This document shows positions 1-64,000 of a DNA stretch of 64,000 nt, in pieces. Position numbers and translations under genes: made by a program. Each line of letters begins with the position of its first letter. Position 1 is the first letter of the stretch. The notes below the pieces were generated by a model. That model was given only the letters and a program-made list of their open reading frames with translations, ran no database searches and had not been told where the DNA came from. The DNA is from Candidatus Kuenenia stuttgartensis (GTDB lineage Bacteria; Planctomycetota; Planctomycetia; Pirellulales; UBA1268): assembly GCA_945891385.1 (NCBI GenBank), contig CAMDDJ010000001.1, positions 92,921-156,920 of the forward strand, written 5' to 3'.

Positions 1-2
1 GT

Positions 3-1040
3 CGCCGGTTCAAGATCGACACGGCCAACCAGGATCAGGATGCCGTCGAGCAACTCCTCGAGGAAGCATTCCCCGGCCGGCTGGCCACCCACTCGATGTC
101 GTTTGGTGAACTCGAGGTAATTCCGGGAGGCGCCGACGGGCCGACTGCGACAGGTGATGGCGAGTCAGCGGCAGCTCGGCTCGCCGTGACGGCGCCGCTC
201 ACGTTCCCGGAGAAAATCGGCCGTCAGGCGCTCGCGGCCACGGTTCGGGCGGCGCTCGAGGCGGAAGGGGCGGGCGACGCGGAGTTCGACCTGCAGGCCG
301 ATGACCCGACCGCCGGCAACGACAAGCCGTGCCGGGCCTGGGCCCTCTCGACCTCGCTCGACGCCGACGCGACCAGGAAGGTGCTCGACCGGATGGCAAC
401 CGATCTGGCCGACACGCCCGTCTACCTCTCCGCCAACGCGATCGGCGGCAAGGTTGCGGGCAATACCCGTGTGACGGCTGTCTACGCCTTGGCGGCCAGC
501 CTCGGGCTGATCGTGCTCTACATCTGGGTCCGATTCCAAAACGTGGCCTTCGGTCTGGCTGCCGTGGTCGCCCTCATCCACGACGTGGCGGTGGCGCTCG
601 CCTGCCTGGCGCTCAGCCGGTTCGTCGCCCCGTTCATGGGCTGGGCACTGGTGGACGAGTTCCGGATCAGTCTCGACGTGGTGGCTGCCCTGCTGACGAT
701 CGTCGGCTTTTCGATCAACGATACGATCGTGATCTTCGACCGCCTGCGGGAGATTCGCGGGAAGGCCAAATATCTGACGGCCGAGATGGTCGACCGGGCG
801 GTCAATCAGACCTTGAGTCGGACGATCCTCACCTCGGGCACGGCCTTTCTGGCAGTCTTGGTCCTCTATCTGGTCGGCGGCCAGGGCATCCATGCCTTTG
901 CCTTTACGATGCTCGTAGGCGTCGTGACCGGCACGCTGAGTTCGATCTACATCGCGGCGCCGCTCGTGCTCTGGCTCCAGCATCGCTTCGGCGAGGCGAC
1001 GGATCAGGCCCGTACGTCCGCCCTGCGGCAGCCGGCGTGA
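3..1040 (+). CDS. secF: Protein translocase SecDF, C-terminal (SecF) part; 5' end lies outside the window
   Basis: Open frame from the window edge through the ORF at 96. SecF-like C-terminus 'VVAALLTIVGFSINDTIVIFDRLREIRGK...RTILTSGTAFLAVLVLYLVGG'. Confidence 0.9.
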   Translation, partial: RRFKIDTANQDQDAVEQLLEEAFPGRLATHSMSFGELEVIPGGADGPTATGDGESAAARLAVTAPLTFPEKIGRQALAATVRAALEAEGAGDAEFDLQADDPTAGNDKPCRAWALSTSLDADATRKVLDRMATDLADTPVYLSANAIGGKVAGNTRVTAVYALAASLGLIVLYIWVRFQNVAFGLAAVVALIHDVAVALACLALSRFVAPFMGWALVDEFRISLDVVAALLTIVGFSINDTIVIFDRLREIRGKAKYLTAEMVDRAVNQTLSRTILTSGTAFLAVLVLYLVGGQGIHAFAFTMLVGVVTGTLSSIYIAAPLVLWLQHRFGEATDQARTSALRQPA

Positions 1041-1227
1041 CGGTTCACGCCCTGGAAAACCTTGCGGCTGGTGCAACTTGGTTCGATGAGTGCGGCCGGG
1101 AGGGGGGTTGGTTTCCGCGGCTGCTGGCCAGCCTGGCGGGCGGCGGGTGGCATGATTGCCTTGCGGCCGCGCCCGGCTCCGGTTTGTTGGGCACGGCTTC
1201 GAGGAGGCTGCCGTGGATCAATTGGCG

Positions 1228-1956
1228 CGGATGATCAGGCTCGTGGCCGGGCTGGGCATGATTGCCGCCGGTACGTCGGCTGCCGTGCCGGCCGCTCTCG
1301 ATCTCCACCGCCGGTGGCAGGCCACCGCAGCCACGGTATCCCAGGCTCCGGCCGGCGCGGCTGAGCCGGGTTCTCCAGCTCAGGCCGAGGCGGAGGTCTG
1401 CTCCGGTCCGGAAGACTGGTCGTTCTCCGGGCGTTCGGTGGCCGGGATTCCCGATGGGGTCGGCCCGGTCACCCTGGATCGCGACTATGTGCTGCCGCCG
1501 CCACCCAGCCCGCTGCCGCCGGTAGGCTCGCTACCGCCCCCGGCCAACGCCGCACTCGCGACCGCCTATCGTTCGACCCTCGAAGTTCCGCCACCCCCTC
1601 TCCTCGACGGCCAGCAGCCACCGCCACTCGCTCCTGGTTGGTCCGGCCGGCAGCCAGACGCGGGGCAGCGGCCGGTGTCGCCGGCCCCACAAGCCATGGT
1701 CTACGTGATTCGCGACGGGGATGATCTCACTGGGATCGCCAGCCGGTTCTATGGTCATCCAGCCGCCGCTGCCGCGATCTGGGAGGCCAACCGCGGACTC
1801 CTCGCCGATCCTGGCATTCTCCCGATCGGTGCGACCATTCTCCTGCCGCACCCCGACGCCATGGCGGGGCTCGCCGCTGTCGGGGCCCGCGGCCCGACAA
1901 TCGAGCCGGCTGGCTTTTCGGGTCGTGTCAGGGGGATCGGGCAGACGTCGCCTTGA
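1228..1956 (+). CDS. LysM domain protein with N-terminal signal/TM segment
   Basis: C-terminal 'VYVIRDGDDLTGIASRFYGHPAAAAAIWEANRGLLADPGILPIGATILLP' is LysM-like; proline-rich linker before it. Start chosen at internal Met; uncertain. Confidence 0.75.
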   Translation, partial: RMIRLVAGLGMIAAGTSAAVPAALDLHRRWQATAATVSQAPAGAAEPGSPAQAEAEVCSGPEDWSFSGRSVAGIPDGVGPVTLDRDYVLPPPPSPLPPVGSLPPPANAALATAYRSTLEVPPPPLLDGQQPPPLAPGWSGRQPDAGQRPVSPAPQAMVYVIRDGDDLTGIASRFYGHPAAAAAIWEANRGLLADPGILPIGATILLPHPDAMAGLAAVGARGPTIEPAGFSGRVRGIGQTSP

Positions 1957-2950
1957 TGAATGCCGCGACCAGGAACGCGGGGTCGCCGCGGCCGCTCTCG
2001 GAGCGGAACGAGGCGAAGGCATCGCCTGTGAGCATCACCCCGCGCTGATCCCGGGCCGGAATCTCCGCGTAGATGAAGGTCGCGTCACCCTGCTTGGCAG
2101 GCGAGCGGTTGAGCAGTCGACTGTCGAACCAGTCGTCTGGCCTCGCCTTCTTCAGTTGATCACAGACCTTGTCGGCGTCGCGGTTGTTCGGGCCGGCGAC
2201 GACCATCACTGGGAGTTTCGTCCTGACCGGCTCCTGGTCGAGGGCGAGCCGGATCTGAAAGCCTTTGGTCGCAAGGGCCGGTTCGATGAGCACGAGCCCC
2301 TTCACATCGCCTCCCTGCGGACCGCTCGTGATCGGCGGCCAGGCGGCGTCGCCATTGGTCCAGTAGGCCGCTACTGCGGCCCCCAGGCCGGAGCCGACCA
2401 CATACAGGCGGTCGAGGCTCACACCCTTGTCGGGGTGATCTGCGATCCATTTCCGCACGGCTTCGACGTCGCCCCGGAGCGTCGCCTGATTCCTCACCCT
2501 GCCACCACCGGTGGCGACCATGGCGAGAAAGTCCGGTCGCTTGAGGAGGTCGGCCGGCAGCCTACTGCCGGCTGCTCGCTCCATCTCCGGCGCTACCGAT
2601 TCTCCGTGGCCACGGAGATCGGGCACGATGACCGTGTAATCTGCCTCCTGCAGACCCACCGCCAGGGCGTCGACCGTTTCATGGGATCCGCCCAGATCGT
2701 GGATCAGAATCACCGTTGCCGCCGGTGTCGCTCCCTGGCGGAGGGGGTAGTGCCAGGCGACGATGTCGTGCCGATCTCCGGTCTTCAACTCGATCCGGTT
2801 GGGGGGAAGCCGCTCCGGAGTGTCCGGCGTGGGTGCCGGATCGGCGGCGCCGCAGACGCTGGCGACCAGGCCGATCACCAGGACGACCGGCAGCGCGAAA
2901 CGGGACGCCAGGACCGAGTGGGGAACAATCCGTGCGGCGGCGACGTGCAT
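1928..2950 (-). CDS. Alpha/beta hydrolase, probably secreted
   Basis: Signal peptide-like N-terminus, 'VILIHDLGGSHETVDALAVGLQEADYTVIVPDLRGHGES' hydrolase motif. Confidence 0.75.
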   Translation of the reverse strand: MHVAAARIVPHSVLASRFALPVVLVIGLVASVCGAADPAPTPDTPERLPPNRIELKTGDRHDIVAWHYPLRQGATPAATVILIHDLGGSHETVDALAVGLQEADYTVIVPDLRGHGESVAPEMERAAGSRLPADLLKRPDFLAMVATGGGRVRNQATLRGDVEAVRKWIADHPDKGVSLDRLYVVGSGLGAAVAAYWTNGDAAWPPITSGPQGGDVKGLVLIEPALATKGFQIRLALDQEPVRTKLPVMVVAGPNNRDADKVCDQLKKARPDDWFDSRLLNRSPAKQGDATFIYAEIPARDQRGVMLTGDAFASFRSESGRGDPAFLVAAFIKATSARSP

Positions 2951-3143
2951 CGATGATCCTTGGCAGGGGGGTGACTCGCTCCAGACTGGCGGCCAATCCG
3001 CTCGTTCGGGACACCCTCCAAGAATATCCCGATCGCCCCCTTGGATACCACGTTGGGCCGGTTCGAGTTCCGACGGTGGAATCGGGACTGAATGCTACGG
3101 TACGATTCCCTATCGAGGATAGTCGCGCGAGCGAGGCACTACC

Positions 3144-5120
3144 ATGCTTGGAATTGATCGGTTTCGCCGCGTCCCCGGTCTGCCGGTCGCCGACTCCCCA
3201 ACGCACCCCGACCGGACCGCGCCTGCCTGGCTGGTGAGTCTGGTCGTCCATGTGGTGGTGCTGCTGGGCCTCGCCCTCGCCGGTTGGCAGCCGATCGCGA
3301 TGCCGCCCCAGCGGGTGACGATGCTCGACCCGACGGTCGAGCCCGAGCCCGAGATCGTCGAGCTTCGCCAGGAAATCGACGTGGCTGACGAGCCGACCAC
3401 GCAGGTGGGAGGTGAGCCCGATCGTGGTCTGGGAGCGGCTGACTCCTTCGCCCCGCTTCCCGCCGTCGAGCCGGTCGTCCAAGTGGCACTCCCGGAGTTG
3501 GAGGCAGCGGCTGTCGAGGTCGAGGTCACCGACGCCCTGGCGGCAGATGCGTTCGTGGAGCCCTTTTCCAGCCTGGGTGGAGCCCAGGGCGTAGGCGAAG
3601 CCCGAGTGGCCGGAGCGGTCGATCGATTGACACGGGAAATCGTGGCTTCCCTCGATGAGCGGCCCACCCTCGTCTGCTGGGTCTTCGACCAGTCGGTCAG
3701 CCTGGCAGGCCAGCGGCAGGAGATCGCGAATCGGCTGACACGGGTCTTCGATGAATTGGGGGTCACGGCGGCCGGCCGCATCCACGAACTCAACAATCTG
3801 GTCTTCGCCTACGGCAAGGACGTCACGGCGGTGACGCCGGCACCCACCGAGGATGTCTCGCAGGTCGTGGCGGCGATCACGTCGATTCCGATCGACGAGT
3901 CGGGCATCGAGATGACCTTCACGGCGATCGAAGCCGCGGCCCGGAAGGCCGACAGCACCAAGATCGACGGAGGCCGGAAGAATACGCTGGTGATCGCCTT
4001 CACAGACGAGGTGGGCAACGACCAGCAAGTCGTCGATCGAGTGGCGGATTTCTGCCGCCGCGAGGCGATTCGAGTATTCGTGGTGGGCGTGCCGGCCCCC
4101 TTCGGCCAGCAGAGTGTGCGATTCAGGTTCGTTGAGTTCGACCCCCGTTACCAGTCGACGGAGCAGTGGGCCAAAGTCGATCAGGGGCCCGAAACCTTCT
4201 ATCCCGAGGTGGTGCAGGTGCGGCCGAAGGATGCCCCGGACGAGCCGATCGACTCTGGCTTCGGGCCCTTTAACCTCTCCCGGCTCTGCGCCGAGACGGG
4301 GGGCGTCTACTTCGCCGTGCATGCCAATCGCGAGGCGAAGGGAAGGGTCAGAGACGGGGCGGTGGCCCCGATGTCGGCGGCCCTCCGCTATTTCTTCGAC
4401 CCGGTGGTCATGCGGGCGTATACCCCTGATTACCTCAGCACCGCAGAACTCGACAAACGGATCGCGGCCAATCAGGCCAAGCGGGCCCTGGTCGAGGCGG
4501 CCCGTGCCGCGGCGCTCGAACCGCTCGAGGGGGCCACGATGGAGTTTCCGCGGCAGGACGATGGGCGGCTTGTCGGGCTCCTGAGCGAGGCCCAGAAGCA
4601 GGCCGCCCTGCTCGAGCCGAAGATCGACCGGCTCCACGGGCTGTTGGCGAAGGGGCTCGGCGACCGGCCGAAGCTCAAGCCTGACGAGAAGCGGTGGCAG
4701 GCGGGCTACGATCTCGCCATGGGCCGCGTTCTGGCTGCGAAGGTTCGCACCGAGGCCTACAACGCGATGCTGGCCTCGGCCAAGCGAGGGATGAAGTTCA
4801 ATGACCCCAAGAGCGACACCTGGCGGCTGGTGCCGAGCGACGAGGTATCGATGGCCGTTGTGGGGGCCCAGGTGGCCAAGCAGGCCGACGAGGCGAAGCA
4901 GTTTCTCTCACGGGTGGTGGCCGACCATCCCGGCACGCCCTGGGCCAAGATCGCGGCCGACGAACTGGCCATTCCGCTGGGCTACGAATGGAAGGAGGCC
5001 CACACGGGCGTGAATGCTCCGAAGCCCCCGGGCGGGGGCGGTGGCAATCCAAATCGCGGCGACGACAAGAAGCGGATGCTCGCCCCGCCGAAGCCTCCGC
5101 GGGATATTAAGAACCTCTAG
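3144..5120 (+). CDS. VWA-domain-like membrane-anchored protein
   Basis: N-terminal TM helix, then 'LVCWVFDQSVSLAGQRQEIANRL' and 'NTLVIAFTDEVGNDQ' resembling a von Willebrand factor A fold. Confidence 0.7.
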   Translation: MLGIDRFRRVPGLPVADSPTHPDRTAPAWLVSLVVHVVVLLGLALAGWQPIAMPPQRVTMLDPTVEPEPEIVELRQEIDVADEPTTQVGGEPDRGLGAADSFAPLPAVEPVVQVALPELEAAAVEVEVTDALAADAFVEPFSSLGGAQGVGEARVAGAVDRLTREIVASLDERPTLVCWVFDQSVSLAGQRQEIANRLTRVFDELGVTAAGRIHELNNLVFAYGKDVTAVTPAPTEDVSQVVAAITSIPIDESGIEMTFTAIEAAARKADSTKIDGGRKNTLVIAFTDEVGNDQQVVDRVADFCRREAIRVFVVGVPAPFGQQSVRFRFVEFDPRYQSTEQWAKVDQGPETFYPEVVQVRPKDAPDEPIDSGFGPFNLSRLCAETGGVYFAVHANREAKGRVRDGAVAPMSAALRYFFDPVVMRAYTPDYLSTAELDKRIAANQAKRALVEAARAAALEPLEGATMEFPRQDDGRLVGLLSEAQKQAALLEPKIDRLHGLLAKGLGDRPKLKPDEKRWQAGYDLAMGRVLAAKVRTEAYNAMLASAKRGMKFNDPKSDTWRLVPSDEVSMAVVGAQVAKQADEAKQFLSRVVADHPGTPWAKIAADELAIPLGYEWKEAHTGVNAPKPPGGGGGNPNRGDDKKRMLAPPKPPRDIKNL

Positions 5121-5163
5121 GGTTCGCTGGCGGGGTCGGATCGCGGGGTGGAAGCAGTGTCAC

Positions 5164-5430
5164 CTGGCGGGTCGGGATTGCCCATGCCCCGGCGCTGGAG
5201 GTTCGCTGCTGCATGGAGGGGCGGAGGCTGGGCTGCCTGGCGGGTCGGGATTGCCCATGCCCGGCGCTGGAAGTTCGCTGCTGCATGGAGGGGCGGAGGC
5301 TAGGCTGCCTGGTGGGTCGGGATTGCCCATGCCCGGCGCTGGCGGTTCGCTGCTGCATGGAGGGGCGGAGGCTGGGCTGCCTGGTGGGTCGGGATTGCCC
5401 ATGCCCCGTCGCCGGACGTTCGCTACGGAC
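5164..5430. repeat. 72-73 bp tandem repeat, about 3.5 copies, intergenic
   Basis: 'CTGG(C/T)GGGTCGGGATTGCCCATGCCC' recurs at 5164, 5237, 5309 and 5381 (spacing 73, 72, 72) with shared 'GGTTCGCTGCTGCATGGAGGGGCGGAGGCTGGGCTGC'. Confidence 0.95.
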
Positions 5431-5526
5431 ATCCTGTCCTTCGCTCACTCGGAGGAAACCTTCGCTGCGCAATCCTTGCTGCGCTCGGTTTCCTACGCCG
5501 GCTCTCGGGGCACAGGCAACCCCGAC
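5388..5526. repeat. Palindrome-bounded dispersed repeat, copy 1
   Basis: Ends GTCGGGATTGCCCATGCCCC / GGGGCACAGGCAACCCCGAC form an imperfect inverted repeat; core 'CGGACGTTCGCT..CATCCTG.CTTCGCTCACTCGGAGGAA' shared with 56396-56526. Confidence 0.85.
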
Positions 5527-5728
5527 CGGAATGCGATTCCTGAAGTGCCCGAAGCCCACGTTCCTCGGCTTCCCCGTCTCAGGCACGCAGCGAGGCGCAG
5601 CCTTGCGCAGCGTGCCATCCGCGTCGCCCCGACTCGACGACAATCCGCGCAGACGAGGCCACCACTCCGCGCAAGCCGCACGCCATCGGCCGCCCGGAAG
5701 GCGGCCGGCCGGGCGGAGGCCCGGCAAG

Positions 5729-5757
5729 CTCAGCGGGGCCAGGGATGGCCCGCTGAG
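5729..5757. terminator. Strong hairpin at the 3' side of the 5773-6411 gene; possible terminator
   Basis: CTCAGCGGGGCC-AGGGAT-GGCCCGCTGAG stem-loop; no T-tract. Confidence 0.4.
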
Positions 5758-5772
5758 CGCTGAGCGCTGAAG

Positions 5773-6411
5773 TCAAAACGTCAGGCTGTCTTCGGCGAAG
5801 ACTTCTCGGCTCTCGTAGGAATGGAAGAGCCGTGAGACCTGCAGCGACAGCATTTGGAGAAACATGCCACGGAATTCGTTCTCGGACCGATCGGCTGCTG
5901 GGATCGCAGAATTCGCAGGGAAGGCGAAGTCGTCGATCCGCTTCTGGTAGACGAGTTTTTTGTCGTCGAGGTCGTAGACCTTCACATGGGCCGTGGCCCG
6001 GCCCCGGTAGAGGGTGGAGCCTTCGTGATAACGAAACTCCTCGAGGTCGATGCCCACGACGTAGTCGGCATCGAGTGCACGGCCGACGGTCTGATAATCG
6101 ACCCAGGCGTTCTCGTCGATCCAGCGGGCCACTTCGTGTTGGCCGATCACGGTCGAGCGGCGGACGTTCTGCTCGATCTGGCCGCCGACGAGGCCGGCTA
6201 GTTCGCGGGCCGAGCCGGCGTCGGTGAATTCGAGTTCGATGATCGGCCGACAGACGACGGCGACGGTCTGGCCCTTCAGCCCGGCGAATTCGGCCGGCAT
6301 GTCGGCCGGCTGAATCAGGTAGGCGACGGTCAGGAGGGTCGAGCAGCCCGTCGCCAGGGGCACGAGGGTAAGCGGTGCGAGCAGGAGGAGCCGACGCGGG
6401 AAGCCGGTCAT
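5773..6411 (-). CDS. Putative lipoprotein, conserved hypothetical
   Basis: 'MTGFPRRLLLLAPLTLVPLATGCS' lipobox; start set at the Met preceding the signal peptide. Confidence 0.7.
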   Translation of the reverse strand: MTGFPRRLLLLAPLTLVPLATGCSTLLTVAYLIQPADMPAEFAGLKGQTVAVVCRPIIELEFTDAGSARELAGLVGGQIEQNVRRSTVIGQHEVARWIDENAWVDYQTVGRALDADYVVGIDLEEFRYHEGSTLYRGRATAHVKVYDLDDKKLVYQKRIDDFAFPANSAIPAADRSENEFRGMFLQMLSLQVSRLFHSYESREVFAEDSLTF

Positions 6412-6566
6412 GGGATGATCCTCTGAAACGGGGGCTGCGGCGGGGCCTGCCGCGAGGTTGGGACGGTAGCCTTCCGGGCGAGGCCGCTCAATGCCGCTCT
6501 GACTCTCCGGGGAAAAGGCCGGACGGCAGCAGACGCCACCGGCCGATGGCACAATCGAGGTTTCCC

Positions 6567-7595
6567 ATGCTTCCCACTCCCTCCAGCCGCCGCGCTTCGG
6601 AGCCGCCGTCCGTCCGTTTTCTGGCGGCGTTGGCCGCCGGGCTGCCGCCCAGCAGCCCCGGCGGGTTTCCCCTGGTCGTCGGGGTGTCGGGCGGGGCCGA
6701 CAGCGTGGGACTGCTCGTGGGGATGTGCCGCCTCGTCTCGGGGCCGATCGTGGTGGCCCACGCCCAGCACGACCTACGCGACGACGCTCACACTGACAGG
6801 GTGTTCGTCGAGGAACTTGCGGCCGCTCTCGGGCTTCCGTGCGAGTGGCGGCGGCTGGCCGTTCGGGATGAGCGGAGCGAGTCGGGAGAGGGGCTCGAGG
6901 CCCGGGCCCGGCGGCTGCGGTACGACTTTCTCGCGCGTGTCGCGCATGCCTGCGGTGGCCGGCATGTGCTCGTGGCCCACACCGCCGACGACCAGGCCGA
7001 GACGATCCTCCATCGTATCCTGCGGGGCACCGGGATCGCCGGCCTCGCCGGCATGCGCCGGGCCCGGGAACTCTGCGACGGGGTGGCGCTCGTCCGGCCG
7101 CTCCTCGACGTGCCGCGGGCCGACGTGCGGCGGTATCTCGAGGAGGTGGGCACCGACTGGCGGGAAGACGCGACCAACGCCGACACGGCGCGGGCCCGAA
7201 ACTTTCTCCGCCACGAGGTGCTGCCCCGCTGCCTCGGTGGTCCCTATCCTGCGGCTACCGCAGCGGTGGTCCGGCTCGGGGAGCAGGCTGCGGGCGTCGC
7301 CGAGGCACTGGCCAGCGCGGCTGACCGGCTTCTCGAGGAGCATGCCGTTCGAACCGAGGGTGGTGGGATTTGGCTCCGGACTCGGCGACTGACCGGGCTC
7401 CATCCGCACCTCGTGGCCGAAGTCTTCGCGGCCCTGTGGCGGCGGGAGGGTTGGCCTCGCCGCGACATGACGACCGCCCACTACCGGGCGCTCGCCGACC
7501 GTGTGGGCCGGACGACCGGCGATCAACTCGCACTTCCCGGCCGGATGCAGGTCACGTCGGTTGACGACGGTCTCCTGCTCCGACGCGAGGCCTGA
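6567..7595 (+). CDS. tilS: tRNA(Ile)-lysidine synthase
   Basis: PP-loop 'VVGVSGGADSVGLLVGM', 'VAHTADDQAETILHRILRGTGIAGLAGM', 'DVRRYLEEVGTDWREDATNAD'. Confidence 0.93.
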   Translation: MLPTPSSRRASEPPSVRFLAALAAGLPPSSPGGFPLVVGVSGGADSVGLLVGMCRLVSGPIVVAHAQHDLRDDAHTDRVFVEELAAALGLPCEWRRLAVRDERSESGEGLEARARRLRYDFLARVAHACGGRHVLVAHTADDQAETILHRILRGTGIAGLAGMRRARELCDGVALVRPLLDVPRADVRRYLEEVGTDWREDATNADTARARNFLRHEVLPRCLGGPYPAATAAVVRLGEQAAGVAEALASAADRLLEEHAVRTEGGGIWLRTRRLTGLHPHLVAEVFAALWRREGWPRRDMTTAHYRALADRVGRTTGDQLALPGRMQVTSVDDGLLLRREA

Positions 7596-7620
7596 CGGCA
7601 GACAGAGAGGCCCGCGGTAT

Positions 7621-9216
<1,596 letters not shown>

Positions 9217-9491
9217 GCCGGGTGCCTTGTGCCTGAAGATGAAGGATGGGGAGCCACGGAATCCGCTGGCGAAAGCGGCTGCCGGCGTCCCCCCGGGATG
9301 CAAAACTGGGCAAGACTATAGCAACCGGTTCGGCGGGGCGGAATGGCGGGTTTGGGGGGGCCAGCGAGGGAGACGGCGGCTTGACCCTGTTTCCGACCAT
9401 TTCTACTCTCCCGCCCCTGCGTGGCATCCCGCTGGCGGCCGCGCGCGTCGGCCGTGGCAGGTCCGCGCTTCCTCGACGGTCTCCTTTTCGC

Positions 9492-12400
9492 GTGAAGTCC
9501 CTCGCCGACATTCTCTGGACCGTCGTCCGCTGGGCGTTGCCGTTGACCGTCGCTGGCGTGATCGTCGCCGTGGGTCTGGGATCCCATCGGGTCAGCGAGG
9601 AGGTGCGGCGGCGGGTGGAGGCTCGGCTTCAGGAGCGGTTCCCCGATCTCACGATACGGGTTCGATCAGCCGGCCTCGTGGAAGGAGAGGGGATCCTTGT
9701 TCGCGGAATATCCTTCACCGATCCGGCGGCGGGCGGCCACGAACTCGGGACGGTTGAGGAGGTTCATCTGGCTTGCGGTACGACCTTGGCGGAACTCGTC
9801 GCCGGCCAGCCGACGATCACTGCCGTGCGGTTGCGGCGGCCGGTCGTGCACGCCGTTCGGTCCGCGGAAGGACACTGGAGTCTGGGCCCGCTGTTCGAGA
9901 AGCGGGGCATGGGACTCACGATCCCGGTGACGGTGGAGGATGCGACCCTCGAGGTCGAGGATATCCATGGTGGCAGGCGGTTCATGCTGCGAAACGTCGG
10001 GCTCGAACTGACGCCGGAGGCGATTCCGGGAGGCGCGGGGCGAACGGCGATTCGAGGGCAGGTGGGCGGGGATCTGTTCGAGCGTGCCGACTTCACGGGG
10101 CAGCTCGCCGCCGACGGAACCTTCAGCCTGGAAGGCCATGTCGAGGCCCTCGATCTCTCACCCCGACTGCGAAGCCTGTTGCCGATGTCCGCGCCGGTCG
10201 CCGACTGGCTCGTCGGTTTGCGGGGACGGGTCGACCTGGACTGGACCTCGTCCGGCTCGCTCACGGAGGTCGAGGCGGCGGCCTTCAGCGTCCGGGGCCG
10301 GCTGGAGGCCGGCCATTTCGAGCATGCTTCGCTGCCGCTCGCCTTCAGCGATCTTTCGGCGGCCTTCTCGGCCGACCGGTCCGGGGTCACCTGCGAGCGG
10401 CTCGAGGGGCACTCGGGCTCGACGCTCGTGCGTGGATCGGGCCGGCTGGCTGGTTGGCAGCCCACGGCCGATTTCGACCTGCTGGTGGAGGCGGAGCGGC
10501 TGATGGTGGGCCGCCATTGGGAGCCGTTTCTACCCGATGCTGTCGCCTCCCAGTGGAGCAAGCTGCTCCCCGCCGGCGAGGTCGATCTCCGCGCACGCCT
10601 GGTGCGACAGGCTGGCCGTGTGACGCCCGACCTCTCGGTTCGGTGCCGCAACGTGTCGCTCACCTACTACCGGTTTCCGTATCGAGTTGATCGAACGGTC
10701 GGCACCGTTACCTATCGGGACGGTGATGTGGCCATCCATTTGACAGGTTCCGCCGGTGGGCATCCGGTGCACGTCGAGGCCGCCCTCGATGGGGCGGCAG
10801 GTGGCGTTCCCGGCGTGGTGGAGGTTCGCGGCGAAGGGATGCGGATCGACGACACGCTGCTGGCGGCGCTCCCCGCACGGAACGCCGACATCATTCGCAA
10901 GCTCCGGGCTACCGGAACGTTCGACTTCGTGTTTCGACACACGCGGGGACCGCAGTTTGAACGTGGGTTTGCCAACACCCTGGGCATTCGGCTGGGCCGC
11001 TGCACGCTGTCCTACGCCGGGTTTCCCTATCCGCTTTCGAACGTCACCGGGAGCATCCTGATGGATGAGGGCCGCTGGACGATCCGCGACGTCAGCGGTA
11101 CGAACGACACGGGACTCGTGCGATGTACGGGTGGACTGGAGCCGGATCCGGATGGGGGAGGGATTCTCACGCTTCATTTGACGGGAACGCGGGTGGTGCT
11201 CGAGCAGGAGTTGCGTGACGCCTTGCCCCCCGGCGTACGCCGCATCTGGGACGACGTAGATCCGAGGGGAACAGCTGAATTCACGGCCCGCGTCGAACAT
11301 CATGTGAAGGAGCGACGGACGTCGGTCGAACTCGAGGCGACACCGCTCGCCGACACGGTCTCGATCGAGCCGGCCTGGTTTCCCTACCGATTGGAGCAGC
11401 TCCGCGGCCGGCTCTCATGGAAAGACGGCCTGCTTCGCTTCGAAGAGGTGCGGGGTGTGCACGCCCGCACGACGCTTTCGACCGAGGGAACCTGCCGATT
11501 CTCGCCTGACGGAGGCTGGCATGTGTCGTTCACCCGGCTCGTGGCCGATCGATTTCGCATCGATCACGAGGTGCTCCGGGCGCTCCCCGCCGGACTCCAG
11601 CAGGCCGTCTCGGGTGTGCGGCTCAAGGGGCTTCTCTCGGTCGACGGTGCGGTCGACATCTACTCCACGGCGCCGCGCGAGGTGGCACTTCCCGACGGGC
11701 GGAGTGAGTTCGTGCCCGGGCCGGCGGCGGCGGCGTGGGACATGCAGCTCGACATGGAGCAGGCGACCCTCGATGTCGGCATTCCGCTGGCCCATGTGCA
11801 CGGTGGGATCCGCCTCCGGGGCACGAGCGACGGTACGACCTGGCGGTCGTTGGGTGAGATCGGGATCGACAGCGCGATCTGGAGGGGGCTGCAACTCTCG
11901 GCCATCCGTGGCCCGCTCGTGATCGATGCGGCCGGTGCGCGGTTCGGGGCCCCCGCCGCCGCCGCGGTGGCCGAGCCGGGCGCCTCCCGCCGGCTCACCG
12001 CGAAGGTGGCCGGGGGTACGCTGCAGGTGGACGGGAGTGTCGCCGCGAGCGACGCCGGGCGATTCACCGTCGGCCTGGCATTAGCCGATGCCGACCTCGA
12101 GCGACTCACGGCCGACCTCGGTGGCGGACCGACGAGTTCGCGCGGGCGGGTGCACGGAGCCGTCGAGATCAGCGGCTCGCGAGCGGGGAGCCACTCGCTG
12201 AGCGGCAGAGGCCAGCTCCGGCTGCGGGATGCCGATCTGTACGAACTCCCCGTGGTCGTCGCGCTGCTCAAGATCCTCAGGGTGAAGGCTCCCGACCGCA
12301 CGGCGTTCGAGAGCAGCATGGTTGACTTTCGCATCGAAGGCCCGCGGGCCTATCTCGACACGATCGAACTTTCCGGGGACGCCATCAGCCTGGTCGGGGC

Positions 12401-12680
12401 AGGCGAGGTCGACCTCGATTCTCAGGTGCGGCTCACCTTTCGACCGATCATGGGCGAGGCGGAGACCCAACTCCCGGCCATGAAGCGGTTGCTGGGGGGC
12501 GCAGGTGGCCAGTTTCTCGTCGTCCACGTCGATGGGACACTCGCCGACCCGATCACCTCCACCGAGGCTTTTCCGACGCTCGCCGCCGCGGTCCAGAAGC
12601 TTCAGAGCCAGCGGGAGACGGCAGGAGAACGGGCAGCCTTGCGGACGGAAGCGTCCCGGGAAGCGGCGGGCTCCTGGTAG
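9492..12680 (+). CDS. AsmA-like/DUF3971-like large envelope protein
   Basis: N-terminal TM, repetitive beta-rich body, C-terminal 'GRGQLRLRDADLYELPVVVALLKILRVKAPDRTAFESSMVDFRIEGPRAYLDTIELSGDAISLVGAGEVDLDSQVRLTFRPIMG' typical of AsmA/TamB-type proteins. GTG start inferred. Confidence 0.75.
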   Translation: MKSLADILWTVVRWALPLTVAGVIVAVGLGSHRVSEEVRRRVEARLQERFPDLTIRVRSAGLVEGEGILVRGISFTDPAAGGHELGTVEEVHLACGTTLAELVAGQPTITAVRLRRPVVHAVRSAEGHWSLGPLFEKRGMGLTIPVTVEDATLEVEDIHGGRRFMLRNVGLELTPEAIPGGAGRTAIRGQVGGDLFERADFTGQLAADGTFSLEGHVEALDLSPRLRSLLPMSAPVADWLVGLRGRVDLDWTSSGSLTEVEAAAFSVRGRLEAGHFEHASLPLAFSDLSAAFSADRSGVTCERLEGHSGSTLVRGSGRLAGWQPTADFDLLVEAERLMVGRHWEPFLPDAVASQWSKLLPAGEVDLRARLVRQAGRVTPDLSVRCRNVSLTYYRFPYRVDRTVGTVTYRDGDVAIHLTGSAGGHPVHVEAALDGAAGGVPGVVEVRGEGMRIDDTLLAALPARNADIIRKLRATGTFDFVFRHTRGPQFERGFANTLGIRLGRCTLSYAGFPYPLSNVTGSILMDEGRWTIRDVSGTNDTGLVRCTGGLEPDPDGGGILTLHLTGTRVVLEQELRDALPPGVRRIWDDVDPRGTAEFTARVEHHVKERRTSVELEATPLADTVSIEPAWFPYRLEQLRGRLSWKDGLLRFEEVRGVHARTTLSTEGTCRFSPDGGWHVSFTRLVADRFRIDHEVLRALPAGLQQAVSGVRLKGLLSVDGAVDIYSTAPREVALPDGRSEFVPGPAAAAWDMQLDMEQATLDVGIPLAHVHGGIRLRGTSDGTTWRSLGEIGIDSAIWRGLQLSAIRGPLVIDAAGARFGAPAAAAVAEPGASRRLTAKVAGGTLQVDGSVAASDAGRFTVGLALADADLERLTADLGGGPTSSRGRVHGAVEISGSRAGSHSLSGRGQLRLRDADLYELPVVVALLKILRVKAPDRTAFESSMVDFRIEGPRAYLDTIELSGDAISLVGAGEVDLDSQVRLTFRPIMGEAETQLPAMKRLLGGAGGQFLVVHVDGTLADPITSTEAFPTLAAAVQKLQSQRETAGERAALRTEASREAAGSW

Positions 12681-12740
12681 AGTGCGGGGACAAACCGGCT
12701 TTCGCGGACTGGTCGCAGGAGATCGCAGGACGAAACGACG

Positions 12741-13610
12741 ATGAATTTCGTGAAGATGCATGGTGCTGCCAACGATTACGTCTACGTCGATTGCTTCGTC
12801 GAGCCGGCGCCGGTCGATCCGGCTCAGCTTGCGCCGCGGATCGCGGATCGCCATCGGGGCGTCGGCGGTGATGGCCTGATTCTCGTGGAGCCTTCCGACC
12901 GGGCGGCGGCCCGGATGCGGATGTTCAACGCCGATGGCAGCGAGTCGGAGATGTGCGGCAACGGGGTGCGGTGCGTGGCCCACCTCGTGGTGGCTCGCGG
13001 GTACGCGGCAGCTGGGGCGGTGACGATCGAAACTGGCCGGGGTGTGCTCGCGGTCGACGTCCGGCCTACAGGACTGCGGACCAGCCAGGTGCGGGTCGAC
13101 ATGGGCGAGCCGCTCCTGGCGGCGGCCGACATTCCGGTGGTCGGTGTGGGGCCGGGCCCGGTGGTCGAGGCCACCTGTTCGTTCCTGGCCGGAGTCGAGC
13201 CCTGGTGGGAAGACTCGGGCTTCGATCCCCGGATGACGTGCGTGTCGATGGGCAACCCTCATGCCGTCTTCTATTGTCGGGACATCGCACGTGTTCCACT
13301 CGAAACGGTTGGGCCGCGCATCGAGCGTGCCGAGGCGTTTCCCCGCCGGGTGAACGTGCATGTCGTCGAATGCGTCGGGCCCGGGCATGTCCGGATGCGG
13401 ACCTGGGAGCGGGGCAGTGGCGTCACCCTCGCCTGTGGCACGGGGGCGTCGGCGGTGTGCGTGGCCGGCGTGCTGACCGGCCGCTCAGGTCGTCGGCTCG
13501 TCGCCGATCTGCCTGGAGGCAGGCTCGAACTCGAGTGGCTTGAGAGCGGCCATGTGTTCATGACGGGGCCGGCCGAGGAGGTCTTCACAGGCGATTGGCC
13601 GGAGTCCTGA
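12741..13610 (+). CDS. dapF: Diaminopimelate epimerase
   Basis: 'MNFVKMHGAANDYVYVD', 'MFNADGSESEMCGNGVRCVAH', 'WERGSGVTLACGTGASAV'. Confidence 0.96.
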   Translation: MNFVKMHGAANDYVYVDCFVEPAPVDPAQLAPRIADRHRGVGGDGLILVEPSDRAAARMRMFNADGSESEMCGNGVRCVAHLVVARGYAAAGAVTIETGRGVLAVDVRPTGLRTSQVRVDMGEPLLAAADIPVVGVGPGPVVEATCSFLAGVEPWWEDSGFDPRMTCVSMGNPHAVFYCRDIARVPLETVGPRIERAEAFPRRVNVHVVECVGPGHVRMRTWERGSGVTLACGTGASAVCVAGVLTGRSGRRLVADLPGGRLELEWLESGHVFMTGPAEEVFTGDWPES

Positions 13611-13650
13611 GTCGGGCGGTGGACGTCTTCCAGGGAGGGAAGCAGCAGCG

Positions 13651-14460
13651 GTGAAAATCACGACCCCCTTTGCCATCGGCGGCTGGTCTCTCGTCTCGAC
13701 GGCGGCGATCCGGCAGTGGATGGGTACGCTCGACTACCGGGTGGACTTTGGCGATCCCGAGGTCGATCCGGTGCATCCGCGATTTCGCGGCGCAAAGATC
13801 TACGTGTTCTGGCACGAGAACATCCTGATGCCGCTCTACCTCCGCGGGCATTCCAACATCTCGATGCTTCTCTCCCGGCACGCCGATGCCAATATTCTCG
13901 ACCGCGTGGCCCGGATGATGGGATTCGGCGTGGTGCGGGGCAGCACGTTTCGCGGGGGCTCGGTGGCGTTGCGAGAGCTTGCCGAGCGAGCGGCGGTCGG
14001 CAACCTGACGATCACTCCCGACGGCCCCCGCGGACCGCGGCGCCGGTTGGCGCCCGGCTGCGTGTTTCTGGCAAGCACCCTCGGGATCCCGATCGTGGCG
14101 ATGGGACTGGGCTACGACCGCCCCTGGCGGTTCGGCACCTGGGATCGGTTCGCCCTGCCGCGACCATGGTCTCGGGCGCGGGGGATGGTGAGCCGCGCGA
14201 TCACCGTGCCGCCCGATCTCGATCGGGACGGCCTCGAGGTCTATCGCCAGGGAATCGAATCGCTGCTGACGCATCTTTCCGATGCCGCCGAAGCCTGGGC
14301 CAATGCCGGCGATCGCCGCCCCGGCCAGCAACGCGTCCGGAAAGAGCCTTCCCGCGTGGCCTTTCGAACCGCCGCAGAGCCGGGCGGCCCCGGGGTCGCC
14401 CTAGGCGAAGAATTGGCTCGGCACGGTCTCCCGCTCGCCGAACCTCGGGCCGCCGCCTGA
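13651..14460 (+). CDS. DUF374-type lysophospholipid acyltransferase family protein
   Basis: 'IYVFWHENILMPLYL', 'LLSRHADANILDRVARMMGFGVVRGSTFRGGSVALREL', 'ITPDGPRGPRRRLAPGCVFLA'. Confidence 0.88.
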   Translation: MKITTPFAIGGWSLVSTAAIRQWMGTLDYRVDFGDPEVDPVHPRFRGAKIYVFWHENILMPLYLRGHSNISMLLSRHADANILDRVARMMGFGVVRGSTFRGGSVALRELAERAAVGNLTITPDGPRGPRRRLAPGCVFLASTLGIPIVAMGLGYDRPWRFGTWDRFALPRPWSRARGMVSRAITVPPDLDRDGLEVYRQGIESLLTHLSDAAEAWANAGDRRPGQQRVRKEPSRVAFRTAAEPGGPGVALGEELARHGLPLAEPRAAA

Positions 14461-14472
14461 CCGCCGTGGGTT

Positions 14473-15897
14473 TCAACGGTTCTGGGAGTCGAGACGCTGC
14501 TCGAGGATCGTGAGTCTGGTCCGCAGCCAGCGGATTTCGTCTCGGATGGCAGCAGCCGTGCTGGCATCGAGCCGACTGACGGGCCTCCGGGCGATCGTTC
14601 CCCCCGGACTCGGTTCGAGCGCCGGAACCCCGGTCGCTCTCGGCTCGGTGGACCCGGTCAACGCGGCTTCCATAGGCTTTTCCAGCGTCTGCAGTACCAC
14701 ATCGGCCCGCTGGGATGCCCCGCCGGGCAAGACGTATTCGAGCGCGACCGGCCGGCCCACCGGGCCGGCCGTGACCAGCTGCGTGAGTTCGTCGGGAGAA
14801 CGCACAGGACGAGCGTCGAGTGACACGATCACGCTTCCGGGAGGCACGCCCGCCCTCGAGGCAGGCAGGTCCTGCACGACGCCGATCACATAGGCCCCGC
14901 TGGCGGCTGGCAGCCGAAACCGTGATTGCATGGCGTCGTCAACCGGCACCGTGCGAACGCCCAACGCCGTCCGGCCTCCACTCGGCCGGCCGTCGGCGGT
15001 TTCGGTGATGGGGGCGGTGCGTGCTGGGGCGAAGGCACGTGCTCCCGCCTCATCGCGCGGTGTGACGGGAGGTGCTGCAGTGGCCACGGGGGGGATGGAA
15101 GCGGCCGGGGAAGCAGCGGCAGGACCAGCGAACCGCGGTGCCGGCCGGGTGGGAACGGTCGGAATTCCTTCGGCGGCCGCAAAGTTCGGAGACGGTCCCC
15201 CGAGGTCGGACGGGGGCGGTGCAGCGGGGGCTGCCGCGGCAGCCACAGCGGCGATTGGGGGAGCCGCTGCAAACGGGGCGACGGCAGGCCGGGCCGTGGC
15301 GGTCAATTGCACGTCGCGAACCTGTTCGCCGCGGGCGATCGCCATGCCGACGATCTGTCCCGGAGCGATCGCGGTGATGGCCTGCGACACCTCGTCCGCA
15401 TTGCGGAGCGGCAGACCGTTGATTCCACGCACTTCGTCGCCAGGAAGAATCCCTGCCTCTGCTGCCGGCCCGACCGGAGCGACCGTCGCCACGATCCATC
15501 GACCGGCCACCGAGGATTCGGCGACAGCCAGGCCAAGCCAGCCCTGGCCGGCCATCGCCGTGGTGGCTGTTGCCGCTCCGGGAGGGGCCTGGTTGGGCGG
15601 GCTGACCGATCCTTCCGTTGGACGCAATCCGAGCGGCGAGAGGCGGTCGCGGATGGGAGTCAGATCGGGGGCCGCTTCAGGTCCGGCAGGGCTCGCTCGC
15701 TCCGGCTGCGCCGCTGGCTGCAGCGGTGGCGAATCGGCGGCAGCCGCACCGCTTCGGGGGCCGACAAACGGGAGGGCGATCGGCTCGCCGATCGAAATGT
15801 CTCCGGGCTCGAACGACGGCGACTCCGCGGCCTGGCCTCGGACCGAATCGGCCACGGCTGCAGTGAGCGCGAGCACGGCAAACAAGAAGAACTGCAT
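14473..15897 (-). CDS. Secreted protein with two PDZ domains and a C-terminal coiled-coil
   Basis: 'PAAEAGILPGDEVRGINGLPLRNADEVSQAI' and 'SRAGVPPGSVIVSLDARPVRSPDELTQLV' PDZ signatures; signal peptide 'MQFFLFAVLALTAAVADSVRGQ'. Confidence 0.8.
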   Translation of the reverse strand: MQFFLFAVLALTAAVADSVRGQAAESPSFEPGDISIGEPIALPFVGPRSGAAAADSPPLQPAAQPERASPAGPEAAPDLTPIRDRLSPLGLRPTEGSVSPPNQAPPGAATATTAMAGQGWLGLAVAESSVAGRWIVATVAPVGPAAEAGILPGDEVRGINGLPLRNADEVSQAITAIAPGQIVGMAIARGEQVRDVQLTATARPAVAPFAAAPPIAAVAAAAAPAAPPPSDLGGPSPNFAAAEGIPTVPTRPAPRFAGPAAASPAASIPPVATAAPPVTPRDEAGARAFAPARTAPITETADGRPSGGRTALGVRTVPVDDAMQSRFRLPAASGAYVIGVVQDLPASRAGVPPGSVIVSLDARPVRSPDELTQLVTAGPVGRPVALEYVLPGGASQRADVVLQTLEKPMEAALTGSTEPRATGVPALEPSPGGTIARRPVSRLDASTAAAIRDEIRWLRTRLTILEQRLDSQNR

Positions 15898-16333
15898 TCG
15901 AATGCCGGGAGTGTTGGAGGAGCGAACCGCGAGTCTTCGCTGCAGCTGAGAACTGGGGCCGCCGTCAGCGCCCCCGCGTCTCCAAGATATCGCACGGATC
16001 GCTCCAACTGAAGGGCCGGCATTCGGGCGGCTTGGATCGTGAAAAAACGGTCCGACGGTTTGAATCCACAGGTTTTGCACCGGCGGGGAAGCCCCGCGAC
16101 ACCGGTGGTCAAAGCGGCTTGGCACGCTTCTCACCGAGGGAGTCGGGTGCTGCGCGAGCAACCTTGAAGTGTTCCTTGCGACGTGCCTGGAGGTGGTTTG
16201 ACAGCAATGCAAGCACTCCTATACTCGCGCCACGATGAGGCCGGTGGTCGCCACCAGGGCTTGTCCTTCAGTCGGACACGGATGGATCGCGGGCGGGCGT
16301 TGCTGCCTCCTGCGTGGATTCAGGAAGGATTCC

Positions 16334-17782
16334 ATGGGCAAGGCCGTCGCCGCTGCGACAGTGAGTTCGCGAACGCTCGCCGAGGGTGTACGCGAAGCGG
16401 TTCGCGAGCGAATCGGTGACGAGCGGTTCGCGGTCTGGTTCGGCGATTCGTTGTGGAGTGTTCGGACGACCGAGGCGGGCCAGGAGGTGGTGATCCGCGT
16501 CGGGCAGGGCGTGACGCATGAGTGGCTCCGCCGTACCTTTCGGGGTGAACTCGAGGCGGTGGTCCGCAATGGCTTCGGTCCGCGGCTGAGCGTCGCCTGG
16601 GAGTCGGCTGCGGAGACCGACGACGCCGTCGCCTCGGCGGTCGCTCACACCCAGGTGACTCCGCGTCGTCCATCGCTGCGTGTTCGGCGGACGACGCCAG
16701 AATCCGCCAGCGTTCAGGCCGCCGGCCCGCGGATCGGCGGCAGCAGGCGGGCCGATCGGAGTCTCGGCGAGTTCGTCGTGGGCACGAGTAATCGAATGGC
16801 CTTTGCAGCCATCGAGATGGCCGTGGCCCGCCTCGGAGAACTCTCGCCCTTGGTCATCCACGGGCCCAGCGGCGTGGGGAAGACACACCTGTTGGAAGCC
16901 GCATGTCGTCGCTGCCGGGAACTCCATCCCGAGAAGGCCGTTGCCTTCCTCTCCGGCGAGCAGTTCACGACGGGTTTCCTCCAGGCGTTGCACGGCAGCG
17001 GTCTGCCGGGATTCCGCCGAACCTGCCGGGCCGCCGATCTGCTCGTGATCGACGACCTCCAGTTCTTCGTCGGCAAGCGGGCCACGATTCAGGAACTCCA
17101 ACAGACCATCGACGCGGTGCAGCGGCAGGGAAGCCAGTTGATTTTCGGATGCGATCGTGAATTGGACGCCCTCGCCGATCTTGGCGCCGATGTATTGACC
17201 CGGCTGCGGGGTGGGATGAACGCCCGACTGATGCCCCCGGATTACGACGTGCGTCGAGGAATCGTGGCAGGAATCTGCCAGGCTCGTACGATCGAACTGC
17301 CGGAAGACGTCGTTCACTACGTCGCCACGCACATGACGCGGCACGCGCGGGAGTTGCTCGGCGCGGTCAACCGGCTCGAGGCGACGAGCCTGATGCTCGG
17401 CGTGCCGGTCTCGCTTGATGTGGCTCGCGAAGCGCTGGCCGACCTGGTGCGATCGAGCAGTCGGAGCGTGCGGCTGGCTGATGTGGAGCGGGCGATCTGC
17501 AAAGCCTTCGGGATCGAGCCGGGCACACTTCAATCAGGCCGGCGCTCCCGATCGGTGAGCCATCCTCGGATGCTCGCCATGTTCCTGGCGCGGAAGCACA
17601 CGCACGCCGCCTTGTCTGAAATCGGCAGCTACTTCGGTCGCCGCAGTCATTCGACCGTGGTCGCGGCCCAGAAGACTGTGGCTGATTGGCTGGCCAAGGG
17701 AACACCGGTGGTTCTGGCCGAGACTGCCTGGGACGTGGAAGAGGCGATCCGTCGAGTCGAAGACATGCTCCGGTCCGGGTGA
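16334..17782 (+). CDS. dnaA: Chromosomal replication initiator protein DnaA
   Basis: Walker A 'IHGPSGVGKTHLLEA', Walker B 'DLLVIDDLQFF', C-terminal 'HPRMLAMFLARKHTHAALSEIGSYFGRRSHSTVVAAQKTV'. Confidence 0.93.
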   Translation: MGKAVAAATVSSRTLAEGVREAVRERIGDERFAVWFGDSLWSVRTTEAGQEVVIRVGQGVTHEWLRRTFRGELEAVVRNGFGPRLSVAWESAAETDDAVASAVAHTQVTPRRPSLRVRRTTPESASVQAAGPRIGGSRRADRSLGEFVVGTSNRMAFAAIEMAVARLGELSPLVIHGPSGVGKTHLLEAACRRCRELHPEKAVAFLSGEQFTTGFLQALHGSGLPGFRRTCRAADLLVIDDLQFFVGKRATIQELQQTIDAVQRQGSQLIFGCDRELDALADLGADVLTRLRGGMNARLMPPDYDVRRGIVAGICQARTIELPEDVVHYVATHMTRHARELLGAVNRLEATSLMLGVPVSLDVAREALADLVRSSSRSVRLADVERAICKAFGIEPGTLQSGRRSRSVSHPRMLAMFLARKHTHAALSEIGSYFGRRSHSTVVAAQKTVADWLAKGTPVVLAETAWDVEEAIRRVEDMLRSG

Positions 17783-17796
17783 GGTCGATTCGACCG

Positions 17797-18669
17797 TCAC
17801 TCTTCGGCCACGAGCCGCTCTTCCAGGCTCGCCTTGTACCGCACGCTGGATTCCGGGCCGCCGAAGCCGACCACACGCCGGTCGATGCTGGTGCGCCGGC
17901 TCACGATTCGGCCGGACTCGACATCGAAGCGGATCTCGCCGTCCCAGATCCGCTCGAGCAGCCGGGCCTCGAGGCGAGGGTCGTCCACGGGCGTGAGCAC
18001 GGTCGTGTCCACCGCGATGGTCGCCAGGCCGTCCTGCATCGCTTCGAGCCGATACCGCAGCCGGGTGCGGACGGCCTTTCGCGGCCCTCCAGGAACTTCG
18101 ACGACCACCTCCTGCGGAATCGTCCACTCATGCCCGACAGAGATCGGCTCGTCGGGCAAGGGCACGACCACGAGGTCCCCCGTGGCCGTGGCTGGGCACG
18201 GTCGCAACTCTCGGCGTTCGAGGATCCGGCCGTCGGCTGCGACCCGCATCCGCACCAGCGGCACCCTGAGGGAGAGCCGCACTCCCTCATAGCCCGGCGG
18301 CGGTTCGGCATCACTTGCGCTGCTCCAGCGGACCTCGCCACGATCACTCGTACGGGAGGTCATCGTGACGTCGTCCACCGATTGCTCGAGCGTAGCGGCT
18401 CCCCCGGCGTCGACGGCCGTGACCGTCCAGGTGCGGGTTGAATCGGTCATCGTCTCAACCGATTGGGTCACACCGTTCATCGTCGTCTCGGTGACCGCCC
18501 GGTGTTCAACGCGGCTGGCGATGGCGTCACCCTGTCGAAAGCGATAGCGGAGCAGGACCGGTTGATCGGTCTCCTTCGGGGAGACGTCGGCAGCCAGGCC
18601 CACGGCGGAGACCAACCCCAAGGCGGCGGTTGCCAGCAGCAGTCGTAGGCCCGGGCGATGAGGGGTCAT
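17797..18669 (-). CDS. Secreted hypothetical protein
   Basis: Signal peptide 'MTPHRPGLRLLLATAALGLVSAVGLAAD'; 4-bp overlap with upstream nadK. Confidence 0.65.
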   Translation of the reverse strand: MTPHRPGLRLLLATAALGLVSAVGLAADVSPKETDQPVLLRYRFRQGDAIASRVEHRAVTETTMNGVTQSVETMTDSTRTWTVTAVDAGGAATLEQSVDDVTMTSRTSDRGEVRWSSASDAEPPPGYEGVRLSLRVPLVRMRVAADGRILERRELRPCPATATGDLVVVPLPDEPISVGHEWTIPQEVVVEVPGGPRKAVRTRLRYRLEAMQDGLATIAVDTTVLTPVDDPRLEARLLERIWDGEIRFDVESGRIVSRRTSIDRRVVGFGGPESSVRYKASLEERLVAEE

Positions 18670-19583
18670 GTCGCCCCCCGTGGAGGCGTCGTGGCCGCCC
18701 GAAGGCCACCGCCCCACCCGAGCTTGTCCCGGAGAGTTGCGTAGTAACCTTGTCGGCCCACTTCAACCAGCACGAACCGGGGGACGGCCCTGCGAACGGT
18801 GATCGAGTCGCCTGCCGCCAGCGGGCCGATCACGCGGCCGTCCACCACGCAGGCGGAGCCGGGATTGGGATGCGGCACGCGGAGCTCATACGATCGATCG
18901 GCCGAGTCGATCACCGTGCGGTTGGTGAGCGTATGAGGACTGAGCGGTGTGAACACGAAAGCATCGAGCTCCTTTCGCACGATCGGACCACCAGCCGAGA
19001 GGTTGTAGGCGGTCGAGCCGGCCGGCGTCGAGACGATCAGGCCGTCTGCTCGGTAGGTGGTTGCCGGCTCGCCGTCCACGAGCAGATCGATCTCGATCAT
19101 CGTGAACGGGGGGCCCGCCAGGACCGACACCTCGTTGAGGCCGAGTTCCTGTCGGGTCCCCTGCCGGTTTCGCAATTCGCATTCCAGCATCATGTGCGGC
19201 ACGAGGCGGAAGCGGCCGGCGAGCAAGTCGTCGACCGCCGCCTCGGCCTGCCGGGGCGGCGTATCGGCCAGAAAGCCGAGCCGGCCGAGGTTGATGCCCA
19301 GCACGGGCACTTGGGCGTAGCCCATCCAGCGGGCCGCTCGGAGGATCGAGCCGTCGCCACCCAGCACGATCACGAGATCCGCCCCGTCGAGGACCGCGGC
19401 CGAGGCCGCCGCCGCGACAGGTTCATCGCTCTCCTGAACCACGCGGATCACATCGTGGCCACGGGCTGCGAGAAACTCGGTGACGCGGGCCACCTCGGCG
19501 GCACCCTTGGCGGGTCCCACGAGAAGAATCCGGAGCTGAGCCGGGGGTGTCTGCTCGGCATGCAGGCGGGACGGGCGCGGCAT
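18666..19583 (-). CDS. nadK: NAD kinase
   Basis: 'LVIVLGGDGSILRAARWMGYAQVPVLGINLGRLGFLAD', 'GLIVSTPAGSTAYNLSAGGPIV'. Confidence 0.95.
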   Translation of the reverse strand: MPRPSRLHAEQTPPAQLRILLVGPAKGAAEVARVTEFLAARGHDVIRVVQESDEPVAAAASAAVLDGADLVIVLGGDGSILRAARWMGYAQVPVLGINLGRLGFLADTPPRQAEAAVDDLLAGRFRLVPHMMLECELRNRQGTRQELGLNEVSVLAGPPFTMIEIDLLVDGEPATTYRADGLIVSTPAGSTAYNLSAGGPIVRKELDAFVFTPLSPHTLTNRTVIDSADRSYELRVPHPNPGSACVVDGRVIGPLAAGDSITVRRAVPRFVLVEVGRQGYYATLRDKLGWGGGLRAATTPPRGAT

Positions 19584-19599
19584 GGGGGCATCTCGATGA

Positions 19600-21540
19600 T
19601 CAGTCGTGGGCGGCTGCGTGCGGCACCGACGTCGCCGTCCCTCGGCCCGCCAGCCGCCGGCAGGCGGCGGCGATCCCTGCGGCATCGAGCCCGAGGTCTG
19701 CCAGCAACTCGGCGCGTTCGCCGTGTTCGACGAACCTGTCGGGGAGGCCCAGTCGCAGGATGGGGCCATGCTGAATGCCGGCATCCGACACGAGTTCGAG
19801 CACGCTGCTCCCGAATCCGGTCGGCAGGGCGTTTTCCTCAACCGTCACCGTCCAAGGGGCCGCTTCGATCCGATCCTTCAGTTGCTCGTCGAGTGGCTTG
19901 ACGAATCGGGCGTTGATCACGGTGATGTCCAAGCCCTCCCCGCGGAGCACGGCAGCGGCCTCGAGGGCAGCCCCCAGCAGCGTGCCGCAGACGATCAGCA
20001 ACCCGTCGCCCCCTTCGGCCAGCGTCTCCGACCGGCCCAGGGCCAGCGGCGTTCGGGGCAGGGCATGGGTCTCCACGCCGGTCTTCGGGTACCGGATCGC
20101 GACCGGCCCGGCCTGCTCAATCGCCCACTGCACCATCGTGACGAGGTCGTGCTCGTCGCCGGGCGCCAACACGACCATGTTGGGGAACAGACGGAGGTAG
20201 CCCAGATCGTAGGAGCCGTGGTGCGTCGGACCATCGGGGCCGGTCAGACCCGCGCGGTCGAGCATGAAGACGACCGGCAGATTTTGGAGCGACACTTCCT
20301 GGAAGATCTGGTCGTAGGACCGCTGCAGGAAGGTGCTGTAGATATCGACGATCGGCCGGCAGCCGGCCTTGGCCTGTCCGGCGGCGAAGGCCACGGCATG
20401 CGACTCGCAGATGCCCACGTCGAAGAAGCGTTCGGGGAACTCCGCCCGCACCTTCTCCAGCTTGTTGCCCTGGCACATGGCGGCAGTGATGGCCGTCACC
20501 CGCGGATCCCGCCGCATGGCTGCCCCGATCGCGGCCGCCGCCACGTCGGTGTAGGCCCGAGCCGACGACTTCTTGACGGTCACGATCCCATCTTCGTCGT
20601 CGCATTCGAAGGGGGCGGGTGTGTGGAAGAAGACCGGATCCGCTTCGGCCGGCTTGAAGCCATGCCCCTTCTCGGTGAGGACATGGAGGAGGATCGGCCC
20701 CTCCTCGTCCTTCACGAGTTCCAGATAGCGGATCAGGTTCGGGAGCGAATGGCCCTCGACGGGACCGAAGTAGCGAACGCCCAATGCCTCGAAGAGCGCC
20801 CCGCCGTGAAGCGAGTTCTTGATCGAGTCCTTGACGCCCGTGATCATCCGCTCCATTTGCTCACCGACCACCGGCACGCCCTTGATGATCTCGCCTGCCT
20901 GGTGCTTGATGCCCCGATACCAGGAGTTGGTCCGGACGATATCGAGGTATTCCGCCAGCGCTCCGACCCGCGGGCAGATCGACATCCGATTATCGTTGAG
21001 GATCACGAGCAGCCGCTTCTTGAGAAAGCCTGCATTGTTGAGCGCCTCGAAGACGATCCCCGACGGCAGCGCGCCGTCGCCGATCACCGCCACCGAATGT
21101 CGGTCGGTCTCGCCGCAGAGTCCGTCGCCACTGGCCAGACCGAGCGCGGTCGACACGCTGCAGCCGGCATGGCCCGTCATGAACAGGTCGTAGGGACTCT
21201 CCTCAGGATTGGGATAGCCCATCAGACCCCCACGGGTCCGAATCGTGCCGAACTGGGCGAACCGACCCGTGATCAACTTGTGTGGATAGATCTGGTGGCC
21301 GGTGTCCCAGATCAGCCGATCGCGGCTGAAGTCAAAGACCCGATGCAGCGCGAGGCAGAGTTCGACGACGCCGAGATTCGAGGCGAAGTGGGCCGTTCGC
21401 GACGTGGCCACGTCGCAGAGCGCCCGCCGCATCTCCGCGGCGAGCGACTCCAGCTCGTCGGGTGAGAGGTCGCGAAGATCGCGCGGGGATTGGATCGTGG
21501 GAAGTATTGCTGCCATGGTTGGGAGTTCCGCGGTCGCCAT
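19600..21540 (-). CDS. dxs: 1-deoxy-D-xylulose-5-phosphate synthase
   Basis: 'LIWDTGHQIYPHKLITGR', 'VIGDGALPSGIVFEALNNAG', 'MLDRAGLTGPDGPTHHGSYDLGYLR'. Confidence 0.96.
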   Translation of the reverse strand: MATAELPTMAAILPTIQSPRDLRDLSPDELESLAAEMRRALCDVATSRTAHFASNLGVVELCLALHRVFDFSRDRLIWDTGHQIYPHKLITGRFAQFGTIRTRGGLMGYPNPEESPYDLFMTGHAGCSVSTALGLASGDGLCGETDRHSVAVIGDGALPSGIVFEALNNAGFLKKRLLVILNDNRMSICPRVGALAEYLDIVRTNSWYRGIKHQAGEIIKGVPVVGEQMERMITGVKDSIKNSLHGGALFEALGVRYFGPVEGHSLPNLIRYLELVKDEEGPILLHVLTEKGHGFKPAEADPVFFHTPAPFECDDEDGIVTVKKSSARAYTDVAAAAIGAAMRRDPRVTAITAAMCQGNKLEKVRAEFPERFFDVGICESHAVAFAAGQAKAGCRPIVDIYSTFLQRSYDQIFQEVSLQNLPVVFMLDRAGLTGPDGPTHHGSYDLGYLRLFPNMVVLAPGDEHDLVTMVQWAIEQAGPVAIRYPKTGVETHALPRTPLALGRSETLAEGGDGLLIVCGTLLGAALEAAAVLRGEGLDITVINARFVKPLDEQLKDRIEAAPWTVTVEENALPTGFGSSVLELVSDAGIQHGPILRLGLPDRFVEHGERAELLADLGLDAAGIAAACRRLAGRGTATSVPHAAAHD

Positions 21541-22523
21541 CAGTGGTTTCGGGAGACGATCCAGTGCGCCAGGGCCGCCAGGTCGGCTCCGGCGGGGCCG
21601 AAACCGGCAACCGCAGCCGCTGCGTCGGCGGCCAGTTGATCGGCCCTGTGGCGGGTGGCTTGGCTGCCGAGCACGGTGGGAAAGGTGAGCTTGCCCCGGC
21701 CCGCATCCTTGCCGACCCGTTTGCCCATCGTGGCCTCGTCGCCTTCGGCATCGAGCAGGTCGTCGGCAATCTGGAAGGCGAGCCCGAAGGCGGCTCCGAA
21801 ACGATCGAGCGCATCGAGTTGAGAGGCATCGGCCTCGACTGCGAGTCCGCCCAGCGCGAGCGACGCCCGGAACAGCGCGCCGGTCTTGCGGCGATGGACC
21901 CGTTCCATCCAGCAGACCTTCTGCTCGGCCGAGGCCTCGGCGAGGTCGTCATTCCAGCCGCGTTCGACCGCCAGGTCGTCGACCTGGCCGCCGACCAGCG
22001 CTTCGGCCCCGGCCGCACGGGCCAGCGTCAGGCAGGCGGCACCGGCCACGGCCGGCGGGAGACCACGGGCGAGGGTTTCAAACGCCAGCGGCTGGAGGGC
22101 GTCGCCGCAGAGAATCGCCGTGGCCTCGTCGAAGGCCCGGTGGCAGGTTGGGCGTCCCCGCCGGAGGTCGTCGTCGTCCATGGCCGGAAGATCGTCGTGC
22201 ACGAGCGAATACGCGTGGATCAATTCCACGGCGACCGCCGGGGCCGCAGCGGCCTGCCAGGCCGCGAGTTCACTCAGGTCGGGGCGACAGCTCCGGGCGG
22301 CCCAGAGCACGAGCGCCGGCCGGAGCCGTTTCCCGGGCGCGAGAACCGCGTGCCGCAAGGCGGCGATCAGCCGAGCGGGAGCCTCCGGGGAGAGTTCGAC
22401 AGCCTCGGCCAGCAACGGATCGACGAAGGCCTGAACCTGCCGCAGCCGTTCCGGCATGGAGGTGACCGCGTCTGCGACGCCGCCAAGCGCCGGTGGGCCG
22501 GCGGTAGCCTGACAGCTTGCCAT
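21540..22523 (-). CDS. ispA: Polyprenyl synthetase (farnesyl/geranylgeranyl diphosphate synthase type)
   Basis: 'ELIHAYSLVHDDLPAMDDDDLRRGRPTCH' and 'LAFQIADDLLD' Asp-rich motifs. Confidence 0.93.
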   Translation of the reverse strand: MASCQATAGPPALGGVADAVTSMPERLRQVQAFVDPLLAEAVELSPEAPARLIAALRHAVLAPGKRLRPALVLWAARSCRPDLSELAAWQAAAAPAVAVELIHAYSLVHDDLPAMDDDDLRRGRPTCHRAFDEATAILCGDALQPLAFETLARGLPPAVAGAACLTLARAAGAEALVGGQVDDLAVERGWNDDLAEASAEQKVCWMERVHRRKTGALFRASLALGGLAVEADASQLDALDRFGAAFGLAFQIADDLLDAEGDEATMGKRVGKDAGRGKLTFPTVLGSQATRHRADQLAADAAAAVAGFGPAGADLAALAHWIVSRNH

Positions 22524-22597
22524 CCGAGGCCTTGCAGGGGGAGGGGAGGACGGGAAGCCGACTCCTGCCTCCCTCGAACAACTGTGCATCGTGCAGT

Positions 22598-22996
22598 CTA
22601 GGGCTCGTCGGAAGCTTCGTCCATCCCGGGGAGGGGGCGTGAACGGGTCGCCTTGGACCGGCCAGGCCGCTTCGCCGGCCGGTCTTGCTGGCCGTCGGTG
22701 TGGGCCGCGAGCACGGGCCGGCCGTCTTCGTCAATCCGCACGAGGACGCTCACTCGGGCTTCCGTCCGGGCCAGCTCCTCATGCAGCCTCCGAACCAGCG
22801 TCACGCCCCGCTCATAGGCGGCGATTGAGTCCGATAGGCCGAGCGTGCCCGACTCGAGGCCGGTCACGATTCGGCCGAGTTCGGCGAGTTCTTCTTCGAA
22901 CGTGGCCGTCTCAGCCGACCCGTCCGTTTGGGTGGTCTGGAGGGCCGCGGTTCGTTCGGCCGCCTCGTCCGTCTGGGCTTCAGGTGGGCGTCTCAT
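22598..22996 (-). CDS. xseB: Exodeoxyribonuclease VII small subunit
   Basis: 'TFEEELAELGRIVTGLESGTLGLSDSIAAYERGVTLVRRLHEEL'; overlaps xseA end. Confidence 0.93.
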   Translation of the reverse strand: MRRPPEAQTDEAAERTAALQTTQTDGSAETATFEEELAELGRIVTGLESGTLGLSDSIAAYERGVTLVRRLHEELARTEARVSVLVRIDEDGRPVLAAHTDGQQDRPAKRPGRSKATRSRPLPGMDEASDEP

Positions 22997-24236
22997 GGCA
23001 TTCGATCCTTTCTACCGAACTCCAGACCCGGCCGTCGGTCAACCGCGTGACGAGCCTCGTGCCCAACGGGACGTCGACCACGCTTCGAACGGTCTGCCCT
23101 CCGGCTTCGCCGTCGCGCCAGGTCAGCGACCAGCCTCGGGCCAGGAGTCGCAGGGGATTGCCCGCTTCCAGCCTCGCGGTGGCAGCGGCTACCCGCTCTC
23201 CGCTGCGGGCGATCACGCCGGCAGTGAGCCGAGCAAGTCGCACCGTCTGGCGGTCGATCTCATCCCTCCGGTCGCGGATGAGGCGGGTGGGATCGGCGAA
23301 GATCCTGGCTTTCGTCAACTGCCCGAGGAGTTCCCGGGCCCGAGCGACCCGCCTGGTCAGTCCAGTTTCGAGCCTCATTCCGAGGTCGGCCACGGCGGCC
23401 GCAACCTGGGCTCCATCGGGCGAAACCTTCACTGCCGCGTCGGTGGGTGTCAGTGCGCGAAGATCGGCGGCGAGATCAGCCAGGGAGACGTCGATCTCGT
23501 GGCCGACACCGGCCACGACTGGAATCGGTGAGGCTGCGATGGCACGGACGAGCACCTCCTCGTTGAAACTCCAGAGATCCTCCAGGCTGCCGCCGCCGCG
23601 CACCAAGGCAATCACGTCGGCCGGCGGCATGAGGTGGCTCGCCGTGTGTACGGCCGCAGCAAGTTCCTCGGCGGCGCCGCCCCCCTGCACCCGCGAGGGC
23701 ACCAGAATGACCTCGCTGCTCGGCCAGCGACCGTGAAGCGTCCGGAGAAAATCGGCGATGGCCGCACCGGTGGGGCTTGTGACAACCGCGATCCGGCGCG
23801 GAAAGGCGGGAATGGGCCGTTTTCGCTCGGCGGCGAAGAGTCCCTCGGCGGCGAGTCGCGCATGAAGCCGGCGCAGTTGCGCCTCGAGCGTGCCGGTTCC
23901 CAACGCGTGGAGTCGGTCGATGGTGAGCTGGTAGGTTCCCCGGGGAGGATAGACTTCGATGCGACCATGGCAGACCACGGCCATGCCGTCGGCCGGCTCG
24001 ATGGCCAACCCGGCCGCCGCGGACCGCCAGATCACGGCCCGCAGCAGGGCCGATTCGTCCTTGAGGGACAGGTAGACATGGCCCGATGACGCCCGGGTGA
24101 GGTTGCTCACTTCCCCGGCCACCCAGACGTCGGCGAACCGGCTTTCCATCGCCTCCTTGACGCGGGCGGTCACCTCCGAGACGCTCGGCGGCTGATCGGG
24201 CGGACTCTGGTGGTCGGAGCGACGTCGGTCAATCAT
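22980..24236 (-). CDS. xseA: Exodeoxyribonuclease VII large subunit
   Basis: 'VSEVTARVKEAMESRFADVWVAGEVSNLTRASSGHVYLSLKDE', 'VVTSPTGAAIADFLRTL', 'LVRGGGSLEDLWSFNEE'. Confidence 0.96.
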   Translation of the reverse strand: MIDRRRSDHQSPPDQPPSVSEVTARVKEAMESRFADVWVAGEVSNLTRASSGHVYLSLKDESALLRAVIWRSAAAGLAIEPADGMAVVCHGRIEVYPPRGTYQLTIDRLHALGTGTLEAQLRRLHARLAAEGLFAAERKRPIPAFPRRIAVVTSPTGAAIADFLRTLHGRWPSSEVILVPSRVQGGGAAEELAAAVHTASHLMPPADVIALVRGGGSLEDLWSFNEEVLVRAIAASPIPVVAGVGHEIDVSLADLAADLRALTPTDAAVKVSPDGAQVAAAVADLGMRLETGLTRRVARARELLGQLTKARIFADPTRLIRDRRDEIDRQTVRLARLTAGVIARSGERVAAATARLEAGNPLRLLARGWSLTWRDGEAGGQTVRSVVDVPLGTRLVTRLTDGRVWSSVERIECHETPT

Positions 24237-24294
24237 CAGTGGCAGAGTGTAGCATGGTCGTCACGCTTCCTTCCCCGTCTGCCGAGCCTCCTGC

Positions 24295-25635
24295 ATGACG
24301 TCTGGTTCCTCGAGTTCGTCGCCCGCGCCGCCTCCCCGGGGAGCGCTCCTGGTCGTCTTCCTCACGGTCTTCATCGACCTGCTGGGTTTCGGCATCGTCC
24401 TCCCCGTCCTGCCGCGGCAGGTCGAGCCCTATCTCAACGCCCTCGGCATGCCTCCGCTCGAGGGTGGTGCCGGCGGCGCCGTGATCGGCGTGCTGTTCGC
24501 CGTCTTCTCGCTGATGCAATTCATCTTCAGTCCGATCTGGGGACGGCTCTCGGATCGGATTGGACGGCGGCCGATCCTGCTCGTCAGCCTGACGGGTTCG
24601 GTGATCTTCTACGCCCTCTACGGCTACGCGGTGAGCGGGCCCGTGGAGCCAGCCCCGACCCGAAGTGCCGCCGTCACGGCCCTGACGCTGATCCTCCTGG
24701 CCCGCATTGGGGCCGGCATCGCCGGAGCGAGCGTGGGCACGGCGGCTGCTGTGATCGCCGATTGCACCACTCCCGAGAATCGGGCCCGCGGGATGGCCTT
24801 GATCGGGATCGCCTTTGGCGGCGGATTCACCCTCGGCCCGCTGATCGCCTACTTCGGCCTGGCGATCTTCGACGAAGCCCGCTGGGGTGTGGGCGGGATC
24901 GCCTCGCTGATGTCGTTCATCGCGCTGTTGATCGCCATCTTCGTGTTTCGCGAGACCCGGCGCCCCGGGGCGGGGGCCACCAAGGAGTTTCCCAGCGTGA
25001 CGCGGAGCCTGGCGGTGCTGCGGATGCCCAGCGTCGGAGGGCTCGTGCTCGTCTACTTTCTCTCGATCTTCGCCATGGCGAGTTTCGAGTCGACCTTGGC
25101 CCTCCTCACGAAGGCGGCGTTCGGCATGGGCGACGACGCCAACTTCCTCGTCTTCGCCGCCATTGGCTTCACGCTCATGCTGGCCGGCGGCGGCTATCGT
25201 CCGCTGGCCAAGCGGCTCCCTGAGCGGCGGCTGCTGGCCGCCGGCGTCGTGCTGCTTCTCGTCGGAATGGTGGCCGTCGGCGGCGTGGCGTGGGCCGTGA
25301 TGGGACGCGGCATCGTCGCCGAGGCGGGCAGTCCGTGGCGGGTTGCCTTTTACGTCGCCGCCACGCTCGTCGTCTGCGGCTTCGCATTCGTGAATCCCTC
25401 GGTGTCGGCGCTCATTTCCCGCCGCGCCGACCCCGATCGGCAGGGGGAGGTGCTTGGGGTGAACCAGTCGTTCGCGTCGCTGGCGCGGATCCTGGGGCCG
25501 ATGGCGGGGCTCAGCCTGTTCTCTCTCCATTCCTCGCATGCGTTGCCCTATCTGGCCGCGGTTATCGTGCTCGCCGCGGTGGCGGCGCTCCTGCCGGGGA
25601 TCACTCGCGAGTCGGTGGATTCCGCTGCCGCGTGA
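24295..25635 (+). CDS. MFS efflux transporter (TetA/Bcr-like)
   Basis: 'VFIDLLGFGIVLPVLPRQVEPYL', 'IFSPIWGRLSDRIGRRPILLVSLTGS'. Confidence 0.85.
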   Translation: MTSGSSSSSPAPPPRGALLVVFLTVFIDLLGFGIVLPVLPRQVEPYLNALGMPPLEGGAGGAVIGVLFAVFSLMQFIFSPIWGRLSDRIGRRPILLVSLTGSVIFYALYGYAVSGPVEPAPTRSAAVTALTLILLARIGAGIAGASVGTAAAVIADCTTPENRARGMALIGIAFGGGFTLGPLIAYFGLAIFDEARWGVGGIASLMSFIALLIAIFVFRETRRPGAGATKEFPSVTRSLAVLRMPSVGGLVLVYFLSIFAMASFESTLALLTKAAFGMGDDANFLVFAAIGFTLMLAGGGYRPLAKRLPERRLLAAGVVLLLVGMVAVGGVAWAVMGRGIVAEAGSPWRVAFYVAATLVVCGFAFVNPSVSALISRRADPDRQGEVLGVNQSFASLARILGPMAGLSLFSLHSSHALPYLAAVIVLAAVAALLPGITRESVDSAAA

Positions 25636-26776
25636 TGTCCCAGGCCTCGAGTCGACGGTAGAGCGTGGCGCGGCTGACGCCGAGGAGGGTTGCAGCCGCA
25701 GGGATGTGTCCGCCGGTGCGGCGAAGAGCCTCGAGCGTCAGCGCCTGCTCCCACTCGTCGACCCGCAGCGACACGGCATCGCTTGGGAGCGCGACCGGCG
25801 CGGCGTGCCAGCCGAGCAGAGACTCCGGCCCAAGTGCGATGGTGCCGTCGTCGGGGAGCCGGGCGTCGGCAGGCATGCCAGCGGTCGGTGGGGCGAGCGG
25901 ATCGGCCGCGGCCGCGGGGGGATGTGGCTCCGGTTCGCGGCCCGACTGGGCCGCTGCGGCGAACGTCGCCAGGGCGAGCAGACGGTCGAAGTCGGAATCC
26001 CGCAGGCCTCCGGCGGCGGCTACCGCGAGCACGGCCAGGGGACGGGGACCCGCCAGGAGCGGAACGCAGGCGACGCCCGTGCCATCGGGCTTGGTGAGCC
26101 ACACCGCTCGGCCGGCGGCGAGCTCCCGCTCACCCTGTCCGGCGACGAGGGCTGAGAGTCCGCTGCCGGGCGGGATGACGCAGACCGGTTCGAGGTCGCC
26201 TGCGTCCCCGAAGCGGAACCAGCCGAAGCTGGACGCCGTGGTGAACTCAGCCGCCAGTTCCAAGGTTGCCGTCACGATCTCGTGCGGATCCCGGGCGGCC
26301 AACAGGCGAATCCCTGCCTGGTAGAGGACCATCGACCACCGGCCTTCTCCCGCTGCGACGGCCCGGTGAATGGCCGCACCTTCGAGTTCGCCTGGCGAAC
26401 CGCTGCGGACGATCTCCGATTCCCCTGCCGGAGCAGTCGCCCCCGCCAGGCGAAACACGAGTTCGGTCGTGCCGACGCGGATCAGGCTGCCCTCCCGAAG
26501 CATGGCCTCGGTGACCGGCAGGCCGTCGAGCCAGGTTCCGTTGCGACTGCCGAGATCCTCGAGGAGCCAGCCGGGCTGTGCCGGTTCGAAGCGGATCGCC
26601 AGATGGCTGCGGCTGGCAAGCCGGTCGGCGAGCGCCACGAGCGAATCCTCGCCTCGGCCGATGATGTTTCGGCGGGCAGGATCGAGCAGAAACGCCGGCC
26701 CCTCCAGGCCTGCGATCCGCAACACGACCACGGCGGCCGCCGCCGCGACCGACTCAACGGGAAACGGCGTTGCCAA
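25601..26776 (-). CDS. FHA-GAF-Fis-type HTH regulator without a sigma54 AAA+ domain
   Basis: FHA 'IGRGEDSLVALADRLASRSHLAIR...LEDLGSRNGTWLDG', GAF-like middle, C-terminal 'LEALRRTGGHIPAAATLLGVSRATLYRRLEAW'. TTG start in the supplied ORF. Confidence 0.8.
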   Translation of the reverse strand: MATPFPVESVAAAAAVVVLRIAGLEGPAFLLDPARRNIIGRGEDSLVALADRLASRSHLAIRFEPAQPGWLLEDLGSRNGTWLDGLPVTEAMLREGSLIRVGTTELVFRLAGATAPAGESEIVRSGSPGELEGAAIHRAVAAGEGRWSMVLYQAGIRLLAARDPHEIVTATLELAAEFTTASSFGWFRFGDAGDLEPVCVIPPGSGLSALVAGQGERELAAGRAVWLTKPDGTGVACVPLLAGPRPLAVLAVAAAGGLRDSDFDRLLALATFAAAAQSGREPEPHPPAAAADPLAPPTAGMPADARLPDDGTIALGPESLLGWHAAPVALPSDAVSLRVDEWEQALTLEALRRTGGHIPAAATLLGVSRATLYRRLEAWDITRQRNPPTRE

Positions 26777-26810
26777 GGGAAGCGACCGGTGAGCAAGTGT
26801 GGGGGCCGAT

Positions 26811-26830
26811 GACCTTCTTTATAAAGGGTC
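26811..26830. promoter_or_regulatory. AT-rich palindrome between divergent regulator and ctp genes
   Basis: GACCTTCTTTATAAAGGGTC containing the perfect palindrome CTTTATAAAG, 35 bp upstream of the regulator start. Confidence 0.35.
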
Positions 26831-27107
26831 GGAGTCCCGAGTGAAGAGGCCGCCCATGAGCCACTGCGGCTACAGCCGCATCGATGCGGTCGATCCATCC
26901 AGGCCTGGCCTGCGTAGAATCATCGGACAGCCGCCCACGCGGCCGTCGAACGCGCTTGCGATGTGCGTCCGAAACGCCAAACGGCCCTGTTGGAGGGCTG
27001 AAAACGTCTCGTCAAACCGGCGATCAAACGTCACAATACCGTGTCGGCCCTCGGCTTCGAGAGGTCCGAGAGGCCCCCTGGTTCGGAGGAGTCAACGAGT
27101 GAACGGC

Positions 27108-29267
27108 ATGCATGAGGCGATGGCGGGGGGTTCGTCGGCTGCGGCCCGCAGGTGGTGGCGTACCCGCCGCCCGACGCTCTGGTCGCTGGCAGCGGTGGCA
27201 CTCGCCGGTTGTACGACGGCAGCCTGCACGGCCGAGGAGCCACCACGCGCCGCGCCGCCGGCGATCGCGAGCGACTCGGGAGTGGCCCAGCCCGGTCCCA
27301 ACGACCGGCATATCGCCGTGGCTGTCCGACGGCACCTCGAGCGGGAGCACTTCCTCCGCCAGCCGATTGACGACGCCATGGCACACCGCTGGTTCGACGC
27401 CTTCCTCGAATCGCTCGACCCGTGGAAGCTCTATTTCCTCCAGTCCGACATCGACGGCTTTCTGGCCAAGCGTGATTCGCTCGACGACCTGGTGAAGCGG
27501 GGCGATGTGACCTTCGCCTACGAAGTGCTCGCCAGGTTTCTCCAGCGAGTGGATCAGCGGCTCCCGCTGGTCGAGAAGCTGATCGACGCACCGCTCGACT
27601 TCACCAAGGATGAGTCGATGGTCGTCGATCGTGAGGCCACGCGGTGGGCCCAGAGCGAGGCCGAGGCTGAAGACACCTGGCGGAAGCGGATCAAGTACGA
27701 CCTGCTCGTGCAAAAGATGGAAGAGATTCCGCCCGAGGAGGCCAAGGACAAGCTCCATCGCCGTTACCGAAGCTTCGCCAAGCGCATGCATCAGATGACC
27801 GCCGACGAACTGCTCGAAACCTACCTCTCGTCGTTGACGAGCAGTTTCGACCCTCATACCAGTTTCATGTCGCCTGGCACGCTGGAGAACTTCGAGATCC
27901 AGATGCGACTGCAGCTCGACGGCATCGGCGCCCAGCTCAAGAGCGAAGATGGCTACACCACGATCGTGGACCTCACTCCGGGCGGAGCCGCCGAGCGGGA
28001 CGGCCGACTGAAGTCGAAGGATCGGGTCGTAGGCGTGGGGCAGGGCAACGTAGGTGAGATCGTCGACACGGTGGACATGAACCTCAACGAGGTGGTGAAG
28101 ATGATCCGCGGCAAGCGGGGCACCGTGGTCCGCCTCAAGGTGATCCCGGTAGGCGAGACCGCTCCCAAGATCTACGACATCACCCGGGACAAGATCGAAC
28201 TCAAGGACTCCGAGGCCCGCGGCGAGATCATCGAGCATGGCTTGAAGGCCGACGGCACGCCCTATCGAATCGGGGTGATCAATCTGCCGAGCTTCTACAT
28301 GGACATGGCTGGGGCCCAGCAGGGCCAGTCCGAATACAAGAGCACGACGCGAGACTGCCGGAGGCTGCTCGACGATTTTCGGCAGCAGAAAGTGGACTGC
28401 GTGGCGCTCGACCTGCGGAACAACGGCGGCGGCTCGCTGCCTGAGGCCATCAAGCTGACCGGCCTGTTCATCGATCGCGGGCCGGTGGTTCAGATCAAGG
28501 ATGCTGACCAGCAGGTGCGGCCCTACGACGACGTCGATCCCGGCGTCGCCTGGGACGGCCCGCTTGTCGTGCTGACCAACAAGTTCAGCGCCAGCGCCAG
28601 CGAGATTCTCGCCGGTGCGATCCAGGATTACCGCCGCGGTCTGATCGTGGGCGACGATGCCACCCACGGCAAGGGCACGGTTCAGAGTCTGCTCGATCTG
28701 GGGCGGCAACTCTTCCAACGCTTCGATAACGCTCCGTCGCTCGGCGCGATCAAGATCACGATGCAGCAGTTCTACCGGCCCAGCGGCGCAAGCACGCAGC
28801 TCGAGGGTGTGAAGAGCGACGTGGTGCTCCCGAGCATCACGAGCCACCTGCCGGTCGGGGAATCTGACCTCGATCATGCGATTCCGTTCGATCGGGTGCA
28901 GCCGGCGCGATTCCAGCCCGAGGGTCGGGTGAACGACCGGGTGGTCGACCAGCTCCGCAGGCTTTCGGCCGAACGGGTCGCGGCTGATGAGAAGTTTGGT
29001 GAGAAGGCCCAAGACATCGCCCGGTACGAGAAACGGAAGAACGAAAAGACGATCTCGCTCGTTGAAGACGAGTTTTCGAAGCAGTGGAATGAGGGGAAGG
29101 CAGCCGAGGAAGAGGAGGAGAAGCGGCTGGAGGAGTCTGAATTCTCACAGCGGCCCGTGGTCAAGCGGGACTACTACTTCGACGAGGCGATGAACGTCAC
29201 GATCGACTACCTCCGCGCCCTGTCCGGTGCCGGCGGCCTCGCGGAAGCGGCCCAGGCCACTCCGTGA
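27108..29267 (+). CDS. ctpA/prc: Carboxy-terminal (tail-specific) processing protease
   Basis: 'TSSFDPHTSFMSPGTLENFEIQMRLQLDGIGAQL', PDZ, 'LDLRNNGGGSLPEAIKLTGLF', 'LTNKFSASASEILAGAIQDYRRGLIVGDDATHGKGTVQ'. Confidence 0.93.
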   Translation: MHEAMAGGSSAAARRWWRTRRPTLWSLAAVALAGCTTAACTAEEPPRAAPPAIASDSGVAQPGPNDRHIAVAVRRHLEREHFLRQPIDDAMAHRWFDAFLESLDPWKLYFLQSDIDGFLAKRDSLDDLVKRGDVTFAYEVLARFLQRVDQRLPLVEKLIDAPLDFTKDESMVVDREATRWAQSEAEAEDTWRKRIKYDLLVQKMEEIPPEEAKDKLHRRYRSFAKRMHQMTADELLETYLSSLTSSFDPHTSFMSPGTLENFEIQMRLQLDGIGAQLKSEDGYTTIVDLTPGGAAERDGRLKSKDRVVGVGQGNVGEIVDTVDMNLNEVVKMIRGKRGTVVRLKVIPVGETAPKIYDITRDKIELKDSEARGEIIEHGLKADGTPYRIGVINLPSFYMDMAGAQQGQSEYKSTTRDCRRLLDDFRQQKVDCVALDLRNNGGGSLPEAIKLTGLFIDRGPVVQIKDADQQVRPYDDVDPGVAWDGPLVVLTNKFSASASEILAGAIQDYRRGLIVGDDATHGKGTVQSLLDLGRQLFQRFDNAPSLGAIKITMQQFYRPSGASTQLEGVKSDVVLPSITSHLPVGESDLDHAIPFDRVQPARFQPEGRVNDRVVDQLRRLSAERVAADEKFGEKAQDIARYEKRKNEKTISLVEDEFSKQWNEGKAAEEEEEKRLEESEFSQRPVVKRDYYFDEAMNVTIDYLRALSGAGGLAEAAQATP

Positions 29268-29287
29268 CGTGGCCGCTCTGCCGCACC

Positions 29288-29375
29288 GGATGAAGGGGCG
29301 GAGGCTGCGTCAACTGGCGGGGCGGGGTTGCCCGTGCCCCGTCGCCGGACGTTCGCTGCGGGCATCCATGCCCTC
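29288..29375. repeat. Dispersed repeat, copy 2 (truncated; relates to the 72-bp unit and the palindromic element)
   Basis: 'GGGGCGGAGGCTG..... CTGGCGGGGCGGGGTTGCCCGTGCCCCGTCGCCGGACGTTCGCTGCGGGCATCC' matches 5352-5432. Confidence 0.8.
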
Positions 29376-29402
29376 CGCCGCCACCGTTTCAGGGGTGCCT
29401 GG

Positions 29403-30242
29403 TCATCCCCGCACCAGCTCGGGAAAGTCGGCGAAGAGGCGGGCGGGGTTCACGCGCTTGTCGCCGCCGCGGCTGCGGGCGGCAGCGGCATCCCAGGTCG
29501 GGGTAGGGCTTCCGGTGCGTTCAGCCAGTTGGCCGTACCAGTCGCGGCGGCGAACCGGCCGCCCGTCGGAGACGACGTAGAGCGGTGCGGGGGCGGGGGC
29601 ATCCGCCACGGTCAGGACGACCCGCGCCGCGTCGTCGATGTGGATGAGATTCAGCCAGGTGTCGGGGTCGGCTGCAATCGGGCGACCGGCCTTGAGGTCG
29701 TCGAGCCGGGGCATCCGTTCGGGCCCGTAGAGTCCGGCAAAACGGAGCGCCGTTCCGGGGCCGGCCGGATGGGCCCGTAGCAGGGCTTCGGCCTCCACCA
29801 GGGCCCGGCCTGCCTCACGGGACGGATTGACCGGCGTTGACTCATCGACGACCTCGCCGGCTTCGTCGCCCCAGACGCCGGTCGAACTGGAAAAGACAAC
29901 CCGGCAGGAGCGAATTGGAGGTGGCACTCGGAGAAGGGCGTCCAGCATCCGGGCCAGGCCCGTCGCCTGAACGTCGTGATAGGTGGCACCGCCGGACCGG
30001 TCGAAACTCACGCTCCAGAAGATGGTCTCGGGTCGGCCGCTCCGGGCACACAGGGATTCCCAGTCGGCCGTGGTGACGTCGAGGATCACGGGCTCGATGC
30101 CCTCGGCTGCCAGCGACTCGGCCCGGGCGACCGACCGGGTGGTGCCGATCACGCGGTCGCCTCGGGCCGTCCAGAGCCGTGCCACACGGACGCCGAGATA
30201 CCCGGTGCCAACCACGAGTCGCAGCGGAGCGGACGGCGTCAT
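29403..30242 (-). CDS. NAD(P)-dependent epimerase/dehydratase (SDR) family protein
   Basis: 'VVGTGYLGVRVARLWTARGDRVIGTTRS' Rossmann motif; 'VVFSSSTGVWGDEAG'. Confidence 0.82.
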   Translation of the reverse strand: MTPSAPLRLVVGTGYLGVRVARLWTARGDRVIGTTRSVARAESLAAEGIEPVILDVTTADWESLCARSGRPETIFWSVSFDRSGGATYHDVQATGLARMLDALLRVPPPIRSCRVVFSSSTGVWGDEAGEVVDESTPVNPSREAGRALVEAEALLRAHPAGPGTALRFAGLYGPERMPRLDDLKAGRPIAADPDTWLNLIHIDDAARVVLTVADAPAPAPLYVVSDGRPVRRRDWYGQLAERTGSPTPTWDAAAARSRGGDKRVNPARLFADFPELVRG

Positions 30243-30721
30243 GACGGCATTTTTCCTGGTGGCTCCGAGCCGACGTCTGGGCGGGCGTCCATCCAGGCTT
30301 GGAGTACCAATTGGGCTGCCACGGCGTCGTTTCGCTTCTTCTTGTCGGCCCGGCTCAGGCCGACGCCGGCCAGCATCCCCGCAGCCTCGTGCGACGTATA
30401 TCGTTCGTCCTGGTAGGCGACCGGCAGTCCGGTGGCCCGCCCGAGCCAGCGGCCGAAGCGTGCTGTCTCTGCGGCCATTTCGCTGATCCGACCATCGGTA
30501 TGGAGCGGCAAACCCACCACGAACCCGACGAGTTCTTCCCGAGCGACGAGCTGCTGAAAGAACACGGCGTCGGCGACGGAATCGCCACTGGTGGCGTGGA
30601 TGCAGAGCGGGCTGGCGATGATTCGTTCGGCGTCGCAGACCGCCACGCCGATCCGGCGCCGCCCATAGTCGATGCCAGCCACGCGGCCGGACGGCAGCGG
30701 CTGCGAGATGGGGAGGCTCAT
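30239..30721 (-). CDS. ruvX: Putative pre-16S rRNA nuclease RuvX/YqgF
   Basis: 'VAGIDYGRRRIGVAVCD', 'VGLPLHTDGRISEMAAETARFGRWL', 'YQDERYTSHEA'. Confidence 0.92.
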   Translation of the reverse strand: MSLPISQPLPSGRVAGIDYGRRRIGVAVCDAERIIASPLCIHATSGDSVADAVFFQQLVAREELVGFVVGLPLHTDGRISEMAAETARFGRWLGRATGLPVAYQDERYTSHEAAGMLAGVGLSRADKKKRNDAVAAQLVLQAWMDARPDVGSEPPGKMPS

Positions 30722-31710
30722 CGGACGTCGGGCTCGGTGGTGCCGGTGAATCGTCCGTGGCGGAGAAACGTTTCAGTGGCCCGCTGGACCTCCGGATGCC
30801 GCATCATCGATGCGTGATGCACGGGGACCACGAGAAAGTCTCGGGCGCCCGGCAGGCGGGTCTCGTCCACGCAGACGATCGCATCGTCGTCACCGGAGAG
30901 CAGCAGGCTGTAGCCGGTGGTGTCGCCCCGCCCTCCGGCCACGATTCCGAACTCGCAGGGAGGAATCGCCAGGCTCGGGGCCACATCCGGCCAGTTGAAG
31001 ACGAGATCCCGTGCGGCGCCCTCGACATAGTCCGAGACGCCCCACAAGCCGGAGGCCATCCGGGCGAGCTGCGAGCCTTGGTTAGGCGGTCCGAGCATCA
31101 CCATCCGGTCGACCCTGGCCAGGTCATCGGGATCGGCCAGGCTCATCCAGCGGCGGACGACGAGGTTGCCGAGGCTGTGGCCGACGAACGACAGCGAATG
31201 GCCCGCCGGCAGGCCGGCCACCACCTCGGCCAAGGCTCGCCCGTGGGCCTCTATGTCGGCCTTCACGCTCGCGTAGCCGAACAGGACGACCGTCGCGTCG
31301 AGCGACCGCCGTAGATAGTCCGCCAGCGGCAGCATGGAATCCCGGCCCTCGCCCAGGCCGTGGAGGAGCACCACGGTGGGGCCTTCCTGCCTGGGGATAG
31401 TGCCATCAGCCTCCAGGGCGGCAAACGCTTGCCGGCACTCCGCCTCGGTGCCCGTCCGCACGGTGCCGTCGCGGGGATCGAGGATCCGGCAGCCTTCTTC
31501 CCCGGTCCGCCGCTGGAGCCGCCAATCGTGCTGCACGACCGCGTCGGTCCACTCGAGTGCTTCCCGCGACCGCCGGAAGGCGACCAGCCAGGTGTCGCCA
31601 CGTTCGCCAGACGGTTGGTCGGCCTCTGCCCGGCTCCCGATGGCGAGCAGCAGCACGGCCATCAGCCGCCAGGCGAATCCCGTTCGGCGCACTACAAAAA
31701 CTCCACCCAT
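30718..31710 (-). CDS. Alpha/beta hydrolase (lipase-like)
   Basis: 'VVLLHGLGEGRDSMLPLADYLR', 'LSFVGHSLGNLVVRRWM'. Confidence 0.8.
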   Translation of the reverse strand: MGGVFVVRRTGFAWRLMAVLLLAIGSRAEADQPSGERGDTWLVAFRRSREALEWTDAVVQHDWRLQRRTGEEGCRILDPRDGTVRTGTEAECRQAFAALEADGTIPRQEGPTVVLLHGLGEGRDSMLPLADYLRRSLDATVVLFGYASVKADIEAHGRALAEVVAGLPAGHSLSFVGHSLGNLVVRRWMSLADPDDLARVDRMVMLGPPNQGSQLARMASGLWGVSDYVEGAARDLVFNWPDVAPSLAIPPCEFGIVAGGRGDTTGYSLLLSGDDDAIVCVDETRLPGARDFLVVPVHHASMMRHPEVQRATETFLRHGRFTGTTEPDVR

Positions 31711-32774
31711 CCGCGGCTCTCGAGTTCGGTCACCACCTTCCGCACCGCCTCCTCGCGGTCTCGGCTCGCCACGAGCGTGGCATCGGGGGTGTGTACCACC
31801 AGCATATCCACGAGGCCCATGGTGACGACGAGATGGCCATCGGCGGCGTGAACGATCGTGCCGCTCGAATCGATGCCGAGGTGCCGGCCGACAACGGTGT
31901 TTCCGCTCTGATCAGTGCCCCGCTGGCGGGCCACCGCTGACCAGCCGCCGAGGTCGTCCCAGCCGAACGGGGCCTCGATCACCGCGACATCGCGGGCGTG
32001 CTCCAGCACGGCATAGTCGATCGAAATGCCCTTGATGGCTGCGAACTCCTCGGCGAAGACCCGGTCGCGATCGGGGCCGTCCCAGGCGGCGGCGATGGCT
32101 TCGAGCCGCGTCAGGCACTCCGGCTGCCGTTCCGCCAAGGCCTCCAGGATCGTGGCGGCCTTCCAGACGAAGATGCCGGCATTCCAGAGGTAGGTGCCTG
32201 CCGCCACGTATTCGGCCGCCACGCTGGCCGGAGGCTTCTCGCGAAAGGCGGCGACGACGTGGGCCGGCGCTTCGTCGGGTCCCCCCGACAGCGGCGTTCC
32301 CTGTTGGATGTAGCCGAAACTCTCGGCCGGGTAGGTCGGACGAATGCCGAAGGTCACGAGTCGGCCGGGGTGTTGTTCGACAAGCCTCGCCGCTTGGCGG
32401 ATCGCATCGCGAAACGTTTCGGCCGGACGAATCACGTGATCAGAGGGCATGACGGCCATCGTGGCGTCGGGGTCGGCCCGCGATACGAGCAGGGCGGCAA
32501 GGCCGATGCAGGGGGCCGTATCCCGCTTGCAGGGCTCGCCGACCAGGCAGGCGGAGGGAATTCCGGGCAGTTGGCGGCGGGCGGCGTCGAGCAGCCGGGC
32601 GGAGGTGACCACGAGCGTGCGGTCAGGAGGCACGAGCCCTTCGAGTCGGGCCACGGTGTCTTCCAGCAGGGTGCGGTCTCCTGCCAGCGGCAGGAGTTGC
32701 TTGGGCAAGGCCGCCCGGCTGGCCGGCCAGAATCTGGTGCCGGATCCTCCGGCCATCACGATCGCGTGGAGCAT
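31692..32774 (-). CDS. manC: Mannose-1-phosphate guanylyltransferase
   Basis: 'AIVMAGGSGTRFWPASRAALPKQLLPLAGDRTLLEDTVARL', 'VMPSDHVI', 'APFGWDDLGGWSAVA'. Confidence 0.93.
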   Translation of the reverse strand: MLHAIVMAGGSGTRFWPASRAALPKQLLPLAGDRTLLEDTVARLEGLVPPDRTLVVTSARLLDAARRQLPGIPSACLVGEPCKRDTAPCIGLAALLVSRADPDATMAVMPSDHVIRPAETFRDAIRQAARLVEQHPGRLVTFGIRPTYPAESFGYIQQGTPLSGGPDEAPAHVVAAFREKPPASVAAEYVAAGTYLWNAGIFVWKAATILEALAERQPECLTRLEAIAAAWDGPDRDRVFAEEFAAIKGISIDYAVLEHARDVAVIEAPFGWDDLGGWSAVARQRGTDQSGNTVVGRHLGIDSSGTIVHAADGHLVVTMGLVDMLVVHTPDATLVASRDREEAVRKVVTELESRGWVEFL

Positions 32775-32867
32775 GGTCGCGTCATCCTTTCAGTGGGCTG
32801 TTCGATCCTGGGTTTGAAGAGTCTGGCTGCGTCGCGTTGGAGTGGCCAGGCGACGTTGGGGACCCCA

Positions 32868-32978
32868 TCATCCCCCTCGCACCCAGAGCCAGAACAGGAG
32901 GCAGAGCAGGGGAAAGCCGATGAAGATGACGCCGTAGGTGAAGAGCGTCGTCCAGAGGTGGGTGGGCCAACGGGCCAT
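32868..32978 (-). CDS. 36-aa single-TM microprotein (not in supplied ORF list)
   Basis: ATG..TGA reading MARWPTHLWTTLFTYGVIFIGFPLLCLLFWLWVRGG; starts 24 bp after the stop of the co-directional 33002-33850 gene. Confidence 0.5.
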   Translation of the reverse strand: MARWPTHLWTTLFTYGVIFIGFPLLCLLFWLWVRGG

Positions 32979-33001
32979 GGGTGGCAGATCTCGTCAGGGT
33001 G

Positions 33002-33850
33002 TCAGGGGGTCAAGCGAGCCTCGAAGTCGACGGGAATCTCGAGGGGTTCTTCGGCAGGCTCGGCCAGCCGGCACTCCAGTCGCACGCCCCACGGAAGGGC
33101 CTCGGCGACGATCAACTCGGCTTCGACTCCGTCATAATCGCTGGATACCTCGACCAGCGGCAGGGCGGCGAACGATGGGCAAAAGCCGACATGGGCGAAT
33201 CCCGTGCGGCTGCCGGTGGCCACCGCGAGGATGGCCCGGCCGCGGAGGCAGTCAGCCCCGGTCGCGGTCTCGTATCGCTCGCTTCGCTGCCTGAAGCCGG
33301 CAGCCGCCCTGGTCTCGCCGGAGATCGGATCGCTCCCGGCCGGCGAACGGGCGACTCGTCGAGGCGACGCCGGCGGCCGGGCTTCGGAATGTCGGTGCCG
33401 ATCGCGGCGAACGCGGCGGCGGTCGCCGACGTGTCCGCCGCTCCTGATCGAGGCGGGCAGGAGCGCGGCGACGGCCGCCATCAAAGGCGGCCCGAGTCCG
33501 ACGAGAGGACCGGCCCAGCCCAGCGGTGGCAGAAGCGGGGTGACCGCAAGGGTCGCCGCCACCAGTCCAACGCGGGCGACCAGCCGAGGCCAGCGCGGCC
33601 CTCCGGCCGCATCGACGGCCATGATCACGACGATACCAGCGGCCGCCGTCAGCCAGCCAATGGCGGGCGAAGGAGCCTCGGCAAAGCCGCCGGCGACTCG
33701 CCGCATCAGCAGCGTCAAGCCACCAGCGGCAGCAGCCGCTGCCGCTCCCGCCGTGGCTATGGCCCGGATGCCACCGACCGGATCGAGCCGCCGTTGCCGC
33801 GGCAGCACCGCGACGGCGTGGAGGCTCGATCGGCCGGGGAACGCCACCAT
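33002..33850 (-). CDS. Hypothetical membrane protein
   Basis: Several hydrophobic segments ('GIVVIMAVDAAGG', 'LVAATLAVTPLLPPLGWAGPLVGLGPPLMAAVAALLP') then a soluble C-terminus 'VEVSSDYDGVEAELIVAEALPWGVRLECRLAEP'. Confidence 0.6.
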   Translation of the reverse strand: MVAFPGRSSLHAVAVLPRQRRLDPVGGIRAIATAGAAAAAAAGGLTLLMRRVAGGFAEAPSPAIGWLTAAAGIVVIMAVDAAGGPRWPRLVARVGLVAATLAVTPLLPPLGWAGPLVGLGPPLMAAVAALLPASIRSGGHVGDRRRVRRDRHRHSEARPPASPRRVARSPAGSDPISGETRAAAGFRQRSERYETATGADCLRGRAILAVATGSRTGFAHVGFCPSFAALPLVEVSSDYDGVEAELIVAEALPWGVRLECRLAEPAEEPLEIPVDFEARLTP

Positions 33851-33857
33851 CGAGGCC

Positions 33858-35036
33858 TCAAGTCACCGCGCCCGCGGCACCGGCCGCCTCGGCGAGGGCG
33901 GGTGCCTTGTCGGTCTTTTCCCAGCTGAACTCGGCGCGGCCAAAGTGGCCGCCCGCGGCGGTTCGCCGGTAAATCGGCCGCCGCAGTTCGAGGTAGTCGA
34001 TGATGCCCCGCGGCGTCAGCGGGAACACCTCGCGAACGATGTCGCAGAGCCGCTCGTCTTCGACCTTGCCCGTACCTTCGGTGTCGACGTGCACGCTCAC
34101 CGGCTCGCTCACGCCGATCGCGTAGGCCAGTTGAACCTCGCAGCGGTCGGCGAGGCCGGCGGCCACGATGTTCTTGGCGACGTGGCGGGCCATGTAGGCC
34201 GCCGAGCGGTCGACCTTGGTCGGGTCCTTGCCTGAGAAGGCGCCCCCTCCGTGCCGGCCCCAGCCGCCGTACGTATCGACGATGATCTTCCGACCCGTGA
34301 GCCCGCAGTCGCCGTGAGGGCCACCCACCACGAACCGCCCGGTCGGGTTGATGTGGTAGGTGATGTGGCTCGTGTCGAGGTCGGTCGGCAGGAGCGGCTT
34401 GATGATCGTGTCGATGATGAACGAGCGGATCTCGTCGTTCGAGACCTCGGGCGCGTGTTGTGTCGAGACGACGATCGTGTCGATCCGCACAGGCTTGTTG
34501 CCCTCATACTCGACCGTCACCTGGCTCTTCGAGTCGGGCCGCAGCCAGCTCACCTCGCCCTTCTGCCGGGCCTCCGTGAGCCGGTTGAGGATCCGGTGGG
34601 ACAGGGCGATCGGCAGCGGCATCAGTTCGGGCGTCTCGTTGCAGGCGTAGCCGAACATCAGGCCCTGGTCGCCGGCGCCGACGTCCTTTCCCTTCGCGGC
34701 GTCGTCGTTCACGCCCATCGCGATGTCGGGGCTCTGCTTGCCGACGGCCACGAGCACCGAGCAGGTGTCGGCGGCGATCCCCATCTCGTCGTCGGTGTAG
34801 CCCACCTCGCGGATCACGTCGCGAACGACCTGCTGGTAATCGATCGTTCCCTTCGAGGTGATCTCGCCGGCGATCACGGCCAGGCCGGTCGTCACCATCG
34901 TTTCGCAGGCGACGCGGCTGAGCGGATCCTGGGCGAGGTAGGCGTCGAGCACGCCGTCGGAAATCCGGTCGGCCAGCTTGTCGGGGTGGCCCATGGAGAC
35001 GGATTCGCTGGTGAACAGATACTTGCCTTGTGCCAC
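33858..35036 (-). CDS. metK: S-adenosylmethionine synthetase
   Basis: '[26 protein letters not shown]', '[24 protein letters not shown]', '[22 protein letters not shown]'. Confidence 0.97.
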
Positions 35037-35105
35037 GACAATAGCCTCGTGCTTGGGGGGAACGAACGGTGGGCCACGGCTGTCGGAGGCCCGGAATGAA
35101 GTGAC

Positions 35106-36422
35106 TTAGTATGCGGGATCGATCCCGCGGTCGGCAACCGGCAGTCCTTTCAGCACGAGTCTGGCCGTCGCGGCCGTCGCCCCCCGGTGGTCGGCCACGA
35201 GAGCGGCGGCCCGTTCGCCGAGGCCGCGCGCCCAGGCTGGGTCCGTGAGACAGCGGTCCACGAAAGCCGTCAGGGCCGGGCCATCGGTGACGACCACGGC
35301 GGCCTCGGCCGCTCGGAACAGGGCGACCTCGTCGTGAAAGTTGCGGGTGTGGGGGCCGAAGGAGATGGCGGCGGCATATGCCGCCGGCTCGAGCATGTTC
35401 TGGCCGCCGCGGCTGCCGTCGAGGCTGCCACCCACGAAGGCAATCGTGGCCGTGCCCCACCACCAGGAGAGTTCACCCGTGGAATCGACGAGCAGAACGC
35501 GGGCTGCAGGGTCGAAGCCCTCGTGCTCGAGTCGGCTGCGGGCCTGCCAGGCGACTCCGAGACCGTCGAGTATTCGGCCGATCTCACCGGCCCGCTCCAC
35601 ATGGCGGGGCACGAGCACCAGCCGCAGCGCCGGGTGCGCGCCGCGGAGGGCGAGGTAGGCCTCGGCGGCGAGCCGCTCCTCCGGGTCCTGGGTGCTGCCG
35701 GCCAGGAACACGACGTCGTCGGCCGCGATGCCGGCCAAGCGTCGCAGCCGCTCCACCTCCGGGGCGTCGCGGTCGCCGCGGACACCGTCGAACTTCATCG
35801 AGCCGGTCGTCCGCACGTCGGCCGCGCCCAGCGTGAGGAACCGTTCGGCATCGGCCTGCGAGCGGCTGCTGACGACGGCGATCCTGCGAAGCATGGCGGC
35901 GACCAGGCCGGGAACCCGGCGATAGCCACGAAAGCTCCGGACGCTCATTCGGGCATTGGCTACCACGACGGGGATCCGCCTCCGGGCGGCAGCCGCCAGG
36001 AGGTTGGGCCAGAGCTCCAACTCACCGAGCACGATCAGCTCGGGACGAACGTCGTCCATGACGCGGTTCACCGCCCATGTGAAGTCGAGCGGACAAGGGA
36101 AAACTCGATCTGCCCCGAAGCGACGACCCGCCACCTCCAGACCGGTCGTCGTCGAACTCGAGACCACGACCTCGATCCGCTGGGCCGTCGCGGCGGCCTG
36201 CCGTTCGAGTTCGGCGGCCAGCGACGCCAGCAGTTGCACCTCGCCGACGCTCACACCGTGGAGCCAGATCCGCCGCAGGCCGGGCTCGGGCGGCGGCACG
36301 TCCGCGTAACCCATGAACCGTTGCCAGGGAGCGGCGACGGGCCGTCCTCCTGTGAGCCGTCGCCAGGCCACCCAGGGCAGGGCGAGGATCACGACCACGA
36401 GGTAGACAACGTTCAGGAGCAT
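35106..36422 (-). CDS. waaA: 3-deoxy-D-manno-octulosonic acid transferase
   Basis: 'IWLHGVSVGEVQLLASL', 'VLGELELWPNLL', 'VVANARMSVRSFRGYRRVPGL'. Confidence 0.92.
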   Translation of the reverse strand: MLLNVVYLVVVILALPWVAWRRLTGGRPVAAPWQRFMGYADVPPPEPGLRRIWLHGVSVGEVQLLASLAAELERQAAATAQRIEVVVSSSTTTGLEVAGRRFGADRVFPCPLDFTWAVNRVMDDVRPELIVLGELELWPNLLAAAARRRIPVVVANARMSVRSFRGYRRVPGLVAAMLRRIAVVSSRSQADAERFLTLGAADVRTTGSMKFDGVRGDRDAPEVERLRRLAGIAADDVVFLAGSTQDPEERLAAEAYLALRGAHPALRLVLVPRHVERAGEIGRILDGLGVAWQARSRLEHEGFDPAARVLLVDSTGELSWWWGTATIAFVGGSLDGSRGGQNMLEPAAYAAAISFGPHTRNFHDEVALFRAAEAAVVVTDGPALTAFVDRCLTDPAWARGLGERAAALVADHRGATAATARLVLKGLPVADRGIDPAY

Positions 36423-36438
36423 TGGCCGAGTGCCGGAA

Positions 36439-39400
36439 CTACCCGGCGGCGACGCCGCTCGACTTGCCGCAGCAGTTCTTGAACTTCTTGCCACTCCCGC
36501 ACGGGCAGGGATCGTTGCGCCCCACCTTCTGGGCCAGATTCCGAATCGGTTCGACGCTGGTCGGCTCCGAGCGATGGCTCTCGGCCGGACCGGCTTCCTG
36601 GGCGGCGAGGGCGGTCGCGCTCTGGGCCTCGGCGTGAACGGCGGCCGTCTCGTGCCAGGTGCTTCGCAGGGCGCTCTCCTCGACCTGTTCGATCCGGTAG
36701 ACGACATCGACGACCCGCTCGTCGATTCCCTTCCACATCAGGTCGAAGGTCCGCATGCCCTCCCGCTTGAACTCCACTTTCGGATCGACCTGGGCATACC
36801 CGCGGAGTCCCACGCTCGACCGGAGGTGGTCCATTGCCAGCAGATGATCCTTCCAGGCGTTGTCGAGGATCTGCAGGAGCACGGCGCGTTCCATCCGCTT
36901 CATTTCGTCCCGTGGATCGTCGCCCTGCTTCTGTCGCCGCCGGCTTGCCGTGACGAGCACGCGGCGGAGTTCGTCGAGATCGGCGGAGGCCAGGTCGTCG
37001 GCGGTGAGGTTCGGATCGAACCGCTGCTGGGCCCAGGCGAGCAGTCCCTCACGATCGAGCCGGCGGGAGCCATCGGGCTGCCGGCCGCTGAAGTGCGTCA
37101 GGCCGACGAGCACCGGATATTCGACGTCGCGATGGGCGTAGGACTCTCGCGAGATCGACTTCACCATCGCCTTGAAGCCGGCCGGGTCGAGGCCGCCCTG
37201 GCGGAGTTTCTCCACGGCAGACGGATCCACCGGGATGCCGAACCGCCATTCGGTCCAGCCGCAGGCGCTGCGAATGCCGAAGTCCGGGTCGAGAAACCTT
37301 CTTCCCTCGGAAAGGTCGATCCTGTGGATCGCGTCGGCCGCCCGCTCACGGAGGAATTCGATGATCACATCGCGGCCGACCCGCTTCAGTTCGCGGTCGC
37401 TGACAGAGATCTTCCAGCGGGCGTTGGCGAACGAGGCGAGCGCCGCCCAGTTCCACTCGCCCTCTTCTTCACCGTGGGGCAGGTTCTCCTCGACCGCCTC
37501 GAAGATCTGGGTCTCGGACTGCCGTACCGCCTCGTCGACGGCCAGCCGTTCGGCCTCCTCGGGGGCCATGCCCCGAAAGTCGTTGCCGTCGAGTTCGCAG
37601 GAGAGATGGCCGGAAGCCCAGGTGGCGTAGGTCTGCGGGCCGTAATCCTTGTCGAGAAACGTGCTGATGTTCTGTTCGATCTGCCGATCGACCATCTCCA
37701 GGATCATTTCGCGGCAGTCCGCATCTCCGTCGGTGAAGTCGAGGATCCGCTGGCGGAAGCCATAGACCCGTTTCCGCTGTTCGTCCATCACCTCGTCGTA
37801 TTCGAGGAGGTTCTTGCGGACCTCGAAGTTCCGTTCCTCGACCTTCTTCTGGGCCGCCTCGACCCGGCGGGTGACCATCCGGCTCTCGATCGCCTCCCCG
37901 TCCTGCATCCCGAGCCGGGTGAGCACGTTCTTCACCCACTCGCCGGCGAAGATACGCATCAGGTCGTCTTCGAGCGAGAGAAAGAACCGGCTCGAACCCG
38001 GGTCGCCCTGGCGGCCGCATCGCCCCCGGAGCTGGAGATCGATCCGCCGGGCCTCGTGCCGCTCGGTGCCGATGATCTGCAGGCCACCCATCTGGCGAAC
38101 CTGCTCACCCTGGGCCTTCATCTGCTCGCGGGCCGAGATCTCCGCGACGAGGGAGTCCCATTCGTCTTTGGGCACGTCGAGCCGGGTGGGGTAGGTGTCT
38201 TGGAGCTTGGCCCAGGCGAGTGTCTCCGGATTGCCGCCAAGGATGATGTCGGTGCCGCGGCCAGCCATGTTGGTGGCGATCGTGACGGCCGCGGGCCGCC
38301 CGGCCTGGGCGATGATCTCCGCTTCGCGCTTGTGGTGCTTGGCGTTGAGCACCGCATGGTCCACGCCCCGCTTGTCGAGCAGGGCCGAGAGATGCTCGCT
38401 CTTCTCGATCGATACCGTGCCCACGAGCACCGGCAGGCCCCGCCGTTGGATCTCCTTGACCTTCCCCCGCGGAATGGTCTCGGAGGCTGTGGTGCCCTTC
38501 TCCTCGAACGTGACCCCGGTGTCGGTCTCCCCAGTGATCCGGCCGACCTTCCAGGAGCCGTCGGCGAGGGCGAGGGTGTCCCAGCGGTGAATCCGCTCCA
38601 CCTCGTCGGCCACGGCGACCCACTTCTCCCGCTCGGTCCGGTAGATCACGTCGGGGTGGTTGATCCGCTGGAGGCCACGGTTGGGCGGAATCGCGATCAC
38701 GTCGAGCTTGTAGATCTTCCAGAACTCGGTCGCCTCGGTCATGGCGGTGCCGGTCATCCCACCGAGCTTCTTGTAGAGTTTGAAAAAGTTCTGGAGGGTG
38801 ACGGTGGCGAGCGTCTGCGACTCCTCCTTGATCCGCACCCCTTCCTTGGCTTCGACCGACTGATGGAGCCCGTCGGACCATTGCCGCCCAGGCATCAGCC
38901 GACCGGTGAACTCGTCCACGATCACCACCTCGCCCTGCTGGACGACATAGTTCACGTCCCGCTTGTAGAGATGGTGGGCCTTGAGCGAATTGTCGATCAG
39001 ATGAGGCCACTCCATGTTGCCAACGGTGTAGAAGCTTTCCACGCCGGCGAGCTTCTCGGCCGTTCGCACGCCTTCTTCGGTGAGGGCGACGGTGTGCTCC
39101 TTCTCCTTGATCTCGAAGTGCTGGTCGGGCTTGAGCTGGCGGGCGATCTGGTCTGCCCGGGCGTATTTGGTGACGTCGTCGTGGGCGGGCCCGGAGATGA
39201 TCAACGGCGTCCGAGCCTCGTCGATCAGGATGTTGTCGACCTCGTCCACGATGGCGAAGTTCAGCGGGCCCTGGGCCTGCTGCATGTGCTTCGGGAAGCG
39301 GTCGTCGCCCCGGGCCGCCATCCGCATGTTGTCGCGGAGGTAGTCGAACCCGAATTCGTTGTTCGTGCCGTACGTGATGTCGCAGGCATAGGCCTGCTGC

Positions 39401-39957
39401 CGCTGTCCGGAGTCCATGCCCGACTGGATGGCACCGACGGTCAGGCCGAGGCCGAGGTAGAGCGGCCCCATCCACTCCATGTCGCGGCGGGCGAGGTAGT
39501 CGTTGACCGTGACGACGTGTACCCCCTTTCCCTCGAGCGCGTTCAGGTAGGCCGGGAGCGTGGCCACGAGCGTCTTGCCCTCGCCCGTGATCATCTCGGC
39601 GATCGCGCCTGAGTGGAGCACCATCCCGCCGATCAACTGCACGTCATAGTGCCGCATGCCCAGGAACCGCCGGCCTCCCTCCCGGCAGACGGCGAAGGCC
39701 TCCACGAGGAGATCGTCGAGCGTCTCGCCGGCGGCCAGTCGCCGCCTGAATTCGGCCGTCTGTCCCCGGAGTTCGGCATCGCTCATCGCCTGGTAGCGGG
39801 CCTCCAGGAGGCCGATCGCCTCGATCTTGGGCTCCAGCCGGCGGATGGCGCGGGCATTGGACGAGCCAAACAAGCCGGTGATGAACCGTTCGGCCCGGGT
39901 GCTGAGCGAGGCGGCGCCATTGGAGACGGCGTCCCAGACGCGTTCGATGGTTTCCAT
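36439..39957 (-). CDS. secA: Preprotein translocase subunit SecA
   Basis: 'GMRHYDVQLIGGMVLHSGAIAEMITGEGKTLVATLPAYLNAL', 'TNMAGRGTDIILGGN', C-terminal zinc motif 'GRNDPCPCGSGKKFKNCCG'. Confidence 0.97.
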   Translation of the reverse strand: METIERVWDAVSNGAASLSTRAERFITGLFGSSNARAIRRLEPKIEAIGLLEARYQAMSDAELRGQTAEFRRRLAAGETLDDLLVEAFAVCREGGRRFLGMRHYDVQLIGGMVLHSGAIAEMITGEGKTLVATLPAYLNALEGKGVHVVTVNDYLARRDMEWMGPLYLGLGLTVGAIQSGMDSGQRQQAYACDITYGTNNEFGFDYLRDNMRMAARGDDRFPKHMQQAQGPLNFAIVDEVDNILIDEARTPLIISGPAHDDVTKYARADQIARQLKPDQHFEIKEKEHTVALTEEGVRTAEKLAGVESFYTVGNMEWPHLIDNSLKAHHLYKRDVNYVVQQGEVVIVDEFTGRLMPGRQWSDGLHQSVEAKEGVRIKEESQTLATVTLQNFFKLYKKLGGMTGTAMTEATEFWKIYKLDVIAIPPNRGLQRINHPDVIYRTEREKWVAVADEVERIHRWDTLALADGSWKVGRITGETDTGVTFEEKGTTASETIPRGKVKEIQRRGLPVLVGTVSIEKSEHLSALLDKRGVDHAVLNAKHHKREAEIIAQAGRPAAVTIATNMAGRGTDIILGGNPETLAWAKLQDTYPTRLDVPKDEWDSLVAEISAREQMKAQGEQVRQMGGLQIIGTERHEARRIDLQLRGRCGRQGDPGSSRFFLSLEDDLMRIFAGEWVKNVLTRLGMQDGEAIESRMVTRRVEAAQKKVEERNFEVRKNLLEYDEVMDEQRKRVYGFRQRILDFTDGDADCREMILEMVDRQIEQNISTFLDKDYGPQTYATWASGHLSCELDGNDFRGMAPEEAERLAVDEAVRQSETQIFEAVEENLPHGEEEGEWNWAALASFANARWKISVSDRELKRVGRDVIIEFLRERAADAIHRIDLSEGRRFLDPDFGIRSACGWTEWRFGIPVDPSAVEKLRQGGLDPAGFKAMVKSISRESYAHRDVEYPVLVGLTHFSGRQPDGSRRLDREGLLAWAQQRFDPNLTADDLASADLDELRRVLVTASRRRQKQGDDPRDEMKRMERAVLLQILDNAWKDHLLAMDHLRSSVGLRGYAQVDPKVEFKREGMRTFDLMWKGIDERVVDVVYRIEQVEESALRSTWHETAAVHAEAQSATALAAQEAGPAESHRSEPTSVEPIRNLAQKVGRNDPCPCGSGKKFKNCCGKSSGVAAG

Positions 39958-40230
39958 AAATAAGTAGCGAAGGGGCGAACTGAGCGGCCGGAGGGGGCGG
40001 CAGGGCAGGGGCCGGCAGGCCATACCCGCCGGGACCTCGAAAAAACGCAAGGCAACCTGGGATTCTCGCGGCCGGGCCGCCGATGGGTCAAGGCGACTGG
40101 CCCGGGCGCCCCGCCGCGGCCGCTCGGCAGCCGTCGAGTGGCGCCGCCGGGACCGAGATCCTTCCCAGCGAGGAATTGCCCTTCGCGATCGCGTATCCCC
40201 GGCCGGGACGTGACGTGTGCCGCCCCCGAG

Positions 40231-40359
40231 CCGGGAGCGCAGAGACCCGGGGCAGGGTACCCCGGCGGACGTGAGGTCGCGCCACGGCGGCGACCAAAAG
40301 GTTTCCCTGATGAAAACCTTTGTCTACGCTACGGTCACTAAGACGGGGTGTCATTCACC
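40231..40359 (+). promoter_or_regulatory. Structured 5' leader with several stem-loops upstream of the PEP-CTERM gene
   Basis: Stems CCGGG/CCCGG (40231-40250), GGGG/CCCC (40249-40263), GGTCGC/GCGACC (40275-40295), AAAGGTTT/AAACCTTT (40297-40321), GGTG/CACC (40347-40359). Confidence 0.4.
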
Positions 40360-40369
40360 GAAAGGGGCA

Positions 40370-42184
40370 ATGCTCATGCTCGGAATTCAGAGGCGATCAG
40401 GTTTCAAGGCTGCGGCTGCAGCGGTGTGTTTGGCCGGATGGACCTCGGCGTCGGGGCAGGTCGTGCTCGTGAACGAGACCTTCGACGCCTACACCTCGGA
40501 TTCAGAGATGCGGGCCACCTGGGTGCCGACGGTCGGCAATGGCACGCTGCCCGCCAACTTCGTCGACGAGACGAGCGGCATCCTTACGACCGACGCCGTG
40601 ACGTTTCCTGGCATCGAGGGCCAGGCGCTCGACCATGTCGGCGGCACGGCCACGAATCCGGGCATGGTCAATCAATATGGCGGCGTGATCGACCAATTGA
40701 ACGGGCTGCAGCCGGCATTCCAGGCGATCCCGAGCCCCACGCAGAACGTCTCGGTCAGCGTCGACATCTTCGAGTCGGGGGGCGGCAACGAGCGAATGAC
40801 GCTCGGCCTGCGGTACATCGACACCTCGGGCGGCAGCGTGGTGACGCAGAACATCCTCGAGCTTGGTCTCTACAATTCGGTCGTCACCGATCCGACCGGC
40901 GGCGCCGATCCGAACTTCTTTGCCGGCACCGGGCTGGGCTACCGGGTGATCCTGTTCGGCGGCTTCGACGCTCCGCTGACAGCCCAGCCCAACTACCAGT
41001 ACTTTCAGCTTCCGGCCGAACTCGACCGGCCGACCGACGCCGACACCGTGACGAACATCGGCGATGTCGGGGCTGGCTGGCATCGCTATACGGCGCTCGT
41101 CGAGCCGGAGCAGGTCACGCTCTCGATCGACCTCTGGCGGGACGGCCTGCGGAACACGTCGAAGACACCCGACGCCGAGACCGGTATCCGTCCAGGTGAC
41201 CCTGGGGTCGATGCCACGGTCACGTGGCCCGTACGGGTCACGGCCAACGGGTTCAACAGCCTCCGGCTCGGTGGTCCGTCGGGCGTGACGTCACCCGGCG
41301 TCGGCGCGATGGCCTTCGACAACGTGCTGCTCCAGATGGTGGACGCGGGGGCGCCGTCAAACGACGTTGTGATCGACGTGTCGAGCGGCTCCCAGACCCA
41401 GGCCGACGCCGGGTATCCCACGATCGCCACCGCGGACTCGGTGACGAAGATCGGAGCCGGCACCGTCGTCTTCGATGCGGCCAACGCCTACACCGGTCCG
41501 ACGCTGGTCTCGGCCGGCACGCTCCGGGTGACCAATGCGAATGCCGTGGCGGCCACCGCCGTGACGGTGCAGACCGGCGGCAGGCTCGCCCTGCCACAGG
41601 ACGCGCGGTTGAGCGCGACCGTCGCCGGCCTGTCGGTCGATCAGGCAAGTGGCGGTGGTCTCGTCGATCTCGGGGCTGGCCAGCTGGTGGTCGCCGCGGG
41701 TGGCATCTCCGCGGCCGACCTCCGGGCCGACATCATCGCCGGCCGCAACGGTGGGGCGTGGAACGGCGCCGCTGGGATCACGTCGAGTGCCGCTGCGGCC
41801 GCGGGTGGCTCGCGGGCGGTCGGCTATCGGATCGCCGGGGATGGCACCGCGACCGTGTCGTTCGCCGCCCCGGGTGATACCGACATCAACGGCGCGGTGA
41901 ACGTGTTCGACCTCGTCACGATCAACTCCTCCGGCAAGTATGGCACCGGCCAGCCGGCGGCCTGGGCTGACGGCGATGCCAACTATGATGGCACGACGAA
42001 CGTCTTCGACCTCGTGTCGGTCAACGGCGGCGGCGCCTACAACCAGGGCAACTACTTCCCGGCGGCGGCAGCGGCCACGGGGGCGATCACGGCGGTGCCC
42101 GAGCCGGCGGCGCTCTCCGCGGGGATCGCCTGTCTGGCCGGGGCGATGATGCTGCGGCGGTTGCGGTGGCGTGGCCGGGGCTGA
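40370..42184 (+). CDS. PEP-CTERM sorted exported protein with autotransporter-type beta-strand repeat and dockerin-like tandem
   Basis: Signal peptide; 'VTKIGAGTVVFDAANAYTGPTLVSAGTLRV'; 'GDTDINGAVNVFDLVTIN...GDANYDGTTNVFDLVSVN'; C-terminus 'VPEPAALSAGIACLAGAMMLRRLRWRGRG'. Start inferred from SD-like AAAGGGG. Confidence 0.85.
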   Translation: MLMLGIQRRSGFKAAAAAVCLAGWTSASGQVVLVNETFDAYTSDSEMRATWVPTVGNGTLPANFVDETSGILTTDAVTFPGIEGQALDHVGGTATNPGMVNQYGGVIDQLNGLQPAFQAIPSPTQNVSVSVDIFESGGGNERMTLGLRYIDTSGGSVVTQNILELGLYNSVVTDPTGGADPNFFAGTGLGYRVILFGGFDAPLTAQPNYQYFQLPAELDRPTDADTVTNIGDVGAGWHRYTALVEPEQVTLSIDLWRDGLRNTSKTPDAETGIRPGDPGVDATVTWPVRVTANGFNSLRLGGPSGVTSPGVGAMAFDNVLLQMVDAGAPSNDVVIDVSSGSQTQADAGYPTIATADSVTKIGAGTVVFDAANAYTGPTLVSAGTLRVTNANAVAATAVTVQTGGRLALPQDARLSATVAGLSVDQASGGGLVDLGAGQLVVAAGGISAADLRADIIAGRNGGAWNGAAGITSSAAAAAGGSRAVGYRIAGDGTATVSFAAPGDTDINGAVNVFDLVTINSSGKYGTGQPAAWADGDANYDGTTNVFDLVSVNGGGAYNQGNYFPAAAAATGAITAVPEPAALSAGIACLAGAMMLRRLRWRGRG

Positions 42185-45090
42185 ACCAACGCCGGGGGCG
42201 GGGCGTACAATCGCCGAGTCCCCGTCCGTTCGCCCCCGAGGCCACTCCGATCGACGCTCCGGTCGCCACGCTTCCTTCGACAGAACCTTCGCAGGCCCGT
42301 GGAGCCTCACCACGCGCCGCCTGGTTCTCGCTCGACACCGACGTTTCGCTGGCGGGTTCGCCCGCCAGCGAGTGGCTCGCCGTGTCGCCCGACGGCCTGG
42401 CCGTGGTGGATCGGCGGGTCGAACGGGGCGAGTCCGTGCCGGCTGAGCCGCTGCGGCAGGTCGTCTGGGCCGACGTCGATCGGATCCGGACGGCGGCCGG
42501 CATCGGCGGCGGGATGCTGCAGGTACGGGAGCGGGGCGACTGGGTCGATCTCGTTCGCTACTCCAATGCCTTCGCCAGCCGGTTCCACAAGGTCGCTCGG
42601 GCGCTCGAGACCGCCCGCGAGGCCGCTGCGGACGAGTGCGGCTCGGTGGCCGAGCCCGCGCTCGACGTCGGCCCCCTCGACCCGCCGCACTGCCCGAGCT
42701 GTCACCTGCGGCTGGTGACGGCCGACGACGCCTGCCCCCGCTGCCTGCAGAAGGGCCGGATCCTCAGGCGGGTGGCCGATCTCGTGGCGCCCCATACCCG
42801 GGGCGCGGTGTTGCTCGGGGCGCTGACGGTGCTCGGGGTGGCGGCCGAACTCGTGCCGCCGAAGCTCCAGCAGTATCTCGTCGACGACATCCTCTCCGGC
42901 CGGGCGGCTCCCGGCGGCGGGGAACAGCCCGATTTTCGTACGGCCCTGCTCGTGGTGGTGCTCTCGCTGGCTGCGTCGCGGGTGTTGCTCTCGATCGTGG
43001 CTGTGTTCAAGGGGCGGCTGGCCTCGACGATCGGAAGCGGGCTGACCTCGCGGCTCCGGCGGGAGATGGTCGAGAAGCTCCAAGGCCTCTCGGTGGGCTA
43101 TTTCGACCGGCATCAGGTCAGCTCGATGATCAGTCGGGTGGCCCACGACAGCGAGGTCCTGCACGGGCTGGTCCACCAGTTCACCGGCGGGTTTCTCCTG
43201 CAGATCGTGCAGCTCGTGGCCGTCGGGGCGATGCTCGTCTGGATCAATCCCAAGCTGGCCGCCTTCACGCTGATTCCGGTGCCGCTCGTGATCCTTGGCT
43301 CCTGGATCTTCTGGCAATACGTCTACCCGCGGCACTACCGGCTCTGGGACGCATCGAGCAAGCAGATGGCGGCCCTCTCCGGCATGCTCTCCGGGATCCG
43401 CGTCGTGAAGGCGTTTGCCCAGGAGTCGCGAGAAGAGGAGCGGTTTCAGGCGGCTAGCGACCACCTGCGGAACTGGCGGCAGTGGGTCGAACTGACCGGC
43501 TCCACCTACTCGGCCGCGATGCAGATCGTGTTCAGCCTCGGTGGGCTGATCGTCTGGTACGTCGGCGGCCGCGACGTGCTCGGCCAGCAGATGACGCTCG
43601 GCCAGCTGATCGCCTTCCTCGCCTACCTGGCGATGTTCTACGCGCCGCTCGGTGCCCTCTCGAGCTTCACGACCTGGCTGACGAGCTTTCTCTCGGGAAG
43701 CAAGCGGGTGCTCGAGCTGCTCGACACGCCGGCCTTGATCCACGAGCCGGCCGAGCCCGCCGCCTGGGAGGAGACCCGCGGGGCGATCGCCTTCCGCGAC
43801 GTCACCTTCGGCTACGACGAGAATCAACCCGTTCTCCGCGACGTCTCGTTTTCAGTAGCGCCAGGGGAGATGGTGGGGATCGTCGGCCGCAGCGGCTCCG
43901 GCAAGTCGACGCTCGTGAATCTCCTGGCCCGGTTCCACGACGTGCAGCAGGGGTCGGTCGAGATTGACGGGATCGACGTCCGGCAGCTGGCCGGCCGTCA
44001 GCTGCGGGAGCGGCTGGGGATCGTGTTTCAGGAGTCGTTCCTGTTTCGGGGCACGATCTGGAAAAACCTCGGCTACGGCCGGCCCGAGGCCACGATCGAA
44101 GAGGGGCTGACGGCGGCCAAGGCGGCCGGGGCCCACGACTTCATCTGCCGCCAGCCGGCCGCCTACGAGACGCTGCTCGGTGAGCGAGGGGCCGGGCTCT
44201 CCGGGGGCGAGAAGCAGCGGCTCTCGATCGCCCGCACGCTGCTGGCCGATCCGCAGATCCTCGTGCTCGACGAGGCCACTAGCAGCATCGACGCGGAGGC
44301 CGAGCGGGAGATCCAGCAGGCGCTCGCCGCACTCGTCCGCGGGCGGACGACGATCGCGATCGCCCACCGCCTCTCCACGCTCCGCAATGCCGACCGGATC
44401 ATCGCCTTCGATCGGGGCCGGCTGGTGGAGCAGGGCACCCACGCGGAATTGCTCGCGGCCGACGGTCTCTATGCGCGGCTCGTGCGAATCCAGACGCAGG
44501 TCTCGCGTCAGCCCACCGTCGACACCTTGTTGGCCGAGCCCGTAGCCGAGCCGGTGGAGGAGCCGGCTACTGTGCCGGTCGAGTCGGCGATCCAGTGGCT
44601 CGAGCCTGCCGGCCACCGGTTCACGACAGGCCAGCACGGCCGGATCGAACTCTGGGCGGGCGATACCCGGCTCGCCGCCGGGGTGTTCGTGGTGCCCACC
44701 TTCCCGGCCTCGCACCCCGACGCCTATCTCTCCGTCCGCGGCTGGACCGACGACGGGGAGGAGCACGAGCTCGGAATCATCCGCCGGCTCGCCGACTGGC
44801 CGGCGGCCGACGCGGCAATCCTGCAAGACGCCGTGGCCCGGCGGATCCTCGTCCGCACGATCCGCCGGATCCACACACTCCGGCTCGACCATGGCTACCT
44901 CGACTTCGAAGTTGAGTCTGACTCTGGCCCGGGCCGATTCACGACCCGCTGGACCCAGAGCCAGGCCCTCGATTTCGGCGAGGACGGCAAGCTCCTGATC
45001 GACTCCGAGGAGAATCGCTGGGTGGTGCCCCGGGTGGCCGACCTGCCTGCCGCCGATCGCGAGCGGTTCGAGCGGTACGTCTACTGGTGA
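42166..45090 (+). CDS. ABC exporter (fused TMD-NBD) with N-terminal zinc ribbon-like motif and C-terminal DUF1854-like domain
   Basis: Walker A 'GIVGRSGSGKSTLVNLL', signature 'LSGGEKQRLSIARTLL', N-terminal 'CPSCHLRLVTADDACPRC', C-terminal 'HELGIIRRLADWPAADAAILQDAVARRILVRTIRRIH'. N-terminal start uncertain (GTG). Confidence 0.88.
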   Translation: MAWPGLNQRRGRGVQSPSPRPFAPEATPIDAPVATLPSTEPSQARGASPRAAWFSLDTDVSLAGSPASEWLAVSPDGLAVVDRRVERGESVPAEPLRQVVWADVDRIRTAAGIGGGMLQVRERGDWVDLVRYSNAFASRFHKVARALETAREAAADECGSVAEPALDVGPLDPPHCPSCHLRLVTADDACPRCLQKGRILRRVADLVAPHTRGAVLLGALTVLGVAAELVPPKLQQYLVDDILSGRAAPGGGEQPDFRTALLVVVLSLAASRVLLSIVAVFKGRLASTIGSGLTSRLRREMVEKLQGLSVGYFDRHQVSSMISRVAHDSEVLHGLVHQFTGGFLLQIVQLVAVGAMLVWINPKLAAFTLIPVPLVILGSWIFWQYVYPRHYRLWDASSKQMAALSGMLSGIRVVKAFAQESREEERFQAASDHLRNWRQWVELTGSTYSAAMQIVFSLGGLIVWYVGGRDVLGQQMTLGQLIAFLAYLAMFYAPLGALSSFTTWLTSFLSGSKRVLELLDTPALIHEPAEPAAWEETRGAIAFRDVTFGYDENQPVLRDVSFSVAPGEMVGIVGRSGSGKSTLVNLLARFHDVQQGSVEIDGIDVRQLAGRQLRERLGIVFQESFLFRGTIWKNLGYGRPEATIEEGLTAAKAAGAHDFICRQPAAYETLLGERGAGLSGGEKQRLSIARTLLADPQILVLDEATSSIDAEAEREIQQALAALVRGRTTIAIAHRLSTLRNADRIIAFDRGRLVEQGTHAELLAADGLYARLVRIQTQVSRQPTVDTLLAEPVAEPVEEPATVPVESAIQWLEPAGHRFTTGQHGRIELWAGDTRLAAGVFVVPTFPASHPDAYLSVRGWTDDGEEHELGIIRRLADWPAADAAILQDAVARRILVRTIRRIHTLRLDHGYLDFEVESDSGPGRFTTRWTQSQALDFGEDGKLLIDSEENRWVVPRVADLPAADRERFERYVYW

Positions 45091-45238
45091 AAGACGAGAT
45101 TGTTCGCCGACCGCGGACTGATCCAATCGTTGTCACCCAGCTCCGTCGCCATGAATGCGGGATCGCCATCGACCCGGTCAATTCGGGTGAGTTGCGATTC
45201 GGGATCGAACTGCTGCATCCCCGCGGGCCCCGTCGGAA

Positions 45239-46350
45239 TCAGGTTCCATCCGACCTGGTCGCGAGCTGGCCACGCACGGTTCGGATGCACCAGCCGATGG
45301 CGACGGCATTGAGGACAGCGAACAGGAGAAACACAGGCAGGCCGCCGATGCCGAGGGCCGTCTGGTGGAGCTCCTTTCCGGTCGCGAGATCGACCGCCGC
45401 CAGCCGGATCGTTTCCCGCAGCACGGCGATGCCGAGGAGCGTTGTCACCCAGGCGGCTGTCATCACGATCAGCATGCCCCGCGTCAGTCGCTCGGAAACG
45501 AGCGTGATGCTCCAGGCCACGATCTGCATGACGAGGGCCATTGCCGCCATGATGAGCCAGGGGCCGCCGAGCGGTCCCGTGATCGCTGTGCGTGCCGCAG
45601 CGGGGATGGCGGGCCAATAGGCCCAGGCGGCCAGCAGCGTTCCCGCCCACCCAGACAGGGCCGTCACGGCCAGCCGCCGCACGGGGGAGAGCCCCAGCAC
45701 ACGGGTGTTGGCCGCGGCCGGCTCGTCGAGGCGGTCTCCCAGGAGCCGGCCCTGCCAGGCGAGCTCGATCGCGAGGCTGGGAAACGCCACGAAACACCAG
45801 GCCGCCAGCCGGGGCAGCACGCCGGCCGATTCATACCAGAGTGAACTGGTGGCATACATGCCCGGCCAGGCGGCTCGGTCGAGCATCAGGAGATGGTTTT
45901 CGGTCCAACTCCAAGCGATGAATAGGAACCCGGCGCAGGCAGTCGCTGCGATCGCGGGCCGCCAGGCCCAGGCCCGGCGGGCGATCCACGCCGACTTCTG
46001 CAGGTAGAGGAGGTAGAAGCACACGATCAGCACCGGCAGGATCGCCATCCAGCGGTGGGACAGCAGCAGATTGGCCGTGGCGAATTCCCGGCCGTAGAGG
46101 ATCTGCGCGAACAACAGCGGCCCCACGCCGGCCGTGATCGCCAGGCCGGTCGCAAAGGGGAGCCAGTCAACGATGATCGATTGCCAGTTGCAGGCCTGAC
46201 ACCGGGCCCTACCCATCACCCGGCCGACCGCCAGATAGATCGACCCGGCCAGCACGTAGTGCATAAACACCAGGTGCACCACGAGTGTGGCCAGATAGAG
46301 GCAGAGGTAGAAGGCCGTCGCTGCGGGGAGGCCGAGTGGAAATAGCGTGT

Positions 46351-46354
<4 letters not shown>
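45239..46354 (-). CDS. Multi-pass membrane protein, bd-oxidase-like partner subunit
   Basis: Hydrophobic with 'LYLATLVVHLVFMHYVLAGSIYLAVGRVMG'; start overlaps the stop of the upstream gene by 4 bp. Confidence 0.6.
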
Positions 46355-47769
<1,415 letters not shown>

Positions 47770-47873
47770 GGAAAGTCACCATGAAGTCTACACAGGGGTC
47801 ATCGAGTGCCGAGTCTGGTCGCGCCGCTGCCGGAGGTCGACCGCACGAACCAGCGAATGTCTCGTGATACCAG

Positions 47874-49049
47874 TCACACCAGCCGGGCGCCCGCGGAGGG
47901 CCGCGAGGCGAAGATCTCGGGCGTGATGCCGGTCGCCGCGAGGTAGTCGGCGTGGAGCCGGGCGGCGATCGCTTCGGCCCTGCCGGAATCGCAGAGGGTG
48001 ACGGTCGAGCCGCCGAAGCCGCCGCCGGTCATCCGGGCCCCGATCACGCCTCCCGAGCGGCCGATGCTCCGGGCGATCTCCACCATCGTGTCGAGTTCCG
48101 GACAGGAGACCTCGAAGTCGGCGCGGAGTGAGTCGTGGCTGGCCGCCATCAACGGCCCGAGGGCCTCGATGTCGCCTGCCTCGAGGGCCCGGGCGGCGGC
48201 GACGGTGCGGGCGATCTCGCCTACGACGTGCCGGGCCCGGCGGTTGACCGGGCCGCCGAGCCGATCCCAGGCGGCCTCCACGTCGGCCATGGTCACGTCT
48301 CGCCAGGAGGGCTTGCCGAGGATCGCGAGCCCATCCTCGGTGTTCTTCCGGCGGGCCGCATAGCCGCCGTCGGTGAGCTCATGATGGACATTCGTGTTGG
48401 CGACAAGCACGGTCAGGCCGGGATCGGTGAAGGGCACGAGGGTCGGCTCCCCCGTGCGGCAGTCGATCAGCACGAGCCGGTCGGCCTGGCCGAAGGCCGA
48501 GGCAAACTGGTCCATGATCCCGCAGGGCACGCCGGCAAACGTGTGCTCGGCCTGCTGGCAGAGCAGGGCCTTGTCACGGGTGGCGAGCGACGTGGTGGTC
48601 AGGCCTTCGAGCAGCGTGGCCGTGGCGCACTCGAGCGCCGCCGACGAGGAGAGCCCCGCCCCTATCGGCACCGACGACACGACCCAGGCGTCGAACCCCG
48701 GAATGGTGAGGCCGCGATCCTGGAAGCCACGGATCACACCGCGGACGTAATTCGCCCACTTCGGCTGCCCCGGCTCGATGGGCTGGTCGAGCGGGATCGT
48801 GGCCGTGTCGCCCGCGGCCGACCCGATCCGTGCCTCCTGGCTGCCGTTGGCCGCCGCGGCGATCACGACGGCGCGGTCGAGCGCGAAGGGCATCACGAAT
48901 CCGTCGCAGTAGTCGATGTGCTCGCCGATCAGGTTCACTCGCCCGGGGGCAGTGGCCGTGAGCGTGGCCTCGCGACCGAAGGCGGCGTGCAGGCCGGCGG
49001 CTGCGGCTGCGGCGAGGTCGGCGAGGGGTATGGCGGGGATCAGGGTCAT
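47874..49049 (-). CDS. galK: Galactokinase
   Basis: 'APGRVNLIGEHIDYCDGFVMPFALDRAV', 'PIGAGLSSSAALECATA', 'GARMTGGGFGGSTVTL'. Confidence 0.95.
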   Translation of the reverse strand: MTLIPAIPLADLAAAAAAGLHAAFGREATLTATAPGRVNLIGEHIDYCDGFVMPFALDRAVVIAAAANGSQEARIGSAAGDTATIPLDQPIEPGQPKWANYVRGVIRGFQDRGLTIPGFDAWVVSSVPIGAGLSSSAALECATATLLEGLTTTSLATRDKALLCQQAEHTFAGVPCGIMDQFASAFGQADRLVLIDCRTGEPTLVPFTDPGLTVLVANTNVHHELTDGGYAARRKNTEDGLAILGKPSWRDVTMADVEAAWDRLGGPVNRRARHVVGEIARTVAAARALEAGDIEALGPLMAASHDSLRADFEVSCPELDTMVEIARSIGRSGGVIGARMTGGGFGGSTVTLCDSGRAEAIAARLHADYLAATGITPEIFASRPSAGARLV

Positions 49050-49077
49050 GGCAACTCGCTGGCTGACAGGAAACGGG

Positions 49078-52968
<3,891 letters not shown>

Positions 52969-53023
52969 CTACCTGCCGGTGGAGCGACCCATCCACGGCC
53001 TGATTGCCGTCCACGCCGCAGCG

Positions 53024-54493
53024 TTAAGTCCCGCAGAATGTGCGATACGGACCGCAGCCAGGAGGCGGACCAGCGCGGTACGGCTCATTGGCCGGCGTCT
53101 CGACGAAGGGGTCGCGGAGCACCGCGAGGAGCCGCTCGAAGACCGTGAGGTCGCCCGCCGCCGCCGCCGCCAGGGCTTCCTCGACACGATGGTTCCTCGG
53201 GATGACCACCGGGTTGGACCGCCGCATCAACGCCGCCGCCGTTGTCGTGCCCCCCGGTTCGCGGGCCAGGCGTTGCAGCCATCGTCCGCACCAGGCGGAA
53301 AACCGGCCGTCGGCATGCTCGTCGTTTGGAGGCTTACCCGACTCGGCGATCGCCGCGAGCCCGGCGAACGTCGCCGTGAAATCCGCCGCGGTGTCGCTCA
53401 TGAGGCCCAAGAGATCGCCGAAGAGTCGGCGATCATCGGGATCTTCCGTGGTGAGGCCGAGCTTGGCCCTCGCACCGGCGAGGTGATGCCGATCGTACCG
53501 GTCGGAAAACGTGGCCAAGACCCGCCGCACCGCATCGATCGCCGCGTCTTCGTCGCCGCCCACCGCCGGCAGGAGGCTCTCGGCAAGCCTGGTGAGATTC
53601 CACAACGCGATCGTGGGCTGGTTGCCGTAGGCGTACCGTCCGTGCTGATCGATCGAACTGAAGACGGCGGCAGGGTCATAAACGTCGAGAAAGGCGCACG
53701 GGCCGTAATCGATCGTCTCACCGGATACGGCCATGTTGTCCGTGTTCATGACGCCATGCACGAATCCGACGAGCATCCAGCGGGCCACGAGCGCCGCCTG
53801 CACCTCCACGACTCGGTCGAGAAACGCGACGGCCGGGGCCTCGGCTGCGGCCGCTTCCGGCGCGTGCCGGGCGATCGCATGCGTAAGCAGGGCGGGCAGC
53901 AGCCCAGGGGCGTCGACGGCGGCGGCAAACTGGAAGGTGCCGACGCGGATGTGGCTGGCGGCCACGCGGGTGAGCACCGCACCTGGCAGGGGCGATTCTC
54001 GCATGACCCACTCACCCGTGGAGGCGACGGCGAGGCTCCGCGTGGTGGGGATCCCCAGGCCGTGCATCGCCTCGCTGATCAGAAACTCCCGGAGCATCGG
54101 CCCTTCGGCAGCCCGCCCGTCGCCGCCCCGGGAATAGCGGGTTCTGCCCGCTCCTTTGAGCTGCACATCGACACGGCGGCCGACCGGCGTGATCTGCTCC
54201 CCGATCAGGATCGCGCGGCCATCGCCGAGGTTCGTGAAGTGCCCAAACTGATGGCCTGCGTAGGCCTGGGCGATCGGCTCCGCTCCCGGTGGCAGCGTCA
54301 TGCCGACAAAAACCCCTGCGTCGTTGCGGAGCGGCTCGACCTCCAGGCCGAGTTCAGCCGCCAAGGGTTCATTGAGCACCATCACCGCGGGGCTCCGTAC
54401 GGCCACCGGAACAGCCGGTGCGTGGAGCGGCTCCGGCAATCGAGCGTAGGTGTTGTCGAACCGCCAGCCGGTCTCGTCGAGCGAACGCGTCAT
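53024..54493 (-). CDS. selO: Protein adenylyltransferase SelO (YdiU family)
   Basis: 'YAGHQFGHFTNLGDGRAILIGE', 'QLKGAGRTRYSRGGDGRAAEGPMLREFLISEAMHGLGIPTTRSLAV', 'GFVHGVMNTDNMAVSGETIDYGPCAFLD'. Confidence 0.95.
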   Translation of the reverse strand: MTRSLDETGWRFDNTYARLPEPLHAPAVPVAVRSPAVMVLNEPLAAELGLEVEPLRNDAGVFVGMTLPPGAEPIAQAYAGHQFGHFTNLGDGRAILIGEQITPVGRRVDVQLKGAGRTRYSRGGDGRAAEGPMLREFLISEAMHGLGIPTTRSLAVASTGEWVMRESPLPGAVLTRVAASHIRVGTFQFAAAVDAPGLLPALLTHAIARHAPEAAAAEAPAVAFLDRVVEVQAALVARWMLVGFVHGVMNTDNMAVSGETIDYGPCAFLDVYDPAAVFSSIDQHGRYAYGNQPTIALWNLTRLAESLLPAVGGDEDAAIDAVRRVLATFSDRYDRHHLAGARAKLGLTTEDPDDRRLFGDLLGLMSDTAADFTATFAGLAAIAESGKPPNDEHADGRFSAWCGRWLQRLAREPGGTTTAAALMRRSNPVVIPRNHRVEEALAAAAAGDLTVFERLLAVLRDPFVETPANEPYRAGPPPGCGPYRTFCGT

Positions 54494-54532
54494 GACCGGC
54501 TCGCCCCCGCTCGGGAAGGCCGTTCGATCACC

Positions 54533-56212
54533 CTACTCGCCATGAGTCTGCACCACGGCAGTGATCTTCTGCGGCTGGCTCGGCGAGAACGAGGCGAAGC
54601 CGGCGTAGATCGCCACCACGATCGCCACGAGTGCAAGGCTCGCCCAGGGGGCGCCGGCCCAGGGCGTCATGTCGATCGGGGTGTTGGTGGCGAGTTTCCA
54701 GGGCGTGGCCCGGGGGGCGGCCGCGGCCCAGGCGAGCATCAGGACGACGAGCGTTGCGAACACGGCCCCGAGGAAGTGGAAGTTGTAGGTGAAGGCCCGG
54801 TCCACGACGGCGCCGACGCCGGGCACGAAGTACTTCACGGCGATCAGCACCAGGCCCAGGGCCATCGCCCAGAAGGCCGCCGGAGCGGGCACCCGCGGGT
54901 GGAGCATGCCGACCAACACCACGGCGAAGATCGGGATGAAGTAGATCGCGTTCATGTCCTGGAGGTAGGCGAAAATGCTCTCCTGGCCCGCCAGGAGCGG
55001 GGCCACGAACATCGCTGCGATCGCCGTGCAGACCACGAACACCTTGGCCGCCCGCACCATCTGCTCATCGGAGCCGTTCGGGTTGATTACGTGGTGGTAG
55101 AGCCCGATCGAGAACAAGGCCGAGGTGCTGTTCAGGGCGGCGTTGAAGGAACTGAGGATCGCCCCGACCATCACCGCGGCGAAGAAGCCGGTCAGGTGGG
55201 AGGGCAGCACCTCGCGGACGAGCGTGCCGTAGGCCATGTCGTTGGCGATCCCGTCCTTGGCGAAGAGGTGGTAGGCCACGATCCCGGGGAGCACGAGGTA
55301 GATCGGCCCCAGGAGCTTGAGCAGCCCCGTCAGGAGCACGCCCTTCTGGCCCTCCGCCAGGCTGCTCGCGCCGAAGGTCCGCTGGATGATCTGCTGGTTG
55401 GTGCACCAGTAGAAGAGGTTCAGCAGGGCGACGCCGGTGAAGAGCGTGCTGAAGGGGACGCTCGTCGTGGCGGTGCCGATCGAGTTGAGCCGGTCGGGGT
55501 TGGCCGCCTGGAGTTGCCGAAAGCCCTCGAGCACACCCCGGCCGTCGCTGACTCTGTTCAGGGCGAAGGCGGCGATCATGAAGCCGCCGACGAGCAGCCC
55601 GATGCCGTTGATCGTGTCGAGCGTGGCAAGTGTCTTGAGACTGCCGAACCGGGCGTAGAGCGAGCCCATGATGCCGATCATGAAGACCGTGCCCCAGAGG
55701 ATGACCGTGTCGGGGGCGACCTCGCGGCCGAGCAGGTTCACCGGCTCGGTGATCCCCGTCAGCGTCTTCAGGTCGAGCATCTGCGAGAGCCCGACCGCGC
55801 CGCTATAGAGGATGATCGGAATCAGGATCAGGGCGTAGGCCGTGAGGAAGATCATGTTGGCCAGGGTCTGCGTGCGGCGGTCGAATCGCTGCTCGAGGAA
55901 TTGGGGCACCGTCGTGATCCCGGCCCGGAGAAACCGCGGCAGGAAGAAGAGGGCCATCAGCACCAGCGCGATCACGGCCACAACCTCCCAGGCCATCACA
56001 CAGAGGCCGTCCTTGAAGGCCGCGCCATTGAGGCCCACCATCTGCTCGGTCGAGAGATTCGTGAGCAACAGCGAGCCGGCGATCACGGGGAACGTGAGCG
56101 ACCGGCCACCGAGGAAAAACCCGTCGGATGACTGCTGGTCGCTGCCCCGGGTCAGGACGTAGGTGAGGAAGGCGGCGAAGAGCGTGAAGCCGAGAAACGA
56201 GAGCAGCGTCAT
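54533..56212 (-). CDS. Sodium:solute symporter (SSS family, SglT-like)
   Basis: 'FFLGGRSLTFPVIAGSLLLTNLSTEQMVGLNG', 'FYWCTNQQIIQRTFGASSLAEGQKGVLLTG'. Start reset to the Met before the first TM. Confidence 0.9.
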   Translation of the reverse strand: MTLLSFLGFTLFAAFLTYVLTRGSDQQSSDGFFLGGRSLTFPVIAGSLLLTNLSTEQMVGLNGAAFKDGLCVMAWEVVAVIALVLMALFFLPRFLRAGITTVPQFLEQRFDRRTQTLANMIFLTAYALILIPIILYSGAVGLSQMLDLKTLTGITEPVNLLGREVAPDTVILWGTVFMIGIMGSLYARFGSLKTLATLDTINGIGLLVGGFMIAAFALNRVSDGRGVLEGFRQLQAANPDRLNSIGTATTSVPFSTLFTGVALLNLFYWCTNQQIIQRTFGASSLAEGQKGVLLTGLLKLLGPIYLVLPGIVAYHLFAKDGIANDMAYGTLVREVLPSHLTGFFAAVMVGAILSSFNAALNSTSALFSIGLYHHVINPNGSDEQMVRAAKVFVVCTAIAAMFVAPLLAGQESIFAYLQDMNAIYFIPIFAVVLVGMLHPRVPAPAAFWAMALGLVLIAVKYFVPGVGAVVDRAFTYNFHFLGAVFATLVVLMLAWAAAAPRATPWKLATNTPIDMTPWAGAPWASLALVAIVVAIYAGFASFSPSQPQKITAVVQTHGE

Positions 56213-56395
56213 GAATGGGCCTTCCGATACTTGAATGCAGATCGGAGGCGCAGGTGTTCGCCCCCAATGGACCCATAGTCTCGACTGCGACCCGGCCGCT
56301 GCCAAGGGGTGCGAGCGTTCGCCGACCCCCGAGCCTCCCGCGCTCTGAACGGAGGTGGTCCGGCTCGCGGCTTCGGGGGTCTGTCCGAACTCGCC

Positions 56396-56526
56396 GGAGT
56401 TACCCGTGCCAGCTCGTCGGACGTTCGCTCCGGCCATCCTGGTCTTTCGCTCACTCGGAGGAACTTCGCTTCGCCTTCGTGGCTCTGCTCGGTTTCCGAC
56501 GCCGCTCGATTGGCACGGGCAACTCC
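56396..56526. repeat. Palindrome-bounded dispersed repeat, copy 3
   Basis: Ends GGAGTTACCCGTGCCA / TGGCACGGGCAACTCC (15/16 inverted match); core matches 5411-5493. Confidence 0.85.
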
Positions 56527-56602
56527 TCCACCCCGTGCGTCTGCACGCTGTTTGACAGATTGCTGCTCCAGCCATTGATAATCCAACTGCATCGAATCGA
56601 GG

Positions 56603-57145
56603 ATGACAGGCATGACCGCACCGGCCCGTACTGTGCTCGTGATCATGGGCGTTGCCGCCTGCGGCAAGACCGTGGTGGGGCGGACCCTGGCCGAGCAACT
56701 CAGGGGGCGGTTCGTGGATGGTGACGACTACCACCCGGCCGACAACGTGGCAAAAATGGCAGCGGGCAGCGGGCTCACGGACGCCGATCGGTGGCCGTGG
56801 CTCGATCGGCTGCACGCAATCCTCTCCGAGCATCTCGCCGGTGATTCGCCGGTTCCGCTGGTCGTCGCCTGCTCGGCCCTGGCCCGCCGGTATCGCGATC
56901 GCCTGCGAGGCGGCCTGCCGTTTGAGCGAGTCCGGTTCGTCCATCTCGCCGCGGACTTCGACACGATCCTCGGCCGGCTCGAGGCCCGGCAGGGCCACTT
57001 CATGAAGGGGCGGGCCATGCTCGAAGATCAGTTCGCGACGCTCGAACCGCTCGCACCGGACGAGGTGTCCGCCGGGAGTCTCGTTCTCGATGCGGCGAAC
57101 CCGGTCGCGGCGATCGTCGAGCGGCTCGTGGGTTGCTCGGGCTGA
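56603..57145 (+). CDS. gntK: Gluconokinase
   Basis: 'VIMGVAACGKTVVGRTLAEQLRGRFVDGDDYHPADNVAKMAAGSGLTDADRWPWL'. Confidence 0.92.
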   Translation: MTGMTAPARTVLVIMGVAACGKTVVGRTLAEQLRGRFVDGDDYHPADNVAKMAAGSGLTDADRWPWLDRLHAILSEHLAGDSPVPLVVACSALARRYRDRLRGGLPFERVRFVHLAADFDTILGRLEARQGHFMKGRAMLEDQFATLEPLAPDEVSAGSLVLDAANPVAAIVERLVGCSG

Positions 57146-57191
57146 CGCCTTCCGGGCCGGGACGGTGGATCAGCGCGGCGCCGATCGCTCT

Positions 57192-59132
57192 CTATCGTGC
57201 AGCCGGAAGCACGAGTTCGCCGATCAGGTTCGTTCGCCGGCTCGCGCCCGGCTGACGCATCAGGTTCTGGAGGAGATCGACGTGCTGCTCGTAGACGCCG
57301 CGGGGGCTCGTGTCGTGCCGCACGCAGATCCAGGCCGCCTTGCCCACGATCTCACCCATCATTCCGCAGGTTCGCATCACCCGCACCGGCCCGAGCGCCT
57401 CGCGTTCCACGCTGATGTCGCGGCCCGCCATGAAGAGGTTGCCCACGTTCCGACTGTAGAGGCAGCGGTAGGGCGCCCAGTAGGGGCCCTCGTAGCGATA
57501 CTCCTTGCCGGTCGTGCAGATCGAGATGAACTCATCGCCCGTGAGGCCCTGGCTGTAGTCGGGGTGGGGCTCGTGGATGTCGATGTGCCAGGTGTTGGGA
57601 AAGGCCGGATCGGGGAACTTCCGGCTTTCCTTGAAGTCCTTGACGGTGAGGATCACGTCGCCCAGCAGGCGCCGGGATTCCCGCTTGCCGGCGATGAAGG
57701 CCGACCAGCCGAGCCTGTGGTTGGCGTACTTGCCGTCGGTGTTCTTGAGTGCGTCCCACGCCCCATACATCGCCCGGAGGTTGCGGTCGCGGATCCGCTC
57801 CAGGTCGGTAAAGGGATCGTCGCCGAAGCCGCTCTCCCAGAACCAGCCGCCCAGGCCCGCCAGGCCCTTGCCCGCCCACTGGCCGGTGAACGAGGCCCGG
57901 CCGGGAAACGGCTTGTCGGTAAGGTCGAGGGCCCACTCGAGTCGCGGGAAGGGGGCGGCCACCTGCCCCGCCTCCGTCTGCACCGTGAGCGCTTCCTTGT
58001 CCTTACATTCGCAGCCGAGCACCTCGGTCTGGTTGGCCTGGTCGAGCACGTTCCAGAGATTGCTCGCCCCCATCAGCCCCTCGTTCGAGATCTCGTAGTC
58101 GGCGCCGGCGAGGTAGCCGACCGTGGCGTCGCCGGTGCAGTCGGCAAACAGCCGGCCCCGGATCGACACGCGGCGAGCCGAACGCGTGCTCTGGGCGGTG
58201 ACCGCCCTGATCAGGCCGGCATCAGCCTCGACCGCGTTGACCCGATGCTCGAGGAAGAGCGTGATCCGCGGCTCGGCCCGGACCGCCGCGAGCTTGCGGT
58301 CGTCGGCATAGATCGCCCCCCGCTTGGCGTTGCCATCGCCCGGGCCTTTGGGCGGGCAGAGTTCCTCGACGATCTCGCCGACATGCGGAAACGGCTCCTG
58401 GCAGGTGTGGCCCTCGGGCCAGACCCGCACCTCGCTGCTGCCGTTGCCGCCGAGCACCGGTCGATCCTGGATCAGGGCCACGGTCAGCCCGTTGCGGGCC
58501 GCCGACAAGGCCGCCGCCGTGCCCGCCACGCCGCCGCCGACCACCACCAGGTCAAACTGGCCGCCGTCCTCAGGCTGCTCCTGGAGCCCGAGCAGCTTGC
58601 GTCGCCACCCGGCCATCTCAGGGCCTGCATTCGGCCGAAACGGATCGGCATCGGTCGCGAATAGGATCGCATCGCAGCGGCCTTCGAAGCCGGTCAGGTC
58701 GTGGAGGGCCAGTTCAGCCTCGCGGCCGACCGTAACCGTTCCGCCCGGCTGCCAATGCCACTCGGCCCCCGTGGTGCCGAACGTCTCAGCCAGCGGCACG
58801 CCATCGACCACCACCTGAAACCGCCCCGGTGCGCCCGGAGCGTTCCAGGGTGCGACCCAGTCGCGGGTCCGCACCCAGATGTGGTAGGTGCCGGCGGCCG
58901 GAAACGTGACGCGCGTCGTCGCATCGGCCACCGGCACGCCGAGGCCGTGGGCCAGGAGATAGGGCGAGCCCATCTGATCCATCGACTGCTGGTCGAGATC
59001 CCAGCCGCCGAGTTGGGCGAATTGCTCCGCCTCGACGAGGAGTGTGTCGGCAGCGACGAAACCTCCGCCCGCGTGCAGCGACGCGGCGAGCCCGACGACC
59101 AGTGCTCGGATGAACCAGATCGCGGTGCGCAT
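57192..59132 (-). CDS. Exported FAD-dependent oxidoreductase
   Basis: 'DLVVVGGGVAGTAAALSAARNGLTVALIQDRPVLGGNGSSEVRVWPEG' FAD-binding motif; signal peptide. Confidence 0.88.
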   Translation of the reverse strand: MRTAIWFIRALVVGLAASLHAGGGFVAADTLLVEAEQFAQLGGWDLDQQSMDQMGSPYLLAHGLGVPVADATTRVTFPAAGTYHIWVRTRDWVAPWNAPGAPGRFQVVVDGVPLAETFGTTGAEWHWQPGGTVTVGREAELALHDLTGFEGRCDAILFATDADPFRPNAGPEMAGWRRKLLGLQEQPEDGGQFDLVVVGGGVAGTAAALSAARNGLTVALIQDRPVLGGNGSSEVRVWPEGHTCQEPFPHVGEIVEELCPPKGPGDGNAKRGAIYADDRKLAAVRAEPRITLFLEHRVNAVEADAGLIRAVTAQSTRSARRVSIRGRLFADCTGDATVGYLAGADYEISNEGLMGASNLWNVLDQANQTEVLGCECKDKEALTVQTEAGQVAAPFPRLEWALDLTDKPFPGRASFTGQWAGKGLAGLGGWFWESGFGDDPFTDLERIRDRNLRAMYGAWDALKNTDGKYANHRLGWSAFIAGKRESRRLLGDVILTVKDFKESRKFPDPAFPNTWHIDIHEPHPDYSQGLTGDEFISICTTGKEYRYEGPYWAPYRCLYSRNVGNLFMAGRDISVEREALGPVRVMRTCGMMGEIVGKAAWICVRHDTSPRGVYEQHVDLLQNLMRQPGASRRTNLIGELVLPAAR

Positions 59133-59150
59133 GTTAGATGGTCTCCTTCT

Positions 59151-59201
59151 TCAACTCAAAATCCCCTTGACCAACTCTCCGTGCACGGCTGTTTCACGCA
59201 A
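59151..59201 (-). pseudogene. Remnant 3' end of a DUF1501-type gene (reads RETAVHGELVKGILS*)
   Basis: 36-nt match (32/36) to the 3' end of the DUF1501 gene at 59279-59314, with the stop codon retained. Confidence 0.6.
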
Positions 59202-59278
59202 CCCCTCAGCCTCGTGCTTCGGTTTGCTTGGCGGCCGTCCGGCCGCTGGCGAGCGGGGCCGGGCATCCCGCCCGGCAA

Positions 59279-60730
59279 TCAACTCAGAATTCCTTTCACC
59301 AACTCTCCGTGCACGTCCGTCAACCTGAAATCCCGTCCCTGGTAGGGGAAGGTGAGCCGCAGGTGGTCGATGCCGAGCAGGTGGAGGATCGTGGCGTTCA
59401 GGTCGTGGACATGCACCTTTTGATCCGGCGTGGTCACGTTGTAGGAGTACTCGTCGGTCGCTCCCCAGGTGAGGCCGGGGCGAATCCCCGCCCCCGCCAG
59501 GAGCATCGTGAAGCAGCGGGGATGATGGTCGCGGCCGTAGTTCGTTTCGGTGAGCGTGCCTTGCGAGTAGATCGTCCGCCCGAACTCGCCCCCCCAGACC
59601 ACGAGCGTCTCGTCGAGGAGGCCCCGCTGGTCGAGATCGTCGAGCAGGGCCGCCGTGGCCTGGTCGGTGTCGCGGCATTGCCCCTTGATCGCGGCCGGGA
59701 GGCCGCCGTGGTGGTCCCAGCCCATGTGGAAGAGCTGCACAAACCGTACGCCCCGCTCCGAGAGCCGGCGGGCGAGCAGACAGTTGGCGGCGTAGCTGCC
59801 CGGCCGGGCGACGTCGGGCCCGTAGGACTCGATCACGTGCCGGTGCTCGTCCGAGAAGTCGACGATCTCCGGCACGCTCGTCTGCATCCGGAAGGCCATC
59901 TCATATTGGGCGGTGCGGGCTGCGATCTCGGGATCGCCGACGAGCGTCTGCCGCATCCCGTTGAGCGCGGCGATCCGATCGAGCGTGGCCCGGCGACGAT
60001 CCCGGTGCAGGCCAGGCGGATCGGCGAGGTAGAGCACGGGGTCGCCCGCGTTGCGGAACCGCACCCCCTGATGCTCGGTGGGGAGAAAGCCAGCCCCCCA
60101 GAGCCGATCGTAGAGCGGCTGGTCGTCGGTCCGGCCGCTGCCGAAGCTCGTGAGCACGATGTAGGCGGGCAGGTCGGCGTTGTCGCTTCCCAGGCCATAG
60201 CTCACCCACGACCCGATGCTCGGCCGGCCGGCCAGTTGATGGCCCGTCTGAAAAAAGGTGATCGCCGGGTCGTGGTTGATCTGCTCCGTGACCATCGAGC
60301 GGATCATGCACCAGCGGTCGGCATGCCGGGCCATGTGGGGCACGAGGTCGCTGAACCACATGCCGGATTCACCGTGCTGGGCGAAGCGGAAGATCGAGGG
60401 AGCGACCGGGAAGGTTTTCTGCCCGCTGGTCATCGTGGTCAGCCGCTGGCCCTGCCGGATCGAATCGGGCAGGTCTTCGCCCCGCCGCTTCTCCATCTCG
60501 GGCTTGGGGTCGAAGAGGTCCATCTGGGACGGGGCGCCCGATTGGAAGAGGTAGATGATCCGCTTGGCCTTGGCCGGCAGATGCGGCCCCAGACTTGCTG
60601 CCTGCGCCATGGCCGGTGGCACGAGCAGGCTGGCGAGCGCCGTCGACCCGAGCGCCCCCGCGGTGGATGAGAGGAACACCCGGCGATTGAGGGCGTCTTG
60701 GGTCTGGAGAACGCGACGGGTGTCGGTCAT
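59279..60730 (-). CDS. DUF1501 domain-containing protein with Tat-like signal
   Basis: 'NRRVFLSSTAGALGSTALASLL', 'KRIIYLFQSGAPSQMDLFDPKPEM', 'VVWGGEFGRTIYSQGTLTETNYGRDHHPRCFTMLLAGAGIRPG'. Confidence 0.93.
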   Translation of the reverse strand: MTDTRRVLQTQDALNRRVFLSSTAGALGSTALASLLVPPAMAQAASLGPHLPAKAKRIIYLFQSGAPSQMDLFDPKPEMEKRRGEDLPDSIRQGQRLTTMTSGQKTFPVAPSIFRFAQHGESGMWFSDLVPHMARHADRWCMIRSMVTEQINHDPAITFFQTGHQLAGRPSIGSWVSYGLGSDNADLPAYIVLTSFGSGRTDDQPLYDRLWGAGFLPTEHQGVRFRNAGDPVLYLADPPGLHRDRRRATLDRIAALNGMRQTLVGDPEIAARTAQYEMAFRMQTSVPEIVDFSDEHRHVIESYGPDVARPGSYAANCLLARRLSERGVRFVQLFHMGWDHHGGLPAAIKGQCRDTDQATAALLDDLDQRGLLDETLVVWGGEFGRTIYSQGTLTETNYGRDHHPRCFTMLLAGAGIRPGLTWGATDEYSYNVTTPDQKVHVHDLNATILHLLGIDHLRLTFPYQGRDFRLTDVHGELVKGILS

Positions 60731-60734
60731 GGCA

Positions 60735-63700
60735 TCACTCCCGCATCACGAATTCGTCGAGGTTGATCAGCACGTTGGCGGCCACGATCGAGGCGGCGAA
60801 CTCCGGGGGCGACACGCCCGCCGGCGGCGGTGCTGGTCCGGCGGCGATGAGGTGCCCGGCCGCCTCGGGGTCGGCTGCAAAGGCCGCGAGGTCGGCCTCG
60901 AATCCCGCCCTGAGCGTCGCGAGTTCGCGGTCGCTCGGCGGCCGGCCGATGGCCACGCGGAAGCCATGCCGCAGGCGGTCGGCCGTGGCCTCGCCCCCCT
61001 CCGTCAGCATCCGCCCGGCGAGCGCCTGGGCGGCCTCGACGAAGGTCGGCTCGTTGAGCAGCGCCAAGGCCTGCAGCGGTGTGTTGGTCCGCGACCGCCG
61101 GACCTGGCAGGTCTCGCGGTTGGGCGCGTCGAAGAGCAGCATCGTCGGCGGCGCGGCCGTCCGTTTCCAGATCGTGTACATGCTCCGCCGGTGGCGGCCC
61201 GGGCCGGTGTCGGGCTTGTAGCCCCGCAGGTCGCCGTAGCGACTCGTGTCGTCCCAGACGCCCTCCGGCATCCAGGGCCGCACGCTCGGTCCGCCGATCG
61301 TCGGCACGAGTTGGCCCGCGACCGCGAGCGCCTGGTCGCGGACGATCTCGGCCGGTAGCCGAATCCGGCTCGCCCGGGCCAGCAGCCGGTTTTCCGGATC
61401 CCGGGCCAGATGATCCGGCGTGATGGCGGCCGACTGCCGATAGACGCTTGACATGACGAGCAGCTTGATGACAGCCTTCATGTTCCAGGGGCCGGCCGGT
61501 CGGCCATCGACCGAGGGCAACGAGCTGCCTTCCATGAACTCGACCGCGAGCCAGTCGAGGAGTTCAAGATGGCTCGGATACTCGGCCTGACTCCCGAGGT
61601 TCTCACTCGTCTTCACCAGCCCGGTGCCGAAGAACCGCTCCCACAGCCGGTTCACCTGCACCCGCGCGGTCAGCGGGTTGTCACGCGACACGATCCAGCG
61701 GGCCAAGGAGAGCCGATCGGTCGCGGTGCCGGGCGGGAGCGGCGGCAGGAACGCGGGCAGGCCGGCCGTGACCTTGTCGCCGGGCTTGTCGTATTCACCG
61801 CGGACGAGGATGAACGCATCGCGGGCTGGCCCCTCCCGCATCACCATGGCGGAGGGCAGCGTATTGCGAAAATCGGCGAGGCTCTTCTTCGCGGCCTCGC
61901 GGGCCGCTTCCGCCCGGCGGATCGGCCCGTCCACTCGGCTGCGATACAGCTTCCGCACGGCGGCCCGCTGCTCGGGGGATCGTTGCTCGGCCGAGATGGC
62001 TAAGGCCGTCCGCACGTCGTCGGGCAGGTCGAAGCCTTTGACGCCGAGCACCGACGGGTCGGCGGCTGTGATCGCCAGGCGGAATCGTCCGATCGAATGG
62101 TGGTCGAGCGCCTCCTGGCGGATCCGCACGATGATCCGCGAGTTCTCCGAGACAACCGTGGCCGCGGCAGGAAACACCGCCAGCCTTCGCGGCTGCCGCT
62201 TGGCCGGATCGTGACCGTCGATCGCCCAGCCCTTCCCGGCGCGGCCGGCGAGCACCGCTGCCGCCGGCCAGTTTCGCTGCTCGTAGTCGGCCTCCGCCCG
62301 CGCGAGTTTCACCGGGATCGGGTCGCCGCCCTCGGCAGGTTCGATCTCCAGCTCGATCTTCGAGACCACGATGTTGCCGTTGCCCCGGCGGCCGAAGCCG
62401 CCCTGCGCCAGGGCCGGGTCGGGCACCACTTCCAACTGCAGCCCGCCGAAGGATTGTCCCGGCAGCAGCGCCTCGAACTCGTAGGTGTCGCGGGGGGCTT
62501 CCGTGCCCTCGACCTGCCACGAACCGTCTTCGAGTCGCTTGAAGCTCGCGCCGCTGGCGGATGCGAACTCGAGGGGCTCGAAGGCCGACCAGGCTGCGGC
62601 GCCGGTGTCGATCACCGGGCCGAGCGACCGCTCCCAGCGGGCCACGAGCTGATCGATGTCTTTGAGCTCTGCCGCCACCGCGGCCTCCGCGTCGGAGACG
62701 ACCTGGGCGAGCCGGGCCAGTTCCAACTCCTGCTCCGGGCCGGGCAGCTCGAGCAGCGGATCCGAATTGCCGCCGGCTCGGTTCTGCCCGCCCATGATCG
62801 TGCCCGTCTCGGGCACGTTGTTGAAGATCGCGTAGAGCGCGTAGAACTCCCGCTGCGAGAGTGGATCGTATTTGTGGTCGTGGCAGCGGGCGCAGCCGGC
62901 GGTGAGCCCGAGCCAGGTCTGGCAGGTGGTCTCGACCCGATCGATGACGGTCTCCACCCGCCATTCTTCGGCGATGATGCCCCCTTCGCCGTTGATGCGA
63001 TGGTTGCGATTGAAGCCCGTGGCCACGATCTGTTCGCGACTCGGATCGGGCCGCATGTCGCCGGCGATCTGGTCGACCGTGAACTCGTCGAAGGGAAGAT
63101 TGGCGTTGAAGGAGCGGATCAGCCAATCCCGCCACGGCCAGTTGGAGCGGCTGGAGTCGGTCTGATACCCGTGGCTGTCGGCGTAGCGGGCGGCATCGAG
63201 CCAGTCGATCGCCAGCCGCTCGCCGTAGTGTGGGCTGGCGAGCAGCGCATCGACGTAGCGCTCGTAGCCGGCTGCCGAGGGATCGGCCAGGAAGCGGTCG
63301 ACGGCGTCGGGCGTGGGGGGAAGGCCGGTGAGGTCGAGAGCCAGCCGCCGGGCGAGGGTGACGGGATCAGCTTCGGGATTCGGCCGCAGGCCCTCGGCCT
63401 CGAGCCGCGCCAGGATGAAGCGGTCGACCGGAGTCGTCGGCCAGGCCGCGTCATGAACCGCCGGCAGCTCCGGCTGCTCGATCCGCTGAAACGCCCAGTG
63501 GTCCTCGTATTCGGCGCCTTCCTCGATCCAGCGGCGGAGCACCGCTGCTTCCGCGGCGGTGAGCGGCTTGCCAACCTCGGGGGGCGGCATCACCGTGTCG
63601 GAATCGCTGCTCGCGATCCTTGCGACGAGTTCGCTCGAGCCGGCGTCGTGGGGCACGATCGCCGCCGCTCCGCTTTCGAGCGAAGCGATGGCGGTCGCGC

Positions 63701-63920
63701 GGGTGTCGAGCCGCAGGCCGGCCTGACGATCCTCCTCGTCGGGGCCGTGACAGGCGAAGCAGCGATCCGAAAGCAGCGGCCGCACGTCGCGATTGAAATT
63801 GAGCGGAGCATCCGCCGCCCTGAGGGATGGTGCCAGCAGGCAGGCACCGAGCACGAGGCCGCAGCGCACGGCAGACATGGCGACAGCGTGGCCCATGACC
63901 GTTGTGAGCATCATGCGCAT
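60735..63920 (-). CDS. PSD1 / planctomycete cytochrome C domain protein (DUF1549-DUF1553)
   Basis: 'VRPLLSDRCFACHGPDEEDRQAGLRLDTRATA', 'DLTGLPPTPDAVDRFLADPSAAGYERYVDALLASPHYGERLAIDWLDAARYADSHGYQ', 'RVQVNRLWERFFGTGLVKTSENLGSQAEYPSHLELLDWLA'. Confidence 0.93.
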   Translation of the reverse strand: MRMMLTTVMGHAVAMSAVRCGLVLGACLLAPSLRAADAPLNFNRDVRPLLSDRCFACHGPDEEDRQAGLRLDTRATAIASLESGAAAIVPHDAGSSELVARIASSDSDTVMPPPEVGKPLTAAEAAVLRRWIEEGAEYEDHWAFQRIEQPELPAVHDAAWPTTPVDRFILARLEAEGLRPNPEADPVTLARRLALDLTGLPPTPDAVDRFLADPSAAGYERYVDALLASPHYGERLAIDWLDAARYADSHGYQTDSSRSNWPWRDWLIRSFNANLPFDEFTVDQIAGDMRPDPSREQIVATGFNRNHRINGEGGIIAEEWRVETVIDRVETTCQTWLGLTAGCARCHDHKYDPLSQREFYALYAIFNNVPETGTIMGGQNRAGGNSDPLLELPGPEQELELARLAQVVSDAEAAVAAELKDIDQLVARWERSLGPVIDTGAAAWSAFEPLEFASASGASFKRLEDGSWQVEGTEAPRDTYEFEALLPGQSFGGLQLEVVPDPALAQGGFGRRGNGNIVVSKIELEIEPAEGGDPIPVKLARAEADYEQRNWPAAAVLAGRAGKGWAIDGHDPAKRQPRRLAVFPAAATVVSENSRIIVRIRQEALDHHSIGRFRLAITAADPSVLGVKGFDLPDDVRTALAISAEQRSPEQRAAVRKLYRSRVDGPIRRAEAAREAAKKSLADFRNTLPSAMVMREGPARDAFILVRGEYDKPGDKVTAGLPAFLPPLPPGTATDRLSLARWIVSRDNPLTARVQVNRLWERFFGTGLVKTSENLGSQAEYPSHLELLDWLAVEFMEGSSLPSVDGRPAGPWNMKAVIKLLVMSSVYRQSAAITPDHLARDPENRLLARASRIRLPAEIVRDQALAVAGQLVPTIGGPSVRPWMPEGVWDDTSRYGDLRGYKPDTGPGRHRRSMYTIWKRTAAPPTMLLFDAPNRETCQVRRSRTNTPLQALALLNEPTFVEAAQALAGRMLTEGGEATADRLRHGFRVAIGRPPSDRELATLRAGFEADLAAFAADPEAAGHLIAAGPAPPPAGVSPPEFAASIVAANVLINLDEFVMRE

Positions 63921-64000
63921 CGCTCCTCGGAGACGCCCACGTCGCCGTCGCGAGCCAGGCTCTCGACGCGGCCCCGAGCGAAGATGACGGAGCGATCAGC

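Follow-up and report, generated by a model that had tools for sequence, protein, structure and literature searches.

Structured repeats dispersed through intergenic DNA are known in many bacteria, and the constrained strand, together with the reason for the constraint, is clear for few of them. The bcr1-bcr18 repeats of the Bacillus cereus group are dispersed between genes, some with traits of mobile elements and some with conserved RNA structure, and about half of their copies are expressed within transcripts (PMC3446304). The ERIC/YPAL sequences of enterobacteria are structured, intergenic and about 130-170 bp long, and in Yersinia ERIC adopts an RNA fold and influences adjacent genes (PMC2267715). 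REP/BIME sequences are high-copy extragenic palindromes, sometimes arranged as inverted pairs, the REPs being 20-40 bp long, ending in GTAG or CGTC and frequently associated with a RAYT gene (PMC3733652). A regulatory parallel is offered by the CsrB/RsmZ-type sRNAs and CsrA leader sites, with their A(N)GGA hairpin tips and two sites at a spacing that a CsrA dimer can bridge.

The repeat analysed here, hereafter the Y element, resembles each of these four systems in part and differs from each. Unlike bcr1-bcr18 it resides in an unrelated host, its ends vary and covary, and a GGA-tipped Y is not among the bcr descriptions that we found; whereas ERIC forms one long stem-loop bounded by terminal inverted repeats, it folds as a Y with variable ends; it has neither the length, the ends nor the RAYT link of REPs; and where CsrB-type RNAs are dedicated many-site sRNAs, it consists of about a hundred dispersed two-site copies for which CsrA binding is putative. 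No Rfam family reached the gathering score in the window, the 64,000-nt stretch of planctomycete DNA that was analysed, and two element loci gave no match with E<=1. The Y element is a real, strand-constrained, dispersed structured-RNA-like repeat without a match in Rfam or in the literature searched.

The earlier note had described two full copies with a shared core and complementary ends, a truncated relative at a third locus, and an intergenic position for all three. The covariance model R1 finds the full copies at 5386-5527 (copy A; 158.4 bits, E 1.2e-31) and 56391-56530 (copy B, of a second subfamily; 129.8 bits, E 1.2e-25), both with the RNA sense on the minus strand. It assigns the third locus to the same family (match 29319-29414, 41.6 bits), the truncated copy itself extending by sequence over about 29313-29377, again on the minus strand. 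The core TTCGCTCACTCGGAGGAA has 2 matches against 0.09 expected by chance, and the predicted gene gaps at 5121-5772, 29268-29402 and 56213-56632 bear out the intergenic placement. Copies A and B fold better than 200 of 200 shuffles, with z-scores of -8.6 and -5.6 on the minus strand and -6.0 and -3.5 on the plus strand. The original observation is therefore confirmed, and it is larger in extent than first noted.

Read on the minus strand, the RNA forms a Y in which a closing stem of at most 19 bp leads to a three-way junction with two similar arms. In our reading of the alignment, each arm comprises, besides a short GGA-tipped hairpin, a tandem-GA internal loop, a GC/GC step and a GNA/GNA internal loop. 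The long closing stem proposed earlier is present, while that account omitted the junction and the two conserved GGA-loop arms. On the consensus structure, the closing stem of copy A has its 5' side (RNA sense) at 5508-5523 and its 3' side at 5391-5406; arm 1 occupies 5450-5497, with the stem GGAAACC/GGUUUCC, both internal loops and the tip AGGAU, and arm 2 occupies 5418-5449 (GUGAGCG...GGACAGGAUGUCC...AGCGAAC, tip AGGAU), all on the minus strand. Copy B is closed by GGAGUUGCCCGUGCCA/UGGCACGGGUAACUCC and has CGA instead of GGA at the tip of arm 1 and AGGAU at that of arm 2. The truncated copy retains arm 2 (tip AUGGAU), the 3' side of the closing stem and one tail unit.

A 72-bp tandem array of 3.6 units (5163-5424, minus strand; Tandem Repeats Finder, 93% matches) repeats the 3' end of copy A in RNA sense, its left end in the window, together with the tail, and partial units akin to it also precede several A-type copies. 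Comparison of a copy between two close species shows its 3' tail as a tandem duplicate in one (L115 of G008) and as a single unit in the other (L172 of G011), which suggests that tail units can expand or contract quickly. Further intergenic hairpin repeats lie beside copy A at 5567-5625 and 5735-5765, including GGGCCAGGGATGGCCC with an AGGGAU loop. At 56306-56375 are arms related to a second palindromic intergenic repeat family, with the hairpin GGGCGAGGATACGCCC, which occurs at 47 places in the screened stretches of the source genome and in some cases adjoins Y-element copies. An outer repeat around A-type copies (CAACTGGT/ACCAGTTG), read by eye, was dropped because it showed no covariation.

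Covariation in the end stems, first suspected from two copies, holds over 48 distinct copies of the source genome and 64 distinct copies from many genomes. Within the source genome, 25 of 42 pairs show two-sided changes and 97.8% of pair cells are paired; the 161 two-sided cells compare with 44.1 +/- 4.6 in 500 shuffles and with 4-24 when the alignment is slid. Family-wide, the corresponding values are 32 of 42 pairs, 98.2% of cells, and 365 two-sided cells against 91.0 +/- 9.1 in shuffles, and 13 of the 15 pairs of the closing-stem helix covary. The first alignment was made with MAFFT, the second was fitted to the model and is biased in its favour, and in both the copies are non-independent, so that all counts overstate significance. 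The ends of the closing stem vary between and within subfamilies and yet remain complementary. With compensatory changes exceeding both the shuffled and the slid controls, the assignment of the element to a structured RNA family is strongly supported.

The fold is also constrained on one particular strand, since a one-sided change in a pair reads as G-U on the functional strand and as A-C on the opposite one. Read on the minus strand of the window, G-U exceeds A-C by 65:10 in the MAFFT alignment of source-genome copies, by 58:9 family-wide and by 130:13 over the source-genome copies. As the imperfect pairs are G-U and not A-C on the minus strand, this strand is the constrained one. The excess persists where copies lie antisense in tandem gene contexts (14:3) and between divergent genes (9:2), and the constraint is independent of the direction of neighbouring genes. 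We hold this structured, strand-constrained part of the explanation to be highly probable. The asymmetry points to transcription of the constrained strand, and the constrained molecule is likelier to be RNA, though folded ssDNA would give an equal asymmetry.

These counts bear on an account that dispenses with selection on pairing, in which the arms stay complementary through template switching that corrects quasi-palindromes, and variants spread by gene conversion. Orthologous places may bear different arm and stem sequences with pairing retained, as copy-to-copy conversion would give; from the sequences compared here, such differences may stem from compensation, conversion or replacement, which are not separable. 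However, template switching and conversion predict neither the one-strand excess of G-U over A-C (65:10, 130:13) nor the near-invariant unpaired positions of internal loops and tips, and we regard this account as very improbable.

The expectation of more copies in the genome was amply borne out: R1 finds the ~140-bp element at 118 places in the assembly (3.77 Mb, 150 contigs), about 95 of them with E<1e-7, and several contigs terminate within a copy. Aligned copies fall into two main subfamilies and a smaller third, and five of them exceed the usual length by about 27 nt, which in L018 is due to an insertion in arm 2. The element is present in all 22 genomes of the genus. Of the 297 genomes sampled from the order, 59 have it; these belong to one family, represented by 66 members, and none of the 231 genomes from other families has it. 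A sample of the phylum yielded only the source genome and a weak pair of matches in one distant genome, G618 (46 and 45 bits), in which the closing stems differ and the tips, AGGAU and AUGGAU, are similar. The contigs bearing the element come from MAGs of planctomycetes, for many of which the isolate name indicates a lake as the source. Spread by phage, plasmid or virus was dropped as a candidate, no match being found in the phage, plasmid and viral collections, the last of which was searched by one exact pattern.

Comparison of related genomes indicates turnover of copies. Among syntenic sites compared in G008 and G011, which are close species, several retain the copy, some are without it and two hold remnants. 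The L383 site spans 520 bp with its copy in G215 and 304-315 bp without the element in three sister species, and as the contigs of G215 match its genus, the comparison supports a gain of this copy in G215. Elsewhere, the genus g3 includes genomes with several copies (one with at least 10) and five with none. Element-less sites were thus seen, but their intergenic flanks have diverged too far for insertion boundaries to be read. Such patchy presence and the empty and altered sites would be expected of a miniature mobile element that is selfish and plays no RNA role in the host; an enzyme would act on its folded strand (RNA or ssDNA), and the fold would be kept for propagation only. Inverted pairs of copies, and a strand asymmetry that holds regardless of gene orientation, likewise favour this view.

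The marks of known mobilisers are, in contrast, missing from the source genome. The earlier note had proposed target-site duplications and a REP-associated transposase as things to look for. There is no duplication beyond chance, the longest shared flank match being 4.14 against 4.15 in shuffled pairs, and the search for mobiliser genes, which covered the Y1_Tnp and RVT_1 families, found neither a Y1 transposase/RAYT (PF01797) nor a reverse transcriptase in the source genome (93.9% complete). RAYT-like genes occur in 9 of the 22 genomes of the genus, and four such loci scanned in relatives have no element within the flanks covered; RVT_1 is absent from 17 of the 22. A TIR-type MITE is ruled against by the non-constant ends and the absent duplication, a REP/BIME with a RAYT by the 140-nt Y, the variable ends and the lack of PF01797 in the source genome, and retro-mobilisation was rejected on the RVT_1 results. 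We infer that the copies spread by a mechanism other than TIR/TSD transposition, and that nothing found in the source genome would drive this spread through a RAYT or a reverse transcriptase. Of the alternatives first offered, a MITE/REP-like element or a structured RNA, the second is thus upheld, while the mobile-like character stands as that of a dispersed repeat gaining and losing copies and falls with respect to TIR/TSD or RAYT marks. The selfish element, for which no autonomous partner was seen and which leaves the conserved tips unexplained, is a reading that we judge to be somewhat less likely than not.

The placement of copies relative to genes bears on a further possible role. None of 84 source-genome copies checked overlaps a predicted gene (simple codon-usage caller), and the flanking genes face a copy with 101 3' ends (median distance 81 bp) and 57 5' ends (median 175 bp). 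Between tandem genes of the source genome, 29 copies lie in sense and 11 in antisense orientation (p=0.006), the A subfamily, by our own classification, at 12:0. This is the pattern to be expected of an element at mRNA 3' ends, with a stem shielding transcripts from exonucleases or limiting read-through, as has been proposed for other intergenic palindromic repeats. However, copies in other genomes show no clear orientation bias (28 sense, 20 antisense, p=0.31), no U-run follows the stem, and promoter avoidance alone would yield an enrichment at 3' ends, so that we consider a 3'-end function improbable.

The conserved tips point in a different direction. Both arm tips hold GGA in 154 of 179 copies, a count that favours GGA where alternatives exist, and about 14% of copies are without it in at least one arm; in raw column counts, which have no bias toward GGA, the tip GA hardly varies in either arm. 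AGGAU is the commonest tip, with AUGGAU and others also found, and in most copies the GGA tips are 40-42 nt apart. CsrA recognises the SELEX consensus RUACARGGAUGU with GGA in a loop, its dimer bridges two sites 10-63 nt apart, and very stable hairpins may make poor ligands (PMC7652899); A(N)GGAX is the core motif, and the affinity of RsmE is lower when N is omitted (PMC4005645). The arm tips agree both with A(N)GGAX (PMC4005645) and with the SELEX core, and their spacing falls inside the bridging range (PMC7652899). A(N)GGA hairpin tips at bridging distance are therefore found in the family, though not in every copy.

Candidate binding partners are encoded in the same genome: a canonical CsrA of 73 aa (L522:454-675; PF02599, 75.6 bits) and a divergent paralogue of 140 aa (L467:2519-2941, 34.9 bits), both found in screened stretches that amount to about half of the genome, so that other paralogues may exist. 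An orthologue is present in G156 (L270:6521-6742, 75.9 bits). GGA loops are enriched in intergenic hairpins more generally, with 36 of 177 against 64 of 773 genic hairpins in the source genome (p=1.6e-5) and 36 of 164 against 50 of 455 in relatives (p=9e-4). At L456:16140-16700 (G000:C2), the hairpins GGGCCAGGATGGCCC and TCGCCAGGAAGGCGA alternate in a tandem array beside a tRNA gene, which is the only Rfam match there; the array resembles a multi-site GGA sRNA. The evidence from GGA loops, spacing and CsrA genes is correlative, and binding of the element tips by a CsrA-family protein is a tentative proposition that we judge to be somewhat doubtful.

Taking these observations together, the reading that we prefer, with a confidence that for the chain as a whole falls a little short of even, is that of a dispersed structured-RNA repeat whose minus-strand transcripts plausibly bind CsrA. 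The constrained strand of each copy would be transcribed, in a UTR or alone, and the transcript would fold as a Y, exposing two GGA tips that could be bound by one CsrA-family protein dimer. Each copy would then act as a portable two-site CsrA-binding module, titrating CsrA or marking the transcript that carries it. The CsrA component is weakened by the five-base AGGAU being the commonest tip, that is, with N omitted, by the stability of the arm stems and by the CGA of copy B arm 1, and the 28:20 orientation outside the source genome fits a function in UTRs poorly. A bolder extension, which we think unlikely, is that a mobile-like repeat has scattered ~100 two-site CsrA modules through each genome of the family and that other GGA-hairpin repeats join them in a distributed CsrA sponge or addressing network.

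CsrA binding may be considered the most specific testable function found for the Y element. Its copies are numerous enough to reveal a fold specific to one strand, ends that vary yet pair, and tips that hint at a protein partner. If CsrA does not bind, the element would clearly exemplify a repeat under constraint as a folded single strand, with no mobiliser recognised for it. If CsrA does bind, the element would illustrate the way in which the spread of a repeat can bring many transcripts under one regulator.
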